In this document: piece after piece, positions 1 through 64,000 of the stretch
How positions within the stretch are numbered: position 1 is the first letter of the stretch
Layout of the letters: the number at the start of each line of letters is the position of its first letter
Assembly (NCBI RefSeq): GCF_000695095.2
Contig: NZ_CP011454.1
Span: 4,526,001-4,590,000 of the forward strand
Direction of reading: 5' to 3'
Length of the DNA stretch: 64,000 nt
Source of the DNA: Gemmatimonas phototrophica
Lineage (GTDB): Bacteria > Gemmatimonadota > Gemmatimonadetes > Gemmatimonadales > Gemmatimonadaceae
Translations under genes and position numbers: made by a program
The notes under the pieces: generated by a model
What the model saw: only the letters and a program-made list of their open reading frames with translations
What the model was told of the DNA's origin: nothing
Database searches by the model: none

Positions 1-1333
1 CCCCTACGCCGCCTGCTACGGCGGCCACCAGTTTGGCAACTGGGCCGGTCAGCTGGGCGACGGCCGTGCCATGACGCTGGGCGAAGTGGTGAATGCGGAG
101 GGGGAACGGTGGGAGCTACAGCTCAAGGGCGCCGGCCCCACGCCGTACTCCCGCACCGCCGACGGCCGCGCCGTGCTGCGCTCGAGTATCCGCGAGTTTC
201 TGTGCAGTGAAGCCATGCACCACCTGGGGGTGCCCACCACGCGCGCGCTCAGTTTGGTGAGCACCGGCGACATGGTGGTGCGCGACATGTTCTACAACGG
301 CAACGCCGCCCCCGAGCCCGGCGCCATTGTCTGTCGCGTAGCGCCCAGCTTCATCCGCTTCGGCAACTTCGAGATTTTTACGGCGCGCAACGATATCGCC
401 AATCTCGAGCGCCTCGTGGACTTCACCATATCGCGCGACTTCGCGCACTTGGTTGATGCCCACGCCGACGTGACGGCACGTCGCGCCGCGTGGTACGCCG
501 AGGTGTGTGAGCGTACCGCGCAGATGATTGTGCACTGGATGCGCGTGGGCTTTGTACACGGCGTGATGAACACCGACAACATGTCCATTCTCGGGCTCAC
601 CATCGACTACGGCCCGTACGGCTGGCTCGATAATTTCGACCCGCACTGGACCCCCAACACCACCGACGCGCAGGGGCGTCGGTATCGCTTTGGGCAGCAG
701 CCCGCCATTGCGCAGTGGAATCTCACGCGACTGGCCGACGCCATTGCGCCGCTCTTTGCCAACGAAGCCGATCTGCAAGCAGGGCTCGACAGGTTTTCGC
801 AGGTTTACATTGCCGAATACGAAGCCATGAACGCCGCTAAGTTCGGCTTCGTGCAGCGCGGCGACGCCGAGCAGCAGCTCATTCGTGAATGCTTCAAGCT
901 GCTCTACGACGCCGAGGTGGATTACACGCGCTTTTTCAGGGCGTTGGGGGACATTCCCGATGCGCTCCCCGAGCACGATATGCTCTGGCTGCTGGGCGAT
1001 GTGTTCTACGACAACGCCAAGCGCGACACGCACGCCGACGCGCTACGCGCGTGGCTGCTCCGCTGGCATGTGCAGGTGCTGCAGCACGGCCGAGGCTTCG
1101 AAGCGCGCCGCGCCGCCATGCACGCCGTGAACCCGTGGTTCGTGCTGCGCAATTACGTGGCGCAGCAGGCCATCGATGCCGCCACCGCCGGTGATCCGTC
1201 GCTGGTGCGTACGCTGCTCACGGTGCTGCGGGATCCGTATACCGAGCAGCCGGAGTATGCCGAGTTTGCCGGGCGGCGCCCGGAGTGGGCGCGGCACAAG
1301 GCCGGGTGCTCGATGCTGAGTTGTAGTTCGTGA
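1..1333 (+). CDS. selO: Protein adenylyltransferase SelO (YdiU/UPF0061), 5'-truncated by window edge
   Basis: The frame is open from base 2, so the gene begins left of the window; 443 residues are visible against about 480 in E. coli SelO, so roughly 80 N-terminal residues are missing or the protein is slightly long. The first visible residues include the family signature [16 protein letters not shown], followed by [15 protein letters not shown] (nucleotide binding), the catalytic-loop motif [19 protein letters not shown], and the family's terminal CSS. SelO is a pseudokinase-fold enzyme that transfers AMP from ATP to Ser/Thr/Tyr residues, linked to redox homeostasis in bacteria and mitochondria. 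The 3' neighbour is a non-coding hairpin repeat. An internal ATG at 71 is not the true start because conserved sequence precedes it. Confidence 0.95.
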
Positions 1334-1340
1334 GGAGAAA

Positions 1341-1621
1341 CTGAAAACTGAAAACTCCAACTGACGACTGAAAACTTGTACTGAGAACTGAGAACTTCTT
1401 GGCAGCTCAGGAGTTGTCAGTTTTCAGTTGGAGTTGTCAGTTCTCAGTCGGAGTTGTCAGTAATCAGTCGGAGTTGTCCGTGGAATAACTGAAAACTGAA
1501 AACTCCAACTGACGACTGAAAACTTGTACTGAGAACTGAGAACTTCTTGGCGGCTCAGGAGTTGTCAGTTTTCAGTTGGAGTTGTCAGTACTCAGTTCAA
1601 GTTTTCAGTGCTCAGTTCAAC
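1341..1621. repeat. Intergenic hairpin repeat, ctgaaaactg family, two tandem copies
   Basis: A block of 101 bp at 1341-1441 recurs at 1489-1589 with a single visible difference (a/g near its centre). Each block is an imperfect inverted repeat: ctgaaaactg and ctccaactgac in the left arm match cagttttcag and gttggag in the right arm. Further cagt/ctcagt units run on to about 1621. It lies between convergent genes (selO and the lipoprotein), so it may also terminate transcription. The same family recurs at 37466-37601. Confidence 0.9.
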
Positions 1622-1624
1622 GGC

Positions 1625-2056
1625 TCAGCGGGCCGCAGACTCAAGCCTATTCTGCCGCGACACCACCGCCTGCACAAACTGCAGTGCGTCGACCTGCGTA
1701 AACACCGCGCCGTCCCGGCCGTCGCCGACCTCGAACATCTTCATGCCGAAGCCTTTGATATCAAAGCGCAGTCGGCCTTCGGCGTACTTCACATTTTCCA
1801 CGTAGGTCACCGGCACACTGATCGTGCTGTTGGCCATGAAGACGTGTACGGAGTCCGACACCACCTCAATGGCGACGGTCCGGTCGAGACTCACCATCTG
1901 CACGTCGTCGGGCCCCAGGGTTCGGGTAGCGCGGGCCACCTTGGCCGCCGCTTCGGCCACCTTGGACTCAGCGTCCTGCGCACATCCGGCCAGGAGCAGG
2001 GTAGCAACCAGGGAGACGGCGGCGGAGGCAACGGGGGCGAGGCGCACGGAGACCAT
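1625..2056 (-). CDS. Hypothetical lipoprotein
   Basis: 143 residues with an N-terminal hydrophobic stretch ending in the lipobox LLLAGC (Cys25), so it is probably lipid-anchored after export. The mature part begins with an alanine/lysine-rich helical stretch (residues 28-45) followed by a mostly beta segment with no motif I recognise. The start at 2056 was chosen because it places the signal peptide at the N-terminus; the frame stays open upstream only as a shadow of the iorB gene. It is divergent from iorB, whose start lies 63 bp away. Function unknown. Confidence 0.7.
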   Translation of the reverse strand: MVSVRLAPVASAAVSLVATLLLAGCAQDAESKVAEAAAKVARATRTLGPDDVQMVSLDRTVAIEVVSDSVHVFMANSTISVPVTYVENVKYAEGRLRFDIKGFGMKMFEVGDGRDGAVFTQVDALQFVQAVVSRQNRLESAAR

Positions 2057-2119
2057 GACGGAGCGGGGGAGGAGAAGAGGGTGCTGCCGCCGCCTGTCTC
2101 GGCGTGGCATCTTGGAAAT

Positions 2120-4399
2120 ATGAGACGTCGGACCTTCCTCTTGGCAGGGCTGGGGGCCACTGGTGCCCTTTTTGTGGGCTGGTCGCTCCGCGCTCCGCGC
2201 CAGCGGCTGCACCCCTCCCTGCGACTGGACGTTGACCCCGGCAGCGTGCCCCTCAACGGCTGGCTGGCCATCCACCCCAACGACCGGGTCACCATCATCT
2301 CCCCCAAGGCGGAGATGGGTCAGGGCATTCATACGGCCCTGGCCATGCTCGTGGCCGAGGAGCTGGACTGCGACTGGGCGCAGGTGGACGTGGTGTACAG
2401 CGGGATCGACAAGATCTACAACAACGTGGCGGCCGTGGTGCACGGGCTCCCCTTTCATGAGGACCTCGAAGATCACCCCGGCGTGCGCGGCGTGCGTTGG
2501 TTCACCGCCAAGGCCATGCGAGAGGTGGGGGTGATGCTCACCGGCGGGTCCTCCAGTGTGCGCGATGTGTGGGAGGTGGCCCGCGAAGCCGGCGCCACCG
2601 CCCGCGCCGCACTGGTAGCCGCCGCGGCCGCACGGGCCCGCGTTGAACCATCATCGTGCACCACCGAACGGGGCATGGTGATTGCTGGTGGGCGGGAGTA
2701 CCGCTATGGCGCGCTGGTGCGCGAGGCCGCACAGCAGCGCGTCTCCAACGTGACGCTCAAGACGCCCGATCGCTTTGTCATCATTGGCAAAGACCGCTCG
2801 CGTCTCGATACCGACGCCATCATTACCGGCGTGCCGCGCTTCAGCATGGATGTATCGCTGGATGGCCTGCTGTACGCGGCCGTGCTTATGCCGCCCACAC
2901 TGGAAAGCACGGTCACGCGGTTTGACCGCGCGGCGGCGCTGAAAAAGCCCGGCGTGCGTGCGGTGGTGGAGCTCACGGGCAGTCGATTTGGTGATCCACC
3001 AGGACTGGCCATTGTGGCGGATAAGTGGTGGCAGGCCAGGCAGGCGCTACCGGCACTGAACGCGCAGTGGAGTGTCAGTCCGCACGCCACGCTCTCCACC
3101 AACGGCATCATGCAGACGCTGCGCACTGCGGCGGCGGGCAATGACGGCATACCGTTTCGCAGTGATGGCGATGCCGAAAAGGTGTTGGCGGCTTCTGCGC
3201 GCACGCTGGAGCGCACATACGAGTCGCCGTATCTCGCGCACGCCACCATGGAGCCCATGAACGCGACGGTGCGCGTGAATGTATCGGGTGCGGAGTTGTG
3301 GGTGGGCACGCAGGTCCCGGGGTTTGCGCGCGCGGCCGTGGCCATGGCCGTTGACGTCCCCGACGATCTCGTCACCGTGCACCAAACGCCGCTGGGTGGT
3401 GGCTTTGGGCGCCGGCTTGAAGCCGACTACGTGGCGCAGGCGGCGGCCATTGCGAACGCGTTGCCCGGTGTGCCGGTGCAAACCATCTGGAGTCGTGAAG
3501 ACGATATGCGTCACGACTTCTATCGACCGGCCGGCGTATCGCGCATGCGCGCGGGGCTCAACGCCGCCAATGAAGTCACGAGCGTGGTGGTGCACTCCGC
3601 TGGCCAAGCTCCCTTCCGCGCGCTTGGCGCTCGACTGGGGGTCAGTCTCGTGACGGATGGCCCCGACAAGAGTACCGTCGAAGGCACCTTCGATCAGCCG
3701 TATGAGTTTCCGGCCATGCGTGTGTCGAACGCCGATGTGGAGTTGCCGGTGCCGGTGGGGTCGTGGCGCAGTGTGGGGCACTCGTTCAAAGGCTTCGCCA
3801 TGGAAAGTTTTGTGGACGAGCTGGCGTACGAAGCCAAGGTGGATCCGCTGCGCTACCGACAGCTGCTGCTGCAGAAGCATCCCCGCGCACGCGCGGTGCT
3901 GGACCTGCTGGCCACGCAGAGCAGCTGGTACACACCGTTGGAGCCACTCCCCAACGGGCGAACGCGCGCGCGTGGTGTAGCGCTGCACTGGAGCTTCGGG
4001 TCGGTGGTGGGGATGGTGGCGGAGGTCTCACTCAACGATGCAGGCACCATTGCGGTGGAGCGGGTGGTGTGCGCCGTGGACGCCGGCCTGGTGGTGAATC
4101 CGTTGGGCGCGCGGCAGCAGATCGAGAGCGCGGTGGTGTACGGATTGTCGGCCGCGCTGTACGGCGAAGTGCTGGTGGACAACGGCCGCATTCGCCCCGG
4201 CAACTTTCACGAGTATCGACCACTGCGCTTCAGCGAGTGCCCGGTGATTGAAACGCATTTTGTGCCCAGCACACGTCCGCCCTCGGGACTGGGCGAGCCC
4301 GGGGTGCCCGTGGTAGCACCCACAGTAGCCAACGCCCTGTTTGCCCTTACCGGCACACGCCTGCGCACCTTGCCGCTGCGCGCGGAGGCACTGGCATGA
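2120..4399 (+). CDS. iorB: Molybdopterin-binding large subunit, isoquinoline 1-oxidoreductase beta-like (xanthine oxidase family)
   Basis: 759 residues. The N-terminus (MRRRTFLLAG followed by a hydrophobic stretch) looks like a twin-arginine signal, typical of IorB and aldehyde-dehydrogenase-type Mo-hydroxylases exported with bound cofactor. GGGFGRRLE (about residue 430) and the C-terminal GLGEPGVP (about 725), whose Glu corresponds to the catalytic base of the xanthine oxidase family, support the call. These enzymes hydroxylate N-heterocycles or oxidise aldehydes; the substrate cannot be read from sequence. The stop overlaps the next ATG by four bases (ATGA), so the large and Fe-S subunits are translationally coupled. 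No FAD subunit is visible nearby, as expected for the IorAB type, which passes electrons to a cytochrome or azurin. Confidence 0.9.
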   Translation: MRRRTFLLAGLGATGALFVGWSLRAPRQRLHPSLRLDVDPGSVPLNGWLAIHPNDRVTIISPKAEMGQGIHTALAMLVAEELDCDWAQVDVVYSGIDKIYNNVAAVVHGLPFHEDLEDHPGVRGVRWFTAKAMREVGVMLTGGSSSVRDVWEVAREAGATARAALVAAAAARARVEPSSCTTERGMVIAGGREYRYGALVREAAQQRVSNVTLKTPDRFVIIGKDRSRLDTDAIITGVPRFSMDVSLDGLLYAAVLMPPTLESTVTRFDRAAALKKPGVRAVVELTGSRFGDPPGLAIVADKWWQARQALPALNAQWSVSPHATLSTNGIMQTLRTAAAGNDGIPFRSDGDAEKVLAASARTLERTYESPYLAHATMEPMNATVRVNVSGAELWVGTQVPGFARAAVAMAVDVPDDLVTVHQTPLGGGFGRRLEADYVAQAAAIANALPGVPVQTIWSREDDMRHDFYRPAGVSRMRAGLNAANEVTSVVVHSAGQAPFRALGARLGVSLVTDGPDKSTVEGTFDQPYEFPAMRVSNADVELPVPVGSWRSVGHSFKGFAMESFVDELAYEAKVDPLRYRQLLLQKHPRARAVLDLLATQSSWYTPLEPLPNGRTRARGVALHWSFGSVVGMVAEVSLNDAGTIAVERVVCAVDAGLVVNPLGARQQIESAVVYGLSAALYGEVLVDNGRIRPGNFHEYRPLRFSECPVIETHFVPSTRPPSGLGEPGVPVVAPTVANALFALTGTRLRTLPLRAEALA

Positions 4400-4956
4400 G
4401 TGCATCACAACCGGGGGGCGTGCTCCCCAGTCAGCCCAACCGAGTGCAGCGCGGCACCACCCCCGCCGATGGTGATCTGCCCACGCTCGAGGTGAACGGT
4501 ACCGTGGTGGAAGTAACCGACAGTACCGACACGCCCCTGCTCTGGGTACTGCGGCAGAGTCTGGGCATGCCGGGCACACGCTTTGGCTGCGGCATGGCGC
4601 TGTGCGGCGCCTGCACCGTGCATGTGAACGGCGAACCGGTGCGCTCGTGCGTGACGCCGCTGTCGGCGGTGATGGGCAAAAGCGTCACGACCATTGAAGG
4701 GATCAACGGCGCCGTCGTGGACGCGCTGCGTGGCGCCTGGACCTCGGTGGATGTGCCGCAGTGTGGCTACTGTCAGTCGGGACAGCTCATGAGTGCCGCC
4801 GCGTTGCTGGCGAGCAACACATCGCCTACCGACGACGAGGTCGCAACAGCGATGGATGGGAACATCTGTCGGTGCGGCACGTATCCGCGCATCAAGGCCG
4901 CCATCCGGGCGGCCGCCGCGCAGCTGAACGCGGCCCGCGCTGCCGGAGCCAATTAG
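4396..4956 (+). CDS. iorA: (2Fe-2S) small subunit of molybdenum hydroxylase, isoquinoline 1-oxidoreductase alpha-like
   Basis: 186 residues. The plant-type [2Fe-2S] motif CGMALCGAC (Cys65, 70, 73) with a fourth Cys at 85, then the second cluster motifs CGYCQSG and NICRCGTY in the C-terminal helical domain, match the two-cluster small subunits of xanthine oxidase-family enzymes. The first about 25 residues form an extension ahead of the ferredoxin fold and carry no export signal, so this subunit is probably exported in complex with the TAT-tagged large subunit. It is the second gene of a two-gene operon with the large subunit (4-bp overlap). Confidence 0.93.
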   Translation: MSASQPGGVLPSQPNRVQRGTTPADGDLPTLEVNGTVVEVTDSTDTPLLWVLRQSLGMPGTRFGCGMALCGACTVHVNGEPVRSCVTPLSAVMGKSVTTIEGINGAVVDALRGAWTSVDVPQCGYCQSGQLMSAAALLASNTSPTDDEVATAMDGNICRCGTYPRIKAAIRAAAAQLNAARAAGAN

Positions 4957-5030
4957 TCCCGTCTGCCCGGCACCGTGTACCACTTGGTAGATTGCAGATG
5001 TTCCCCACCTCATCCCCCACCGCTCCGCGC

Positions 5031-5987
5031 ATGTCTATCGCAACTCAGCTGCTGCGCCGCTCCCTGCTCGCACTGGTTCCGGCGCTCGTCTCTGCCACCA
5101 CCGTGTCGGCGCAGGCCGGTGCGCCCATCATTGGCCGCTGGGATCTCACGGTGCAGGGCACCGATCGCAGCTATCCGTCGTGGATGGAGGTGTATCTCTC
5201 CGGTCACAGGACGCTGGTGGGCAAGTTTGTGGGCGGCGGCGGCAGTGCCCGCCCCATTGCCAAGGTCACCTATGCCAACGGCACCGTGAGCTTTGCCATT
5301 CCACCGCAGTGGGAAATTGAGCAGAGCGACATGCAGTTCACGGGCACGCTGACCAACGATGCGCTCACGGGTACCATCACCACGCCCAAAGGCGAGAAGC
5401 ACAGCTTCACGGGCAAGCGCGCGCCCACCATGCGTCGCGCTGCGGCGCCGGTGTGGGGCGCGCCCATCGCGCTCTTTGCCGGCACCAGCATGAGCGAGTG
5501 GGAGCCGCTCCCCGGTGGCGAGAGTCAGTGGAAGGTGATCAACGGTCTGCTCACCAACGTGAAGTCGGGTGCCAACCTCGCCACCAAGCAGAAGTTCAGC
5601 GACTTCAAGCTGCACCTCGAATTCCGTGTCCCCAAGGGTGGCAACAGCGGCGTCTATCTGCGTGGGCGCCACGAAGTGCAGGTCGAAGACAGCCCGCTGG
5701 GCGAGCCGCTCTCCACGCATCTGGGTGGCGTATACGGCTTTTTGGTGCCCAACGAGCAGGCGCACAAGGGCGCCGGCGTCTGGCAGACGTTCGACATCAC
5801 GCTCATTGGTCGTCGCGTTACGGTGGTGCTGAACGGCAAGACCATCATTGCCGACCAGACCATCCCCGGGATCACCGGTGGGGCACTCGACAGCGATGAA
5901 GGCGCGCCGGGCCCCATCTATCTGCAGGGCGACCACACCGCCGTGGAGTATCGCAACATTCGCATTACGCCGGCCAAGGCGCCGTAA
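5031..5987 (+). CDS. Secreted DUF1080 (3-keto-disaccharide hydrolase family) protein
   Basis: 318 residues from the chosen start at 5031, which puts a signal peptide at the N-terminus ending around VSAQA; an in-frame ATG at 4998 would add 11 residues. The N-terminal 110 residues form a small beta domain (IIGRWDLTV...). From about residue 135 there is a concanavalin-like DUF1080 domain with LFAGTSMSEWEPLPGG, FRVPKGGNSGVYLRGRHEVQ and a terminal GPIYLQGDHTAVEYRNIRI, all characteristic of the family. Family members act on 3-keto-sugars or other glycosides in the periplasm. The gene stands 74 bp after iorA, same strand, and may be cotranscribed; no functional link is obvious. Confidence 0.85.
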   Translation: MSIATQLLRRSLLALVPALVSATTVSAQAGAPIIGRWDLTVQGTDRSYPSWMEVYLSGHRTLVGKFVGGGGSARPIAKVTYANGTVSFAIPPQWEIEQSDMQFTGTLTNDALTGTITTPKGEKHSFTGKRAPTMRRAAAPVWGAPIALFAGTSMSEWEPLPGGESQWKVINGLLTNVKSGANLATKQKFSDFKLHLEFRVPKGGNSGVYLRGRHEVQVEDSPLGEPLSTHLGGVYGFLVPNEQAHKGAGVWQTFDITLIGRRVTVVLNGKTIIADQTIPGITGGALDSDEGAPGPIYLQGDHTAVEYRNIRITPAKAP

Positions 5988-6011
5988 TCGTTTGGACCGG
6001 TGTCGTCGGTG

Positions 6012-6467
6012 ATGATCGATTCCCTGCTCAAGACGGCGCACATACTCGGCGCCATCCTGTTCGTGGGGAATGTGATTGTCACCGGCATCTGGAGCGCGAT
6101 CTTTTTTCGTGCCCGGCACACGCATGATTTTCAGCGCGCCGCTCGCGCCATCGTGATCACCGACTGGTGGTTCACCGTGGGGGGCGGCGCGCTGCTTTCC
6201 ACGACGGGCATTGTGCTGGCGCTACGCCGCGGCCTGCCGCTCTGGGAGACCACGTGGATTCGCTGGGCGATACTCGCCCTCACGCTGAGTACCGTGATGT
6301 GGCTGGTGGTGCTGGTGCCGGCGCAGCGGCGCATGGTACGCTACGACCGTGCTGTGCATTCCGACGCCGAGCTCGTCGGGGCCTACACTCGCTGGAATGT
6401 GGTGGGGTGGCTGGCTACGGTGCCGCTGGTGTTCAGTGTGTGGTGTATGGTGGCGAAGCCGGTGTAG
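6012..6467 (+). CDS. Integral membrane protein, DUF2269 family
   Basis: 151 residues with four predicted hydrophobic segments (about residues 7-27, 50-70, 82-104, 130-147). The opening LLKTAHILGAILFVGNVIVTG and the later WLVVLVPAQRRM are typical of the DUF2269 family. An upstream GTG at 6000 is an alternative start. Function unknown. It follows the DUF1080 gene by 24 bp and is followed by a large hairpin repeat that separates it from the convergent oxidoreductase gene. Confidence 0.75.
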   Translation: MIDSLLKTAHILGAILFVGNVIVTGIWSAIFFRARHTHDFQRAARAIVITDWWFTVGGGALLSTTGIVLALRRGLPLWETTWIRWAILALTLSTVMWLVVLVPAQRRMVRYDRAVHSDAELVGAYTRWNVVGWLATVPLVFSVWCMVAKPV

Positions 6468-6475
6468 ACCTTTGG

Positions 6476-6606
6476 TGGGGTTGAACAACTCTCACAGAGG
6501 TCACAGAGGATATGGAGGTCACAAAGCCTACTCGGCGAGCACTGAGGAGTAGGCTCTGTGGCCTTTGTCTTTCTTGGCTGCCTCTGTGAGAGCTTTTCAA
6601 CCCAAG
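6476..6606. repeat. Long intergenic hairpin, ctcacagagg family
   Basis: The outer arms (ggttgaacaactctcacag at 6479 and its near-complement ending at 6603) pair over about 22 bp; inner segments gcctactc and gagtaggc pair around the centre. It lies between convergent genes (DUF2269 and the oxidoreductase) and could end transcription from both sides. There is no coding potential. It is seen once in this window. Confidence 0.85.
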
Positions 6607-6613
6607 CCAGCCA

Positions 6614-7399
6614 TCACGTGCCGCCAAACCACTCGTATCCCTTGCTGCTCCAGTAGCCGCCATTGGGCGCCGACATGAAGGTGATGCGCGTGAGATACTT
6701 GGTATTCTTGTACCCCAACTTGATGGGGGAATGCACACGCGCCGGCGCACCGTACGCTGGCGACAGCGCCTGACCATCCTTGGCCACCACGACCAGCGTT
6801 TGTGGATGCATCGTGCTCTCCACATCCCAGCTCTCGTGGTAACCACTGTCGAATGACGAGAAGTCGACAAAGCCCGCGTCGGCCGTGGGCTTTACCAACC
6901 GCGCCAGTTGTGTGAAGGGAATGCCCTGAAACTGCGCGGCAGCGTTCCACCCCTCTACGCAGTAGTGCTGCACCGTATGACTGCGCGTGGACAGCCGGCG
7001 CACCTCATCCCACGTAAAGGTGCGCGGCGCTTGCACGGCACCATCCACGGTGAGCGTCCAGTTGCCCATGGTGGCAGCGTCCCACACCGGCATCTGGCGC
7101 GACACGAAGTACGACGGAAAAGCGTTGCCGGCAATGGGCACACCGCGCGGCACGCGGTCTGACGCGTTGGCCGTTTTTAGCAGCCAACGCTCCAGCCGTT
7201 CGTTGTTCTTTTCCGCACTCTTGAGCAAACGTTGCGCGCCCTCGCTCCCCGGCAAACCGCAGGCAGTCACCAGCGGCGCCACCACGCCAAGCGACATCAG
7301 CCGCATAAACCCACGACGGTCCAACGCGCCGCTCTCCCGCAACTGCTCGGCCGCCTGCTCTACCCGTTGGGTAAGGATACGCTTCACCATCCGGTTCAT
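6614..7399 (-). CDS. Molybdopterin-dependent oxidoreductase, sulfite oxidase/MsrP (YedY) family catalytic subunit
   Basis: 261 residues. DRRGFMRLMSLG at residues 27-38 resembles a twin-arginine signal set back from the N-terminus, followed by a hydrophobic stretch. The SUOX-fold core shows GNWTLTVDGAV, W-containing FTWDEVRRL, and HYCVEGW with the Mo-ligand cysteine at 147. The C-terminal HSPIKLGYK motif is also family-typical. MsrP relatives reduce methionine sulfoxide in periplasmic proteins; other members are sulfite or sulfoxide oxidoreductases, so the substrate is inferred. It overlaps the stop of the upstream cytochrome b gene by four bases, so the two form a catalytic subunit/membrane electron donor pair. 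Confidence 0.85.
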   Translation of the reverse strand: MNRMVKRILTQRVEQAAEQLRESGALDRRGFMRLMSLGVVAPLVTACGLPGSEGAQRLLKSAEKNNERLERWLLKTANASDRVPRGVPIAGNAFPSYFVSRQMPVWDAATMGNWTLTVDGAVQAPRTFTWDEVRRLSTRSHTVQHYCVEGWNAAAQFQGIPFTQLARLVKPTADAGFVDFSSFDSGYHESWDVESTMHPQTLVVVAKDGQALSPAYGAPARVHSPIKLGYKNTKYLTRITFMSAPNGGYWSSKGYEWFGGT

Positions 7400-8118
7400 T
7401 GATCCTTCCGCGGCCAGAGGTTGAACAACGGGCGCGCGTTGCGCGCTTCGGGAGACCAATGCTCGTCGTCGTACTTGCCGGTGGTCATGGCGCGTATGGC
7501 GTAGGGATCGACGGTGAACACCATGATCACATGCACCAGTACCAGCAGGGCGAGCAGCAGCATGGCACTGAAGTGCCACCAGCGCGCGTAGGCATAGCCA
7601 CCCAACAGTCGCGTGATCCATCCCAGCGTGACCGGCTTCCAGATGGCGAGGCCGGAGACGACGAGCAGCGCTCCGCAGGCCAGCATGGTGGTGTAGGCGT
7701 ACTGCTGCAGCGCGTTGTGCTTGCCCTGAATGGGGTGATCCTTGCGCACGAACAGATAGAAGCGCGCCATCTCGATGGCATCACGCCAGGTGTTCACCCG
7801 CGGCACAATCGTGCGCCAGCGCCCGCGGTGATACAGGTGCACCAGGTACACCAATGCGTTGATCACCAGCACCCACATCATGGCAAAGTGCCAGTGGCGT
7901 GCGCCGCCCAGCCAACCACCAAAGGTGGCCCAGGCAGGCGCACGCATGCCCTCGAAGGGCCACCAGGGCCACGCACCGGCGCCCTTGGGTGAGAAGGCGG
8001 GGAAGGCATTGAAGATGCGCAACCCGGACATGGCCATCACCGTGACTGCGATGGCACTGATCCAATGCGTCGCGCGGGCGATGGGGTGGTGGCGGGGAGA
8101 AGCGGAGGGAGTGGTCAT
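7396..8118 (-). CDS. Membrane cytochrome b (b561/thiosulfate-reductase type) partner of the Mo oxidoreductase
   Basis: 240 residues with four to five transmembrane segments and the histidine pattern of di-heme cytochrome b subunits: HPIARATHW near the N-terminus, HWHFAMMW, HLYHRGRW and later HFSAMLLLALLVLVH. It probably feeds quinol electrons to the periplasmic Mo enzyme encoded next. The start at 8118 was preferred to an upstream frame extension to 8163 because the extension has no family similarity. It is the first gene of a two-gene operon divergent from the CcdA/TlpA/ECF operon; the 150-bp divergent spacer carries the promoter element at 8177-8202. Confidence 0.82.
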   Translation of the reverse strand: MTTPSASPRHHPIARATHWISAIAVTVMAMSGLRIFNAFPAFSPKGAGAWPWWPFEGMRAPAWATFGGWLGGARHWHFAMMWVLVINALVYLVHLYHRGRWRTIVPRVNTWRDAIEMARFYLFVRKDHPIQGKHNALQQYAYTTMLACGALLVVSGLAIWKPVTLGWITRLLGGYAYARWWHFSAMLLLALLVLVHVIMVFTVDPYAIRAMTTGKYDDEHWSPEARNARPLFNLWPRKDQ

Positions 8119-8146
8119 GCCGCCACGTAGACACGAACCCGTGCAT

Positions 8147-8202
8147 GAGTTCCCGAGTGTCAATCTCGGGTCATCGGGAACTCTTTGACGACATGCTGTC
8201 TA
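8147..8202 (+). promoter_or_regulatory. Candidate ECF (RpoE-like) promoter within an inverted repeat
   Basis: GGAACT at 8177-8182 followed after 15 bases by GTCTA at 8198-8202 matches the usual ECF -35/-10 pattern (GGAAC and GTC-type). It lies 67 bp before the first gene of an operon that itself encodes an ECF sigma factor, which suggests autoregulation. The -35 element sits in the right arm of a 10-bp perfect inverted repeat (8147-8156 with 8174-8183). Motif assignment is by eye. Confidence 0.45.
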
Positions 8203-8268
8203 GGTGGGGCAAGCGTTGCATACACCGCTGTGTGTCACGCTGCCATCCACGATCTCCGCCGGGTCTCC

Positions 8269-8988
8269 ATGCCGCTACCTGATGTCGCCGAGCTGCTCAA
8301 GTCCAATCCGCTGCTGGCGTATCCGGTAGTCTTTGCCGGTGGATTGCTCACCAGTTTGACGCCCTGCATCTACCCCATGATTCCCATTACGGCAGCCGTC
8401 GTGGGTGGGCAGCAAACAGCGCCGTCTGGTGCACGCTCCAGCGCCCCGGCGTGGCTCATGACCGGCGCATATGTGACCGGGCTGGCGCTGGCCTACGCCA
8501 TGCTGGGCCTTATTGCCGGATTGAGCGGCGAAATCTTCGGCAGCATCAGCACCAACAAATGGATGTTGTTGGGCATGGCCAATCTGCTGCTGCTCTTCGC
8601 GCTCATGATGTTCGATGTCATTCCCGTGCCGGTACCGCAGGCACTCATGGCGCGTGCGGCGGGAATGAACACCGGCGGTCGTGTGCTGGGCGCGTTGGGC
8701 ATGGGCGCCGCCTCGGGTCTCGTGGCCGCTCCCTGTGGTGCGCCGGTCATGGCCACCCTGCTCACCTGGGTGGCGGCCACCCACAGCGCGTGGCGCGGCT
8801 TCTCCTATCTGTTCGTCTTCTCGCTCGGCATGTCGGCGCTGCTGGTCGCTGTTGGTCTGACCGCCGGCAATCTCTCCAAACTGCCGCGCGCCGGTCTTTG
8901 GATGGTTCGGGTGAAAACGTTCTTTGCTGTCGTGATGCTCGGCGCCGCTGAGTACTACCTGCTCCAGGCCGGACAGGTCTGGTTCTAA
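8269..8988 (+). CDS. CcdA/DsbD-type transmembrane thiol electron transporter
   Basis: 239 residues, six hydrophobic segments. The two transmembrane cysteines are in the classic contexts LTPCIYPMIP (near residue 33) and AAPCGAPV (near 149), matching the membrane domain of DsbD/CcdA, which carries electrons from cytoplasmic thioredoxin to periplasmic thiol proteins. There is no N- or C-terminal periplasmic domain, so it needs a separate partner, likely the TlpA-like protein encoded 25 bp downstream. The start at 8269 was chosen because the upstream in-frame extension is not membrane-like. It is the first gene of the redox-sigma operon. Confidence 0.85.
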   Translation: MPLPDVAELLKSNPLLAYPVVFAGGLLTSLTPCIYPMIPITAAVVGGQQTAPSGARSSAPAWLMTGAYVTGLALAYAMLGLIAGLSGEIFGSISTNKWMLLGMANLLLLFALMMFDVIPVPVPQALMARAAGMNTGGRVLGALGMGAASGLVAAPCGAPVMATLLTWVAATHSAWRGFSYLFVFSLGMSALLVAVGLTAGNLSKLPRAGLWMVRVKTFFAVVMLGAAEYYLLQAGQVWF

Positions 8989-9013
8989 TACTGCCATCAT
9001 TCAGGAGATACTT

Positions 9014-9544
9014 ATGTCGTTCTCTCGAACACTGAAGCACACCGCCGCTGCCGTTGCCGTGGCCCTCGCGCTCCCCGTGGTCGGCGTACAACAGGTGCAG
9101 GCGCAGGTTGGTGGCATTGCCGTGGGGTCCATGGCGCCGACCGCCATGACGGTCCCCACGTTGGACAATACGTCGTTCGACTTTGCCGGGGTGGTGGGCA
9201 AGCAACCGGTCGTCATGGAGTTTTGGGCCACCTGGTGCCCGCTCTGTCGCAAGCTGGAGCCGGCCATGGAAGCGGCCAAGGCCAAGTATGGCAACCGCAT
9301 TTCGTTCATTCATGTGGGCGTCCCCGAGAATCAGTCGGCCGAGCGTCAGAAGGCGTATGTGCAGCAGAAGGGACTCAAGGGCATGTTTCTGTTTGATCAG
9401 GACAACAAGGTGAGCAAGGCGTATCAGGTTCCGCATACCTCATTCATCGTCGTTCTCGATGCCAAGGGTGCGGTGGTGTACACTGGTGTTGGTGCCGAGC
9501 AGGACGTGGATGCCGCCATTCGCAGAGCGCTGCCCAATTCATGA
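9014..9544 (+). CDS. Exported TlpA-like thioredoxin-fold protein
   Basis: 176 residues. A signal peptide (residues 1-30, ending VQAQ) is followed by a thioredoxin fold with the active site WCPLC in EFWATWCPLCRKLEP (about residue 75) and a cis-Pro region VPHTSFIV. The shine-dalgarno aggaga lies eight bases before the ATG. It probably works in the periplasm, receiving electrons from the CcdA-like transporter encoded just upstream. Its last codon and stop overlap the sigma factor start (ATGA), so signalling and redox genes are coupled. The partner could be cytochrome c maturation or protein thiol repair. Confidence 0.88.
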   Translation: MSFSRTLKHTAAAVAVALALPVVGVQQVQAQVGGIAVGSMAPTAMTVPTLDNTSFDFAGVVGKQPVVMEFWATWCPLCRKLEPAMEAAKAKYGNRISFIHVGVPENQSAERQKAYVQQKGLKGMFLFDQDNKVSKAYQVPHTSFIVVLDAKGAVVYTGVGAEQDVDAAIRRALPNS

Positions 9545-10170
9545 CCGCAGACAGCTTCTCTGACGGGTTGGTGCCTGGCTCGCCTGAACGTGACGCCGCG
9601 TTCGAGCGGGAAGCGCTGGCGTGTCTACCGCATGTGGCTCGCTTTGCGCAGTCGCTTACGCGCAACGCGTCGGAAGCGGATGATCTCACCCAGGAAACAT
9701 TCCTGCTGGCGTACCGCGGCTATGCTACGTTTCAGCCTGGTGGCGATGTGAAGCGCTGGCTGTTCAGCATTTGTCACCATGCGTGGCTGCGCATCTCACA
9801 GCGTCAGCAGCGCATGGTACTCACCGCGGAGGGCGATGATGCGGAACTCGAAACGATGGGTGCGGTCATGGGCCACGTGGCCGCGCAGCGCAGCGGGATT
9901 GACCGCTTTGTGACCAGCATTGACCTGGGTCCCGCCATTCGGGAGGCGGTGTCCCAGTTGGAACCGAACTACCGGGCTGTGGTGCAGCTGGTCGATGTGG
10001 ACGGATACGCGTACGACGAAGCCGCCGCCGTGCTGGAGATTCCGGTTGGTACGGTACGGTCCCGTCTGTTCAGAGCCCGTCGGTTGTTGCAGGAGGCTTT
10101 ACTGGAGTTTGCGCGCGACGCTGGCGTTGCGCGGGTGCCATCCATTTCGCGTCAGGATCAGTCCTCATGA
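9541..10170 (+). CDS. ECF-type RNA polymerase sigma factor
   Basis: 209 residues with region 2 (HVARFAQSLTRNASEADDLTQETFL, aromatic -10-binding stretch FLLAYRGYATF) and region 4 (EAVSQLEPNYRAVVQLVDVDGY then VGTVRSRLFRARRLLQEAL). A linker of about 40 residues separates them. It is coupled by 4-bp overlaps to the TlpA gene before it and the anti-sigma gene after it. The gene order and the ECF-like promoter at 8177-8202 suggest it responds to thiol or oxidant stress and drives its own operon, possibly also the divergent Mo-oxidoreductase pair. That role is inferred. Confidence 0.93.
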   Translation: MTADSFSDGLVPGSPERDAAFEREALACLPHVARFAQSLTRNASEADDLTQETFLLAYRGYATFQPGGDVKRWLFSICHHAWLRISQRQQRMVLTAEGDDAELETMGAVMGHVAAQRSGIDRFVTSIDLGPAIREAVSQLEPNYRAVVQLVDVDGYAYDEAAAVLEIPVGTVRSRLFRARRLLQEALLEFARDAGVARVPSISRQDQSS

Positions 10171-10439
10171 ATACATCATCCGGTACGCCCATTCGTGCCA
10201 TCGACTGCGACACCACTGTGCGTCGGCTCTGGGATTATCTCGATGAAGAACTCGAGAGCATGCCGTACGCCGAGGTGGAGGCGCATCTGCGCGACTGCGT
10301 GCACTGCGCCGAGCACTTTTCGTTCGCGCAGGCGTTCCTGGGGGCGGTGAATACGTCGCTGCAGCAGCCACAAGAAGCCGGTTCGCTGCGTGAGCAGGTA
10401 CTGCAGACGCTCAAAGCCGAGGGGTTCCGGGCGGCGTGA
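10167..10439 (+). CDS. Anti-sigma factor with zinc-finger (zf-HC2/ZAS) domain
   Basis: 90 residues. The ZAS motif is visible as Cys14 then HLRDCVHC (His41, Cys45, Cys48), the H-x3-C-x2-C arrangement that binds zinc in RsrA/ChrR-type anti-sigma factors. No transmembrane segment is present, so it is a cytoplasmic soluble anti-sigma. Such proteins often release the sigma factor when the zinc thiolates are oxidised, which fits the redox genes upstream. It starts inside the sigma gene stop (4-bp overlap) and ends the operon. Confidence 0.9.
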   Translation: MNTSSGTPIRAIDCDTTVRRLWDYLDEELESMPYAEVEAHLRDCVHCAEHFSFAQAFLGAVNTSLQQPQEAGSLREQVLQTLKAEGFRAA

Positions 10440-10483
10440 GGCTTTGCGGCCGCTTAGGCAGGTGTGTTGGCTGGCTTGGTATG

Positions 10484-10621
10484 AACCGATAGCACGAAGG
10501 CATCCAAGACATCAAAGGCATCCGAGGGAGCAGTGCTCCTATGCATGCTTCAGAGCGTACCGCAATCTCTGTCAAGTTCTTGGATGCCTTGGCTGCCTCG
10601 GTTGCCTTCGTGTAATCGGTT
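10484..10621. repeat. Long intergenic hairpin, aaggcatcc family (copy 1)
   Basis: The left arm (10484-10526, with gcacgaaggcatccaag) and right arm (10579-10621, with cttggatgccttgg and gccttcgtgt) pair over about 43 bases with some mismatches around a 52-base apex. Located between the convergent anti-sigma and DUF4126 genes. A second copy is at 27869-28008. No coding potential. Confidence 0.88.
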
Positions 10622-10665
10622 CAGACCAACTCGATCAATCACCGGTGGCAGTCGCGTACATCCGT

Positions 10666-11301
10666 TCACGGCCCACGTGGCACTTTCGGCGGCCCGCCCG
10701 CGGCAACGCCGGCCACTCGCGCGGCGCGGCGGCCAAAGAAGATGCCGTGCACTCGACGCGTGAAGAAGACGAAGAGCAGCAGTACCGCGACCAGTGTGAG
10801 CACGGGCACGAATATCGCCAAGGCACTCGTTGCCACGGCGGCAACCAGTTCTGCCGTACTCACCACCGGGTTGCCTACGCCACCGGTGAGCGTGGTGCTC
10901 TTGAAGCGGGTGAACACCGTGGCCCCCTGCGTGACGCCGGCCGCGCCACCGGCCAGCAAGACCGCGCCCCACTTGAGCACGGGCGGCAAATCCACCACCA
11001 CGCTCGCCGCGGCCAGCATGCCGGCCAGCATGGCCGCCGGCGTGGCGATGATATCCAGCAGCTGGTCGAGCCACGGTACAGAATAGGCGCCCACTTCCAG
11101 CACCGTGGCCGTGCCCAGCGCCGCGAGCGCCGGGGTGGTGGCCAGCCAGCTGAATCCTGGGGAAAGCGTCAGCACCCCCGTCTTGGCAGCAATCGCGGCG
11201 GCCAGCAACGGGACGAACACGCGGAAACCCGCCGCGGCGGCCAGCCCGAAGCCCACAGCAATGCCCAAGAGGGCCTCGGCAGTCACAGGGAACAGCTCCA
11301 T
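10666..11301 (-). CDS. DUF4126 membrane protein
   Basis: 211 residues with several hydrophobic, alanine/glycine-rich segments: GIAVGFGLAAAAGFRVFVPLL near the N-terminus, the polar loop WLDQLLDIIATPAA, and a C-terminal membrane segment VLTLVAVLLLFVFF followed by a basic tail. The AAGFRVFVPL and TPAAMLAG-type motifs are characteristic of DUF4126. No function is established. It is divergent from the next gene pair, with 58 bp between. Confidence 0.75.
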   Translation of the reverse strand: MELFPVTAEALLGIAVGFGLAAAAGFRVFVPLLAAAIAAKTGVLTLSPGFSWLATTPALAALGTATVLEVGAYSVPWLDQLLDIIATPAAMLAGMLAAASVVVDLPPVLKWGAVLLAGGAAGVTQGATVFTRFKSTTLTGGVGNPVVSTAELVAAVATSALAIFVPVLTLVAVLLLFVFFTRRVHGIFFGRRAARVAGVAAGGPPKVPRGP

Positions 11302-11359
11302 GCCACAGAGATAGCGCCTTCCCGTTCCGCATGCGAACGCCGGGCGCTACCCTGTGAGT

Positions 11360-11896
11360 ATGTCGCGCGCCCTTTCCTGGCTCTTTGTGGCCACCCTGTC
11401 ACTGATTCTCCTGCTGCAGTTGCGAGGCCTTGATGCCCCGCTGGCGGCGGTGACGCCGGGGGGGATTGTCGCCTACGAACTCGCCTTTACCGTCGAACGT
11501 GCCCGCGGGATCCTCGACATCTGGCGGAGTGCCGGCGTCACCGAACAGGCGCGGGTCAGTCTTGGTGTAGATGTGGGCTTCCTGCTCGTCTACCCGTGGT
11601 TCTTCTGGCATACCGTACGCCTGCTGCGTCGCCCAGGGTTCAGTACCCCGGGAACGGCGTTTGATCGTGTCGGCCACCTGCTCGGTGTTGCGGTGCTGGC
11701 CTGCATGCCGCTGGACGCGCTCGAGAACTGGCTGCTCTGGCGCATGCTGGAAACCGGCGCCTCCAGCTCCGGCGCTGCGCTTGCTGGCGGGGCGGCAACG
11801 CTCAAGTTCCTGTTGGTGCTCCTCACCACCCTGTGGTGTCTCGCCGCACTCTCCCGTCGGCTCACCCGTTCCTCCAGCTCTCCCTCGCATGGCTAA
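11360..11896 (+). CDS. Unrecognised four-helix membrane protein
   Basis: 178 residues with hydrophobic segments at about 5-22, 70-90, 105-125 and 145-165. The N-terminus could be read as a signal anchor. I do not recognise the family; the short motif CMPLDALENWLLWRML stands out between segments three and four. A GTG at 11354 would add two residues. The 3'-end overlaps the DUF6524-like gene by eight bases, and both precede the photolyase gene on the same strand, suggesting a three-gene unit. Confidence 0.7.
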   Translation: MSRALSWLFVATLSLILLLQLRGLDAPLAAVTPGGIVAYELAFTVERARGILDIWRSAGVTEQARVSLGVDVGFLLVYPWFFWHTVRLLRRPGFSTPGTAFDRVGHLLGVAVLACMPLDALENWLLWRMLETGASSSGAALAGGAATLKFLLVLLTTLWCLAALSRRLTRSSSSPSHG

Positions 11897-12320
11897 TGGC
11901 CCAGGATTTGGCGGCATCGCGGCGCGCACAGTTGCCGCGCTCGTGCTCGTGTTCGCGACCTACAACCCCGAGCGCTGGTCGTATTTCCACTGGGCTGTCG
12001 CGCCGCTGCGTAGCGGAGAACCCACCGCCGGACCGGCCTCGCTCAAGTTCCTGTTGGGGCTCGCGCTGCTGGGGGGGTGGGCCATCTTCCTCAACGCCAC
12101 CCGTCGTTCCATTGGACTCGGGGGCGCCTTGCTCGTGCTCGCGATGTCCGGAGGGCTGGTCTGGTTGCTCATCGACTTTGGCGTCGTGAGCGCCGGGTCC
12201 GCGCGGGGCATCAGCTACGTGGTGCTGGTGTGCACGGCGCTGTTGCTCGCCGTGGGGATGAACTGGTCGCACCTGTCCCGCAAGCTGAGTGGACAGGTAG
12301 ACATCGACCCCACCGACTGA
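11889..12320 (+). CDS. Small membrane protein, DUF6524-like
   Basis: 143 residues with four hydrophobic segments. FATYNPERWSYFHW and LFLNATRRSIGLGG-type sequence resemble the DUF6524 family as I remember it, but the assignment is tentative. The ATG lies inside the previous gene (8-bp overlap). It is followed 78 bp later by the GTG start of the photolyase. Function unknown. Confidence 0.65.
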   Translation: MANGPGFGGIAARTVAALVLVFATYNPERWSYFHWAVAPLRSGEPTAGPASLKFLLGLALLGGWAIFLNATRRSIGLGGALLVLAMSGGLVWLLIDFGVVSAGSARGISYVVLVCTALLLAVGMNWSHLSRKLSGQVDIDPTD

Positions 12321-12397
12321 CCCAGTCGGTCACGGGAGTAGCACGACGAGCGGCGCGTGCACAGGAACCGCGCCGCTCGCCCACCCGTTTCGCCAGC

Positions 12398-13960
12398 GTG
12401 ACAGCAACGACACTGGCGTTTGTAGCGCCCTGGGAATGTTCTCGCGCGGTGGCCAATATCCCGCGTGAGCCACGCGAAGATGTGGTCGTGGTGCTCCTCG
12501 AGTCGGTCGCCAAGGGCGCCTCGCTGCCGTGGCACCGGCAGAAGCTGGTGCTCATTCTCTCCGCCATGCGCCACTTTGCGGCGTCGCTGGAGAAGGCCGG
12601 CCACCGCGTGGTGCTTCGCAAGGCGCCCACCTATGCCGAGGGGCTGGCCACGCTGGCGCAGGAGTTTGGCGCCACGCGCGTGGTGGCCACCGAAGGGCGC
12701 GAGCAGGATATGGTGGACGAGCTCGAGCGCGCACGCACGCAACTCGACGCGCTGGGGGTGTCGCTCGTATTGCGCGAAGACCGCGGCTTTCTGGCGACGC
12801 GCGAGGAGTTCGCCACCTGGGCGCGCGGGCGCAAGGAACATCGCATGGAGTGGTTCTACCGTGAGATGCGGCGCAAGCACAACATTCTCATGGAGCCCGA
12901 CGGCACGCCCAGCGGCGGCGACTGGAACTTCGACGCCGACAACCGCAAGCCGTGGCCCAAGGGACGGGAGGTGCCACCACTCTGGCGCACCGAGCCCGAC
13001 GCCATCACACGCGAACAGATGGAACGCGTACGTGGCTGGTCGAACCGTTGGGGCACGGTAGACACCTTCGCACTGCCCGTCTCACGCGCCGACGCCAAGG
13101 CGTGGCTGGAACGGTTCATCGTCGAACGATTGCCCGAGTTTGGCCCGTACGAAGACGCGCTGGTACACGGCGCGCCCGACTTGCTGCATTCGTCGCTGTC
13201 GTCGCTCATCAACGTGGGGCTGCTGCACCCGCTCGAAGTGGTGAAGCGCGCCGAACGTGCGTACCGCGAGGGGCACGTGCCCATCGCCTCCGCCGAAGGC
13301 TTCATTCGACAAATACTCGGCTGGCGCGAATACATTCGCGGCATGTACTGGCACCTCATGCCTGGGCTGCGCACCGCCAACGCGCTCAACGCGCCCCTGC
13401 CGCTGCCGCAGTGGTTCTGGGCCCCCGATGGCGAGGCGTACAACGGCACCACCGGCGGCGCCTGTGAGATGCGCTGCTTGTCGGACACCATTCGCCAGGT
13501 GCGCGACTACGGGCGCACGCACCACATTGGCCGTCTCATGGTGCAGTGCAACTTTGCCACCATGCTCGGCGTGCAGCCGGCCGCGTTGTCGCGCTGGTTC
13601 TGGGCCGGCTTTACCGACGCCTACGAATGGGTGGAGCTCCCCAACGTGGCCGGTATGGGCACCTGGGGCGACGGTGGTGCGCTGGCCAGCAAGCCCTACG
13701 TAGCCAGTGGTGCGTATGTGAACCGCATGAGCAACTACTGCGGCGGCTGTCGCTACAACGTCAAGCAGCGCACGGGGCCCGATGCCTGTCCCATGAACTT
13801 TCTGTACTGGGATTTCATGGACCGCCATCGTGAGCGCTTCGCCAAACACCCGCGCATGCGCATGATGACCAAACATCTCGACGGCATGGACGCCGACGAA
13901 CTGGTTCAGATCCGTACCCAGGCCCAACAGTTCCGCGAGTCGCTGTCGTACGACGGCTAG
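12398..13960 (+). CDS. phrB: Iron-sulfur bacterial cryptochrome/(6-4) photolyase (FeS-BCP, PhrB-like)
   Basis: 520 residues from a GTG at 12398, chosen because TLAFVAPWE aligns with the beta-1 strand of the family and precedes the first in-frame ATG by a conserved stretch. The N-terminal alpha/beta domain (QKLVLILSAMRHFA) and FAD-binding helical domain (EGFIRQILGWREYIRG, WFWAGFTDAYEWVELPN) are clear. Cys356, 448, 451 and 464 match the four [4Fe-4S] ligands of Agrobacterium PhrB in spacing (the last three as C-x2-C-x12-C). The family repairs (6-4) photoproducts or acts as a blue-light sensor. Two small membrane proteins lie immediately upstream. Confidence 0.93.
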   Translation: MTATTLAFVAPWECSRAVANIPREPREDVVVVLLESVAKGASLPWHRQKLVLILSAMRHFAASLEKAGHRVVLRKAPTYAEGLATLAQEFGATRVVATEGREQDMVDELERARTQLDALGVSLVLREDRGFLATREEFATWARGRKEHRMEWFYREMRRKHNILMEPDGTPSGGDWNFDADNRKPWPKGREVPPLWRTEPDAITREQMERVRGWSNRWGTVDTFALPVSRADAKAWLERFIVERLPEFGPYEDALVHGAPDLLHSSLSSLINVGLLHPLEVVKRAERAYREGHVPIASAEGFIRQILGWREYIRGMYWHLMPGLRTANALNAPLPLPQWFWAPDGEAYNGTTGGACEMRCLSDTIRQVRDYGRTHHIGRLMVQCNFATMLGVQPAALSRWFWAGFTDAYEWVELPNVAGMGTWGDGGALASKPYVASGAYVNRMSNYCGGCRYNVKQRTGPDACPMNFLYWDFMDRHRERFAKHPRMRMMTKHLDGMDADELVQIRTQAQQFRESLSYDG

Positions 13961-14185
13961 ATCGTGTTTTGGGTGCGCGCGAGACGCCCCCGGCTGGCTC
14001 CCGCCTCCCCGCCGCGAGTCTGTTCGGGGGTGGCCGAGCGCTGCGCGCCGGCGTCACCCCCTCACGGACTCGCTTGCGCTGAGGCGGGGCCGCCGGAGGC
14101 TGCAACGGTGCGGGGATTGCCGCGCGCAGTACTCCGCGTCGGGCTTCACCCGCGCTTGTAGGAGCGCGTAAGAGCGTGCACCTAG

Positions 14186-14244
14186 GCGCAGTTACCCGCA
14201 GTTGAGCGCAGTTACCCGCAGTTGAGCGCAGTTACCCGCAGTTA
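14186..14244. repeat. Three tandem copies of a 20-bp unit
   Basis: The unit gcgcagttacccgcagttga occurs at 14186, 14206 and 14226, the last ending one base early. Within each unit the half gcagtta/gcagttg is itself nearly repeated. The copies are identical by eye, so they are recent or maintained. They sit in the loop of the larger interrupted inverted repeat. Confidence 0.95.
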
Positions 14245-14335
14245 CAGTGCGCGCCCACACGCGATGCAGCCCGGGCGGCCCCGCCGCCTCGTGAGCGGAT
14301 CCCTGAGGCGGTGACGCCGGCGCGCCAGCGCACGG

Positions 14336-14447
14336 CCACCGCCGAAGAGAGCAGCGAACGAGGTGAGCGGGGCAGAGCGGGCGTGTTCACAGCCCCAACA
14401 CCGCGTCCACCGCCGAAGAGAGCAGCGAACGAGGTGAGCGGGGCAGA
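14336..14447. repeat. 41-bp direct repeat, two copies
   Basis: Positions 14336-14376 and 14407-14447 are identical and begin ccaccgccgaagagagcagc. The following bases (gcgggcgtgtt versus cagggcgtgtt) are also similar. The second copy ends 47 bp before the UvrC-like start, so part of it may lie in that gene's promoter or leader. Confidence 0.95.
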
Positions 14448-14494
14448 CAGGGCGTGTTAAACCGCCGAGCCCAACCCGCGGGTACATTTGACGC

Positions 14495-15658
14495 ATGAGT
14501 TTGGAGCCCGCACCCCGGTTACATACGAAGCCGCCGCAAACCACGCCTGCGCATCGCAAGCAGTTGCGCGCGCTCGTGCGGGCCGGGGTGGAGAACAGGC
14601 CCGGGGTGTACCGCATGCTTGGCCCCACCGGCACCGTGATTTATGTGGGGCAGTCGCGCGTATTGCGCACCAGACTGCTCAGTTACTTCCGGGCCACCGG
14701 ACGCCGCAACAAAGCCGCGCGCATTTTGCGGCACGCGTTCCAGATCGAGTGGGAGTACACCAACACCGAGTTTGGAGCGCTGCTGCGCGAACTGCGGCTC
14801 ATCAAGCAGTACCGGCCCCACTTCAACACCATGATGGTCATGGACGAGTGGCCGCGAGCCTACGTAGCGCTCACCGGCGGCACCGTGCCCGGGCTGCGTG
14901 TGGTGGCCCGCTCCGACGACCCCGGCGCCGTGGCGCTCTTTGGTCCCTTCCGTCGCGTGGCCCATTTGCGTGAGGCCGTGCGTGCGCTCGCCGAAGCCAC
15001 TGGCCTTCGCGACTGCACGCTCGAGGATACCGTGCGCGGCAGTGGCAGTCAGCGCGGCAGCGCGCTCTGGTTCAGCGACGATCCCGCCACCCGACCCAAA
15101 GCTGTGCCCCGTTCGCGTGCCCCCGGCTGCTTGCGCCACGACCTCGGCACCTGCGCCGGCCCCTGCATTGGCCAGGGACAGTCGGCAGCGTACCGCACCG
15201 CTGCGCTCACCCTGCGCGAATTTCTGGACGGGCGCAGCGACGGGCCGGTACAGCAGCTCGAGCAGGCCATGCAGCAGGCGGCCGCCGAGCTCGCCTTTGA
15301 AAAGGCCGGCATTCTGCGCGATCGGTTGGCCCTCGTGCGCTGGCTGCATGAGCGCGTGCAGCACTTTCACGCCAACGTGGACCGGCTCACCTTCCGCTAT
15401 CACGCGGTGGGACACGCCGACGCCGAATGGGTATATCTCATTCGACGCGGCACCGTGCGCGCTGAAGTACGGGCGCCGCGCACCGCTGAGGAGCAGGAAG
15501 CGTTCGAAGCGCTGGTGACGCGCATTTACGACGGCACCGATCCCACCGGCGCCGACATTCCCACGCACGACCTCGACGAGTTCTATCTCGTGGCCAGCTG
15601 GTTCCGCCGGCGCGCCGAAGAAAAGAAACGGACCCGCCATGCGCATACTCGTCGTTGA
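14495..15658 (+). CDS. GIY-YIG nuclease, short UvrC-like protein
   Basis: 387 residues. The GIY-YIG domain is at residues 30-110 (GVYRML, IYVGQS, catalytic Arg in RTRLLSYF and Glu in NTEFGALLRELRLIK). A cysteine cluster CLRHDLGTCAGPC lies near 213-225 and a UVR-like segment follows (ELAFEKAGILRDRLALVRWL). UvrC itself is about 600 residues with a C-terminal RNase H-like nuclease and HhH domain; these are absent, so only the 3'-incision half is present, as in Cho. It could be an auxiliary repair nuclease or a DNA polymerase III epsilon-linked paralogue without the exonuclease. The 3'-end overlaps the response regulator by 20 bp. Confidence 0.85.
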   Translation: MSLEPAPRLHTKPPQTTPAHRKQLRALVRAGVENRPGVYRMLGPTGTVIYVGQSRVLRTRLLSYFRATGRRNKAARILRHAFQIEWEYTNTEFGALLRELRLIKQYRPHFNTMMVMDEWPRAYVALTGGTVPGLRVVARSDDPGAVALFGPFRRVAHLREAVRALAEATGLRDCTLEDTVRGSGSQRGSALWFSDDPATRPKAVPRSRAPGCLRHDLGTCAGPCIGQGQSAAYRTAALTLREFLDGRSDGPVQQLEQAMQQAAAELAFEKAGILRDRLALVRWLHERVQHFHANVDRLTFRYHAVGHADAEWVYLIRRGTVRAEVRAPRTAEEQEAFEALVTRIYDGTDPTGADIPTHDLDEFYLVASWFRRRAEEKKRTRHAHTRR

Positions 15659-16319
15659 AGATGATCCGCGGCTGCAGGCACTCATCGCGCGTGGGCTGCG
15701 CGAAGAGTCGTACGCCGTGGACACCGTGGAGAATGGCCACGAGGCCATCACGCAGGCGGCGGTGAACAGCTACGACGCCATTGTGCTGGATGTCATGCTC
15801 CCCGGGCTCGATGGACTGCAGGTGGTGCAGCGGTTGCGCGAGCGACGCATTCATACGCCCGTACTCATGCTCACCGCCCGCGACACCGTGGCCGACCGCA
15901 TTGCCGGGCTCGATGCAGGCGCCGACGATTATCTCGTCAAGCCATTCGATTTTGGTGAACTGCTGGCTCGACTCCGCGCCCTGTTGCGTCGGCCGGAAGC
16001 GGTACAGCCCATGCGCGTGCAGGTGGCCGACCTCGAAATCGATATGCAGGCGCACAGCGTGCACCGCAGCGGCGTGGCCCTCACGCTCACCGCCAAGGAA
16101 TACGCACTGCTGGAGTTGCTGGCGCGACACGCTGGGCACGTGGTGTCGCGGGCGGACATTGTCGCGCATGTCTGGGACGACAATCACGATCCGTTCAGCA
16201 ACGCCGTAGAGGTGTATGTGAACCGGCTGCGTGGCAAAATCGATCGCGAGCCGTTCACGCCGTTGCTGCACACACGCCGCGGCGCCGGGTATATCCTCAC
16301 CGACACGCCTCCGGTCTGA
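15639..16319 (+). CDS. OmpR-family response regulator
   Basis: 226 residues. Receiver domain with acidic pocket VEDD (residues 6-9), phospho-acceptor Asp51 in IVLDVMLPGLDG, Thr/Ser in MLTARD and Lys in LVKPF. C-terminal winged helix from about 125 with LTAKEYALLELLARH and VEVYVNRLRGKID, ending in the RGAGYIL wing. The start lies inside the UvrC-like gene. The partner kinase begins eight bases after the stop, so the pair is an operon. Target genes are unknown; the Vgb-like gene in the same operon is a candidate. Confidence 0.95.
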   Translation: MRILVVEDDPRLQALIARGLREESYAVDTVENGHEAITQAAVNSYDAIVLDVMLPGLDGLQVVQRLRERRIHTPVLMLTARDTVADRIAGLDAGADDYLVKPFDFGELLARLRALLRRPEAVQPMRVQVADLEIDMQAHSVHRSGVALTLTAKEYALLELLARHAGHVVSRADIVAHVWDDNHDPFSNAVEVYVNRLRGKIDREPFTPLLHTRRGAGYILTDTPPV

Positions 16320-16326
16320 GACGCGC

Positions 16327-17856
16327 ATGACGACCCCGGTGCGCATGTCCATCCTGCTGCGCTTCACGCTCTGGAACGCGAGTGTGGTGGCGCTCATACT
16401 CGTCACCTTCGCGGCGGCGGGGTGGTTCACGTTCGAGCGCGTGGTGCAGCAGCGGGCCGCCACGGTGGTCCGTGAATCGGCACGGGCTGTTGCGGGAGCC
16501 ATTCTCGCCGAGCGGCGCGCCGCGGCCGCACGTGGTGAAGTGGAATCGGTGCGCGGTGAACATGAGCAAGCCGTCCTGCGCGAACTGCGCGTGGGCGACC
16601 TCGACATCATCATTACCGACGAGGCCGAGCAACTCATGGCCGCGCAGTCGGATGTTGTCTTGCCCGCGGCGGTGCGCACTCTCATGGCCGAGGTCCGTGC
16701 CGCGCGCGACGCGGGTCGGCTGACCGACTCGGCGGTGGTGGTACGTCCGGTGACACTGCCAGCGGGCCCGGCACGCGCCGCCCTGCTGCGCATTGAGCCG
16801 GAAGCAAATGACGAAGAAGAACCGGCGTTGCTCATTACCGCCATTCGTCCGGATATGGACGACCTCCAGCTGCTTCGGCAGGTGCGGACGACCATCTTCT
16901 TTGCCATTCCCATGGCCCTGCTGGTGTCGATCGTAGCCGGATTTCTGCTGGCGCGGCGTAGTCTGGCGCCGCTGGAAGCCATTGTGAGTCGCACGGCGTC
17001 CATTACCGCGCAGAATCTCGACAGCCGACTGAAGGTGGTGAATCCGCACGACGAGCTTGGCCGTCTCGCGCAGATCATCAATGACCTGCTGGGGCGCGTG
17101 GACGATGCGTTTCGCACCCAGCGGCAGTTTGTGGCCGACGCGTCGCACGAGTTGCGCACACCCATTGCCATCATTCGCGGCGAAGCCGACGTGACGCTCC
17201 GGCGGGCCGAGCGGTCGCCGCAGGAGTATCGTGAATCACTTGGCGTCATTCACGAGGAGTCCATTCGACTTTCGCGCATTGTGGACGACCTGTTCCTCCT
17301 GGCCCGTGTGGATGCCGCCGGTCACGCCGTACGCCGCGAAGATGTAAACATCTCCGACCTGGTGACGGATGCGGTGCGCAGCGTGCGTACCCTCGCCGAT
17401 TCGCAGCAGGTGACGCTGCTGGCAGCGGAACAGCCCACGGCAACCGTGCGCGGCGACGCCGTCTTGCTGCGCCGGCTGCTGCTGAATCTGCTGGACAACG
17501 CGCTCAAGCATGCGCCCCCGGGAAGTACCGTGCAGGTGCAGCAACAGCGGGTGGGGAACGTCGTGCATGTCTCCGTGGGCGATCAGGGACCCGGTATCCC
17601 GGCCGACCAACGGGAGCGGGTCTTTGAGCGTTTTGTGCATGGTGTTCAGGGCAGCGGAAACGGTGGCCCCGGGGCGGCACACAGCTCGGCCACTGGTGCT
17701 TCCGGTGTGACCGGTACCGGCGCCGGACTCGGGCTCGCCATTGCGCAGGCCATTGCCCACGCTCACGAGGGACAGATCACGTTGCTCGATGCACCGCTGG
17801 GTGCCACGTTTGATGTCGCGTTGCCGCTCCTTCCCGTTTCCGGAGATGCTGTATGA
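16327..17856 (+). CDS. Membrane sensor histidine kinase
   Basis: 509 residues. Two transmembrane segments (about 14-34 and 184-206) enclose a periplasmic sensor region of about 150 residues with no recognised domain. A HAMP domain follows (RRSLAPLEAIVSRTASI), then a dimerisation domain with the H-box DASHELRTPIAIIRG, an N-box LLLNLLDNALKHA, and G-boxes DQGPGIP and GAGLGLAIAQAI. The N-to-G-box linker carries a Gly/Ala/Ser-rich insert (about residues 440-462). It is coupled to the regulator upstream and overlaps the start of the next gene by four bases. Confidence 0.95.
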   Translation: MTTPVRMSILLRFTLWNASVVALILVTFAAAGWFTFERVVQQRAATVVRESARAVAGAILAERRAAAARGEVESVRGEHEQAVLRELRVGDLDIIITDEAEQLMAAQSDVVLPAAVRTLMAEVRAARDAGRLTDSAVVVRPVTLPAGPARAALLRIEPEANDEEEPALLITAIRPDMDDLQLLRQVRTTIFFAIPMALLVSIVAGFLLARRSLAPLEAIVSRTASITAQNLDSRLKVVNPHDELGRLAQIINDLLGRVDDAFRTQRQFVADASHELRTPIAIIRGEADVTLRRAERSPQEYRESLGVIHEESIRLSRIVDDLFLLARVDAAGHAVRREDVNISDLVTDAVRSVRTLADSQQVTLLAAEQPTATVRGDAVLLRRLLLNLLDNALKHAPPGSTVQVQQQRVGNVVHVSVGDQGPGIPADQRERVFERFVHGVQGSGNGGPGAAHSSATGASGVTGTGAGLGLAIAQAIAHAHEGQITLLDAPLGATFDVALPLLPVSGDAV

Positions 17857-18911
17857 TGCCGCCGCTTTCACGCTGGTCGCGCACAGGTGCTGCCCTTGTT
17901 GCGCTGAGTGTCCCCGCGCTGCCGGCTGTGCTGCCGGCGCAGGCACGTGCCGCCACCGCCGATACCGTGGCGCTGACCGAATGGGATGTGCCATGGGGCG
18001 CCGCAACCCGACCACGCGATCCTTCGGTGGACCCGCAAGGGCGCGTCTGGTTTGTGGGACAGGAAGGCAATTATGTGGCACGCTTCGATCCCAAAACCAA
18101 GAAGTTCGAACGGTTTGAGATTGACCCCGGCACCAATCCGCACACCGTGAATGTGGACCCCACGGGTGACGCGTGGTACGCCGGCAATCGCAACGGCATG
18201 ATAGGGCGCATCGATGGTAAGACGGGCAAAATCACGCGCTATCCCATGCCCGAAGCGGCGGCGAAAGATCCGCACACCATCACCTTCACGCCCAAGGGCG
18301 ATCTGTGGTTCACGCTGCAGAACAGCAACATGGTGGGCTTTCTCGACAAGCAGAGCGGCGCGGTGAAAGTCATTCCCATGCCCACGCCGCGCTCGCGCCC
18401 TTATGGAATAGTTCTCGACAAGAGTGGCCGCCCCTGGTTCAATCTCTTCGGCACCAACAAGCTGGGCACCATCGATCCCACGTCGCTGCGCGTGCGCGAG
18501 TATGTGCTTCCCGATGAGCGTGCCCGCGGCCGTCGCATTGCGCTCACCACCGATGGCGCCGTGTGGTACGGCGACTACTCACGCGGCTACGTGGGTCGCC
18601 TCGACCCGGTGAGCGGCGCCGTAAAAGAGTGGCCTCTCCCCGGTGGCGGCACCAGCATGCCCTACGCCATGACCGTCGACGACGCCGACCGCCTCTGGCT
18701 CGTGGAAACCGGACGCCAGCCCAATCGCCTCGTCGCCTTTGATCCGCGCAGCAACAGCTTTGTCGCCCAGATCGACCTCGGCCCCGCCGTACCCAACACC
18801 GTGCGACACATGGTGTTCGACAAGACCACACGCAGCATCTGGTTCGGCTCGGACCGCGGGACCATCGGGAGAGCGGCCGTGCCCGCGCCGGGAAGGAAGC
18901 CAATTGGGTGA
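17853..18911 (+). CDS. Secreted virginiamycin B lyase-like (Vgb) beta-propeller protein
   Basis: 352 residues. Signal peptide (1-30, ending AQARA), then a seven-bladed propeller built from repeats of the type D-PQGRVWFVGQEGNYVARFDP and NPHTVNVDPTGDAWYAG. Vgb linearises streptogramin B antibiotics; many homologues are of unknown function, and the repeats also occur in SMP-30/NHL proteins, so antibiotic lyase activity is not assured. It overlaps the kinase stop (4 bp), so it is probably expressed with the two-component system, which may sense or regulate its substrate. Confidence 0.8.
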   Translation: MMPPLSRWSRTGAALVALSVPALPAVLPAQARAATADTVALTEWDVPWGAATRPRDPSVDPQGRVWFVGQEGNYVARFDPKTKKFERFEIDPGTNPHTVNVDPTGDAWYAGNRNGMIGRIDGKTGKITRYPMPEAAAKDPHTITFTPKGDLWFTLQNSNMVGFLDKQSGAVKVIPMPTPRSRPYGIVLDKSGRPWFNLFGTNKLGTIDPTSLRVREYVLPDERARGRRIALTTDGAVWYGDYSRGYVGRLDPVSGAVKEWPLPGGGTSMPYAMTVDDADRLWLVETGRQPNRLVAFDPRSNSFVAQIDLGPAVPNTVRHMVFDKTTRSIWFGSDRGTIGRAAVPAPGRKPIG

Positions 18912-19283
18912 CGTCTGGCCTCTGGTGACTGAGATCTGCGATCGCCGATCTCAGATCTGGACGGTGAGAGCGTTGCGATGCCCGAGGTGCGATGGATATC
19001 GAGGGTGAGAGGCCCGATGACAGCGAGTTGAGAGGTCCGAGCAGTTCCTCCGCATGGGGAGTGCCCCCCACGGACGCCGCTGGAACAGCGGTCGTCCCCG
19101 CTGTTTCCCAATGCCTGTGTGGGGCACGGCAGCGCAGACGCCAGCACTCGGACCTCTCATCGTCGTGGTTATCGGATGTCTCACCCTCGATATCCATCGC
19201 ACCTCGATAGTCACAACGCTCTCACCTCCAAGTCCCGCCTCGGCAATCGCAGATCTCAGATGTCAGATAGCAGATAGCAACGC
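18912..19283. repeat. 350-nt near-continuous hairpin, gatggatatcgaggg family
   Basis: Arms around 18923-19080 and 19112-19283 fold onto one apex (ggaacagcgg/ccgctgtttcc at 19082-19108). The best-conserved portion, 18967-19010 with 19171-19215, pairs over about 44 bp with only a few mismatches; gagaggtccgag/ctcggacctctc and ctgagatctgcgat with its complement extend it inward and outward. It lies between the convergent Vgb and aroF genes and has no ORF with coding features. Confidence 0.9.
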
Positions 19284-20327
19284 TCAGCTGACCTCGCTCG
19301 GCCATGTGCATTCTCGTCCTATTGCCCGCGCCACCGCCTGCACCTGCTGCATCAACTGCGTGAATGCACTGAATTCGAGACTCTGCTCGCCGTCGCTCTT
19401 GGCGCATTTGGGGTCGGGGTGCACTTCTACAATGAGGCCGTCGGCACCCGCCGCCACGGCCGCGAGCGCCAGTGGCGTGACCAAGTGCGCACGACCGCCG
19501 GCGTGTGAGGGATCCACAATCACCGGCAAATGCGTCTCGCGCTTGAGCACGGGAATGGCCGCCACGTCCATCGTGTTACGCGTCGCGGTTTCGTAGGTGC
19601 GAATACCACGCTCACACAACATCACATCGCCGTTTCCCTGCGCCAGCACATACTCGGCGGCCATCAGTAACTCGGTAATGGTGCCGCTGAGTCCGCGCTT
19701 GAGCAGCACCGGGCGCTGCACTTTTCCCACTTCACTCAGCAGCGGAAAGTTCTGCATGTTGCGCGCGCCAATCTGCATCACGTCGGCGTAGCTCGCGACC
19801 AGCTCCACCTGCCGCGGGTCCATCACTTCCGTCACAATGGGCATGCCGGTTTCCGCGCGCACATCGGCGAGAATCTTGAGGCCGTCTTCGCCCATCCCCT
19901 GAAACGCGTACGGGCTCGAGCGCGGCTTGAACGCCCCGCCGCGCAACAGTCGCGCGCCCGCCTGCTGCACCGCCCGCGCGGTATCGAACATCATCTCGCG
20001 CCCTTCCACGCTGCACGGCCCCGCCATTACCACCACATCGCGGCCGCCAATCACCGTGTCGGCCGGGTCGCCCAGTCGAATGGCGGTATTCCCCACCGAG
20101 AACTCGCGCGACGCAATCTTGTAGGGCTTGAGCACGGGCATCACGCGTTCCACGCCGTCCAGCTGCGTAAGCCCATGTTCGCTGAGCGCCCCTTCGTCGC
20201 CAATGCACCCCACAATGGTGCGTTGCTCGCCGCGGGACACGTGGGTGCGCAGCCCCGCCGCCTCCACATGTTCAATGATGCGGTCGAGCGCTTCGGGGGT
20301 GATGCCGGCGGTAGTGACGATGATCAT
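19284..20327 (-). CDS. aroF: 3-deoxy-7-phosphoheptulonate synthase (DAHP synthase) with N-terminal regulatory domain
   Basis: 347 residues. First step of the shikimate pathway: phosphoenolpyruvate plus erythrose 4-phosphate to DAHP. Residues 1-75 form the ferredoxin-like regulatory domain seen in the Thermotoga-type enzyme ([27 protein letters not shown]), which binds Tyr/Phe for feedback inhibition. The barrel has [35 protein letters not shown], and VDPSHAGG. Upstream on the same strand are a leader peptide and terminator hairpin that suggest attenuation by charged tRNA-Phe/Tyr. pheA is divergent, so the two Phe-pathway genes share a control region. Confidence 0.96.
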
Positions 20328-20393
20328 GTGCGGTCCTCAGGAGTGGTGGTCAATGAGCCACCGAGGAACCCGCCCCGCCCAGCCCCCGGAAAC

Positions 20394-20429
20394 AACCGAG
20401 GCCCGTGCGGTTGCACGGGCCTCTCGGTT
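20394..20429 (-). terminator. Attenuator hairpin upstream of aroF
   Basis: On the minus strand gaggcccgtgc, loop aacc, gcacgggcctc forms an 11-bp perfect stem (20398-20423), extended by aacc/ggtt across a small bulge, and is followed by a short T-rich run (ttgttt). The 5' arm contains GCCCGTGC, which can instead pair fully (one G-U) with GCATGGGC at 20476-20483 inside the leader ORF, giving an antiterminator. It lies between the leader stop and aroF ATG (67 bp upstream). Confidence 0.75.
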
Positions 20430-20448
20430 GGTCGGGAGCGTCAGCCTG

Positions 20449-20529
20449 TCAGCTGCGCATGCCAATCATGCCGGAGCCCATGCGGGTCGGCACGTAATAA
20501 AATCGGCAGGCGAAGAAGTGACGCGTCAT
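20449..20529 (-). CDS. aroF leader peptide, 26 residues, Phe/Tyr-rich (attenuation)
   Basis: Minus-strand ORF ATG at 20529 to TGA at 20449, encoding MTRHFFACRFYY followed by VPTRMGSGMIGMRS. Five of residues 5-12 are Phe or Tyr (FF, F, YY), the end products of the pathway that aroF starts. This is the classic composition of a leader peptide whose ribosome stalls when charged tRNA-Phe/Tyr is scarce. Segment pairs are visible: gccgaccc with gggctccggc (1:2), GCATGGGC with GCCCGTGC (2:3), and the terminator stem (3:4). No Shine-Dalgarno sequence is present; the promoter places the likely transcript start at the ATG, so it may be leaderless. Translation is inferred from sequence. Confidence 0.8.
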   Translation of the reverse strand: MTRHFFACRFYYVPTRMGSGMIGMRS

Positions 20530-20536
20530 ACCACGG

Positions 20537-20565
20537 AGGCTACGCCAGGGCGTTCTGTGTGTCAA
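20537..20565 (-). promoter_or_regulatory. Sigma-70-like promoter for the aroF leader
   Basis: On the minus strand TTGACA (20560-20565) and TAGCCT (20537-20542) are separated by 17 bases. The -35 box is perfect; the -10 box is weak. Seven bases after the -10 comes the A of the leader ATG at 20529, so transcription may start at the initiation codon. The -35 box abuts the pheA start (20567) on the other strand. Confidence 0.6.
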
Positions 20566-20566
20566 T

Positions 20567-21172
20567 ATGTATGTCACCATGACTGGGACAGCCTCCGAAA
20601 CCGTGACCGAATCCGACTCACCGCGCGTCGCTTTTCAGGGCGAACTTGGCGCGTTCAGCGAAATGGCCATCCGGCAGCAGTGGCCCAGCGGCGCGGTAGC
20701 CGTGCCCTGCCTCACCTTCCCGGAGGCGGTGGCTCAGGTCATGGATGGACGGGCCCATTTCGGCATCATCCCCGTGGAAAACGCCATCGTCGGCCCCGTC
20801 AAAGTGGCCATGGACGCGCTCGCCGCCGCGGGGGACGCCCTGGTTGTGCGGGCCGAAACCCGGGTGCCGGTGCACCTCTGTCTGATGGCGCCGGCGGGAG
20901 CCACCCTGGCCGAGCTGCGGGAGATTCACAGTCACCCCGTCGCCCTCGCCCAGTGCCGCATCTTCTTCGCGCGTCACGGCTGGCTGCAAAGTGCTCCCCA
21001 CGCCGACACCGCCGGCGCCGCTCGCGACGTGGCCCAGCGGGGTGACCGCACCCAAGGGGCCGTCGCCAGCGAAATGGCCGCCGAACGGTACGGCCTCGAA
21101 GTCATTGCCCGCCGCATCGAAGACGTGGCCGCCAACTGGACGCGGTTCGTGGTGGTGAGCCGGGCGGGGTGA
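20567..21172 (+). CDS. pheA: Prephenate dehydratase lacking the ACT domain
   Basis: 201 residues. Converts prephenate to phenylpyruvate in Phe synthesis. The PDT catalytic domain is complete: VAFQGELGAFSEMA, GIIPVENAIVGPV, and the TRF motif in NWTRFVVVS close to the C-terminus. Typical monofunctional enzymes continue for about 80 residues into a Phe-binding ACT domain (ESRP motif); here the stop follows TRF by six residues and a repeat element begins 30 bp later. Phe feedback on this enzyme is therefore probably lost. Starts at 20567 or 20579 are both possible; neither has a ribosome binding site. Divergent from aroF and its leader. Confidence 0.9.
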   Translation: MYVTMTGTASETVTESDSPRVAFQGELGAFSEMAIRQQWPSGAVAVPCLTFPEAVAQVMDGRAHFGIIPVENAIVGPVKVAMDALAAAGDALVVRAETRVPVHLCLMAPAGATLAELREIHSHPVALAQCRIFFARHGWLQSAPHADTAGAARDVAQRGDRTQGAVASEMAAERYGLEVIARRIEDVAANWTRFVVVSRAG

Positions 21173-21202
21173 TGAACCACGGCCCTCGGGGCCGGCACCG
21201 CA

Positions 21203-21414
21203 GAACAGCATTACGAGGACTGGCCCGTGTGTTCTGACAGGGCGTCTGACGAGGACTGCGACGGTGCAGGCGACGAGCAACGCCCACCTCCGCGAGTTCA
21301 ACATTAAGGAATGGAAGGGCCTGTCCGCAGCTGTACGCCGCTAGCCCATGCCGGAGCCAGTCCTCGTTTGCACGCCCTGTCCGCCACATCGGAGCAGTCC
21401 TCGTAATGCTGTTC
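21203..21414. repeat. Long hairpin, acgaggactgg family (copy 1)
   Basis: Outer arms gaacagcattacgaggactg and its complement at 21395-21414 pair almost perfectly; gacagggcgt at 21235 pairs with acgccctgtc at 21372. The rest of the 325-bp gap between pheA and the M28 peptidase (21173-21202 and 21415-21497) shows nothing else. Other copies are at 38685, 52402 and 52663. Confidence 0.93.
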
Positions 21415-21497
21415 CAACCCAAGCCGGCAACACAAACCGAACTCTTGAGTCGCCCAACGCGGCTGTACAGAACGCCCCCCACCCCCGAAGTTCGGGC

Positions 21498-23228
21498 ATG
21501 ACTCTGCCCGTGACCCCTCGCCGCGTGCTAGCAGCCGCCGCCGCCACGCTGTTCGCCACCGAACTGACCGCGCAGTCGGCCGCCACGCCCGCCCCGTTTG
21601 CCCCCATCACGCAGGCGGTGCACCGCGACGTCAACGGCGACCGCGCATTCACCACGGTGGACTTCGTGCAGCGCCGCTTCCGGCTCCCCGGCAACGAGGG
21701 GTTCGATCTCGCCATCGATACCGTCGCCGCACTGCTGCGCGCCGCTGGCTATGTCAATGAGACGGAGGCCAAGCCCACCGATCGCCTGGTCTATCGCATT
21801 GAATCGCGCGACATGCCCAACGAGGCGTGGACGCCGCACGATGCGCGCATCACCATCGCCGGCCGCTCGACGCCACTGCAGACGCTCGCCGGCAACCTCA
21901 ACATGATTGCCATCAACTCGGTCTCCACGCCGCCCAATGGCGTAACCGCCGAGCTGGTGGATGTGGGCGCCGGGTCTGATTCGGCCTTCAAGGCCAACAC
22001 CGTGGCCGGGCGCATCGTGCTCTCCACCGGCAACGCCCGCCTCGTACTCCCACGCGCGCAGCGCTACGGCGCCCTCGGCGTACTCAACACGCAAACGCTC
22101 CCCGCCTACAACCAGCAAGGCAAACATCCGCGCGCCATTCAGTTCACCGGCATCGCGCGCGACACCATCCGCCCGGGGTGGGTGCTGTTTGTGTCGTCGG
22201 TAACACGCGATTCACTGCAGGCCGCGCTCAAGCAGGGCGCGGTGCAGCTGCACGTCCTGATCAACACCAGCTTCGCCCGTCGCCCCGAACGTACCCTCGT
22301 GGCAGAAATCCGCGGCACCACCGCCCCCAATGAACGCTTCGTCTACTCGGCGCACGTGCAGGAACCCGGCGCCAACGACAATGCGTCTGGTGTGGGCACC
22401 CTCGCCGAAATGGCGCGCGTCGCCGCCTCACTTGTACAGCGTGGCATCGCCCAGCCCAGGCGCACCCTCACCTTTCTGTGGGGCGACGAGATTCGCAGCA
22501 CCGACCGCTATCTCAAGGAAGACAGCACTCGGCGCGCCGGCGTGAAGTGGGGCATGTCCCTCGACATGGTAGGTGAGAATACCGCCCTCACCGGCGGCAC
22601 GTTTCTCATTGAGAAAATGCCCGACCCCTCTGCCGTGTGGGTTCGCGGCGACGATCAGCACAGCGAATGGGGCGGCAAGCCTATCCCCGAGAATGAGATC
22701 AAGGCGTACTGGTTCAACGATTTCGTGCGCAACCGCTGCCTTGATCGCGCCCGCACCACCAAATGGGTGGTAAAGGCCAATCCGTTCGAAGGCGGCAGCG
22801 ATCACACCCCGTTCCTGAATGCCGACATCCCCGCCGTGCTGCTCTGGCACTTCACCGATGTGTTCTATCACACCGATCTCGATCGCATTGAGAACGTGAG
22901 TGCCACCACGCTCGCCAACGTGGGCGCTTGTGCACTCACCACGGGACTCTTGCTCACGCAGGGCACCCCGGTCATTGCCCGCGCCGCGCTCGAAGAGCTC
23001 ACCGTCACCGCTCAACAGGCGCTGCGAACGCAAGCGGCGCTCAGCCGCGATACGCTCGCCCGCGGCGGCAATGTGCAGTACGAGCAGCACATTCTGAATG
23101 TGTGGCGCGACTATTACCTCGCGGCCCTCGACCGCGTGGCCGACATCGCGGTAGGTCCCGTAGACCTGCGTACCGCGCTGGCCAACGCGAAGCGCCGAGT
23201 ACGCGCCGCGACGGTCACGCTGCAGTGA
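21498..23228 (+). CDS. Secreted zinc peptidase, M28 family
   Basis: 576 residues with a signal peptide (residues 1-26, ending ELTAQ). A PA-like insert precedes the catalytic domain. Catalytic-domain signatures are SAHVQEPGANDNASGVG (metal-binding His and Asp), FLWGDEIRS, LDMVGEN and FEGGSDHTPF; the final metal-ligand His is in WHFTDVFYHTD. The usual HxD after the first His is replaced by HVQE, a variant worth noting. The start at 21498 gives the signal peptide; upstream sequence in the frame belongs to the hairpin repeat. Monocistronic by spacing; precedes the tetrapyrrole operon by 141 bp. Confidence 0.88.
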   Translation: MTLPVTPRRVLAAAAATLFATELTAQSAATPAPFAPITQAVHRDVNGDRAFTTVDFVQRRFRLPGNEGFDLAIDTVAALLRAAGYVNETEAKPTDRLVYRIESRDMPNEAWTPHDARITIAGRSTPLQTLAGNLNMIAINSVSTPPNGVTAELVDVGAGSDSAFKANTVAGRIVLSTGNARLVLPRAQRYGALGVLNTQTLPAYNQQGKHPRAIQFTGIARDTIRPGWVLFVSSVTRDSLQAALKQGAVQLHVLINTSFARRPERTLVAEIRGTTAPNERFVYSAHVQEPGANDNASGVGTLAEMARVAASLVQRGIAQPRRTLTFLWGDEIRSTDRYLKEDSTRRAGVKWGMSLDMVGENTALTGGTFLIEKMPDPSAVWVRGDDQHSEWGGKPIPENEIKAYWFNDFVRNRCLDRARTTKWVVKANPFEGGSDHTPFLNADIPAVLLWHFTDVFYHTDLDRIENVSATTLANVGACALTTGLLLTQGTPVIARAALEELTVTAQQALRTQAALSRDTLARGGNVQYEQHILNVWRDYYLAALDRVADIAVGPVDLRTALANAKRRVRAATVTLQ

Positions 23229-23369
23229 ATCCCGCCAACCCCCCTATTCACATGCGTATAGGTATGTAAAGCAATTCCCGACCAGCCCGACGCATTTTGC
23301 CGACTGTAGGGCGATGTCCCCATCGGCACCCTGTGAGTGTCTTTTTACCCATTCACAGCGGGAGCGGCG

Positions 23370-24971
23370 ATGAAGCTGGTCTTTGTACAGCCCAATTATC
23401 ATGCAGGTGGTGCGGAAATCGCCGGCAACTGGCCCCCGGGCTGGGTCGCTTACATTGGCGGTGCCCTCAAGCACGCCGGCTTCACGGACATCACGTTCGT
23501 GGACGCGATGACCAACCACATCGATGATGAGTCGCTGCGCCAGCGTCTCATTGAGCTCAAGCCTGATGCGGTGCTGGCCACGGCCATCACCCCCATGATC
23601 TATCAGGCGCAGCGCACCCTGCAGATTGCGCGCGAAGTCGCGCCGCAGGCGCATACGATTCTGGGTGGCATCCACCCCACCTTCATGTATCAGCAGGTGT
23701 TCAACGAAGCGCCGTGGATTGACTACATCGTGCGCGGCGAAGGCGAAGAAATCATCGTTGAGCTCATGCAGCACCTGCGCGACGGCACCGCGCTCGCCAC
23801 CCGTCGCGACATCCGCGGCATTGCCTTCGTGGAAGATGGCCAGGTGGTGGCCACACCGGCGCGCCCTCCCATTGCCAACCTCGACGACCTCACGCCCGAC
23901 TGGTCGCTGCTGGAGTGGAACAAGTACATCTACATTCCGCTAAACTGCCGGGTGGCGGTGCCCAACTTTGCGCGCGGCTGCCCGTTTACCTGCCGCTTCT
24001 GCTCGCAGTGGAAGTTCTGGCGCAAGTATCGCACGCGCGATCCCAAGAAGTTCGTCGACGAAATTGAAACGCTGGTGCGCGATCACAAGGTGGGCTTCTT
24101 CATTCTGGCCGACGAAGAACCCACCATCAACAAGAAGAAGTTCATCGCGCTCTGCGAAGAGCTCATTGCCCGCGACCTGCCGGTACACTGGGGTATCAAC
24201 ACCCGCGTGACCGACATTCTACGCGACGAGAAGGAACTGCCCCTCTACCGCAAAGCCGGTCTGGTGCACGTATCGCTGGGTACCGAAGCCGCGGCGCAGC
24301 TCAAGCTCGATCGCTTCCGCAAGCAGACCACGCTCGAGCAGAACAAGCGCGCCATCAAGATGCTGAAAGACGCCGGCATGATTGCCGAAGCGCAGTTCAT
24401 CATTGGGCTCGAAAACGAAACGCAGGAAACTATCGAGGAGACGTACAAGTACTCCCAGGACTGGCAGCCCGATATGGCCAACTGGAACATGTACACCCCG
24501 TGGCCCTTCGCCGAACTGTTCCAGGAACTCGGCGAGCGCGTGGAAGTACGCGACTACGCCAAGTACAACTTCGTCACGCCCATCATTCAGCCTGACGAGA
24601 TGACACGCGATCAGGTGCTGAAAGGCGTTCTGCGCAACTACGCCCGCTTCTACGCCAAGAAAGCGTTCCTGTCGTATCCGTGGCAAAAGGATCCGTTCAA
24701 GCGCAAATACCTGCGCGGTTGTCTGCGCGCCTTCGCCAAGACCACCATCAACAAGAAGTTCTACGACCTGGAGCGGCTCAAGTTCAACGGCACCGGCCTC
24801 GAGTCGGACTTCGGCTTCGACGAAGACAAGGTGTTCACGCGCGAAGAGCTGCGCACCATGTCCGAAGCGCGCCCCGAGTTTGCCGCCGATGTGGACTTCT
24901 CCGGTAGCGTCCCCGTACTCGGCCATGCCGCCGTTCGGCCGCAGGAAGAGGAAGCCGTCCGTGCCTGTTGA
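23370..24971 (+). CDS. bchE: Anaerobic Mg-protoporphyrin IX monomethyl ester oxidative cyclase BchE
   Basis: 533 residues. BchE forms ring E of (bacterio)chlorophyll without oxygen, using B12 and a radical SAM cluster. The N-terminus QPNYHAGGAEIAGNWPP, the segment LGGIHPTFMYQQV, radical SAM cysteines in CPFTCRFCSQWKFW (Cys204, 208, 211), ILADEEPTIN and LVHVSLGTEAAAQLKLD follow purple-bacterial BchE almost word for word. Start at 23370 has a gggag site ten bases before it. It leads a five-gene operon with hemN overlapping its end by 11 bp. This is a chlorophyll-specific enzyme, so the organism is probably phototrophic or descends from one. Confidence 0.93.
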   Translation: MKLVFVQPNYHAGGAEIAGNWPPGWVAYIGGALKHAGFTDITFVDAMTNHIDDESLRQRLIELKPDAVLATAITPMIYQAQRTLQIAREVAPQAHTILGGIHPTFMYQQVFNEAPWIDYIVRGEGEEIIVELMQHLRDGTALATRRDIRGIAFVEDGQVVATPARPPIANLDDLTPDWSLLEWNKYIYIPLNCRVAVPNFARGCPFTCRFCSQWKFWRKYRTRDPKKFVDEIETLVRDHKVGFFILADEEPTINKKKFIALCEELIARDLPVHWGINTRVTDILRDEKELPLYRKAGLVHVSLGTEAAAQLKLDRFRKQTTLEQNKRAIKMLKDAGMIAEAQFIIGLENETQETIEETYKYSQDWQPDMANWNMYTPWPFAELFQELGERVEVRDYAKYNFVTPIIQPDEMTRDQVLKGVLRNYARFYAKKAFLSYPWQKDPFKRKYLRGCLRAFAKTTINKKFYDLERLKFNGTGLESDFGFDEDKVFTREELRTMSEARPEFAADVDFSGSVPVLGHAAVRPQEEEAVRAC

Positions 24972-26325
24972 CCTGCAGGTCCCTGATGTGTCGCCGGCGC
25001 TGCTGGCGAAGTACGACATTCCCGGTCCGCGCTACACGAGCTACCCCGCCGTCCCCGACTGGCGGGGGGCCTTCGATGCCGATGCCTGGGCCGGGCACCT
25101 CGGGGTGCTCGGCACCACCGACGCGCCGCTCGCGCTGTACGTCCACCTCCCCTTCTGCGCGTCACGCTGCTTGTACTGTGGCTGCAACGCCACCGTGACC
25201 ACGCGCAGCGAAATTGTCGATCGCTATCTCACACGGCTCTACCGCGAGCTGGAGATGCTCGCGCAGGCTATTGGCAGCGCTCCGCGTGTGGTGGAGATGC
25301 ACTGGGGAGGCGGCACTCCGAACTTCCTCACTGATATGCAGGTGGAACGGTTGTTCAGCCGCCTGCAACAGACGTTCGGCATAGATGCGCGCACGGAATG
25401 CTCGGTGGAAGCAGACCCGCGGCTCGTGACGCGCGACCAGCTGCGCACCTTCCGGCAGTTGGGCTTCTCGCGCATCAGCTACGGCGTGCAGGATGTGGAT
25501 ACAGAAGTGCAGGAGGCCATTGGCCGAGTGCAGCCCGTGGACATGGTGCGCAACTGTGTGGAGATGGCGCGGGAGGAAGGCTTCGCCGGACTCAATCTCG
25601 ATCTCATCTATGGGCTCCCCCAGCAGACGCCCTCCAGCTTTGCCAACTCCATTGAGACGGCGCTTTCGTTCAACCCCGATCGGGTGGCCTGCTTTGGCTA
25701 TGCGCATGTCCCATGGATGAAGTCGCACCAGAAGCGCATTGACGAAAACGCACTCCCACGCGCGTGGGACCGTTTCAGACTCTTCCAGCAGGCCGTGCAG
25801 CGGTTCACCGACGACGGCTATCGCTGGATTGGCATCGATCACTTCGCGCGCCCTGAAGATCCGCTTGCGCTGGCCGCTGACGCCGGGCGCCTGCATCGCA
25901 ACTTCATGGGCTATACCACCCGCAGTGGCGATCATCTGCTGGGCATTGGGACCAGCTCCATCTCCGAAGTGGACGGGTGGTTCGGGCAGAACGCCGCCGA
26001 CCTGGGACCGTGGCAGCGGGATATTGATGCCAACCGGCTGCCACTGTCCCGCGGGCATGTCCTGAGCGACGACGATCGTGCGCGAGGTGCCGCGGTCTCG
26101 CACCTCATGTGCAACGCCGAACTGCCCTTCGACCTGTTCGTGGGCGACATCGATGACTTGGTGGACCGCTACGAGCAGTTCGCCGCCGATGGACTGGTGA
26201 TGTTCGAAACCGACCGGATTACCGTGACGCCGTTGGGTCGGTTCTTCCTTCGCAATCTTGCCTTCCCCCTCGATGCTTATCGTGGAGCCACCGACGGCCC
26301 TCGTCGGTTCTCGCGGGCTGTCTAA
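24961..26325 (+). CDS. hemN: Oxygen-independent coproporphyrinogen III oxidase HemN
   Basis: 454 residues from GTG 24961, preferred because an aggaagagga ribosome site lies just upstream and the length matches E. coli HemN (457); an ATG at 24925 is the alternative. PRYTSYP at residues 23-29 is the HemN-specific signature separating it from HemW. The radical SAM motif is CASRCLYCGC (Cys66, 70, 73, 75), followed by EMHWGGGTPNFL and a C-terminal HemN domain. It decarboxylates coproporphyrinogen III to protoporphyrinogen IX without oxygen, supplying the BchE pathway. Its start overlaps bchE. Confidence 0.95.
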   Translation: MPVDLQVPDVSPALLAKYDIPGPRYTSYPAVPDWRGAFDADAWAGHLGVLGTTDAPLALYVHLPFCASRCLYCGCNATVTTRSEIVDRYLTRLYRELEMLAQAIGSAPRVVEMHWGGGTPNFLTDMQVERLFSRLQQTFGIDARTECSVEADPRLVTRDQLRTFRQLGFSRISYGVQDVDTEVQEAIGRVQPVDMVRNCVEMAREEGFAGLNLDLIYGLPQQTPSSFANSIETALSFNPDRVACFGYAHVPWMKSHQKRIDENALPRAWDRFRLFQQAVQRFTDDGYRWIGIDHFARPEDPLALAADAGRLHRNFMGYTTRSGDHLLGIGTSSISEVDGWFGQNAADLGPWQRDIDANRLPLSRGHVLSDDDRARGAAVSHLMCNAELPFDLFVGDIDDLVDRYEQFAADGLVMFETDRITVTPLGRFFLRNLAFPLDAYRGATDGPRRFSRAV

Positions 26326-26344
26326 TACCGCTGGTCTTGCCGCC

Positions 26345-26944
26345 ATGCGCGCCGTCCAGCCGGCACGCATTGGTCCCAACACCATCATTCAGATCGCGCA
26401 GGTGCTGCGTGACCGGTTTGGCGAGAGCACCGCAGCAACCCTGCTCTTTGAAAGCACCGGCTACGCCATGGGCGCCCTGCCGGCGGCCATGGTGGACGAA
26501 CGTGAGGCGCAGGCGTTCGTCCAGACCGTCATGCGCTCGCTGGGGGAGGATCGTGGAGCACGGGTCCTCCACGAGGCTGGTCATCGCACGGCCACCTATC
26601 TCATGGCCAACCGCATTCCGCATGCAGCGCAGTGGGTCATGAAGCTGCTGCCAAAGCGGGCCGGGCTGGCGGTGCTGCTCAAGGCCATGCAGGCCAACGC
26701 CTGGACCTTTGCCGGCAGTGGCTCCTTTGGCGTGAAGCGCACCCCCAAGGGGGCGGAGCTCACCTTCCATGCCTGCGCCATGTGCCGTGACATGCACAGT
26801 CACGGGCCAGTCTGTGACTTTTATGCTGGCACCTTTGAGCATCTCATCCGCTCACTGGTCTCGCCGCGGGCCACAGTACGCGAGGTGGAGTGCCAGGCAC
26901 TGGGCGCACACTGCTGTCGCTTTGAGGTCCTCGCGATACATTAG
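26345..26944 (+). CDS. bchJ: BchJ-like V4R-domain protein (bacteriochlorophyll biosynthesis)
   Basis: 199 residues from 26345, where the conserved RIGPNTIIQIAQVL begins; an ATG at 26273 would overlap hemN and add 24 residues of no similarity. The C-terminal V4R domain carries Cys/His residues (HACAMCRDMHSHGPVCDFYAG, GAHCCRFE) that bind metal in the family. BchJ was first named 4-vinyl reductase; the current view is that it is an accessory factor for early Mg-porphyrin steps. Its place between hemN and hemJ, 19 bp after hemN, supports a role in porphyrin handling. Confidence 0.82.
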   Translation: MRAVQPARIGPNTIIQIAQVLRDRFGESTAATLLFESTGYAMGALPAAMVDEREAQAFVQTVMRSLGEDRGARVLHEAGHRTATYLMANRIPHAAQWVMKLLPKRAGLAVLLKAMQANAWTFAGSGSFGVKRTPKGAELTFHACAMCRDMHSHGPVCDFYAGTFEHLIRSLVSPRATVREVECQALGAHCCRFEVLAIH

Positions 26945-26949
26945 GCGGC

Positions 26950-27384
26950 ATGGCTGCCTACTATCTCTGGATCAAAGCGTTTCACGTTATCGCTGTCATT
27001 GCCTGGTACGCCGGGCTGTTCTACATCTTCCGTCTGTACGTGTACCACGTGCAGAAGCGCGGTGAACCGTCGGTCACCGCCACACTGGAGGTCATGGAGC
27101 GGCGGCTGCTGCGCGGCATCATGATGCCCGCCATGGTCGTCTCCATCGGCCTTGGCTCGTGGATGGTGTACCTCAATCCGTCGCTGCTGCAGATGCCGTG
27201 GATGCACATGAAGCTCGGCGCCATTGCGCTGCTCCTGGGCTACCACGGCTTCGCGTCGCACACGCGCAAGCGCTTTCTCGCCGGCGACTACTTTTTGAGC
27301 GAAACCGCCTGCCGCTGGATCAACGAAGCGCCCACTGTTCTGCTCTTCTTCATCGTCATTGGTGTCATTGTGCGCAAACCATGA
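26950..27384 (+). CDS. hemJ: Protoporphyrinogen IX oxidase HemJ
   Basis: 144 residues, four transmembrane helices. His12 in WIKAFHVIAVIAWYAGLF, the RLYVYH segment, WMHMKLGAI and the final NEAPTVLLFFIVIGVI are standard for HemJ (TIGR00701), which oxidises protoporphyrinogen IX to protoporphyrin IX in the membrane. It starts five bases after bchJ and overlaps the next gene by four, so it is embedded in the operon. With HemN before it and BchE after Mg insertion, it supplies consecutive early steps. Confidence 0.93.
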   Translation: MAAYYLWIKAFHVIAVIAWYAGLFYIFRLYVYHVQKRGEPSVTATLEVMERRLLRGIMMPAMVVSIGLGSWMVYLNPSLLQMPWMHMKLGAIALLLGYHGFASHTRKRFLAGDYFLSETACRWINEAPTVLLFFIVIGVIVRKP

Positions 27385-27851
27385 CCGCGTTCATTTCGGA
27401 GCAGCACATCGATGGGGTTCTCCAGCAGCTGGGGGGAACCACCGCCCCCGTACGGCGCGCAGGCGTACGCGAGGCCCTCACCTTCTTCGAGCGCTTTATG
27501 CCGGAGAAGAGCGCTGCCAACCGAGTGAGCTACCTCAAGGCCATGGACCTCAGCAAGCCGGTGTCCATGGTCGATTTGCTTCCGGGGGAAATCGTGGTGG
27601 CCTTCCGCCACCATAGTGCGGACTGGGGCGAATTTCACACCCGCGCCGGCAGCGACCCGGGCAAACTCGGCATCACGCTCGACGACCGGCAGTACCGCAA
27701 GTTCGAGGTCGTTCAGCGCTGCGTGGCGCTGCAGTCCACCACATCGGCCTTCATGAGCATGTCCCGTGGCAGCGGCGGTGCGCTGCAACTGGTCATCCCG
27801 CAGGCGTTTCGTTTTTTGCGCGTGACGCAGCGCGGAACCACGACCTGGTGA
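27381..27851 (+). CDS. Unknown protein, last gene of the tetrapyrrole operon
   Basis: 156 residues, soluble, overlapping hemJ by four bases. I do not recognise it with certainty. The segment from about 60 (LLPGEIVVAFRHHSADWGEFHTR, DPGKLGITLDDRQYRKFEV, CVALQSTTS, then GSGGALQLVIP) recalls the C-terminal domain of proteins labelled polymorphic toxin type 46, in which a LGI-R pattern is followed by ALxSTA and GGGTQYxIP. No secretion or trafficking domain is attached. Its function in or beside tetrapyrrole synthesis is unknown; the similarity is from memory and needs a profile search. Confidence 0.6.
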   Translation: MTAFISEQHIDGVLQQLGGTTAPVRRAGVREALTFFERFMPEKSAANRVSYLKAMDLSKPVSMVDLLPGEIVVAFRHHSADWGEFHTRAGSDPGKLGITLDDRQYRKFEVVQRCVALQSTTSAFMSMSRGSGGALQLVIPQAFRFLRVTQRGTTTW

Positions 27852-27868
27852 GTTGTGGTGAGTGGAAA

Positions 27869-28008
27869 TGAACAGATTGCAGGAAGGCATCCGAGGCATC
27901 TAAGGCATCCCCGAGTGTTTAGCCAAACGGCTGAATCACTTCGAGAATTGCTCGAACGTCTTGGATGCCTTGGTTGCCTCGGATGCCTTTGTGTGGTCGG
28001 TTCTCCAC
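27869..28008. repeat. Long intergenic hairpin, aaggcatcc family (copy 2)
   Basis: The left arm (gaaggcatccgaggcatc, about 27882) and right arm (ttggatgccttggttgcc, about 27961, then ggatgcctttgtgtgg) pair around an apex rich in cgaga/ctcg. Same family as 10484-10621. It sits between the convergent operon end and the DUF3108-like gene, and is followed by actgatcagt at 28016-28025, which starts a second repeat running to 28066. Confidence 0.88.
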
Positions 28009-28069
28009 ACCATCCACTGATCAGTTTCGAGTCTTGAGTGAGAACTTCGGGTTGTGAGTTGAACAACCC

Positions 28070-28858
28070 TTACCGCAGTACGCGTACCTGCCGCAGCATC
28101 GTCGTCTCGCCGAGCATCGTTTCTATTTGCAGCACCACGCCGGTCTGCTTGCTCACCCACACCACGGATTCACGGTTGCGGGCGAGGGTGAGAATCACCA
28201 CGTGCGTCTCCTCGCCCTGTACCGTGGTGCTTCCGGTAACCGCCAGGCGATACTCACGCAGCCCGCCGTCCAGGTCGTAGACCGGAAAGCGCACACTGAA
28301 TCCCTTCTCCAGCGGGAGCGCGCGCATGAGCAGCTCCCAGTTGCCGGCGTCAAAGGGCACCACGCGCAGTGTGGTGTCAAAGGGTACCGGCGGCGCATCG
28401 AGCGGAGCGAGTGCGCCTTTGATGCGGGCGCCATTGAATTCCAGCAGTACGCGGCGGTTCTGCTGCAGGGCGCGGCGCACGCGCGGCGCCAGGGTCCGCG
28501 CATCGGTAACGGTGGAATCCACCAGCTGCATGGTACCCCGCTGCAGTTTCAGCACACGGCGCACCACCGGTACGCCATTGATCGTGTCCGCGCGCAACGC
28601 CTCCACCAGACGCCCCACCGGGATCTCGTCGGCGTCGCGAAACATCGTGAGCGCGTAGCGCACCGAATCACCGGTGACAACCAAGGGGCGCAACAGGGTA
28701 TCGCCCGGGAGCAGCAAGCGGGGGAGCACCGATGCTGGCGCCGAAGGCGGTGGAACGACGGTCTGTGCCTGCACGGATCGTGGGGCCCAGAGCAACATCG
28801 CGGCTAGTCCCACATTGCGTAACACCGTCCAGCGGCTTCGTCCCTGCAATCGGTTCAT
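28070..28858 (-). CDS. Secreted protein, possibly DUF3108-like
   Basis: 262 residues with a signal peptide (residues 1-32, ending SVQAQ). The C-terminal half is a beta-rich domain (YRLAVTGSTTVQGEETHVVIL, VVWVSKQTGVVLQIET) reminiscent of DUF3108, a family of periplasmic proteins; similarity is weak. The gene is divergent from the large TonB receptor with 104 bp between starts and could be coregulated with it. Convergent with the tetrapyrrole operon across the repeat at 27869-28066. Confidence 0.6.
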   Translation of the reverse strand: MNRLQGRSRWTVLRNVGLAAMLLWAPRSVQAQTVVPPPSAPASVLPRLLLPGDTLLRPLVVTGDSVRYALTMFRDADEIPVGRLVEALRADTINGVPVVRRVLKLQRGTMQLVDSTVTDARTLAPRVRRALQQNRRVLLEFNGARIKGALAPLDAPPVPFDTTLRVVPFDAGNWELLMRALPLEKGFSVRFPVYDLDGGLREYRLAVTGSTTVQGEETHVVILTLARNRESVVWVSKQTGVVLQIETMLGETTMLRQVRVLR

Positions 28859-28962
28859 GCTGAATGCTCGCGTATTCCCGCAGCCGGTGTCAATCCGCAA
28901 CAGCATGGGAGAAATGCCCGCCATGCTGCAACCATTTTTGCCCAACCAACGTCGTATTCGGC

Positions 28963-31900
28963 ATGTCTCACACCCCAAAACTCTTGCTATACGTCTGCGC
29001 GGCGGTGCGCCACACGACGCGTCGTTATCTCACCTGTGCCGTGCTCCCCGCTGCGATTGCCCTGCTCGGACTTCCACGGCTGCTCTTCGCGCAAACCGCC
29101 GACATCGTACGCGGTCGCGTCATTGACGACTCCGCCCGCGTGGTCGTGGGCGCCGCCGTGAACATCACCCGCGGCCCCGACCGGCTGGTCCTCAGTACCG
29201 TGACCGACTCCACCGGGCGCTACAGTCTGCGCTTCGACCCCGGCACCGGCGACTACCTCGTGCACGTGGCCTTTGCCGGATTCCGACCGGCTCGCCGCCG
29301 CGTAGAGCGCGCCGGCAGTGAGCGCGAACTGGTGGCCGACTTTACCCTCGGCCGCGACCTCACTCTGCTCGCCGCCGTGAAGGTGAAGGCCAGCAAACCC
29401 GAACGGGCCGAGGCGCAGGTGGCCAGCCCCTATGAACGTGAAGTGGGGGCCACCGAACAATACGATCAGGGGGTGGAGGGGCGCGTGAGCCCCAACGCCG
29501 CTGGTAACCTCAGCATGATTGCCGGTACCATGCCGGGCGTGACCATGACGGCCAGTGGCCCCAGCATGCTCGGCGCGAGCCCCAGCTCCAACCTCACCAC
29601 GCTGAACGGCATGGCGCTGCCGGCAGGCGGATTGCCGCGCGCCGCCCGCGCCGATGTACGCGTGAGTGGCGCTACCTTCGACGCCACCCGCGGTGGCTTT
29701 GCCGGCGCCAACATTGACGTGCGGCTCGGGGCCGGTGATCGCAACTACCAGAATCGTCGTGCGTATCTCACGCTCAATGCCCCACAGCTGCAGGCCACCG
29801 ATGCCGTAGGTCGCTCGCTGGGCATTACCAACCAGGGGTTCCGCGCCAGCGTGGGCGCCGACGGCGAGCTCATTCGGCAGGCGCTTACCTATAACACCGC
29901 GCTCGATGTGAGCCGTACCACCAGCGATCCCGCGTCACTGGTTGGCAGCAACGCCGATGCCTTGCTCCGTGCCGGCCTCGCGCCCGACTCCGCCCGGCGT
30001 GCGCAGGATATTGCCGCCAGCGTGGGGCTGCCGTTGACCGGTGCCGGCATTCCCGCGTCGCGCGTGCAGAACAATCTCACCTGGCTGGGCCGTCTGGACG
30101 ATGTGCGTGACACCCTGCGCACCTTCACCCTTACCACCTTTGCCTCGCGCAGCAACGAAGGCGCGCTGGGCTTCGGTCCACTCAGTGCCCCCGGCAACGG
30201 TGGCGAGCAGTCGCAGAACACCATGGGCGCGCAGCTGCTGCAGAGTCGGTACGTTGGCCCCGGCTTTTTCACGCTCATGCAGAACCGGCTCGCGGCCAGC
30301 CGGGTGCGTGATCGCACGACGCCGTATCTGAACATTCCCGGCGCCACCGTGCTGGCACGATCGGCCAGTGATGCGGCCACCAGCGATGTGGTGGCGCTAC
30401 AGCTGGGCGGCAATCCGTTCATGGCGACCGACGACTCGCGGTGGACCGTCGAGGGCGCCAACGAAATGGTCTGGAATGCCGGTGGCCGCAAGCATCGCTT
30501 CAAGACGTCAGCATGGGTGCGTGGCGACGGCCTCACGCAAGAGGGACTCCCCAACGCGCAGGGGTCGTACACGTTCAACTCGCTGGCCGATCTCGCGGCC
30601 AATCGCCCCGCGTCCTATCAGCGCACCATCACGCAGCCCGCGCGGAGTGCCACGTCGTACAACGGCGCGCTGGCGTTCGCGCATCAGTGGAACCCCACCC
30701 GCTACTTCAGCATGCTTTCCGGTGCGCGTGTGGAGGGGAGCATGTTTGGCGAAGCACCGCCGGAGAATGCGGCGCTGGAGCAGGCGTTGGGCGTGGAGAC
30801 CGGTGTCGCTCCACGTCGTCTGCGAGTGTCACCACGGGTAGGCTTTACCTACACCTATTCGCGCTCTCGTGAAAACGGCAACGGGCAGATGAGCACCAAC
30901 ACGGGCTCGTGGTATCGCAACACCATGGGCATCATCAAGGGGGGCATTGGCGAATTCCGCGATCTGTATCGCCCCGGTACACTGGCCGATGCCATGGTGG
31001 GCGCCGGCATCCCCGGCAGTACGCTCGCCCTGTCGTGCGTGGGTGCTACCGTGCCCACCCCCAACTGGAGTGGCTTTGCCGCCGGTTCGGCCCCTATTCC
31101 CAGTAGCTGCGCTGACGGTAACGGCGCGCTGGTAGAGCGCGCGCCGAGTGTGACGCTGGTGGACCCCAGCTTCGATGTCCCGCGCAGCTGGCGTGCCGCA
31201 CTGGGCTGGGCCTCCAGCATGAAGGGGGTCATGCTCAAGGTGGATGGGCTCGCGTCGTACGACCTGTCGCAGCCCAGTACACTCGACGCCAACTTCCGCG
31301 GAGCTACCGTTTTTCGCTTGGCATCGGAGGGTAACCGCCCAGTGTTCATGCAGCCGCTCTCCGTTGATGCCGCCTCCGGCGCCGTATCTCCGCGTGATTC
31401 GCGCATTGCCAGTGACTTTGGGCGGGTGTCACTGCGCACCAGCGATCTGCGCGGCTATGGCAGTCAGCTCACGACCACCATTCAGCCAGAGATCTTCCGG
31501 GGAGCCAAAGGGCCGCCACCGGTGATGTTCTCGGTGGGCTACACCATTCAGCAGGTGCGTCAGCAGTACCGCGGTTTTGACGGCGGCAACTTTGGTGACC
31601 CGCGCGACAAGGAGTGGGCGGCCGGCATGAACGACGCACGCCATGCCTTCGTGATGCAGGCCGGCGTAGGCATCCCCAAGGTGGGCACACTCACCCTGTT
31701 CACGCGCCTGCAGTCTGGGATGCCGTTCACCCCGCTCGTGCGCAGCGACATCAATGGTGACGGTCGCGCCAACGACCGGGCGTACGTGCCCAATGTCGCC
31801 GCCGAATCCAACGCCGCCACGCGCGCACAGATGCAGGCGCTGCTGGCATCAGCACCGGCCAACGTGCGCGACTGTCTGTCCTCGCAAGCCGGTCAGGTGG

Positions 31901-32793
31901 CCAGCCGCATGAGCTGCCGTGGCCCGTGGACACAGCAGATGAATCTCGCGCTGCAGCCCAACATTGGTCGCGTTCGCGGACGCAACGCGCAGGTGAACGT
32001 GGTGTTCGAGAATCCGCTGGCCGGTATCGATCAGATGCTGCACGGTGCCAACGGGCTGCGCGGCTGGGGCTCGCAGGCTCAGCCCGATCCGGTACTGCTC
32101 ATTCCCAACGGCTTTGATGTCAACGCCCAGGCGTTCCGCTACGACGTCAACCCGCGCTTCGGTGATACCCGCGCCTTCCGCACGCTGTCGCGTATTCCCT
32201 TCCGCGTCGTCATTGATGTCCAGATGGACCTGTCGGTGCCGTATGACCTGCAAACGCTGCGTCGTGCCCTCGAACCGGTGAAGTCGCGCGACAGGGACTC
32301 CCGCAAGATCACCTGGGCGCGTCGTGGGGCCGACTCCATTGCCGCACTGTATCTGAGCCGCACCTCCAACCTGCACCGCATGCTGTTGGCCGAGAGCGAT
32401 TCGCTGTTCCTGACCAAGGAGCAGATTGGTCAGCTCCTTGCCGCCGACAGCCTGTATTCGGCCAAGGTACGTGCGCTGTACAAGCCGCTTGCCGAGTTCC
32501 TCGCGGCCCAGGAAGACGGTGTGGCGGGTAAGGCGGCGCTGGACAGCGTGAAGGCCACCACCAAGTTGTACTGGCCGCTCTTCTGGGAGCAGGTGGATGC
32601 CGTGCAACCTATTGTGCAGCCGCAGCAGCGCGAGCTGCTGCCGTTCCTCGTGAGCATCAGCGGCGTGAGCAAGGAACAGCGCAAGAACAGTCAGTGGCAG
32701 TTCGGCTTCCCGGTGCCGCTGGTGCACAACAGGCCGCGCGTGGGTGGTCAGCCGGAGGGGTCGTCGCAGCGGTCCATCAGTGTTGACGGGTAA
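28963..32793 (+). CDS. TonB-dependent outer membrane receptor (Oar-like) with C-terminal helical extension
   Basis: 1276 residues. The signal peptide ends near LLFAQ (residue 44). A carboxypeptidase-regulatory-like domain follows (VRGRVIDDSARVVVGAAV, residues 48-135), then a plug domain (about 165-270) and a long barrel with many aromatic-edged strands. After barrel-like sequence (about residue 1090) comes a helical region of some 140 residues (LTKEQIGQLLAADSLYSAKV, LAEFLAAQED) resembling CpxP/LTXXQ proteins, before a last beta-like end (WQFGFPVPLVHN). The ligand is unknown. The start at 28963 avoids a 33-residue upstream extension without export features. Confidence 0.85.
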   Translation: MSHTPKLLLYVCAAVRHTTRRYLTCAVLPAAIALLGLPRLLFAQTADIVRGRVIDDSARVVVGAAVNITRGPDRLVLSTVTDSTGRYSLRFDPGTGDYLVHVAFAGFRPARRRVERAGSERELVADFTLGRDLTLLAAVKVKASKPERAEAQVASPYEREVGATEQYDQGVEGRVSPNAAGNLSMIAGTMPGVTMTASGPSMLGASPSSNLTTLNGMALPAGGLPRAARADVRVSGATFDATRGGFAGANIDVRLGAGDRNYQNRRAYLTLNAPQLQATDAVGRSLGITNQGFRASVGADGELIRQALTYNTALDVSRTTSDPASLVGSNADALLRAGLAPDSARRAQDIAASVGLPLTGAGIPASRVQNNLTWLGRLDDVRDTLRTFTLTTFASRSNEGALGFGPLSAPGNGGEQSQNTMGAQLLQSRYVGPGFFTLMQNRLAASRVRDRTTPYLNIPGATVLARSASDAATSDVVALQLGGNPFMATDDSRWTVEGANEMVWNAGGRKHRFKTSAWVRGDGLTQEGLPNAQGSYTFNSLADLAANRPASYQRTITQPARSATSYNGALAFAHQWNPTRYFSMLSGARVEGSMFGEAPPENAALEQALGVETGVAPRRLRVSPRVGFTYTYSRSRENGNGQMSTNTGSWYRNTMGIIKGGIGEFRDLYRPGTLADAMVGAGIPGSTLALSCVGATVPTPNWSGFAAGSAPIPSSCADGNGALVERAPSVTLVDPSFDVPRSWRAALGWASSMKGVMLKVDGLASYDLSQPSTLDANFRGATVFRLASEGNRPVFMQPLSVDAASGAVSPRDSRIASDFGRVSLRTSDLRGYGSQLTTTIQPEIFRGAKGPPPVMFSVGYTIQQVRQQYRGFDGGNFGDPRDKEWAAGMNDARHAFVMQAGVGIPKVGTLTLFTRLQSGMPFTPLVRSDINGDGRANDRAYVPNVAAESNAATRAQMQALLASAPANVRDCLSSQAGQVASRMSCRGPWTQQMNLALQPNIGRVRGRNAQVNVVFENPLAGIDQMLHGANGLRGWGSQAQPDPVLLIPNGFDVNAQAFRYDVNPRFGDTRAFRTLSRIPFRVVIDVQMDLSVPYDLQTLRRALEPVKSRDRDSRKITWARRGADSIAALYLSRTSNLHRMLLAESDSLFLTKEQIGQLLAADSLYSAKVRALYKPLAEFLAAQEDGVAGKAALDSVKATTKLYWPLFWEQVDAVQPIVQPQQRELLPFLVSISGVSKEQRKNSQWQFGFPVPLVHNRPRVGGQPEGSSQRSISVDG

Positions 32794-32820
32794 GTGAAAA
32801 ACCCGAGCCCGTTACTCTAG

Positions 32821-32856
32821 CCCACGACCCGGAACTGATCAGTTCCGGGTCGTGGG
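32821..32856. repeat. Perfect 36-bp palindrome
   Basis: The two 18-bp halves are exact complements, from cccacgacccggaactga to its complement, centred on TGATCA. Located between the convergent receptor and plug-protein genes, so it could form a terminator for both. The core ACTGATCAGT also appears at 28016-28025 and 34371-34380. Confidence 0.95.
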
Positions 32857-32869
32857 TCGTGCGTTGTCG

Positions 32870-34303
32870 CTACTTCCGCGGTCCTGTCCAAAACAGAATC
32901 ACCCCGCAGCCACTCAATGACGTGAACTGGGCCGGAACCGTCTGCGGGTTGGCGTACACTTCCACCGCCCGCATCTCGTCCGGCTGCACCATGTTCTCCA
33001 CGCTGTTGAATCCCTGCATGCGAATGCCATCCACCCATACATCGGGCGTGCACCAGGCGTTGAAGTTCAGCCCGCGCATCTGAATGCGCTCACCGTAGGT
33101 GGCGGGCACCACACGAACCCCCGGCACCATGCGCAGTATGTCACCCGTGCGCGTGGGGGGCCGCTTGGCGAGATCCTCCGGACCGAAGAACCGACCCGTT
33201 GCACCGGTACGTCGTCGCTCTTCAAAGTCCGCCAGCTGGCGCTGCATCACGGTCGTACGCCCAGCCTGCACCCGCACCGTGTCGAGCGTCATGGTCCGCA
33301 CCATGGACACCGTCACCGCGCCACTGTCCCCCGGCACAATGTCCACCACCTGACGGGCAGCGCGATATCCCAGCACGCGCACATCCAGCATATGCGTACC
33401 CGTGGGCATCGTGGGAAGCACAAAGCGGCCGCTGTCCGACGTCGTGGCCTGCACACCAGTACCCCACACCGTGATCTGGGCATTGCTCAAGGGACGCCCA
33501 CCGGCGCCGTCAATGCGCCCGCGCACCACGCCCGGTCCGCGCAGCACGTCAACGGCGAGACTCGTGGTATCCCCACCACTGTCAGGCGCCATCACGATGC
33601 GTTCGCGACGGACCCGCCCGGTGTACAAATCGCGCAGCACGATCCCCAGCTCGGTGGTCAGCAGCTCGGCAATTCCGGTAGAATCGGCGCCGCTCCACGC
33701 GCGCACCTGCACATTGTCGTTGGCTGGCACTCCGCACAGTACATACACCCCCGCCGAGTCGGTGCGCGCCTGAATCGTTTGCATCTCGCGCTTCACCGCG
33801 AGCCCATCCATGCTCAACGCCTGCCACTCGGCTTGCACCGTGCCGACGCGCGTTGCTCCCGGTTGTTCAGCATCGCGCAGCATGCCGCGCAGATACCCAA
33901 CTCCGCGCGCGGCGCTCTCCGCGCCGCACACCTGCGACACCAGCGTACGAGCAGAAGGGATAGCCAGCGAGACGCGCTCGTTGTCCGTGCCCACACTGGC
34001 CCCGCGCGAGAGCTGCTGAATACCCAGCGAATCAAGGCGCGGGTGATACACCACCACGGCGTAGTCGCCCGACTCCAGTGAATCGAGCCGGAAGTTGCCG
34101 CGCGCGTCAGTGGTTGCCGTGCGCAACCGCGTCGGATCGTCGGCGCGCACCGCCTGAACACTCGCGCCGGCCAGTGGCGCCGCCAGCGTGCTGTCCCACA
34201 CCGCGCCGTTCAGGCGGAGGCGCGCGGTTGATGACGCAGCCTGTGCCGCCCCTTCACGCGCCAACCCCAAGCCCAGCATTCCCACGAGCAGATGTTTCCA
34301 CAT
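32870..34303 (-). CDS. Exported carboxypeptidase-regulatory plus TonB-plug protein without barrel (paralogue 1)
   Basis: 477 residues. Signal peptide (1-21), an N-terminal CarboxypepD_reg-like domain (GAVWDSTLAAPLAGASV, residues 33-115), a middle region with a second such domain (GRIDGAGGRPLSNAQITVWG, about 265-340), and a C-terminal TonB-plug-like domain (DILRMVPGVRVVP, ERIQMRGLNF, VDGIRM). It ends at SGCGVILFWTGPRK with no beta-barrel. Two cysteines (in WCTPDVWVDG and SGCGV) are conserved in the paralogue downstream. It may bind ligand or partner receptor in the periplasm. Starts 87 bp before the gap to its paralogue, same strand. Confidence 0.8.
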   Translation of the reverse strand: MWKHLLVGMLGLGLAREGAAQAASSTARLRLNGAVWDSTLAAPLAGASVQAVRADDPTRLRTATTDARGNFRLDSLESGDYAVVVYHPRLDSLGIQQLSRGASVGTDNERVSLAIPSARTLVSQVCGAESAARGVGYLRGMLRDAEQPGATRVGTVQAEWQALSMDGLAVKREMQTIQARTDSAGVYVLCGVPANDNVQVRAWSGADSTGIAELLTTELGIVLRDLYTGRVRRERIVMAPDSGGDTTSLAVDVLRGPGVVRGRIDGAGGRPLSNAQITVWGTGVQATTSDSGRFVLPTMPTGTHMLDVRVLGYRAARQVVDIVPGDSGAVTVSMVRTMTLDTVRVQAGRTTVMQRQLADFEERRRTGATGRFFGPEDLAKRPPTRTGDILRMVPGVRVVPATYGERIQMRGLNFNAWCTPDVWVDGIRMQGFNSVENMVQPDEMRAVEVYANPQTVPAQFTSLSGCGVILFWTGPRK

Positions 34304-34370
34304 AGCCGAGCGAAGCGAAAGGTGACGGATTCCCGAACTCAAAACCCGGAACTCCAACCCATAACCCGAA

Positions 34371-34380
34371 ACTGATCAGT
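34371..34380. repeat. ACTGATCAGT element with cccgaactc repeat
   Basis: ACTGATCAGT at the end of a short repeat (34333-34380: cccgaactc, aaaacccggaactcc, ataacccgaa). Read on the minus strand it resembles the element at 28016-28066 on the plus strand. It occupies the 86-bp gap between the two plug-domain paralogues. Confidence 0.7.
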
Positions 34381-34389
34381 AAAAGCCCG

Positions 34390-35841
34390 TCACCGCCGCC
34401 CCACCCCCTCCGGCGTACGCGGCCCGGTCCAAATCACCACCACACCACACCCCGAGACCGTCGCGTACATCGGTGGCACACTTCCGGCGCTGGCATAGAT
34501 CTCCACCGCGCGGATCTGTTGCGGCTGCACAAAGGAATCCATGGTGCCGTCGTCAGAGATACGATAGCCATCAAGCCAGATATCCGGAGTGCAGAACTGG
34601 CTGAAGCCAATGCCTCGCATCAGAATGCGGTCGCCAGACACTCCATTTGACACCACGCGAACGCCAGGTATCCGCTCCATGAGCGTGGCTACGCGCAGCG
34701 GGTCCAGCGCGATCATGTCTTCGGGTCCAAAGTAGCGCCCGGAGCCCGTCTTTCGCCGTTGCTCGAAGTCGATCATGTCCTGACCCATGGCGATGGCGCG
34801 AAACGCCCGGATCTCCACTTTATCCAATACGACCGCTTTGGACATGGCGAAGGTCGTTACCGGAGCTTCGTTCTCGAAGATGTTGATCGGAATGCGCAGC
34901 GGTTCAAAGCCAATGGCGCGCACATCGAGGAGTTGGGTACCGGTGGCCACGCCGTTCAGATCAAATCGACCGGTCGCGCCGGTTCGCTGTGTCTGTCCAC
35001 TTCCCAAAATGGCCACCACCGCACCGCTGATCGGCTTGTTCTGCGCATCGGAGATCACGCCACTCACCCGCCCTTCACCGCGGCGCAACACCACCGTCGC
35101 CAGGCTATCACCCACCGCCGCGCTATCCAGCGTCTGTTGCACGTATTGGGTGCGACCAACGTAGAAGTCGAGCCTGGCAATCGGCGCCGCTGAAAACGCC
35201 ACGTCTATAACGCCGGTGGAATCGGTACCACTCCATGCCTGCACGACCGCTGCGGTCGAGGTCGGAATACCGCACAGCAGGTATTGCCCGGAGGGGGAGG
35301 TCCGGCCAACAACCGAGACAGCCTGTCGGACCAGACGACCGTCGTTCACCGCCAGTTCAGTCCACGTAATGCGGACAGCCCCAACCGCGGGGCCTCGATC
35401 ACCATCGGCACGTCGCAGGTGGCCGCTGAGATACCCGGTCGAGTCCCGCGCATTCACGCCACACAGTTGACGACTCAGGCTGCCCAGCGAGGGAAGCGTC
35501 AGGTTGGCCCGTGACGTCCCACCCGGCGCAACGGGCACGCGCAGGACCAGCTCATCAACGCCCAACGTATCGAGTCGCGGATGCACCGCCGCCAGCACCC
35601 ACACGCCCGCCTCGACCGTGTCGAAATTGAACCGCCCAGCGCTGTCCGCCACCGTCGATCGCGGTGTCGCCAGCCCTTCCGCGTGCACCATCTGCACCAC
35701 ACTGCGTTTCAGAGGTGCCGCACGCGTACTGTCCCACACGGTCCCCACGACCCGCCCACGCTCGGAGGAGCCTGCGCCCTGCGCAAGGCACTCACGCGAC
35801 CACCCGCAGCACAGCACTCCCAATAGCAGAATCTTCCACAT
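34390..35841 (-). CDS. Exported carboxypeptidase-regulatory plus TonB-plug protein without barrel (paralogue 2)
   Basis: 483 residues with the same architecture as the protein encoded at 32870-34303: MWK-starting signal peptide, GTVWDSTRAAPLKRSVV domain, second regulatory domain (GVISDAQNKPISGAVVAIL), and a plug-like C-terminus (LMERIPGVRVVS, DRILMRGIGF, CTPDIWLDG, VSGCGVVVIWTGPRT). The conserved Cys pair is kept. The paralogues are tandem and on one strand, so they arose by duplication and may be cotranscribed. No barrel is present, so neither is a complete transporter. Function unknown. Confidence 0.8.
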   Translation of the reverse strand: MWKILLLGVLCCGWSRECLAQGAGSSERGRVVGTVWDSTRAAPLKRSVVQMVHAEGLATPRSTVADSAGRFNFDTVEAGVWVLAAVHPRLDTLGVDELVLRVPVAPGGTSRANLTLPSLGSLSRQLCGVNARDSTGYLSGHLRRADGDRGPAVGAVRITWTELAVNDGRLVRQAVSVVGRTSPSGQYLLCGIPTSTAAVVQAWSGTDSTGVIDVAFSAAPIARLDFYVGRTQYVQQTLDSAAVGDSLATVVLRRGEGRVSGVISDAQNKPISGAVVAILGSGQTQRTGATGRFDLNGVATGTQLLDVRAIGFEPLRIPINIFENEAPVTTFAMSKAVVLDKVEIRAFRAIAMGQDMIDFEQRRKTGSGRYFGPEDMIALDPLRVATLMERIPGVRVVSNGVSGDRILMRGIGFSQFCTPDIWLDGYRISDDGTMDSFVQPQQIRAVEIYASAGSVPPMYATVSGCGVVVIWTGPRTPEGVGRR

Positions 35842-35936
35842 GGTCGCATGGTAACGCGGGAAACGCAAAACGCGCCAGCACGATCTCCGTGCCAGCGCGT
35901 TCCGCTTCCTGCTCCCTGCAACCCGCAACCTGTCGT

Positions 35937-37427
<1,491 letters not shown>

Positions 37428-37465
37428 ACAGTTGGTCTCGGAGAGTCTGTTGTGAGGCTGCAAGA

Positions 37466-37601
37466 AGTTTTCAGTTTTCAGTCTGAGTTTTCAGTTTTCA
37501 GTTTGAGTAATCAGTACTCAGTTCGGGTTGTCAGTTTTCAGTTACTGTTTACTGAATACTTCAACTGACAACTGGGTACTCCAACTCACAACTGAAAACT
37601 C
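37466..37601. repeat. Intergenic hairpin, ctgaaaactg family (copy near ahcY)
   Basis: Blocks of agttttcagttttcagt on the left and caactgacaactg, caactgaaaactc on the right form an imperfect inverted repeat, the same family as 1341-1621. It separates the ArsR-methyltransferase gene from ahcY on the minus strand and may lower read-through between them. Confidence 0.85.
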
Positions 37602-37636
37602 ACCCGGTACTGCCACCATGTCCGCCGTAGCTGACA

Positions 37637-38599
37637 TCACACCACCATCAACGGCCGCGGCATCGCCACCGCCGTACAACTGAACAACGCGGGCCCGCTG
37701 GCCTCTGCATCCACGGGTATCGGCACATAGCGCACGCGATCAAAGCCGGCCTCGTGCAGCCACGCGCTCAGCACCGCTTCGGAGAAGCCCAGCCACACAT
37801 GCCCCATCTGCTCGCGATACCGTTCGTGCGTGTGCGGGCGCATGTCGGTAATGAGCAAGCGCCCCGCCGGACGCAGCACCCGATGCACTTCCCGCAACGC
37901 GCGCGCCGGGTCGGCCACGTGATGCAGCACCAGCGTGAGCAGGGCCACGTCGAGCACGCCAGTCTCCAGGGGCAGCGCTTCGAGCGTGCCTTCGGTGACG
38001 GACACGTTGTCAAACGCACCCAGACGTGTGGCAGCGGCATCCAGCATGGCCGGCGACGCGTCAATGGCGTGCACGTGGCCCACATGAGGCGCGAGCGCGG
38101 CCGAGAGCGAGCCGGTGCCGCACCCCAGATCGCCTACCACGAGGTCGGGATCGAGCAGCGCAAAGGTGGCGGCAAGATCCGCGCGCGCGCCAAACATGTC
38201 GGTGCGTAGCGCATCCCACTCGGCGCTGGCCGTCGCAAAGAACGCCTGCGTCACCGACCGACGGGTGGCAATCACCGCGTCGATGCGCGCGTCATCCTGC
38301 AGCGCCGCCGGAGTGTTGGCCATGGCGCCACGCACCAGCTCCCACAGCCCCAGCATATCGGCATCGAGCAACGGATTCCGCCGGTACCACCGGCTGCTCC
38401 CTTCCGCGCGCGACGACACCCAGTCCTGATCGGCCAGAATGCGAAGATGCCGGCTCACCGTGCTCTGCGGCAGCTGCAGCGCCGCGGCGAGCTCCCCCAC
38501 CGTGAGCTCTTGCCGCTCCAACGCCGCTAGCAGCCGACACCTGGAGGTGTCGGCGAGCTCAACCATACGGTCGTGAATAGACAGGCGAGGGGCGGTCAT
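37637..38599 (-). CDS. ArsR-family regulator fused to SAM-dependent methyltransferase
   Basis: 320 residues. The N-terminal winged helix (residues 12-80: RLLAALERQELTVGELAAALQLPQSTVSRHLRIL, broken here only by my reading) is ArsR-like; the C-terminal half is a class I methyltransferase with VVGDLGCGTGSLSAALAP (SAM-binding), a DASPAMLD acidic loop and LTLVLHHVADPARAL. Proteins of this fused type commonly neighbour SAM-cycle genes and are thought to sense SAM or SAH. Here ahcY follows on the same strand. A 26-bp palindrome just upstream (38610-38635) may be its operator. Confidence 0.88.
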   Translation of the reverse strand: MTAPRLSIHDRMVELADTSRCRLLAALERQELTVGELAAALQLPQSTVSRHLRILADQDWVSSRAEGSSRWYRRNPLLDADMLGLWELVRGAMANTPAALQDDARIDAVIATRRSVTQAFFATASAEWDALRTDMFGARADLAATFALLDPDLVVGDLGCGTGSLSAALAPHVGHVHAIDASPAMLDAAATRLGAFDNVSVTEGTLEALPLETGVLDVALLTLVLHHVADPARALREVHRVLRPAGRLLITDMRPHTHERYREQMGHVWLGFSEAVLSAWLHEAGFDRVRYVPIPVDAEASGPALFSCTAVAMPRPLMVV

Positions 38600-38609
38600 G
38601 GAATTAATA

Positions 38610-38635
38610 TATCCGCTCATCCGGATGAATGGATA
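38610..38635. promoter_or_regulatory. Candidate operator palindrome upstream of ArsR-methyltransferase
   Basis: TATCC-N2-TCATCCGGATGA-N2-GGATA: all bases outside the two short N2 gaps are symmetric around 38622/38623. It is 10 bases upstream of the gene's ATG at 38599, over the position of the -10/-35 region (TATATT between them). Likely a binding site for the ArsR-type regulator, giving autoregulation. By eye only; no other copy was looked for exhaustively. Confidence 0.6.
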
Positions 38636-38684
38636 GTCCCCCTTCGTCAACCAGACGTTTAGGTACTCGGAATGTGCCGTCAAG

Positions 38685-38895
38685 CAGCATTACGAGGACT
38701 GCTCCGATGTGGCGGACAGGGTGTCAAGACGAGGACTGGCTCCGGCATTGGCCAACATCGTTCTGCTGCGGCCAGGCTGTTCATTTCTTGAATTATTGAA
38801 CGTGAGGAGGTGGAGAGTATTCGTCGTATTCACCGTCACAGTCCTCGCCTGGACGCCCTGTCCGACACCACGTCCAGTCCTCGTAATGCAGTTGC
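38685..38895. repeat. Long hairpin, acgaggactgg family (copy 2, inverted)
   Basis: Arms cagcattacgaggactgctc at 38685 and its complement-like end near 38890, with internal gacagggtgtc and ggacgccctgtcc. Its apex carries gaggaggtggagagt, which is the reverse complement of the ctctccacctc in copies 3 and 4, so the copy is in the opposite orientation. The rest of the 398-bp gap (38636-38684, 38896-38997) shows nothing else besides the operator. Confidence 0.9.
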
Positions 38896-38997
38896 AGTTT
38901 GCCCCCCAGCCATTCCCCGCGAATCGCCCCATATCCCCTCAGGCTGTGCGGTTTTCCCTCTCGCGGGAGGCCCCGGAGGCGATACCATTCCTTGTAC

Positions 38998-40302
38998 ATG
39001 CTCTCCTATACGTTGGCGCTCGATCTCCTGGTGGCCGCACTCGTCGGGATGGCGGTGGGAGTGGAGCGCGAGTGGTCGGGGCACACCTCCGGGCCCGATG
39101 GCCGGTTCGCCGGCGCCCGGACGTTTACCCTGCTCGGCGCCATTGGCGGGTTCGCCGGCTGGTTCATGCGGCTCGACCAGCCAGTGCTGGCGGCGATCAT
39201 CGCCGCCGGTGGGATTCTCATGCCCGTCGTCGCCTACTGGACCGCCATGAAGCGCCCAGGCACCACCACCGACAGCACCACCGAAGTGGCGGCCGTGCTG
39301 GTGGTTGTCCTTGGTATGGTCTCCGGGCTCGGACACCGCACCCCCGCCGCCGCTGCGGTAGCGGTCATGGTGATCCTGCTAGCCGAAAAGAGCTGGGTTC
39401 AGCAAACCCTGCAGCGAGTAGACGCCAGGGAACTGCGCGCTGCCGCCCAGTTTGCCGTCCTGGCGCTGGTCGTTCTCCCCATTCTCCCCGACACCGCCTA
39501 CGGTCCCTACGAGGCCTTTCGGCCGCGGCAGCTGTGGGTGGTGGTGCTCATTTTTTCGGCGCTCAACTTCGCCGGCTACATCGCGCGCCGGCTGGTGGGC
39601 GAAACCCGCGGACTCGGCGTCACCGGCCTGCTGGGCGGGATGGTCTCATCCACCGCAGTGGCGCTCACCTTCAGCCGGCGCAGTCGCGAGGAGCCGCTGC
39701 TCGCTTTGCCGCTGGCCCTCGGGGTGGTTGCCGCGTGCACGGTGCTCATTCCGCGCATCCTGACGGTCACCGCCATGCTGCGCCCCGCCCTCGCGTGGGC
39801 TACGGTCCCCTTTTTGCTCCCGCCTCTGCTCGCCGGACTCTCGCTCATGGCGGTGGCCCTCTGGCATGAACGCGATACCCGTCCCTCCAGCAGCGGCGAC
39901 TTTCTAGCCGTTGCGCCCGCCGACACGCAGAACGGATTGGGCACCAACCCGCTGGGACTCGCCTCCTCTCTGCAGATGGCAATCGCCTTCCAGGTCGTGC
40001 TTTTTGCCATTGCCTGGGTACAGCGCAACGCTGGTGACACCGGGGTGATTGCGTCCGCCACGCTGCTGGGACTTACCGACATGGATGCCCTGACGCTTTC
40101 AATGACCCGCTACGGCGCCGAGCCCGCGACACAGCAGATTGCCGCCGCCGCCATTGGCGTAGGCGTGCTCTCCAACACCGCCCTCAAGGCAGCGCTGGTG
40201 CTGGGCATTGGTGCCCCACGCTTTCGCCTGCGCGCCGCCGGCGGTCTTGGCGTTCTGGCCCTCGGCAGCGCGGTAGGACTGCTGATTGGATGGCCCCGGT
40301 AA
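38998..40302 (+). CDS. MgtC/DUF4010 membrane protein
   Basis: 434 residues with about twelve hydrophobic segments. The N-terminal MgtC-like part has AALVGMAVGVEREW and FAGARTFTLLGAIGG; the C-terminal DUF4010 part has LVGETRGLGVTGLLGGMVSSTAVALTF and LLGLTDMDALTLSM. These proteins are often annotated as magnesium-related membrane proteins, but transport has not been shown for the DUF4010 type. Start at 38998; upstream sequence in frame lies in the hairpin. Ends 12 bp before mlaE, so they may be cotranscribed. Confidence 0.85.
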   Translation: MLSYTLALDLLVAALVGMAVGVEREWSGHTSGPDGRFAGARTFTLLGAIGGFAGWFMRLDQPVLAAIIAAGGILMPVVAYWTAMKRPGTTTDSTTEVAAVLVVVLGMVSGLGHRTPAAAAVAVMVILLAEKSWVQQTLQRVDARELRAAAQFAVLALVVLPILPDTAYGPYEAFRPRQLWVVVLIFSALNFAGYIARRLVGETRGLGVTGLLGGMVSSTAVALTFSRRSREEPLLALPLALGVVAACTVLIPRILTVTAMLRPALAWATVPFLLPPLLAGLSLMAVALWHERDTRPSSSGDFLAVAPADTQNGLGTNPLGLASSLQMAIAFQVVLFAIAWVQRNAGDTGVIASATLLGLTDMDALTLSMTRYGAEPATQQIAAAAIGVGVLSNTALKAALVLGIGAPRFRLRAAGGLGVLALGSAVGLLIGWPR

Positions 40303-40313
40303 CGCCCGCACCC

Positions 40314-41102
40314 ATGAACCAGATCATCAGCAGCATTGGCCGCGTCACGCGGAGACTCTTTGAACCCGTCGGCACCGGCGCGCGCTTTGTGGCCGATGTG
40401 GCGCACGCGGCGCGCGACGTGCGCAGCTGGATGCCCGAGGTCAGCACGCACGCGCGCATTCTGGGTGTCGAGTCGTTGCCCATTGGCATCTTCATCGCCC
40501 TCTTCACCGGTATCGTGCTCGCGTTGTTGGCCAGCTACAGCGTGGGCAGCATCGTACCGCCGTATTTCGTGGGCACCCTGGTGCAGAAAACCGTGACACT
40601 CGAGCTGGCGCCGGTGCTCACCGGCCTCGCGCTCGCCGGCCGGGTAGGGGCCAACATTGCCGCCGAGCTGGGCACGATGCGCGTGACAGAGCAGATCGAC
40701 GCGTTGGAAACGCTCACCTTCGATCCCATGAGTTATCTCGTGGTGCCGCGCGTGGTGGCATCGGCGGCCATGTTTCCGGTTGTCGTGGGCATGGCCATGC
40801 TGGTGGGCATGCTCTCCGGATGGGGCGCGTCGGTCTTTCTGCTCGACATCAGTACGCCGCAGTTTCTCAAAGGGGTGCGCATTTTCTTCACCTCGTTCGA
40901 CGTGCGCTACGGGCTCGTGAAATCGGCCAGCTTTGGCGCCGCGGTGGCCCTCATTGGGTGCCGAGCGGGTCTCAGCACGTCCGGGGGCGCGCAGGGGGTG
41001 GGACGCGGCGCCACCCGCGCCGTGGTGATTTCAGCCGTGATGATTCTCGTGCTCGACGCCTTCTGGGCCATGGTTTGGCTCACCAACCGCACGATCAAGT
41101 GA
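40314..41102 (+). CDS. mlaE: MlaE-type ABC transporter permease
   Basis: 262 residues with an amphipathic N-terminus and five to six hydrophobic segments. The MlaE family motifs are visible: VQKTVTLELAPVLTGLALAGRVGANIAAELGTMRVTEQIDALE and IGCRAGLSTSGGAQGVGRGATRAVV, the coupling helix. It is the inner-membrane part of the phospholipid-trafficking Mla system. An ATG at 40290 overlaps the DUF4010 gene. The MCE protein MlaD follows 48 bp later; the ATPase MlaF is not next to it. Confidence 0.93.
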   Translation: MNQIISSIGRVTRRLFEPVGTGARFVADVAHAARDVRSWMPEVSTHARILGVESLPIGIFIALFTGIVLALLASYSVGSIVPPYFVGTLVQKTVTLELAPVLTGLALAGRVGANIAAELGTMRVTEQIDALETLTFDPMSYLVVPRVVASAAMFPVVVGMAMLVGMLSGWGASVFLLDISTPQFLKGVRIFFTSFDVRYGLVKSASFGAAVALIGCRAGLSTSGGAQGVGRGATRAVVISAVMILVLDAFWAMVWLTNRTIK

Positions 41103-41150
41103 TGCCCTCATGACACGCATTCGTTTGCGGCGTTCACAGGAAAGCCCGCT

Positions 41151-42164
41151 ATGACCACCACCAAACGCACCAGCGATTTTGTTGTCGGCCTCACCGTCAT
41201 TGTGGTGACCGTCGTACTCATTGCCGGGACGCTCTGGCTGAACCAGGCCGATCTCGGCGGACGCACGCGTCATCTCGTGGTCCGCTCGCGCGACGTGGGG
41301 GGCGTGGCGCTGGGCAACCCGGTCGTCATTCGTGGTGTACGCGCCGGTCGGGTGGAAGCCATTGCGCTGGGCGACAACAACTGGGTGGTCCTCAAGCTGG
41401 GGCTCGACCGCGAGGTGGAGCTCCCCAATGATCCCGTGGTGCTGTTGGCCGCCTCGAGTCTCTTTGGTGAGTGGCAGGCCACCGTGACCAGTCGCGATGG
41501 CGTGCCCGGCGACCGCGAACTGCGTGCCGCGGTAGACGAAGCGCGCACTACCGGCGACACGCTGGCCGGCGCGGTGCTCCCCGACATTGCCCAGCTGACC
41601 GCCGTGGCGGGGCGCATCAGTGGTGACGTGGCCGAAGTGGCGGAGCGCGTGCAGGTAGCCTTTGACGATCAGGCCGCCAAGGAGCTGCGCGAAAGCATTC
41701 GCAACTTTGCCACCCTGTCGGCGGATCTGGCGCGCACGGTGAATGCGCAATCGAAGAACCTCGATCGCATCAGCACCAATGTGCAGACCGGTCTCACCAC
41801 CATCAACGCGGCCGCGGCGCGGCTCAATACGTTTTCCGGTCGGGTGGACTCCGCCACCAGTCGTGGTGAGCTGCAAACCATTGTGACCAACTCACAAACC
41901 GCCGCTCGCGAACTGGTGGATGCCGCGCACAACCTCCGCGAACTCACCGATCGACTGGACAAGACCGAGATCAATCTCTCCCGCGCCGTGGCGCGCGCCG
42001 ATTCGGTGTTTGCGAAAGCCAACAGCCGCAGCGGGACGCTCGGTCTGATGATCAACGATCCTGCGCTCTATCAGCAGAGCGACTCGCTGGTGCGGGAACT
42101 GCGCGCGCTGGTGGCGGATATCAAGAAGAATCCGCGGCGGTATGTGAATGTTCGGGTGTTTTGA
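41151..42164 (+). CDS. mlaD: MCE-domain substrate-binding protein MlaD-like
   Basis: 337 residues: one N-terminal membrane anchor (about residues 8-30), an MCE domain (residues 40-115, VVRSRDVGGVALGNPVVIRGVRAG), then a long helical coiled-coil tail to the C-terminus (EVAERVQVAFDDQAAKELRES, heptad repeats). MCE proteins form hexameric rings carrying lipids through the periplasm. The long helical tail is more like the needle of PqiB/MlaD variants than short E. coli MlaD. It pairs with mlaE; the partner ATPase and outer-membrane lipoprotein MlaA are not visible here. Confidence 0.9.
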   Translation: MTTTKRTSDFVVGLTVIVVTVVLIAGTLWLNQADLGGRTRHLVVRSRDVGGVALGNPVVIRGVRAGRVEAIALGDNNWVVLKLGLDREVELPNDPVVLLAASSLFGEWQATVTSRDGVPGDRELRAAVDEARTTGDTLAGAVLPDIAQLTAVAGRISGDVAEVAERVQVAFDDQAAKELRESIRNFATLSADLARTVNAQSKNLDRISTNVQTGLTTINAAAARLNTFSGRVDSATSRGELQTIVTNSQTAARELVDAAHNLRELTDRLDKTEINLSRAVARADSVFAKANSRSGTLGLMINDPALYQQSDSLVRELRALVADIKKNPRRYVNVRVF

Positions 42165-42165
42165 A

Positions 42166-42262
42166 GCAGGGAGCAGAAGGCAGGGAGCAGGGAGCAGGAG
42201 GCAGAAAAGCGAAGCAGGCCGCATCACTGCGACCTGCCCCCTGCTTCCTGCCTCCCGCCTGT
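42166..42262. repeat. ggagcagg-type hairpin repeat
   Basis: gcagggagcaggaggcag-like units on the left (42172-42201) pair with ctgccccctgcttcctgcct on the right (42232-42255). It lies between the convergent mlaD and Usp genes and can serve as a terminator. A short related fragment (cgcttcctgctccctgc) occurs at about 35905. Confidence 0.8.
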
Positions 42263-42264
42263 TT

Positions 42265-43194
42265 CTAGTGCTCTCCCTGCCCCGGCACCGCCAACACGCC
42301 CACGCGCGCGGTCCGCAACACCCGGGTGGCGACCGAGCCCACCACCAGCCGCTCAAACAGTGAATGCCGCTGGGTGCCCACCGCAATCAGTTCGGCGTTG
42401 ACCTGCTGCGCGTACGCCAGCAGCGCCGGCGCCGGATCGCCACGCACCGTCACGGTATCCACCGTGAGGCCGGCCGGGACATCGAGCTGCGAGACCACCT
42501 GATCGAACAGCGGCGGCAGCGTGCGGCCGTAGTCCGCATCCCAGGACTGCCAGTCGGCGCTGGGATGTTCAAAGCGGGGGCGCACGTGCACCAGCGTGAG
42601 ATGCCCCCCCGGACCGAGCAACCGCATGGCTAGATGCGCCGCCTGAATACTGGCCAGGCTGAAGTCGAGCCCCACCACTGCCCGCGACGGGGCAGCGGGG
42701 AAATGCGGTCCCACCGCCAACACCGGCACGTGGGATTCGCGCAGGGTGGACAGCGTGGTTTCGGTACCGAACAATCGATCCAACGGATTGTGTCGACCAA
42801 TGCCCATGACAATCATCGCCGCGCCCCGCTGCTCCGCCTCCGCCGCAATGGTGCGTGGCGGCGAGCCAATCACCACCGTAATGGGCCACTGCAGATCGCC
42901 CGCCGCCGCAATGCTCACGGTGCGACGTAGATCGTCGAGCATGGCGGCGCGGCGCGACTCATCCAGCTCCGCGGGAACCGGTAGGACATCCATCCCGGCT
43001 GCCACCCCGGGGATGGGTTCACAGACGCCTATCACCTCGAGCGCGCCCCCCAGCGCCGACGACACCAGACGGCCGGCGTTGAAGAGCGCTTCGTGGGACA
43101 CCGCTGAGCCGTCGCTGGCCACGATGACGGGCCCGCCGACAGCCAGTGAGAAATGGCTCGATGTGGACAATGGACTGTGAGCGATGGCAGACAT
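42265..43194 (-). CDS. Tandem-domain universal stress protein
   Basis: 309 residues with two Usp domains: residues 20-160 (VIVASDGSAVSHEALFNA, VMGIGRHNPLDRLFGTETTL) and 170-305 (AVVGLDFSLASIQAAHLAM, LIAVGTQRHSLFERLVVGSVATRVLR). Only the second has the G-x2-G-x9-G(S)-like ATP motif; the first reads VMGIGRHN with RLFGTETT, so ATP binding may be confined to one domain. Cytoplasmic stress-resilience protein. Upstream (43195-43410) is a 216-bp gap with a small hairpin (gactcc/ggagtc) but no recognisable gene. Confidence 0.88.
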   Translation of the reverse strand: MSAIAHSPLSTSSHFSLAVGGPVIVASDGSAVSHEALFNAGRLVSSALGGALEVIGVCEPIPGVAAGMDVLPVPAELDESRRAAMLDDLRRTVSIAAAGDLQWPITVVIGSPPRTIAAEAEQRGAAMIVMGIGRHNPLDRLFGTETTLSTLRESHVPVLAVGPHFPAAPSRAVVGLDFSLASIQAAHLAMRLLGPGGHLTLVHVRPRFEHPSADWQSWDADYGRTLPPLFDQVVSQLDVPAGLTVDTVTVRGDPAPALLAYAQQVNAELIAVGTQRHSLFERLVVGSVATRVLRTARVGVLAVPGQGEH

Positions 43195-43410
43195 ATACGA
43201 CCTCCGGGCGAAGCGCGCCGGTTCCAGTGTCGGCGGTATCGGTGTTCAACCTTCGAACCCGATGTGGCGCGTGCCGCGACACAGGAAAAAGGGTCGCACA
43301 GTGAGAGCGTCTACTCTATCGGGGAGGACTCCCGTTGGAGTCAGGGAATCCCGCACATCGAGATGCGGAACTTTACGCCCCGTCATTCCGCAAAGGGGAA
43401 GCCTCGCGCC
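43195..43410. other. Gap between Usp and cardiolipin synthase genes
   Basis: 216 bp upstream of the Usp gene and downstream of the minus-strand cardiolipin synthase. It holds a short perfect stem gactcc-cgtt-ggagtc (43327-43342) and no ORF with start and codon bias. Likely the Usp promoter and the terminator of the cls gene. Confidence 0.5.
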
Positions 43411-44811
43411 TTACAGAGCCCAGCGTAACGCACGGGCCAGACGGTCCAGCAGACGATGTCCAATCGTGCGCTGGCGCCACGACTCGGCGGTGATTTCAAC
43501 ACTCCCCTCGAGGTCCGTTTTGAATGCGCGCTCCAGTGCCGCACTACTCGCCTCATCGAACAGCAACACATTGCATTCCGCATTCAGCCAAAATGAACGG
43601 AAATCGAGGTTGGACGACCCTACTATACCCGCGTAGCCGTCGACCACCACGGTTTTGGCGTGCAGCGTGGCGCGCTGGTATTCGTACACGCGGACTCCGT
43701 GCTGCAACAGCCGCTGATAGGTCCCATGCGCCGCGTGACGCACCAGCGGCACATCGGTACGCGCGCTGGGAAGCAACAGGCGTACATCCACGCCGCGACG
43801 GGCCGCCGCCGCCAGCAGCTCCAGCGCCCGCGTGGGCGGTGCGAAATAGGGCGTGGTAATCCAGAGCCGTTCGCGCGCGGCCCCCACCAGGGCCACCAGC
43901 ACCGACAGCATTTCCCGCTGTCCTCGCCCCGGACGCGGGTCCAGCACCGCGACCCCGGGCATGTCATCCCCCGCCGGCTCGGCCTCGCGGCGTACCTGGC
44001 GTCCACGCTTCCGATCGCGGCGTCGCCCCAGCCGCCTGGTGAGCTGCGCTTCCAAGCGCAGCGGCAGCGCAAACGCGCGGCGCGTGGTTGGTGGGTGCAC
44101 GACTCCCTCGCTCCAACTCACATACTCCAACCCCGGCAACGCCGGCCCGCGCGCCCTATCCCACCCTTCCGCGAAGACCGCGGCCAACTCCCGCGCCACG
44201 GAGCCGCGCAGCTCGATGAACGTGTCGCGCCACGCGTCTCGGTGCCGACGAATACTCGACCCGTATTCGTTGCCGATGTTCATGCCGCCGGTAAAGCTCA
44301 CCGTGCGGTCAATCACCAGCAGTTTGCGGTGATCACGCCGCAACGCTTCAAAGGGATGGTGCCAAAACCGATGGAAGTGGCGCACCGTAACGCCCCCCGC
44401 TTCCAGCGTCTCCCAGAACTCATCCCGCGTAAAGAGGGAGCCTACCGCGTCGGCCAGCACACTCACCCGCACCCCGCGCTGCGCGGCGGCAATAAGCGCC
44501 CCCTGCATGGACTCCCCGAGGGTATCGTCGCGCAGGATGTACGTCTCCAGCAGCACCTCCTCGCGCGCGTCGCCAATAGCCTGCTGCATCCGCGCAAAGG
44601 CCTCCGGGCCGTCGGGGAGAAGCCGAGCCGGCGGCAGCAGATGCACCGGGCTGCCATCGATACGCTGCACCAGCGCCCGGAACCCCGGGTCACGCACCCC
44701 GTCGGCAAGCCCCCGGGCCAGGCCATACGCCCGCCGCGGCCGAATGGCCGGCGGCCGGTCGTTCCCGGCCGCGGGACCAGGTCCCACGGAAGTTTCCCTG
44801 AACGTTGACAC
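43411..44811 (-). CDS. Phospholipase D superfamily cardiolipin synthase (ClsB-like)
   Basis: 466 residues from a GTG at 44811 (a GTG at 44787 is also in frame; the longer ATG frame would run into the divergent gene). Two HKD motifs are complete: HRKLLVIDRTVSFTGGMNIG (about residue 185) and HAKTVVVDGYAGIVGSSNLD (about 395). Between them lies a basic Arg-rich linker. No N-terminal transmembrane segment is seen, matching ClsB rather than ClsA. It condenses two phosphatidylglycerols, or PG with another donor, to cardiolipin. The C-terminal WRQRTIGHRLLDRLARAL helix is typical. Confidence 0.87.
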   Translation of the reverse strand: MSTFRETSVGPGPAAGNDRPPAIRPRRAYGLARGLADGVRDPGFRALVQRIDGSPVHLLPPARLLPDGPEAFARMQQAIGDAREEVLLETYILRDDTLGESMQGALIAAAQRGVRVSVLADAVGSLFTRDEFWETLEAGGVTVRHFHRFWHHPFEALRRDHRKLLVIDRTVSFTGGMNIGNEYGSSIRRHRDAWRDTFIELRGSVARELAAVFAEGWDRARGPALPGLEYVSWSEGVVHPPTTRRAFALPLRLEAQLTRRLGRRRDRKRGRQVRREAEPAGDDMPGVAVLDPRPGRGQREMLSVLVALVGAARERLWITTPYFAPPTRALELLAAAARRGVDVRLLLPSARTDVPLVRHAAHGTYQRLLQHGVRVYEYQRATLHAKTVVVDGYAGIVGSSNLDFRSFWLNAECNVLLFDEASSAALERAFKTDLEGSVEITAESWRQRTIGHRLLDRLARALRWAL

Positions 44812-44872
44812 GCCGCACGTTGGCAGCTCCCACGGGCTTCCGCCAGCCGTACCCCGCATGCATCGTGTGGGC

Positions 44873-45244
44873 ATGCATCTGCTGCTGCGCTTGCTCATCA
44901 ATGCCGTCGCCCTCTGGTGCGCGGCCCGATTCATTGACGGAATTCAATACACCGGCAGCACCATGGGGCTGCTGGGGCTCTCGCTGGTCTTTGGCGTGGT
45001 CAACGCCTTCATCCGCCCCATACTCGAGTTCTTCTCGCTCCCGGTGCTCATTCTCACGCTGGGACTGTTTGCGCTGGTACTGAACGCCGGCATGCTGCTC
45101 ATCACCAGCGCCGCCGCCACCCGTCTCGACATCCCGTTCCACGTGGATGGCTTTGGCGCCGCCATCCTGGGCGCCCTGCTCGTGAGTATCGTGGGCACCG
45201 TCCTGGGATGGGTGCTCATTCCCAGCGAACAGGACAACGACTGA
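44873..45244 (+). CDS. Phage-holin-family (PF04020) membrane protein
   Basis: 123 residues, four transmembrane segments, a common small bacterial membrane protein often annotated as phage holin family 4 but not phage-linked. NAFIRPILEFFSLPVLILTLGLFALVLNA is the family core. Starts at 44858 and 44873 are both possible; the second follows the hydrophobic pattern best. Divergent from the cardiolipin synthase gene. Function unknown; no phage genes are nearby. Confidence 0.82.
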   Translation: MHLLLRLLINAVALWCAARFIDGIQYTGSTMGLLGLSLVFGVVNAFIRPILEFFSLPVLILTLGLFALVLNAGMLLITSAAATRLDIPFHVDGFGAAILGALLVSIVGTVLGWVLIPSEQDND

Positions 45245-45268
45245 ACGCTGGTCGATGGTTGTGCGACC

Positions 45269-46261
45269 TCACACCGGGAGGTCGCTCGCCAGCAACTCAT
45301 CCAGCACCGCCACCACCCGGTCGCGAATGTGGGCGGGCCGTACCACCACCGCGTCGGGGCCGTACTGCAGCACCTGGCGCACCGCCCACGCTTCATCGGC
45401 CAGCGGATACGTCACCTCCAGCCAGCCATCGTCGCCCACCGTGAGCGACAGGCGCTCCGCAATCCAGCGCGCCACCTGCGGCGAATAGCGCACCACCAGC
45501 GTCTCGTCTACGCGCTCCTCGCGCTGGAACACATGCCCCTGCTGCAGGACGTGCGCGATGGAGAAATCGGCCGGTACCGTATAGCGATCGGTCGTGGCCG
45601 TGGCCTGCACCACGCGGTCCAGCCGGAAGACACGCAGCGCTGTGGCCCGCTCGCAGTACGCCACCAGATACACGTTGGCGTCGGCCCGCAACAGCGCGTA
45701 CGGACGCACCCGACGCTCCCCCGGTGCCGCTTCGTTGGGACGCTGATACACCAGCGTCACCACGCAACACTGCTCGAGCGCCTGTTGCAGCACCGCCAGC
45801 GAGGCCAGCTCGGGTTCACGCGCCGCTTCCACCGCCAGCGCATCATCACGCCGGGCAACGTCACCTTTGTGGGCATCGGTGACACTCACCGCCCGTCGCA
45901 CCGCCAGCGCCTGCAGCTGCGTGCGGGTGCGCGCTATGAGCTCCCGCTCGTCAATCGGCAGTTCATGCTGCAGCATCCCCAACCCCAAATCGAGCGCGAG
46001 CATCTCCGGGCGATTGAGCTTCTGCGGGCGTTTGAAGTGCGACGATTGCATGGAGGCGCGTGTGCCATCGATGAGCACCTGCACCGTATCCACCCACCCC
46101 GCCGGCGTATCGTACCGCTCAAGCGAGGCGAAATCCTTGCGCAAGATCTTCGTTGTGGTGCCAACGCGCTCGGCCACATCATCCAACGTGAGCTGCGGTT
46201 CGTCGGCCATGAGCGGGAAGGCCAGGAGCAACCGCTGCAGTCGTTCGTCGGCGCGAATCAT
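45269..46261 (-). CDS. WYL-domain transcriptional regulator (PafC-like)
   Basis: 330 residues. N-terminal winged-helix part (LTLDDVAERVGTTTKILRKDFASLERYD) then the WYL domain (VVTLVYQRPNEAAPGERRVRPYALLRADANVYLVAYCERATALRVFRLDRV) and C-terminal WCX domain. PafB/PafC pairs activate a RecA-independent DNA-damage regulon in actinobacteria by binding single-stranded nucleic acid; the same role here is an inference. Its ATG overlaps the upstream regulator's stop (4 bp), so the two are coexpressed. Confidence 0.88.
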   Translation of the reverse strand: MIRADERLQRLLLAFPLMADEPQLTLDDVAERVGTTTKILRKDFASLERYDTPAGWVDTVQVLIDGTRASMQSSHFKRPQKLNRPEMLALDLGLGMLQHELPIDERELIARTRTQLQALAVRRAVSVTDAHKGDVARRDDALAVEAAREPELASLAVLQQALEQCCVVTLVYQRPNEAAPGERRVRPYALLRADANVYLVAYCERATALRVFRLDRVVQATATTDRYTVPADFSIAHVLQQGHVFQREERVDETLVVRYSPQVARWIAERLSLTVGDDGWLEVTYPLADEAWAVRQVLQYGPDAVVVRPAHIRDRVVAVLDELLASDLPV

Positions 46262-47391
46262 GCTACGTCTCCGGTGGAGCTCACGGCCTGCTGCGCGGCA
46301 CGCGCCGAGGTAAGGAGCGCGCGCCATTCGGCCACCGCCTCCGGTGGGGAGACCGGTCGCGCGTCGCCCGCAAATGACAGCAACCAGCGCAAAAACGTAT
46401 CGCGACGGCGCACGCGAAAAGTGCGCAACGCGTGCGTGGCGGTGAGCGCCTGCAACGCCGCATCCAGCGGCGCCGGTGCATCCTCCCCCAGCTGGCGCCC
46501 CTGCGCCACCAATCCGGAATCCCCGCGGAACGCGACCAGCACATGCGCATGATCGCCGTTGCCAATGTCCCACGCCTGACGGGACGCGGCATACGCCGAC
46601 AAGTCGAACCCGGCGGGGATCTCAAAATCCGGATGCTGTCGCTTGGTGTTGCCCATGGCCGCCTGACGGATGCGACTGACGCGAAATTGCCGTAACGCAT
46701 TGGCCGGTACATCGCGCGCCACGAGATACCAATGCCCCGTCAGAAACACGAGCCCGTACGGATCCACTTCACGCGCGGCCGTTTCGTCGCGCCCCATGCT
46801 GTGGTACGTGAAGTGCAATCGCTTGCGCAGCGCCACCGCGTCACTCACCACATCAAACACGTCGCCGTCCACGCGCAGCACCGCCGCGGCCGGCAAACCG
46901 CTGGCAAAATCTTCGATATCAAACTGCAGTTTGCGCAATGCCGCCGATGCATCCTGCGTAAGCTCCGGATGCCCCAGCACCGACACCCGCGCCGCCGCCC
47001 GTCGCAACGCATGACATTCATCGGGGGTGAGCACCAGCGCCGGAATGCCACTGCTGCCCGTGAGCGCACCGCGCCGCGGCTGTTGCCGCAACTCCGCCTG
47101 CGCCGGCAGCAACGCTTCACACACCGACAACAGCGGCAAATAAAAGTCCGCCTTCTTGAGCTGATACTTCACCACCCCGTCGCTCTCGGCCACGGTATCA
47201 ATCACCACGCCCAGCTCACGCAGTTCGTCCTTGTCGCGCTCGAACATGCGCAGGATGCTCCCCTCGTTTACATCGGGGTCATCGTATCCGGGCACATCAC
47301 GGCGCAGATCGGTGAGCGAGACGGCGTAGCGCCGTCCCAACAGCGCGGCCAGCAGATCGAGCCAGCGGTGGAGTTTATCAGTGGCAGACAT
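46258..47391 (-). CDS. WYL-domain transcriptional regulator (PafB-like)
   Basis: 377 residues. Winged helix at the N-terminus (DLLAALLGRRYAVSLTDLRRDVPGYDD, MFERDKDELRELGV) followed by a WYL domain (LHFTYHSMGRDETAAREVDPYGLVFLTGHWYLVARD, FRVSRIRQA) and a WCX-type C-terminus. It is the first gene of the pair and, by gene order, corresponds to PafB; PafC follows. The upstream neighbour is the matC transporter gene, transcribed in the same direction 72 bp away. Confidence 0.88.
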   Translation of the reverse strand: MSATDKLHRWLDLLAALLGRRYAVSLTDLRRDVPGYDDPDVNEGSILRMFERDKDELRELGVVIDTVAESDGVVKYQLKKADFYLPLLSVCEALLPAQAELRQQPRRGALTGSSGIPALVLTPDECHALRRAAARVSVLGHPELTQDASAALRKLQFDIEDFASGLPAAAVLRVDGDVFDVVSDAVALRKRLHFTYHSMGRDETAAREVDPYGLVFLTGHWYLVARDVPANALRQFRVSRIRQAAMGNTKRQHPDFEIPAGFDLSAYAASRQAWDIGNGDHAHVLVAFRGDSGLVAQGRQLGEDAPAPLDAALQALTATHALRTFRVRRRDTFLRWLLSFAGDARPVSPPEAVAEWRALLTSARAAQQAVSSTGDVA

Positions 47392-47463
47392 GAGCGGGAT
47401 TCTATGAGCACCCGCTGACAATTGCGGGTGAACGGGAAGGCATTCGGCGCGGCGGGGAACGCG

Positions 47464-48711
47464 CTACACCACAAAGAAGGGCACAAGAAACTGCGCGAAC
47501 AGGGCGCCGGCAATACTCATGGCAAAGCCCCACAGCAGCAGCTGCCGGAACAGCACCTTGGTGTTCTCCCCCTTGGGGACGGCGGCAATACACAGCCCCC
47601 CAATGGTGGAGAGCGGAGACACGTCCACCAGCGCCGCGCCTACGTTCACACTCAGCGCAATCTCCAAGGGATTTCCTCCCCCCAGCTTGGCCACCAACCC
47701 CGGAATGGCAGGGAGAAAGGCCGGATACACCACCCCCGACGTGGAGCTGTAGGTGGAGATGAGACCGGTCACCCCGGCAATCACGCCGTTCACGGTGGCG
47801 GGGGTCGCCAGCTGCGACAGCAACGTGGTGAACAGCTCCATGCCGCCGGTTTTGTCGAGCACGCCAATCAACACGCTCACGCCGCACACCATGGTGAGCA
47901 CCGGCCACGGTACCTGACGCAGCATCTCGCCATCGTTCCCCAGCCCGGCCAGCACCAGCACGGTGGCGGCCGCAAAGGCGGTGAGCCCCGGAGGTGCCTT
48001 GAACACCAATACGCCCAACACCCACACCGCGAGCACCGCCAACGTGATCAGGTGCGCACGGGTCAAGCGCACCAGCGATACACTCTCCGCGCTCAACGGC
48101 CGCGCGTGGCGCAGTGCCGGCCCGCCAAAGAGCGCCCACGCTCCGGCCGCCACCAACGCATGCGCCACGAAATTGGCCCCAAACACGGCCAGCTCGTGGC
48201 CACCCAGCCCCGCTTTGTCCATGAGCGACAGCACCAGCACCCCAATGGCGCTGATGGGCGAGAGATTCCCGGCGTTGGCCCCGTTGCCAATCATGAGCGC
48301 CGCCAGCAGCATGGGCACCCGCGCCTGATGGGCGAGTCCCATGGCCAGCGGGGCCAGCAACGCGGTGGTGGCAATGGCCCCCGGTCCGGTGGTGCTGATC
48401 ACACACGCCAGGGCAAAGAGCAATACCGGTAGCAACGCCACACGCCCGTGCAAGACGCGCAGCCCGCCGTGCGTGAGCGCTTCCATGGTGCCGTTGGATT
48501 GCGCCACGCCAAAGAGCAACGTCACGCCCAGCAAGGTGAGAAAGAGCGACGACGGAAACACGGCCATGACCTGATCGACCTTCCACCCTGCCGCGAAGAC
48601 ACCAATGGCCCAAGCCAGGGCCACCGCCAACACCCCCACGTTGAGACGCGAGGTGAGGCTCACTGCCACCACCAGCAACAGTGCCAGCAACGACAGCGCG
48701 GCCGCACTCAT
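47464..48711 (-). CDS. matC: Dicarboxylate/malonate carrier, MatC family
   Basis: 415 residues, about twelve transmembrane segments. The MatC N-terminal signature is clear: NVGVLAVALAWAIGVFAAG, FPSSLFLTLLGVTLLFGVAQSNGTME. It likely brings malonate or a related dicarboxylate into the cell. The malonyl-CoA synthetase gene lies just upstream (25 bp), the same pairing as matB-matC in Rhizobium. No matA (malonyl-CoA decarboxylase) is in the window. Confidence 0.85.
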   Translation of the reverse strand: MSAAALSLLALLLVVAVSLTSRLNVGVLAVALAWAIGVFAAGWKVDQVMAVFPSSLFLTLLGVTLLFGVAQSNGTMEALTHGGLRVLHGRVALLPVLLFALACVISTTGPGAIATTALLAPLAMGLAHQARVPMLLAALMIGNGANAGNLSPISAIGVLVLSLMDKAGLGGHELAVFGANFVAHALVAAGAWALFGGPALRHARPLSAESVSLVRLTRAHLITLAVLAVWVLGVLVFKAPPGLTAFAAATVLVLAGLGNDGEMLRQVPWPVLTMVCGVSVLIGVLDKTGGMELFTTLLSQLATPATVNGVIAGVTGLISTYSSTSGVVYPAFLPAIPGLVAKLGGGNPLEIALSVNVGAALVDVSPLSTIGGLCIAAVPKGENTKVLFRQLLLWGFAMSIAGALFAQFLVPFFVV

Positions 48712-48736
48712 GCGCGAATATCCCGTAGCCTACTCA

Positions 48737-50215
48737 TCAGGCCGGCGTCCACGGTGGCAACAGATGGCGCTGCACCTTGCCCAGCGCCGTGCGCGGCAGG
48801 GCATCCACGCGCACCACACCACGTGGCACCTTGAACGAAGCGAGCTGCGTCCGCACTTGTGCCACGACCTCGTCCAGCACGACGCGTTCGTCGCACACCA
48901 CGTACGCCACCGGGACCTCGCCCCGCACCGCGTCTTTCACGCCCACGACGGCGGCTTCCCGAATGCCGGGCAGCTCCGCCAGCAGCTCTTCAATTTCGCG
49001 CGGGTAAATATTGAATCCCCCCGAAATAATCAGATCACTGCGGCGTCCTTCCAGCGTGATATATCCATCGGGTCCCCGCACACCTACATCCCCTGTGCGG
49101 AACCAGCCCTGTACAAACGCCGAGGCCTCGGCGTCAGGGCGCTTCCAGTAGCCCGCGCACACGTTGGGGCCACGCACCAGCAGTTCACCGCTGGTACCAT
49201 CGGCCACGTCTTCCAGTGCGTCGTTCACAATGCGCACGCTGGTCATGGGCATCGGAAAGCCCACGGTGCCGGCGCGACGTTCACCATGATACGGATTGCT
49301 CACGTTCATGAGCGTTTCCGTCATGCCGTAGCGCTCGAGAATGACGTGCCCGAAGCGTTGCGCAAACGCGTCCATGACCGGGGCCGGCAGGGGCGCGGAT
49401 CCGGAGACGAACAGTCGCATGGAGGCGCCAATGCGCTGCGCGTCGTCGGGCGGCAGTTCCAGCAGCCGCACGTACATGGTGGGGACCCCGAAGAACAGCG
49501 TGGGGCCATACGTGGTGAACCAGTGCGGCGCGCGTTCCTGCTCAAAGCGCTCCACCAGCTTCATGTGACAGCCACTCAGCAGCCAGACATGCAACCCGTT
49601 ACCCAGGCCGTGCACGTGAAAGAGTGGCAGTACGGCGAGGTAGCGGTCGGCGGCGGTGATTTCCCATGCCTGCACCAGCGCCAGCGCATTGGCGGCGAAG
49701 TTCCCATGCGTCAGAATCGCGCCTTTGGACGTGCCGGTGGTCCCCGAGGTATACACCAGCGCCATGGGGGTGTCGGCGTGCGCGGGCACCGTCACCCGGT
49801 GCGGGGACGCGGCGGACATGTCGGCGGCCAGCGTCTGCACATCCCACCACGGCGTCCCGGTGGGGAGCAGCGCCGACTGCGCGTGTGTGGTAATCACCGC
49901 CACCGGCGCCGCGTCCTGCACGATGTGCGCAATTTCGCGCTCACGGTACAGCACATTGATGGGCACCACGATCACGCCGCGCTTCACGCAGGCCAGCCAG
50001 AGATCCACGATGGCCGGCTGGTTGACCAGGTAGAAGGCCAGCCGATCGCCGGCGCGCACGCCACGCGCATCAAGCACGGCGCCCAGCTGATTGCTGCGGG
50101 TTTCGAGCGTCCCGAAGTCGTAGCGGGTGACCGTCCCGGTCGCCTCTTCAAATTCGAGCGCCGGGTGCGTGGCGCGCCCCAGCAGCGAGCGGTCGAACAG
50201 TCCAAGCAGTGACAT
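48737..50215 (-). CDS. matB: Malonyl-CoA synthetase, MatB-like acyl-CoA ligase
   Basis: 492 residues. AMP-binding fold with VYTSGTTGTSKGAILTHGN (P-loop), ERYGMTETLMNVSNPYHGERRAGTVGFPMP, the hinge FRTGDVGVRGPDGYITLEGR and catalytic Lys in TALGKVQRH. The SNPYxGxRRAGTVGFPxP stretch is the MatB fingerprint, distinguishing it from general acyl-CoA ligases. It makes malonyl-CoA from malonate, ATP and CoA. Start at 50215. With the transporter it forms a two-gene malonate uptake and activation unit; malonyl-CoA could feed fatty acid synthesis directly. Confidence 0.87.
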   Translation of the reverse strand: MSLLGLFDRSLLGRATHPALEFEEATGTVTRYDFGTLETRSNQLGAVLDARGVRAGDRLAFYLVNQPAIVDLWLACVKRGVIVVPINVLYREREIAHIVQDAAPVAVITTHAQSALLPTGTPWWDVQTLAADMSAASPHRVTVPAHADTPMALVYTSGTTGTSKGAILTHGNFAANALALVQAWEITAADRYLAVLPLFHVHGLGNGLHVWLLSGCHMKLVERFEQERAPHWFTTYGPTLFFGVPTMYVRLLELPPDDAQRIGASMRLFVSGSAPLPAPVMDAFAQRFGHVILERYGMTETLMNVSNPYHGERRAGTVGFPMPMTSVRIVNDALEDVADGTSGELLVRGPNVCAGYWKRPDAEASAFVQGWFRTGDVGVRGPDGYITLEGRRSDLIISGGFNIYPREIEELLAELPGIREAAVVGVKDAVRGEVPVAYVVCDERVVLDEVVAQVRTQLASFKVPRGVVRVDALPRTALGKVQRHLLPPWTPA

Positions 50216-50294
50216 GGCGCGGAAGGTACCGATGGGGGTACCCCCGCGCCATGTATCGCCGGGCTCGCTCACCCGGCGATGTGCATCGCTCTGC

Positions 50295-50564
50295 TCAGTG
50301 CGTCACCAACGCCAGCAGGACCGATTCGTCAAATCCTTCACGGCGAAGGTCGTCCAACGAACAGCCGGTGTTCGAGACGACATCCTGCAACAACGTGACC
50401 AGCCGCGAAAAGCGATCGAGCTCACAGGTGGGACGCTGCAGGTTCAGCAACGGCGCATAAGTGCCGCCGCCGGGCTGCACGGCACGGGCCAGCGTAGAGA
50501 GCGCCAGCGCATGCTCCAATCCACCGGCAAAAGCGCCGAAGGGGGTGCGAAGAGCAAGGGACAT
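50295..50564 (-). CDS. Small protein with degenerate HD-like helices
   Basis: 89 residues with a strong Shine-Dalgarno (caggagg, seven bases before the ATG), so it is probably translated. The C-terminal RLVTLLQDVVSNTGCSLDDLRREGFDESVLLALV resembles the LLHDVVEDTxxTLEDLRxxGF motif of (p)ppGpp-type HD hydrolases, but the metal-binding HD dyad is QD and no other ligands remain, so it cannot be an active phosphohydrolase. It may be a remnant or an adaptor. Lies 79 bp from matB, same strand. Confidence 0.65.
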   Translation of the reverse strand: MSLALRTPFGAFAGGLEHALALSTLARAVQPGGGTYAPLLNLQRPTCELDRFSRLVTLLQDVVSNTGCSLDDLRREGFDESVLLALVTH

Positions 50565-50715
50565 CGTATGCCTCCTGAGAACCCGTTGGCGGATTCGGTG
50601 GTGACTGCGCCAGGATGACGTGCTGCCGTGTCGCTCAACCTCTGCATCATCGGTGCCGATACCAATTCAGCGGAAGTGTGTCCGTCGTCACGCCTTGGTC
50701 ACGGTCACCCCCCGC

Positions 50716-51183
50716 CTACCGGAGGCCGAACTCCTGCGTGAGCGCGCGCACGCCGGCCAGCGAGAGTCCGTCTTCTTCAAAGACGATGACGCCCATCAGC
50801 GCCCGGCTGACATCGTCGGGGAGGCGGTCGGTACGAAAGACCTGAATGACCGGTCCCGTGCTCATGGCATCGCCCAGTCGGGTACAGGCCCATCCGGCGG
50901 CCAGCGTGGGTTCACTGTCGTAGCCATGGGCGAGGACGGCCTGCAGACGCACCGCCGACACGCCGCGATAGGCCAGCGCAGGGTGCTTCGGCCCCAAACT
51001 GCGCTCAAACAGCGCCTGCCACGCCATGGGACGGGCGCCCTGATCCCGTCGCCCGCTGGCCACAATCACCTGTGGCGAACGGGAAAGCACATGCATGCGT
51101 TCTACGGCATCCTGTAGATCTTCGAGGATGCGTGCCTGTCGGTCCGGCGCGCCGGTCCCTGTGGTATCCATGGGATCGTTCAT
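50716..51183 (-). CDS. Hypothetical soluble protein
   Basis: 155 residues. The middle reads YRGVSAVRLQAVLAHGYDS and AAGWACTRLGDAMSTGPVIQVFR, which faintly recalls ADP-ribosyltransferase folds, but no complete R-S-E or H-Y-E motif can be matched, so I leave it unassigned. The start at 51183 lacks a good ribosome site; an ATG at 51171 is also possible. It is divergent from the MFS gene (starts 42 bp apart) and 151 bp upstream of the small HD-like gene on the same strand. Confidence 0.5.
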   Translation of the reverse strand: MNDPMDTTGTGAPDRQARILEDLQDAVERMHVLSRSPQVIVASGRRDQGARPMAWQALFERSLGPKHPALAYRGVSAVRLQAVLAHGYDSEPTLAAGWACTRLGDAMSTGPVIQVFRTDRLPDDVSRALMGVIVFEEDGLSLAGVRALTQEFGLR

Positions 51184-51224
51184 GCTTCAATCTTCGTGTG
51201 CACACGCCCCCCGGCCACCCCCAC

Positions 51225-52373
51225 GTGTTTACGCTTTTTCTCGTCGTTTTTCTCGATCTGGTCGGCTTTGGCATGATCATCCCGGTGTTTCCGTTCTACG
51301 CGGAGCGCATCGGGGTCTCGCCATCGTCGGTGATCTTCTTTCTGGGGTTGTATTCGGCCGGTCAGCTCGTTGGCGCCCCGCTCTGGGGAAGCCTCTCCGA
51401 CCGCATCGGGCGGCGGCCGGTACTGCTCTTCACCCTGCTGGCCAACGCCGCCTCCACCTGGATGCTGGCCTACGCTGATACCGGGGTGACGCTCGCACTC
51501 TCACGTGTGCTCGCAGGGCTCGCGGCTGGCAATATCTCTACCGCCTACGCCTACACGACCGACATCACCACCGACGCCACCCGCCCCAAAGCCCTCGGGT
51601 TGCTGGGATCGGCCTTTGGGATGGGCTTCATTTTGGGCCCGGCGCTCGGTGGCCTGCTGGCCGGGACTGACGGAGAGAACGGCTCGTCGCTCGTGCAGGT
51701 CGCCCACGCGGCGGCCGTGCTGTCGCTGGTGGCATTCGTGCTCACCTTCCTCCGCCTCCCCGAATCGCTTCCGCCCGAAAAGCGCCGTCAGGCCAATACA
51801 AAGCGCACCAGCATGAAGGTGTTCTTTTCCCGTCCGGTGCTGCGCGGCTTGCTTGTGGCCACGATTGTGGTGGTGGCTGCCGTCTCCCTGCTGCAAAGCA
51901 CGCTGGCACTGTTCTCCGCCGAACGATTAGCCGTTGGCCCCCGGACGTTGGGGTGGATTTACGGCTTCACCGGGGTCATTTCGGTGGCGGTCCAGGTGGG
52001 GGGCATTGGCAAACTCACGGCGCGGTTTGGCGCTCGGCAGCTGGCCATGGTGGGCATTGTTCTCACCGCCATCGGCATGGCCGGCGTACCATTTGCTCAC
52101 GGCATGGGGTTCCTGCTCGCCACGCTGTCGGTCTTTGCCGTGGGGTCGGCGCTTTTCAACCCCAGCATGAGCGGGCTGGTGGCCGCCTCGGCCGACCCGC
52201 ACGAACGGGGCGGCGTCCTGGGCGCCTACCAGGGCGCCGCGTCGCTGGGCCGAGTGATTGGCCCGGTGGTGGGGAGCGGCGTGGCGAGCGTGGTGGGCCT
52301 CAGTGGCCCTTTCGCCGTGGGCGCCGCCGTCTGTCTGGTGGGCACCCTGCTGCTCTCCCAGAAGCGGCGCTGA
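51225..52373 (+). CDS. MFS multidrug/TetA-type exporter
   Basis: 382 residues, twelve transmembrane segments in two halves. GQLVGAPLWGSLSDRIGRRPVLL is the MFS cytoplasmic loop motif A; GSAFGMGFILGPALGGLLAG is the drug:H+ antiporter motif C of the TetA-like group. Starts at GTG 51225 (chosen: MFTLFLVVFLDLVGFGMI) or GTG 51198. Substrate unknown. Followed by a double repeat element. Confidence 0.85.
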   Translation: MFTLFLVVFLDLVGFGMIIPVFPFYAERIGVSPSSVIFFLGLYSAGQLVGAPLWGSLSDRIGRRPVLLFTLLANAASTWMLAYADTGVTLALSRVLAGLAAGNISTAYAYTTDITTDATRPKALGLLGSAFGMGFILGPALGGLLAGTDGENGSSLVQVAHAAAVLSLVAFVLTFLRLPESLPPEKRRQANTKRTSMKVFFSRPVLRGLLVATIVVVAAVSLLQSTLALFSAERLAVGPRTLGWIYGFTGVISVAVQVGGIGKLTARFGARQLAMVGIVLTAIGMAGVPFAHGMGFLLATLSVFAVGSALFNPSMSGLVAASADPHERGGVLGAYQGAASLGRVIGPVVGSGVASVVGLSGPFAVGAAVCLVGTLLLSQKRR

Positions 52374-52937
52374 CTGCAGCCGCAGGCACCGCTGTCGAGG
52401 CGGGCACCGCTGAACTGCGTGACGAGGACTGGCCCGTGTGTTCGGACAGGGCGTCCAGACGAGGACTGCGACGGTGGAGGCGACGGGCACTCTCCACCTC
52501 CGCGAGATTCAAAATCAAAAAAATGTACGACCTCACCGCAGCAGTACGCCGCTCGACGCATGCCGGAGCCAGTCCTCGTTGGACGCCCTGTCCGCCTCAT
52601 CGGAGCAGTCCTCGTAAGGCCGTTGCAGTGCAACCCAGCCAGTCACTGGCTCCGGCATAAGGCGGGCACCGCTGAACGGCATGACGAGGACTGGCCCGTG
52701 TGTTCGGACAGGGCGTCCAGACGAGGACTGCGACGGTGGAGGCGACGGGCACTCTCCACCTCCGCGAGATTCAAAATCAAAAAAATGTACGACCTCACCG
52801 CAGCAGTACGCCGCTCGACGCATGCCGGAGCCAGTCCTCGGTGGACGCCCTGTACGCCCGCACGGAGCAGTCCTCGTCATGCAGTTCCAACCCGACCCGC
52901 CACAGGCACTGATGTTGGGTGCAACTCGAGAGCCGCC
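52374..52937. repeat. Two tandem hairpins of the acgaggactgg family (copies 3 and 4)
   Basis: Hairpins at about 52402-52630 and 52663-52888. The 158-bp core 52421-52578 is identical by eye to 52683-52840, an offset of 262 bp, so the second is a very recent duplicate. Each has arms with gacgaggactggcccgtgtg and cagtcctcgt, gacagggcgtc and gacgccctgt, and an A-rich apex (caaaatcaaaaaaatg). Short ORFs here are artefacts of the repeat. The rest of the gap shows nothing else. Confidence 0.95.
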
Positions 52938-54374
52938 CTACCGTCCCAGCCCCCCCACCACGCGCTTGACCAGCATCCCCTTGGGCAGGGTGGTGCCCGC
53001 CTCGATCCCGTTGATCACGTAAATCGTTTCCGCCGACACCGAGCTCGGGTACCGCTGTACGAACTGCTGCCCGGTCATGGCCTGCTCGAGCGTCACCAGC
53101 TGCACCCGCGCCGGCTGCACTCCCAGCGCCGCGGCCTCGGTAAGCGGACGGAATGACCGCAACGACGCTTCAACGGCCGGACCCTGCTGCGCGGCAACTT
53201 GCGGCACCGTCAACCCCAGCAGCAGATACGTGGAATTGCCGTACGACAACGCCAGCGCCAGCCCGTTCAACGTGCCCTGCTGCAGCTGCGCATCGAACGA
53301 CGCGATGACCGCCGGTATGCCGTTCACTGTCGTCTGCCCCGACTGCCGTACCGTAATGCCCTGCTGCTGCAGCAACCCCTGCAGCGCCTGCGCCGGCGTA
53401 CCCTGCCCCGGCACCAGCTGAATCTGCGCGCCGTTGTCGGGACTCACCGCCACCACGGCGTCCGGCTGATTGGCCGTCTTCCATCCCTGCGGGAAGTCCA
53501 GCTGGAAGCGCAAATCCGGATGCAGAAACCGGGTGCCCGTGAAGTAGCCGTTGCGGGGATTCTCCCCGAACACCATGCCGTTCACGATGCGTAGATACGC
53601 GTCACGATTCACACGGCTCGCCGCCAGGGCACTGGCCGGGACCTGCGTCAGCCGTTGCTCTGCGCGCTGGATGCGGTTGCCCGGATCCGGGTGCGTACTC
53701 TGCCACTCCGGAACACGGCCGCTCCCGCCGCTCAAGCGACCCAGCGTGGTGAACACCTTGGGGGCCTCGCGCACGTCATATCCCTGCGCCAGCGAGTACT
53801 GAAACCCCAGCGCATCCGACTGCAACTCATCGTCACGGCCAAACTTGAGGAAGAGCAACGAGGCACCGCCGCCCAACAGATCACCGTATTTCGCAATCGT
53901 CGGCGACAGGATGCTGGCGCCCACCAGACCAATCTGCGCCAGCTGCTGCTGACTCATGGCCGCCACCGTGTGCTTGGCCGTGACATGACCAATCTCGTGG
54001 CCCACGACTTCGGCCAGCTCCGCTTCGCTGTTCAGATACGTCATGAGCCCGCGCGTTACGAAAATGAATCCGCCGGGGTACGCGAACGCGTTCACCGCCG
54101 CATCATCGAGCACGTGGAACTCCCACGGCAACGACGGACGCTCCGACTTTGCCGCCATCTGGCTGCCCATGCGCCGCACCAGCGCCTGCGCCTCGGCACT
54201 CGGGGCCGCCCCCACCCGCCGCAGATCGTTCTGCGACGCCTCACGTCCCATCTGAATTTCCTGCGCCTCGGAGATGAGCGACAGCTCCCGTCGCCCCGTC
54301 ACCGGGTTCGTGGCACAGGCCGTCAGGGCGGCGACGGTGACCATGGTCACCAGAAAATGGACGCGCATACGCAT
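52938..54374 (-). CDS. M48-family lipoprotein metalloprotease
   Basis: 478 residues. Signal with lipobox LTAC (Cys20), then an M48 catalytic domain with zinc motif HEIGH (126-130) in EVVGHEIGHVTAKH and a later zinc ligand in SDALGFQYSLAQGYD (Glu or Asp of the EADxxA position reads QSDALGF). The C-terminal 200 residues contain beta repeats of a lipoprotein-like domain (FLHPDLRFQLDFPQGWKT, VVAVSPDNGAQIQLVPG). BepA/LoiP relatives degrade misfolded outer membrane proteins. Ribosome site ggagag precedes the ATG. Confidence 0.9.
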   Translation of the reverse strand: MRMRVHFLVTMVTVAALTACATNPVTGRRELSLISEAQEIQMGREASQNDLRRVGAAPSAEAQALVRRMGSQMAAKSERPSLPWEFHVLDDAAVNAFAYPGGFIFVTRGLMTYLNSEAELAEVVGHEIGHVTAKHTVAAMSQQQLAQIGLVGASILSPTIAKYGDLLGGGASLLFLKFGRDDELQSDALGFQYSLAQGYDVREAPKVFTTLGRLSGGSGRVPEWQSTHPDPGNRIQRAEQRLTQVPASALAASRVNRDAYLRIVNGMVFGENPRNGYFTGTRFLHPDLRFQLDFPQGWKTANQPDAVVAVSPDNGAQIQLVPGQGTPAQALQGLLQQQGITVRQSGQTTVNGIPAVIASFDAQLQQGTLNGLALALSYGNSTYLLLGLTVPQVAAQQGPAVEASLRSFRPLTEAAALGVQPARVQLVTLEQAMTGQQFVQRYPSSVSAETIYVINGIEAGTTLPKGMLVKRVVGGLGR

Positions 54375-54392
54375 GGACTCTCCAGAAGACAG

Positions 54393-54410
54393 TGTGACCC
54401 TCTGGTCACA
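54393..54410. promoter_or_regulatory. 7-bp inverted repeat upstream of the M48 gene
   Basis: tgtgacc, four bases, ggtcaca. It lies 19 bases upstream of the M48 start in the divergent spacer between this gene and the CsgG-like gene. It may be an operator or transcript stem; no regulator is known. Confidence 0.35.
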
Positions 54411-54573
54411 GTCTGGGCAAAGGGTGTGCCCCATGAAGGCAGCTTTGCTTGATTCTACTTCATACACACCACACATTCGCCGGCACGCACGCTGTTTTGA
54501 GCGTTGGTCATCATAGCGCGTGTGTCTGTCCGTGGTGCCCAGCTCGTCACCACCTCCCCCGACCGTGCTCTCA

Positions 54574-55563
54574 ATGACCATGCGCCCCCTGCGCATATCC
54601 GCCCACCGCTCGCCGCACTGGCCAGTGGCGGTCCCCGTGCTCGCCTGGCTGCTCGGTGCCTGCAGCAGCGCCCGTCCAACACCCGGCCCGGTCTCTGCGG
54701 CCGATAGCGCCAGGGTCGCGGCACTCGCCGCCGAACAGGGGGGCACCGCCGTGCGGGGCACCGTGGGCATTCCCCCCTTTGCCACCGTGGGCAATCGTGA
54801 CACCACGCTCACGCAGCTCGCCTACGCCCTCGCCGACCTGGTCTCCACCGACCTCTCGCGCAGCAAGCAGGTAAAGGTGGTGGAGCGTGCGCGCTTCAGT
54901 GAAGTGCTCCGCGAACTCAACCTCGCCTCCACCGGTCGCGTGGACTCGGCGACCGCGCCGCGCGTGGGCCGATTGGTGAGTGCAGAACGCCTGGTGTTCG
55001 GCAGTGTGCAGTCCATGCCCGACGGCCGCACGCTGCGACTCGGCGCGCGCGTGGGCGATGTGGAACGCTCCACCCTCTCGCGTCCCATCGACGCCAGCGC
55101 ACCGCTGGCCGAAATCCTTGCCGCCGAAAAGGCCCTCGTGCTGCGCCTCTTTGAATCGCTGGGCGTGCAACTCACGCCGGCGGAGCGCGCCGAGGTGGAG
55201 CAGCAACCCACCAAGAGCATTGGCGCGCTGCTGGCGTATGGGCGCGGCGTGCAACGGTACTACGAAGGCGATTTCAAGGGCGCTTCGCGCTCGTTCCGCG
55301 ACGCCACGCGCCTCGATCCCAACTTCCGCGCGGCTCGCAGCCGAGAACTCAATGTGCGCTCCCTCAGCGCCATTGGCACCGCCACGCCCGTCATGATTCC
55401 CGGGGTGCGGGCCATTGATGGGGCCATCTCCAGTACCATCGATCGCCTCAATCGACCGCTCGATCTCGTGACCAATGTGTCGCGCGCCGTGAGCACCACG
55501 CTCGATCCGTCGTTCCCCACATCGCAGTCGGGGACCATCATCATCACCATTATCAAGCCATGA
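54574..55563 (+). CDS. CsgG-like lipoprotein, first gene of an envelope operon
   Basis: 329 residues. The signal ends in a lipobox-like LLGAC (about residue 29). Then a CsgG-like fold: VGIPPFATVGNRDTTLTQLAYALADLVSTDLSRSKQVKVVERARFSEVLRELNLASTGRVD. CsgG forms the outer-membrane curli secretion pore; related FlgO-like and periplasmic proteins do not. A TPR-like segment (LLAYGRGVQRYYEGDFKGASRSFRDATRLDP) follows at about 215-245. It overlaps the next gene's ATG by four bases, so a coupled operon of three genes. A second CsgG-like protein is encoded at 59105. Confidence 0.8.
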   Translation: MTMRPLRISAHRSPHWPVAVPVLAWLLGACSSARPTPGPVSAADSARVAALAAEQGGTAVRGTVGIPPFATVGNRDTTLTQLAYALADLVSTDLSRSKQVKVVERARFSEVLRELNLASTGRVDSATAPRVGRLVSAERLVFGSVQSMPDGRTLRLGARVGDVERSTLSRPIDASAPLAEILAAEKALVLRLFESLGVQLTPAERAEVEQQPTKSIGALLAYGRGVQRYYEGDFKGASRSFRDATRLDPNFRAARSRELNVRSLSAIGTATPVMIPGVRAIDGAISSTIDRLNRPLDLVTNVSRAVSTTLDPSFPTSQSGTIIITIIKP

Positions 55564-56786
55564 TGACACCGCGTCGCTTCGCCGGCCGCGTGACATCGCT
55601 GGCCGCTCTTGCTCTCACGGTGCCGTCTGCCCTCGCGGCCCAGGACCGTCTCATTGGCACCGGCGCTGCCGGCGCCGGACTCACCGTGGAAACCGTGCGC
55701 TTCGGTGGCGACGGATTCCGTCAGCCCAGTCTGGTGGGCGGCGACTCGGTCAAACTGCGTAGTATCCGGCAGTACTCCGTGCCGCTCACCGTGGCCATTC
55801 CCTTGGGCACGTCGTGGACGGTAGACCTGCAGTCGGCGTGGGCCTCGTCGGAAATCACCTTCGACGATCGCACCGGCGCCAAGCGCACCGCCTCACTCTC
55901 CGGCCCCACCGATGTGCGTCTGCGGGCCACCGGCCGCCTCTTCAATGATGGCGTCGTGCTCACGGCCGGCGTGAATGCGCCCTCGGGGAAAACCGAACTC
56001 ACCGTGCGAGAGCTTACGGCGCTGCGTGCGGTCGCCGCGCCCGCGCTCGGCCTGGGTGCCCCGCCGGTTGGCGCCGGCCCCAGCGGCACCATGGGCATGG
56101 TGCTCGCGCGCCAAGTGGGCGGGTGGGCCGTGGCGCTGGGCGGGTCGTACGAACTGCGAGGCACCTACCAGCCCGTTGCGGCCATTACCGCCGGCTCGCC
56201 ATCCACCGACTTCCAGCCCGGCAATGTCGTGCGTGGCTCGTTGGGTCTGGACCGACTGGTGGGCGCCAACCGTCTCAGTATCACGGCCGCCGCCGATTTC
56301 TATTCCGACGACGTACTGCAGGCGCCGGGTGCCAGCACGCGTATTGCCACCATCAAGCTGGGCCCCATTTACACGACAGACGTGCAGCTGCAGGTGGCGG
56401 CCCCGCGCGTGAAGGAACTCGCCTTCTGGGTCTCCAACCGCTTTCGCACCAACTATACGCGTGATGGAAACGAAGTTGACGGTACCAGCGGCGTGTATGT
56501 GGACGGTGGGGTGCGTACCAGCGTACCGCTGTCGTCGGTGACCGATCTGTTCATCACCGGTGATGGCCGGTATCACTCCGGGCTCGAGATAAACCAGGGC
56601 ATTGCCACTGCTGGCGTTGTGAGTGCCGGTGCGACTTTGGGGCTGTCGCACACCGCTGGCAGCTTTTCGCTGCAACCCTACTTCCGCGCGCAGGCCGGTT
56701 CCCTTCGGCCGCGCACGTCGGGCACTGCCTCGTCCACATCGTTTGTGGGCGGATCGGCGGGTCTCGTCATCGTGACCCGCTTTTGA
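55560..56786 (+). CDS. Outer membrane beta-barrel protein
   Basis: 408 residues. Signal peptide (1-27, ending LAAQ), then alternating strands with aromatic ends throughout and a C-terminal Phe (LVIVTRF), the recognition residue for the Bam machinery. No family name comes to mind. Adjacent repeats such as RLRATGRLFNDGVVLTAGVNAP look like transmembrane hairpins. Its stop lies 12 bases before the next ATG. It may form the outer membrane partner of the CsgG-like lipoprotein before it or the repeat protein after it. Confidence 0.75.
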   Translation: MMTPRRFAGRVTSLAALALTVPSALAAQDRLIGTGAAGAGLTVETVRFGGDGFRQPSLVGGDSVKLRSIRQYSVPLTVAIPLGTSWTVDLQSAWASSEITFDDRTGAKRTASLSGPTDVRLRATGRLFNDGVVLTAGVNAPSGKTELTVRELTALRAVAAPALGLGAPPVGAGPSGTMGMVLARQVGGWAVALGGSYELRGTYQPVAAITAGSPSTDFQPGNVVRGSLGLDRLVGANRLSITAAADFYSDDVLQAPGASTRIATIKLGPIYTTDVQLQVAAPRVKELAFWVSNRFRTNYTRDGNEVDGTSGVYVDGGVRTSVPLSSVTDLFITGDGRYHSGLEINQGIATAGVVSAGATLGLSHTAGSFSLQPYFRAQAGSLRPRTSGTASSTSFVGGSAGLVIVTRF

Positions 56787-56797
56787 GGCCCCTCATC

Positions 56798-59020
56798 ATG
56801 ACTTCCCCAGTATTCACACGGGCGCGCCGAGTGGCGGCCGCCGCCGGTACCGCCCTGCTCGCCCTCGTTGGTGCCTGCAGCAGCGATACCCCCACCGACG
56901 CCTTCGCCCCGTTGGCGCCGGCACGCCTCGCGCTCGACGCCAGTGTGCGTTTCCAGACCACCGGTTCCGCGTCGCTGCGCGTGCGCTCCAGTTACGTACG
57001 CACCGATCTCACCCGACCACCGCTGGACTCGCAGAACATCAGCCTCACCGATGCGCCGTCGCAGCAGGTACCCATCACCATTGACCTCGGGCCCTGTCTC
57101 AGCGATCCGCTCCGTGGCAGCGCTACCGGTGGCACCCCCGCCGCCGATGAGTGTCTGGTGTGGGTTGAGCTCGCGTTGCTCACCAACGGCGTCGTGGTCG
57201 ATCGCGATACGCTCAAGAACATCTCCATGCGCCCGGGGCAAACGGCATCCGCCCCGGCCAGCATCACCCTCGACGAAGTGGGCACGGTGCGCCTGCTGCC
57301 TCCGAGCGCCAATGTCGTCTCGCCGGGCGCTCCGCTGCGCCTCGAGGCCACGCGCACCATGACCATTGGGGCCGAGGTGCTTGACGGGGCCAACCGCCCG
57401 CTCACGCGCCCCGTCACTTGGAGCACGGCCAGCGCCACCATTGCCACCGTCACGAACGCCGGGGTGGTTACCGGCGTGGCGCCCGGCACGGTGCGCCTCA
57501 CCGCGACCGTGGGGTCCAGCACAGCCTCGGTTGACGTTCGCGTGGTGCCCCTGCCGCAAGCCGTCACCATTACGGCCGGCACCGGCTCGTCGGGCACCGG
57601 CACCGTGGTATCGGTACCGGCCGGGCTCAATTGCGCCATCTCGGGGACCACCACCAGCGGCACCTGCACCGCCAGCTTCCCTGGTGATGCCAGTGTGAGC
57701 CTCACCATGACCACCGGCAGCAGCACGTCGTTTGTGGGCTGGGGCGGCGATTGCAGCGGCGCGAGCGCCTGCACCTTTGCCACCTCGCAGCCACGCGCCG
57801 TGAGCGCCACGCTGCGCGCGTTCCGCACGCTCACGGTCACCGGCATTGGTCCCGGCAACGGCAGCATTACAGCGCCCGGTAACGTGATCAACTGCACGTG
57901 GCAGTTCGGCTCAACCAGCAGCGGCCCCTGCACCGCGCAAATTCCCGACGGCACGCAGATCACGCTCACCGCCGCGGCACAGGCCAACAGTCGCTTTGCC
58001 GGCTGGCGTGGAGACTGCGCCGCCGCCACGGGCCTCACCTGTACGCTCACCATGTCCGCCAACCGATCCGTGCAGGCGGACTTCGGACAGCTCGCGGTGT
58101 ATCGCATCTCCGCCGGGACGGGCACCGGGAACGGCTCCGTGCTGTCGTCGCCGGCGGGGATCAACTGCACCGTCACCGGCACCGCGGTGTCCGGCACCTG
58201 CTCCATGGCTGTGCTCCCCGGCACTGTGGTGTCACTGAGCGCACAGGGGAGCGGTGGCAGCACCTTCCGTCAGTGGGGCGGCACCTGCGGTGGCGCCACG
58301 GCGGTGTGCGTGCGCAGCAATACCAACGGCGGTGACTTCCCCAGCACGGTAGCCTTTGACAATGCCGTCGCGCTGAACATCACCCCCGACCCGCGCTCCA
58401 CGGGTACCGGTCAGCTCAACGGCACCTCGTTCTTCTTCTGTACGATCTCGGCGACAACCGTCACGTCGGCGCCCTGTGCCAACACCTATCCCATCGGGAC
58501 GACGGTCACCATCGACGCCTTCACCACGGGCTTCACCGATTTCGTCGCCTGGGGCGGCGCCTGTGCCAGCTTCATCGCGTCGCGCTGCACGCTCACCATG
58601 AACAGCAGCACTGCGGCCACCGTGCGCTTCGAAGCGGTACCCACCGCACGCTTGCGCCTCCAGCTGGACTCTGACCGGGGATCGGTCCAGGTGTCGCAAG
58701 CGCCGTATCTGGGACAGCAAACGTGCGTGCGGAGCACGGCGAACCAAGCACCCACCATCTGCGACATTACGGTCGCCCGCAATCGTCAGATGGTCATCAC
58801 CATCGTGGACAGCCCTCCCATTTTCGGGTCCTTCAACGAGATCGGCGTCTGCGCCCTTGCCTCCTCGCCCTGCGTCACATCCATCAACGCGGACGCTCAG
58901 GCCGACATCTTCTTCTTCGACAGCCAAGCTTTGATCATGAATCGGTCAACCGGCTCGCAGCCGGCCGCGCAGCCATCACGACCAAGCCCCGTGAAGCGAA
59001 AAGGCGCCGCGCGCCAATAG
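56798..59020 (+). CDS. Cysteine-rich repeat lipoprotein with Big2 and InlB B-like repeat domains
   Basis: 740 residues from ATG 56798 with gagg ten bases before it. Signal with lipobox VGAC. A bacterial Ig-like (Big2) domain is visible at about 185-255 (VTWSTASATIATVTNAGVVTGVAPGTVRLTATVG). After it four repeats of about 85 residues have the pattern GxGxGxV, then paired Cys (CAISGTTTSGTC), and FVGWGGDCSG, typical of divergent InlB B-repeats. Twenty or so cysteines suggest disulfides. It is probably displayed outside the cell, cotranscribed with the barrel and CsgG-like genes. Confidence 0.78.
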   Translation: MTSPVFTRARRVAAAAGTALLALVGACSSDTPTDAFAPLAPARLALDASVRFQTTGSASLRVRSSYVRTDLTRPPLDSQNISLTDAPSQQVPITIDLGPCLSDPLRGSATGGTPAADECLVWVELALLTNGVVVDRDTLKNISMRPGQTASAPASITLDEVGTVRLLPPSANVVSPGAPLRLEATRTMTIGAEVLDGANRPLTRPVTWSTASATIATVTNAGVVTGVAPGTVRLTATVGSSTASVDVRVVPLPQAVTITAGTGSSGTGTVVSVPAGLNCAISGTTTSGTCTASFPGDASVSLTMTTGSSTSFVGWGGDCSGASACTFATSQPRAVSATLRAFRTLTVTGIGPGNGSITAPGNVINCTWQFGSTSSGPCTAQIPDGTQITLTAAAQANSRFAGWRGDCAAATGLTCTLTMSANRSVQADFGQLAVYRISAGTGTGNGSVLSSPAGINCTVTGTAVSGTCSMAVLPGTVVSLSAQGSGGSTFRQWGGTCGGATAVCVRSNTNGGDFPSTVAFDNAVALNITPDPRSTGTGQLNGTSFFFCTISATTVTSAPCANTYPIGTTVTIDAFTTGFTDFVAWGGACASFIASRCTLTMNSSTAATVRFEAVPTARLRLQLDSDRGSVQVSQAPYLGQQTCVRSTANQAPTICDITVARNRQMVITIVDSPPIFGSFNEIGVCALASSPCVTSINADAQADIFFFDSQALIMNRSTGSQPAAQPSRPSPVKRKGAARQ

Positions 59021-59050
59021 CGCGCGAACCGTCTCGGTGATCTCCGCAGA

Positions 59051-59086
59051 AAACGGGGGCGCGATCATCAGATCGCGCCCCCGTTT
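59051..59086. terminator. Bidirectional terminator
   Basis: A perfect 16-bp stem (aaacgggggcgcgatc, loop atca, its complement) with an A run on the left and T run on the right. It sits between the convergent repeat-lipoprotein and CsgG-like genes and can end transcription from both sides. Confidence 0.9.
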
Positions 59087-59104
59087 CCTGCTTCCTCTGT
59101 TGCC

Positions 59105-59857
59105 CTACTTCGTCCCCCGCTCCAAACTCGCCAGCAGCGTCTTCGCTCTCGCGTTGTCGGGATTGGCCACCAGCGATTCCTTGTACAGCGCAATCGCCTG
59201 CGTGGGGTTCTTGCGGTCCTGCTGCTCCAGCGCCCGGCTCAGCAGCATCATGCTCTTGAGCTGGTTGGGCCCCTTGGCACCCACCGACGCCCCTTCGCGG
59301 ACCCCCGCCGGCACCGCCGGCAACTTGAGCCCCTCGTTGAGCTTGGTCCCCAGCTGCGACAGCAGCTCCAGCATGTTGTCGGCCTTGCCACTCACCGTGG
59401 TGGCAAACTCCAATTCCGACGTCTCGGTGTTGATGGCGCGGACATCCATGCGCATGCGCTCCTTGGGATCAATCACAAAGCTGCCCATGAGCATGTGCAG
59501 GGCACCCAGCACCTTCCCCGCCTTCACCGCCGTCGCCTGATCCACCCGCCCCGCCGTGGCCAGGTTCTGCTCTTCCAGCAGCGCCTGTACCCGGTCACGC
59601 TCCACGACGCGGATGTTGGTGTTGGCCGACAGCTCCGTAATGAGCATCTCGGCCAGCCCCTTGCTCAGTGGGGCATATTCCTCCGCCTTGCCCAGCGCCC
59701 CGTTGGTGAAGTACATGATGGCCACGGTCGGCTTGGAAGACGCGGTGCCCTGCGCCTTCAGCGCGGCCGGGAGCAGGCAGAGCGCCGCCACCGGACCAGC
59801 CACCAGCGTGGCGGTCAGGGTCCGGCGGGTACGGCGGACAAGCGAAGCAACAGGCAT
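59105..59857 (-). CDS. CsgG-like periplasmic protein with C-terminal TPR
   Basis: 250 residues. Signal peptide (1-36, ending ALKAQ) with no lipobox Cys, then a CsgG-like domain: VAIMYFTNGALG, AEMLITELSANTNIRVVERDRVQALLEEQNLATAGRVDQATAVKAGKVLGALHMLMGSF. A short TPR-like tail is at about 205-245. Similar in the fold and the motif RVVERxR...LxExNLAxxGRVD to the protein at 54574, so they are paralogues. Ribosome site ggag precedes the ATG. Divergent from the kinase gene with 110 bp between. Confidence 0.8.
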   Translation of the reverse strand: MPVASLVRRTRRTLTATLVAGPVAALCLLPAALKAQGTASSKPTVAIMYFTNGALGKAEEYAPLSKGLAEMLITELSANTNIRVVERDRVQALLEEQNLATAGRVDQATAVKAGKVLGALHMLMGSFVIDPKERMRMDVRAINTETSELEFATTVSGKADNMLELLSQLGTKLNEGLKLPAVPAGVREGASVGAKGPNQLKSMMLLSRALEQQDRKNPTQAIALYKESLVANPDNARAKTLLASLERGTK

Positions 59858-59967
59858 TCGGGTATTCTCCGGAGGGTGTTAGTCCGGGAAGATACCGCCA
59901 ACACCCCCATTTCGTTCAGTTCCAAGCCGGCCCCGTTCGTTTCACGTCTCGTTCCGCCCTGATCCGC

Positions 59968-61812
59968 ATGCCCAAAGTTTGTCCCGTCTGTGGCGCAAGC
60001 TATTCCGACGCCAACGTCTTCTGTCCGGCCGACGGCAGCACCTTGCGTGCGGCCGACTCCGACGGTGACCTCATTGGCTCCGTCGTCGCCGACCGATACC
60101 TCGTGACCGACCTGCTCGGGGAAGGGGGTATGGGCAAAGTGTATCTCGCGCGCCATGTGCGACTGCCACAGCAGGCCGCCATCAAGGTGCTGCGCGCCGA
60201 AATGCTCAAAGACCCAGCCGCCGTGGCGCGCTTCAACCGCGAAGCTGCCAACGCCTGCCGCATTGAACATGAACGCGTGGCGCGTGTCTTCGACTTCGGT
60301 GAAACGAGTGAAGGGCTCGTGTACCTCGCCATGGAGTACGTCCCCGGCGATGCCCTCAAGGATGTGCTCCGTAAAGACGGGCCGCTCCCGCTCGCGCGTA
60401 CCGCCACCATCGTACGGCAGATCGCCGACGGGCTCGACGCCGCGCATCGACTCGGCATTGTGCACCGCGATCTCAAGCCCGACAACATCCTTGTCACCAA
60501 AGACGAGGTGGACGGCAGCGACAAATGCAAAGTGGTGGACTTCGGTATCGCGAAAGCCATGGGCGGCAACGAAAAGGAGTCGGGGCTCACCAAGACCGGC
60601 TTTGTGGTGGGCACGCCCGAGTTCATGAGTCCCGAACAGCTGCTCGGCACCGAACTCGATCAGCGCAGCGATGTGTACGCACTGGCACTGGTGGCGTATC
60701 AGTGCCTCACCTGCGATCTGCCGTTCGACACCAACACCCCTGATCGCGGGATGACCGCACGCCTCATGTCGGCGCCGCGGACGCTCGAAACCGTCAAGCC
60801 CAATCTCTCCTGGCCCCGGGAGCTGCAACGCGTCTTTGACCGGGCGCTCGACAAGACGCCGGCCAAGCGCACTGCCACCGCCGGCACCTTTGCGCGGGAG
60901 TTTGAAGCGGCCATCACGACGCCGGCGGCGCAAGCCACTCCGGCGGCGGCGACACCGGCGCTCGACCCGTCAACGCCCGGTGCAGCGCGCATGATTTCGA
61001 CCTTCGACAAGTCGTTGGCTCCCAAACCGGCCAAACCCACGCCGTCGAAGCCCAAGAAGGTCACGGCACCTACGCCCAGACCCTCCAAGGGCACGCCGGC
61101 GGTGACCGCTCCCGTGGACGATGAGCCGCGCGCCACGCGCAGCTTTCGCCTGCCGAGGATTCCGCTCCCCAGCCTCGGTCTCGTGCTGGTGGCGGCCGCC
61201 GGCTGGTGGTGGTTTACCAAGCAGCGCGCACCACGGCCCAGTGACCTGAACAGGCTGCTCAACAGTGCGACGCAGACCGCTGGGTCGGTCATGAACAGTG
61301 CGCAGAACGCTGCCGACGCCGCCTCCAATGCGGTAAGCACCGTGGGCAGCGAACAGGCCGGTACCATACCTGCCGGCACCACGCCCGTACCAGGAGCACC
61401 TGCGGCCGGCGGGTCGCCGGCCGCGCCTGCTGGCCCTGCGGCCGGTGCGACCACCGCCCCGGCGCCAACAGGATCGACACCCGCCGGCACACCGTCTGGC
61501 GGCGCCGTATCACCAGGCGCGGCGTCGGCCCGTACGACGCTCGACAGCATCACCAAGTCGCTCGATCCCACCGACTCCAGCGATGAACAGGCGCGCGCCG
61601 CCATCAGCACGCTGCGCTCCATCATACTGCGGCTCCCCACGTCCACCGACAGCACGTGGGCGTACATCCGCATTGCCGAAGCCTATCTCATTGTCGATGA
61701 ACTCAAGCCGGCGTGTGCCGCGTTACGCTCCGCGCGCGGCGTGGCCCGCAGCATGAACCAGGCGGAAGTCATCAATCGCTACTTCGGTACGATGGGCTGC
61801 GCCCAACAGTAA
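59968..61812 (+). CDS. Membrane Ser/Thr protein kinase with N-terminal zinc ribbon
   Basis: 614 residues. A zinc ribbon (CPVCGASYSDANVFCP, residues 5-20) precedes the kinase domain: GEGGMGKVYLARH (51-63), AIK Lys73, HRDLKPDNIL (about 164), DFGIAKAMGG and the APE-like GTPEFMSPEQ. A basic Pro-rich linker (about 320-390) leads to one membrane segment (LPSLGLVLVAAAGWWWF, about 395-413). The remaining 200 residues are extracytoplasmic, with a Pro/Ala/Gly-rich low complexity run and a TPR-like end. PpkA-like kinases of this build can control type VI secretion, and the neighbour is a TssM-like gene. Confidence 0.93.
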   Translation: MPKVCPVCGASYSDANVFCPADGSTLRAADSDGDLIGSVVADRYLVTDLLGEGGMGKVYLARHVRLPQQAAIKVLRAEMLKDPAAVARFNREAANACRIEHERVARVFDFGETSEGLVYLAMEYVPGDALKDVLRKDGPLPLARTATIVRQIADGLDAAHRLGIVHRDLKPDNILVTKDEVDGSDKCKVVDFGIAKAMGGNEKESGLTKTGFVVGTPEFMSPEQLLGTELDQRSDVYALALVAYQCLTCDLPFDTNTPDRGMTARLMSAPRTLETVKPNLSWPRELQRVFDRALDKTPAKRTATAGTFAREFEAAITTPAAQATPAAATPALDPSTPGAARMISTFDKSLAPKPAKPTPSKPKKVTAPTPRPSKGTPAVTAPVDDEPRATRSFRLPRIPLPSLGLVLVAAAGWWWFTKQRAPRPSDLNRLLNSATQTAGSVMNSAQNAADAASNAVSTVGSEQAGTIPAGTTPVPGAPAAGGSPAAPAGPAAGATTAPAPTGSTPAGTPSGGAVSPGAASARTTLDSITKSLDPTDSSDEQARAAISTLRSIILRLPTSTDSTWAYIRIAEAYLIVDELKPACAALRSARGVARSMNQAEVINRYFGTMGCAQQ

Positions 61813-61833
61813 TCACGTGCACCACCCCGCACG

Positions 61834-61874
61834 CACGAGGCCCCGTTCGACGTCCTGTCGAACGGGGCCTCGTG
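61834..61874. terminator. Strong bidirectional terminator
   Basis: A perfect 18-bp stem (cacgaggccccgttcgac and its complement) with a five-base loop, between the kinase gene and the convergent TssM-like gene. There is no U run, so it may act in both directions by structure alone, or be Rho-aided. Confidence 0.85.
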
Positions 61875-61892
61875 ACGTACCGACCGCTCCGG

Positions 61893-64000
61893 TTACTTCG
61901 TGACCTGCGAGACGCAGCTCATGCGGCCCATCCAGCCGCGCGTCAAGACATTCGCCGCCTCACGACGCAAGGCTTCAAACTTCAGCATCACCGGCTGTGC
62001 GTCCTTGCCAGTGGCGTTCCACGTCACGTTCTGCCCTTCAAACTGGTCGGCGTTCGCCACCAACCGGAAGATGGCCCAATCGCCAACGGCCGAACGGACC
62101 TTGATCGGCTTGTTCTTCTTGAATTGGGCCTGCAGTTCCGCGTCGCGGCCGTTGGTCGCTGGCCACACCACTTCGTTCTTGAACGACCGCTTGTCAAAGC
62201 GCGCTTCCTTGCCGTTGTTGCGCAGAATGAGCAAGGGGGTGTTGTCGGTAATCACCCCGCTCGCCAGCCAACGCACCATGGGCGTAGCGGGGTCTTCGGC
62301 AAAGAGCGCGTTCGAGACATCGGCGGCGCGATTGAAGAAGTCCACGAAGCTCTTCGAGAGCTCCACCTTGCCGCCCCCTTTCGCCACCCAGGCGTTCCCC
62401 TGCTTCTCAAGGTACGGCGCCAGACGCTCCTGCTGGAACACCCAGAGTTCGCCGTTCCCCGGAGCCAGGATGGCTTTGATATCGGCCACGCTGGCGTCGC
62501 TGGTGGCTTCCGGATTGAACGGGAAACGCGAGGTGAGCTGATCAACACGCGAGCACAAGGCGCGGCCCCGTTCGTTCAGGATGGCCGCTTCCGCCGCCGT
62601 TCCCGCCGCCGCACCACCACCGCCACCGCCACCGGCCGCTACCGGAGCTGCCACCGGCGGCGCGGGCAGCCGCTTGGCCGGGGGACGCTGCGACGCGACC
62701 GTCTTCAGTACGGCTTCCGCCCCGGTTATGGGGGCCAGCAACAGCTGCTCTACCGGCGTGGCCAGCGCTCCGCCGGCGCCGCTCACATCAAAACTCTGCG
62801 ACACCCGCTTGGCGGCCACGCGCGCCTTCGTCACATCGCCCGCGGCAAGCTGCGCCGCCTGCACCAATGCCTGCGTGCTGGGCGTATCCACCGCCGGCGG
62901 CATGTTGGCCACCTGCAGCAACACGCCCTGCAGCCCCAGCAGGCCATCCATGTACGGCTGGTTCTTTTCCGACACGAACTTGTCGGTGATCTCCGGCGGC
63001 GTCACGGCATGCACTGGCTGGAAGTCCATGCGCATGGTGGAATCCACCGCCGTGTTCATGGCCACCGTCCGCAGCACCTGCAGCAACGGACTTTGCACAC
63101 CAGCCAGCACATCCAGCTTGGTAGCGGCATCCTTCACCGTCGAGCCGTTGATCACCTTGGCGCTTTGTACCACCTGCGTCCACGTGCGGCCGTAATCGTC
63201 GCGATAGCGGGCCCGCAGCGACGCCACCACCGAATCGCGGTTCAACGACTTCGCGGCCGTCACGTCACCCACCACCCAGGTTTCGCCCTGGAAATACCGG
63301 TCGGCGTTGCGGAACGCATCGCTCATGAATGCAGCACCCTTGCTGCTGAAGGCGCCCTGCACTTCGGCGGTCGCCATCAGAATGCCTGGCGACTGCGGAA
63401 TCTTGACCGGCGGCACCGCCGCGTTGGCCGCGCCCAGCATGTTGAGGTAGATCTGCTCGGCCCCGGTAAAGCGGGAAAGAAAGTCCCGCGCGTGCGACAC
63501 CACCGCGGCATCGGCGGCTCGCGGATACGGATTCACCGTGGGCAATGCCGAGGCGTAGTACTCGAACTGGCGACGCGCCAACGCCGTGACATCGGCGTCA
63601 GTGGTCATCCCCCGCTGCCAGCTTGAGAGCAGCACCGGCGCCAGAAAGGCACTCGTGCTGCTGTCGGGCGACGTGGTGGTAATCAGATAGGCCTTCAGCC
63701 AACCATACGATTCGCCGTAGTCATTGCTGGCACTCGGCACATCGGGCAGCGACTTGAGCGAATCGCTCATTGCCGTCCAGGCATCGGTGAAGAGCTGCTT
63801 GCGGAAGCCGTCAAACCACACCGGTCGCGCGGCATCCAGCAGTGCCGCGCCGCGCCACAATCCGAAGCGCAGGCGCAGCGGTGGCCCCTCGCGTTCGTAG
63901 GCGCCCAGCGTATCCAGCTGCGACCGCAACGCGTCGAGCCGCGACAACGCTTCCACACTGGGAAACGCCACCGTACCGGGAGCCGACTGTACGGTGGGCA
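61893..64000 (-). CDS. tssM: TssM/IcmF-type protein of a type VI secretion-like system, N-terminus outside window
   Basis: The frame is open from the right edge (64000) to the stop at 61893, 702 visible residues. It shows the IcmF-related and TssM C-terminal signatures: LRFGLWRGAALLDAARPVW, AAFMSDAFRNADRYFQGETWVVGD (FTxxG position), RYRDDYGRTWTQVVQSAKV, and a final beta domain with GDWAIFRLVANAD. A Pro/Ala/Gly-rich run sits near the middle (about 490-510 of the visible part). TssM is the inner-membrane core of the secretion envelope complex. The expected N-terminal membrane helices and GTPase domain lie to the right of the window. Confidence 0.82.
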   Translation of the reverse strand, partial: PTVQSAPGTVAFPSVEALSRLDALRSQLDTLGAYEREGPPLRLRFGLWRGAALLDAARPVWFDGFRKQLFTDAWTAMSDSLKSLPDVPSASNDYGESYGWLKAYLITTTSPDSSTSAFLAPVLLSSWQRGMTTDADVTALARRQFEYYASALPTVNPYPRAADAAVVSHARDFLSRFTGAEQIYLNMLGAANAAVPPVKIPQSPGILMATAEVQGAFSSKGAAFMSDAFRNADRYFQGETWVVGDVTAAKSLNRDSVVASLRARYRDDYGRTWTQVVQSAKVINGSTVKDAATKLDVLAGVQSPLLQVLRTVAMNTAVDSTMRMDFQPVHAVTPPEITDKFVSEKNQPYMDGLLGLQGVLLQVANMPPAVDTPSTQALVQAAQLAAGDVTKARVAAKRVSQSFDVSGAGGALATPVEQLLLAPITGAEAVLKTVASQRPPAKRLPAPPVAAPVAAGGGGGGGAAAGTAAEAAILNERGRALCSRVDQLTSRFPFNPEATSDASVADIKAILAPGNGELWVFQQERLAPYLEKQGNAWVAKGGGKVELSKSFVDFFNRAADVSNALFAEDPATPMVRWLASGVITDNTPLLILRNNGKEARFDKRSFKNEVVWPATNGRDAELQAQFKKNKPIKVRSAVGDWAIFRLVANADQFEGQNVTWNATGKDAQPVMLKFEALRREAANVLTRGWMGRMSCVSQVTK

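Follow-up and report, generated by a model that had tools for sequence, protein, structure and literature searches.

The aroF gene of Gemmatimonas phototrophica, which encodes a DAHP synthase, is very probably controlled by a ribosome-mediated transcription attenuator. This reading of the sequence was based on the class of the leader ORF, both helices (2:3 and 3:4) and the promoter geometry of a leaderless start, which are conserved and covarying across the Gemmatimonadota. The window analyzed was a stretch of 64,000 nucleotides from the complete genome of 4,716,552 bp, and its aroF locus was compared with the upstream regions of orthologous genes from related genomes (about 100 loci). Leader attenuation of DAHP synthase had been proposed in an earlier note made from the window, and was supported by the conservation of ORF, helices and promoter across the phylum. 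The aroF switch very likely turns DAHP synthase on only when Phe/Tyr run short. In the open-access literature, no description of a leader-peptide attenuator in Gemmatimonadota was found, in line with the earlier note, which had known of no case in this lineage. Leader-peptide attenuation gains firm comparative footing in this phylum, and does so at the step that commits carbon to the aromatic pathway.

Leader ORF and promoter of aroF

The aroF gene was located at 19284–20327 on the minus strand, with its ATG start codon at 20327. The product, a DAHP synthase of the TIGR01361/PRK08673 type, possessed an N-terminal ferredoxin-like domain and matched PF18152 and PF00793. A Shine–Dalgarno-like GAGGA (20334–20338, minus strand) was present in the sequence 6 nt 5' of the aroF ATG, outside the terminator hairpin. 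Therefore, the hairpin should act on transcription and not on the translation of aroF.

Upstream of aroF, a short ORF rich in codons for the end products was found at 20449–20529 on the minus strand (26 codons, MTRHFFACRFYYVPTRMGSGMIGMRS). A 26-codon minus-strand ORF with FF, F and YY in residues 5–12 had been described beforehand, and the ORF, which runs from 20529 to 20449, indeed contained the aromatic residues F5, F6, F10, Y11 and Y12. The control codons F10-Y11-Y12 (TTT TAT TAC; 20494–20502, minus strand) end 9 nt 5' of strand 2. In 59 non-redundant loci, aromatic residues accounted for 21.9% of the leader frame, compared with 3.4% and 4.7% of the other two frames. Tyr occurred in 58 of the 59 leaders, Phe in 41 and Trp in 25, and the last aromatic residue before the RNA switch was Tyr in 40, Phe in 16 and Trp in 3. 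Since Tyr was found in nearly every leader and was mostly the last aromatic, it appeared to be the constant sensor residue. The FF pair at residues 5–6 was not conserved even within the genus, with FS, CY or FY in neighbours; what stayed constant in the genus leaders was a run of aromatic residues that stops 9 nt ahead of the antiterminator strand. Thus, of the Phe/Tyr leader described in the earlier note, the aromatic cluster with its constant Tyr was conserved, but the FF pair was not. Apart from the aromatic run, the leader peptides varied freely between species, as in MSRTIAYAYYYYFATPTPGRSWRRTR, MNVTTRAYGYYYYGLPSGSPGFVARG and MSTHRASFFFGYFWFSYRPEGRELEDARA. Strand 2 followed the last aromatic codon at a distance of 9 nt in almost every member of the genus and of about 9–13 nt in most other leaders. 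This is roughly the stretch that a ribosome would cover when its A site is on that codon.

The leader promoter was recognized by its geometry, with a −35 element TTGACA (20560–20565, minus strand) and a −10 element TAGCCT (20537–20542, minus strand), separated by a 17-nt spacer and followed after 7 nt by the leader ATG. This arrangement (TTGACA-N17-TAGCCT-N7-ATG) placed the transcription start at about the A of the ATG, so that the transcript would begin at the start codon, without a Shine–Dalgarno sequence. A generic promoter scan of the window did not find the leader promoter, because TAGCCT matches just 3 of the 6 positions of TATAAT. In most of the 59 non-redundant loci, a TTGAC box peaked 35–38 nt 5' of the leader ATG. 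Moreover, TANNNT was present near the leader ATG in 33 of the 59 loci, 24 of which also had a −35 element of at least 4/6, so this combined promoter test was passed by 24 of 59 leader ATGs compared with 2 of 370 control ATGs. Many loci failing the combined test had TTGAC with a less canonical −10 element. A Shine–Dalgarno-like sequence preceded the leader ATG in only 4 of the 59 loci. The leader mRNA is probably leaderless, as predicted from this geometry. The leaderless start had been proposed before as unusual; the promoter geometry fitted it and was conserved, but such starts are not unusual, as they are documented in Streptomyces and C. glutamicum (PMC8079986; PMC4046766). Within the open-access literature on leaderless mRNA, the sole relevant statement on Gemmatimonadota concerned anti-SD classes.

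Terminator and antiterminator helices

A GC-rich hairpin (GAGGCCCGTGC-AACC-GCACGGGCCTC) was present at 20423–20398, after the leader ORF as the earlier note had stated, and it was the only terminator-like site in 20300–20700. Accordingly, an intrinsic terminator lies between the leader ORF and aroF, made of strand 3 (GAGGCCCGTGC; 20413–20423, minus strand) and strand 4 (GCACGGGCCTC; 20398–20408, minus strand). The stem can be extended by CAACC (20430–20426) and GGTTG (20397–20393), followed by UUU, and the U tract was short and poor in the genus (GGTTGTTTCC). Strand 3 is common to the terminator and the antiterminator. The other half of the antiterminator, GCATGGGC (20483–20476), belongs to strand 2 (GCATGGGCTCCGGCA; 20469–20483, minus strand) and pairs at 8 of 8 positions with GCCCGTGC (20420–20413), including one U-G pair, in agreement with the full pairing with one G-U that had been noticed before. 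Strand 1 (TGCCGACCC; 20484–20492, minus strand) would, judging from sequence and fold, pair with strand 2 when no stalled ribosome is present. The 138-nt leader of the window folded at −68.3 kcal/mol, with a z of −5.5 against dinucleotide shuffles.

The covariation of the helices was evaluated in a structure-free alignment of 34 sequences (A1), in which short windows were joined by an A8 spacer and the variable spacer was removed. For the 2:3 helix, 85% of the cells were paired, 41 were changed on both sides, and 0 of 500 shuffles reached the same value, while pairing with slid partners fell to 28–47%. The 3:4 terminator helix showed 97% of the cells paired and 61 changed on both sides, again with 0 of 500 shuffles as high. 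Both stems thus covaried strongly in relatives, which had been suggested as a check of the proposal; the shuffles were made without correction for relatedness, and the sequence classes of the arms nonetheless recurred in different families. The terminator arms fell into distinct classes (CCCGTG, GCTCCCG, CCCTCG, CCTCCG and others), each with its own matching strand 2. Furthermore, the 2:3 pairing of the 59 species had a mean energy of −18.8 kcal/mol with their own arms versus −15.4 kcal/mol with permuted arms, and none of 20,000 permutations was as strong; a control stretch at the ORF start gave −9.6 kcal/mol. A mutually exclusive 2:3 antiterminator with evolutionary support was therefore found.

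When the footprint of a stalled ribosome was masked, 2:3 formed in 53 of 59 transcripts ending after strand 3, and in the full free RNA the terminator formed in 56 of 59 loci. The free transcript of the window ending after strand 3 preferred 2:3. The 1:2 stem was seen in the window fold, and its register differed between groups. In a fixed register, 68% of the cells were paired and 46 of 500 shuffles were as high, and the z of the regional fold had a mean of −0.9 and a median of −0.5. These values weakly support the 1:2 stem, a candidate protector or pause hairpin at the downstream edge of the control codons. With Rfam at a permissive E-value, no family reached its gathering score in the window leader, and the highest scores were those of Thr_leader (18.8 bits against a gathering score of 55) and Leu_leader (18.3 bits against 50).

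Distribution, Trp leaders and alternative explanations

Counting the window, 17 aroF orthologues of the genus could be read upstream, and all of them had the same leader–terminator layout. Of 80 further loci of the phylum, 61 carried a terminator preceded by an ORF with a Phe/Tyr/Trp cluster. The conservation in relatives of an ORF with Phe/Tyr codons upstream of aroF, also named beforehand as a check, was thus established, and the absence of a conserved ORF or stems that the earlier note had given as a refutation was not what the relatives showed. In the remaining 19 of the 80 loci no leader was found by the scan; two of these were a cut-off contig and a distant outgroup. The nearest DAHP synthase loci outside the Gemmatimonadota (about 65 with readable upstream DNA, from Chloroflexota, Planctomycetota, Omnitrophota and others) had no credible leader, and also served as a false-positive control for the scan. 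Two AT-rich hits among them (L168 and L170) were rejected as chance. In the window genome, no leader was visible in about 200 nt upstream of trpE, nor was one found at the second DAHP synthase (L022). One genome contained two aroF copies: at the second copy (L064, G300:C110) the promoter and terminator were kept while the leader ORF read ATG ATA GAG TAA; this leader had apparently decayed, and that of the other copy (L065) was intact.

In five genomes from the order of the window genome, the other DAHP synthase possessed Trp-rich leaders (WWWPW and similar) upstream, with the same architecture. These were loci L036, L125, L127, L129 and L131, found in genomes G055, G056, G139, G161 and G137, and the motifs in the five genomes were LWWWPW, QWWWPW, RWWWLA and CWWSWP. 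In G055, the DAHP synthase with the Trp leader heads a trpEGDCFBA operon, and the second DAHP synthase has the Phe/Tyr leader RFYSFATYFTYAAYF. As read from the sequences, the Trp versus Phe/Tyr leaders are a natural specificity swap. The leader codons thus go with the branch of the pathway, as expected from ribosome-mediated attenuation.

These findings bear on other explanations of the layout. It is very improbable that the leader belongs to another attenuator class (a T-box, a riboswitch or a terminator under protein control) and that the ORF is incidental. A covarying terminator/antiterminator pair alone does not reveal what flips it, but the Rfam search came near no gathering score, the aromatics were concentrated in a single frame, the distance from the last aromatic to strand 2 was nearly fixed though the peptide sequences varied, and the trp-linked DAHP synthase copy had Trp-rich leaders. 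An equally small probability was given to the short ORF encoding a functional trans-acting peptide, with the hairpin as the ordinary terminator of its own small transcript. Such a peptide has a precedent in peTrpL of Sinorhizobium, a leader peptide for which a role in trans has been proposed (PMC7298713); however, the peptide outside the aromatic cluster was not conserved between genera, and the 2:3 pairing was kept by compensating changes, for which a peptide acting in trans would have no use. Besides attenuation, the leader peptide may also act in trans.

The least probable explanation, with hardly any weight, was a chance meeting of an aromatic-rich short ORF and an unrelated terminator. 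The only point in its favour was that a single 8-bp complementarity is not rare in GC-rich DNA. Against it stood the conservation and covariation across the phylum, and the scan outside the phylum, which gave only the two chance hits mentioned above. Since conservation across the phylum extended to the ORF, to the helices and to the spacing of the promoter, chance was refuted.

Proposed mechanism and comparison with known systems

In the proposed attenuation mechanism, RNA polymerase would start at, or about one nucleotide from, the leader AUG, and a ribosome would load on the 5' end without a Shine–Dalgarno site and translate the 26-codon peptide. When charged tRNA-Tyr and tRNA-Phe are plentiful, the ribosome would pass codons 10–12, strand 2 would be hidden under the advancing ribosome or taken up by strand 1, and strand 3 would pair with strand 4, so that transcription would end before aroF. 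In a shortage of charged tRNA-Tyr (or Phe), the ribosome would stall with F10, Y11 or Y12 in the A site and its leading edge covering strand 1. Strand 2, which starts about 9 nt past Tyr12, could then pair with the emerging strand 3; the terminator would not form, and aroF would be transcribed. The actual 5' end, the stalling, the termination and the Tyr/Phe response are what we infer for the aroF leader. Because the window RNA ending after strand 3 prefers 2:3, termination under plenty would have to rely on kinetics, with early folding of 1:2, or on the movement of the ribosome over strand 2.

Attenuation of DAHP synthase by a Phe/Tyr leader is already known in kind, and the direct precedent is aroR/aroF of C. 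glutamicum (Neshat et al. 2014). As reported in PMC11802643 and PMC4046766, its leader contains Phe-Tyr-Phe and responds to Phe limitation but not to Tyr. Both systems have a leader with Phe and Tyr codons upstream of the DAHP synthase gene, with read-through on amino acid limitation in C. glutamicum. In contrast, Tyr was constant and usually the last aromatic in the present leaders, which belong to a different phylum, and the parallel, drawn from those papers, is a functional one. The lack of such leaders at the nearest non-Gemmatimonadota DAHP synthase loci suggests that the Gemmatimonadota leader originated independently of aroR. The E. coli genes aroF and aroH are instead controlled by the repressors TyrR and TrpR (PMC11802643).

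The present leader was also similar to those of enterobacterial pheA (pheL) and pheST, which have a Phe-rich leader peptide, alternative hairpins and an intrinsic terminator (PMC11802643 and general knowledge). It was different from them in that the target was the first enzyme of the common pathway, the cluster was a mixture of Tyr, Phe and Trp, and the start was probably leaderless. Leaderless leader peptides are known for trpL, leuL and ilvL of Streptomyces lividans (PMC8079986) and for ilvBNC of C. glutamicum (Morbach 2000, in PMC4046766). In these Actinobacteria, as predicted here, the attenuator ORF starts at the 5' end of the transcript without a ribosome-binding site, but the phylum, the amino acids and the genes are different. 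The four-strand logic was that of the trp leader attenuators (RF00513), and the Trp-rich leaders before DAHP synthase-trpEGDCFBA are functionally of this type, although the window leader had no Rfam match at the gathering score. According to a 2010 survey, leader peptide systems were known just in Proteobacteria and Actinobacteria before Firmicutes were added by that survey (PMC2965389).

A more tentative extension, possible rather than probable, is that these leaders form a leaderless attenuator family through which Gemmatimonadota control entry into the aromatic pathway, with codons tuned to the isozyme (Tyr/Phe, and often Trp, where the DAHP synthase is linked to pheA; Trp where it heads the trp operon). 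In such a family, mixed F/Y/W codons might sense a shortage of any aromatic, and the leaderless start might have been selected for instant ribosome loading on the emerging 5' AUG and for its coupling to the polymerase as early as the first codon. Dozens of variants that differ in antiterminator sequence, in the spacing of the promoter and in the leader codons (Tyr, Phe, Trp) occur naturally in the phylum, and they allow direct comparison of codon specificity, of the ribosome footprint and of what leaderless initiation contributes. In addition, the leader layout is a usable annotation rule for short ORFs overlooked by gene callers.

Some observations were made on neighbouring genes and the host. 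A divergent Phe-pathway gene, pheA (20567–21172, plus strand), adjoins the leader, and most aroF loci of the genus are likewise adjoined by a divergent pheA homologue. It encodes the prephenate dehydratase catalytic domain alone, without a match to the Phe-binding ACT domain, and its relatives in the genus seem to stop at the same position; Phe feedback may be left to DAHP synthase and the attenuator. In 20529–20579, only about 40 bp separate the leader ATG from the pheA start on the other strand, so the promoters of the aroF leader and pheA must overlap. A ATATTGACA-like stretch in this region is common to most genus members. Models for leuA (TIGR00973) and ilvB (TIGR00118) had no match in the window genome and had matches in all 14 control genomes; from sequence, the organism is possibly a branched-chain amino acid auxotroph. 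About 3 kb from the aroF locus, the window contains bchE (23337–24971, plus strand; TIGR02026, 809 bits), for the anaerobic Mg-protoporphyrin ester cyclase, and borders photosynthesis genes.
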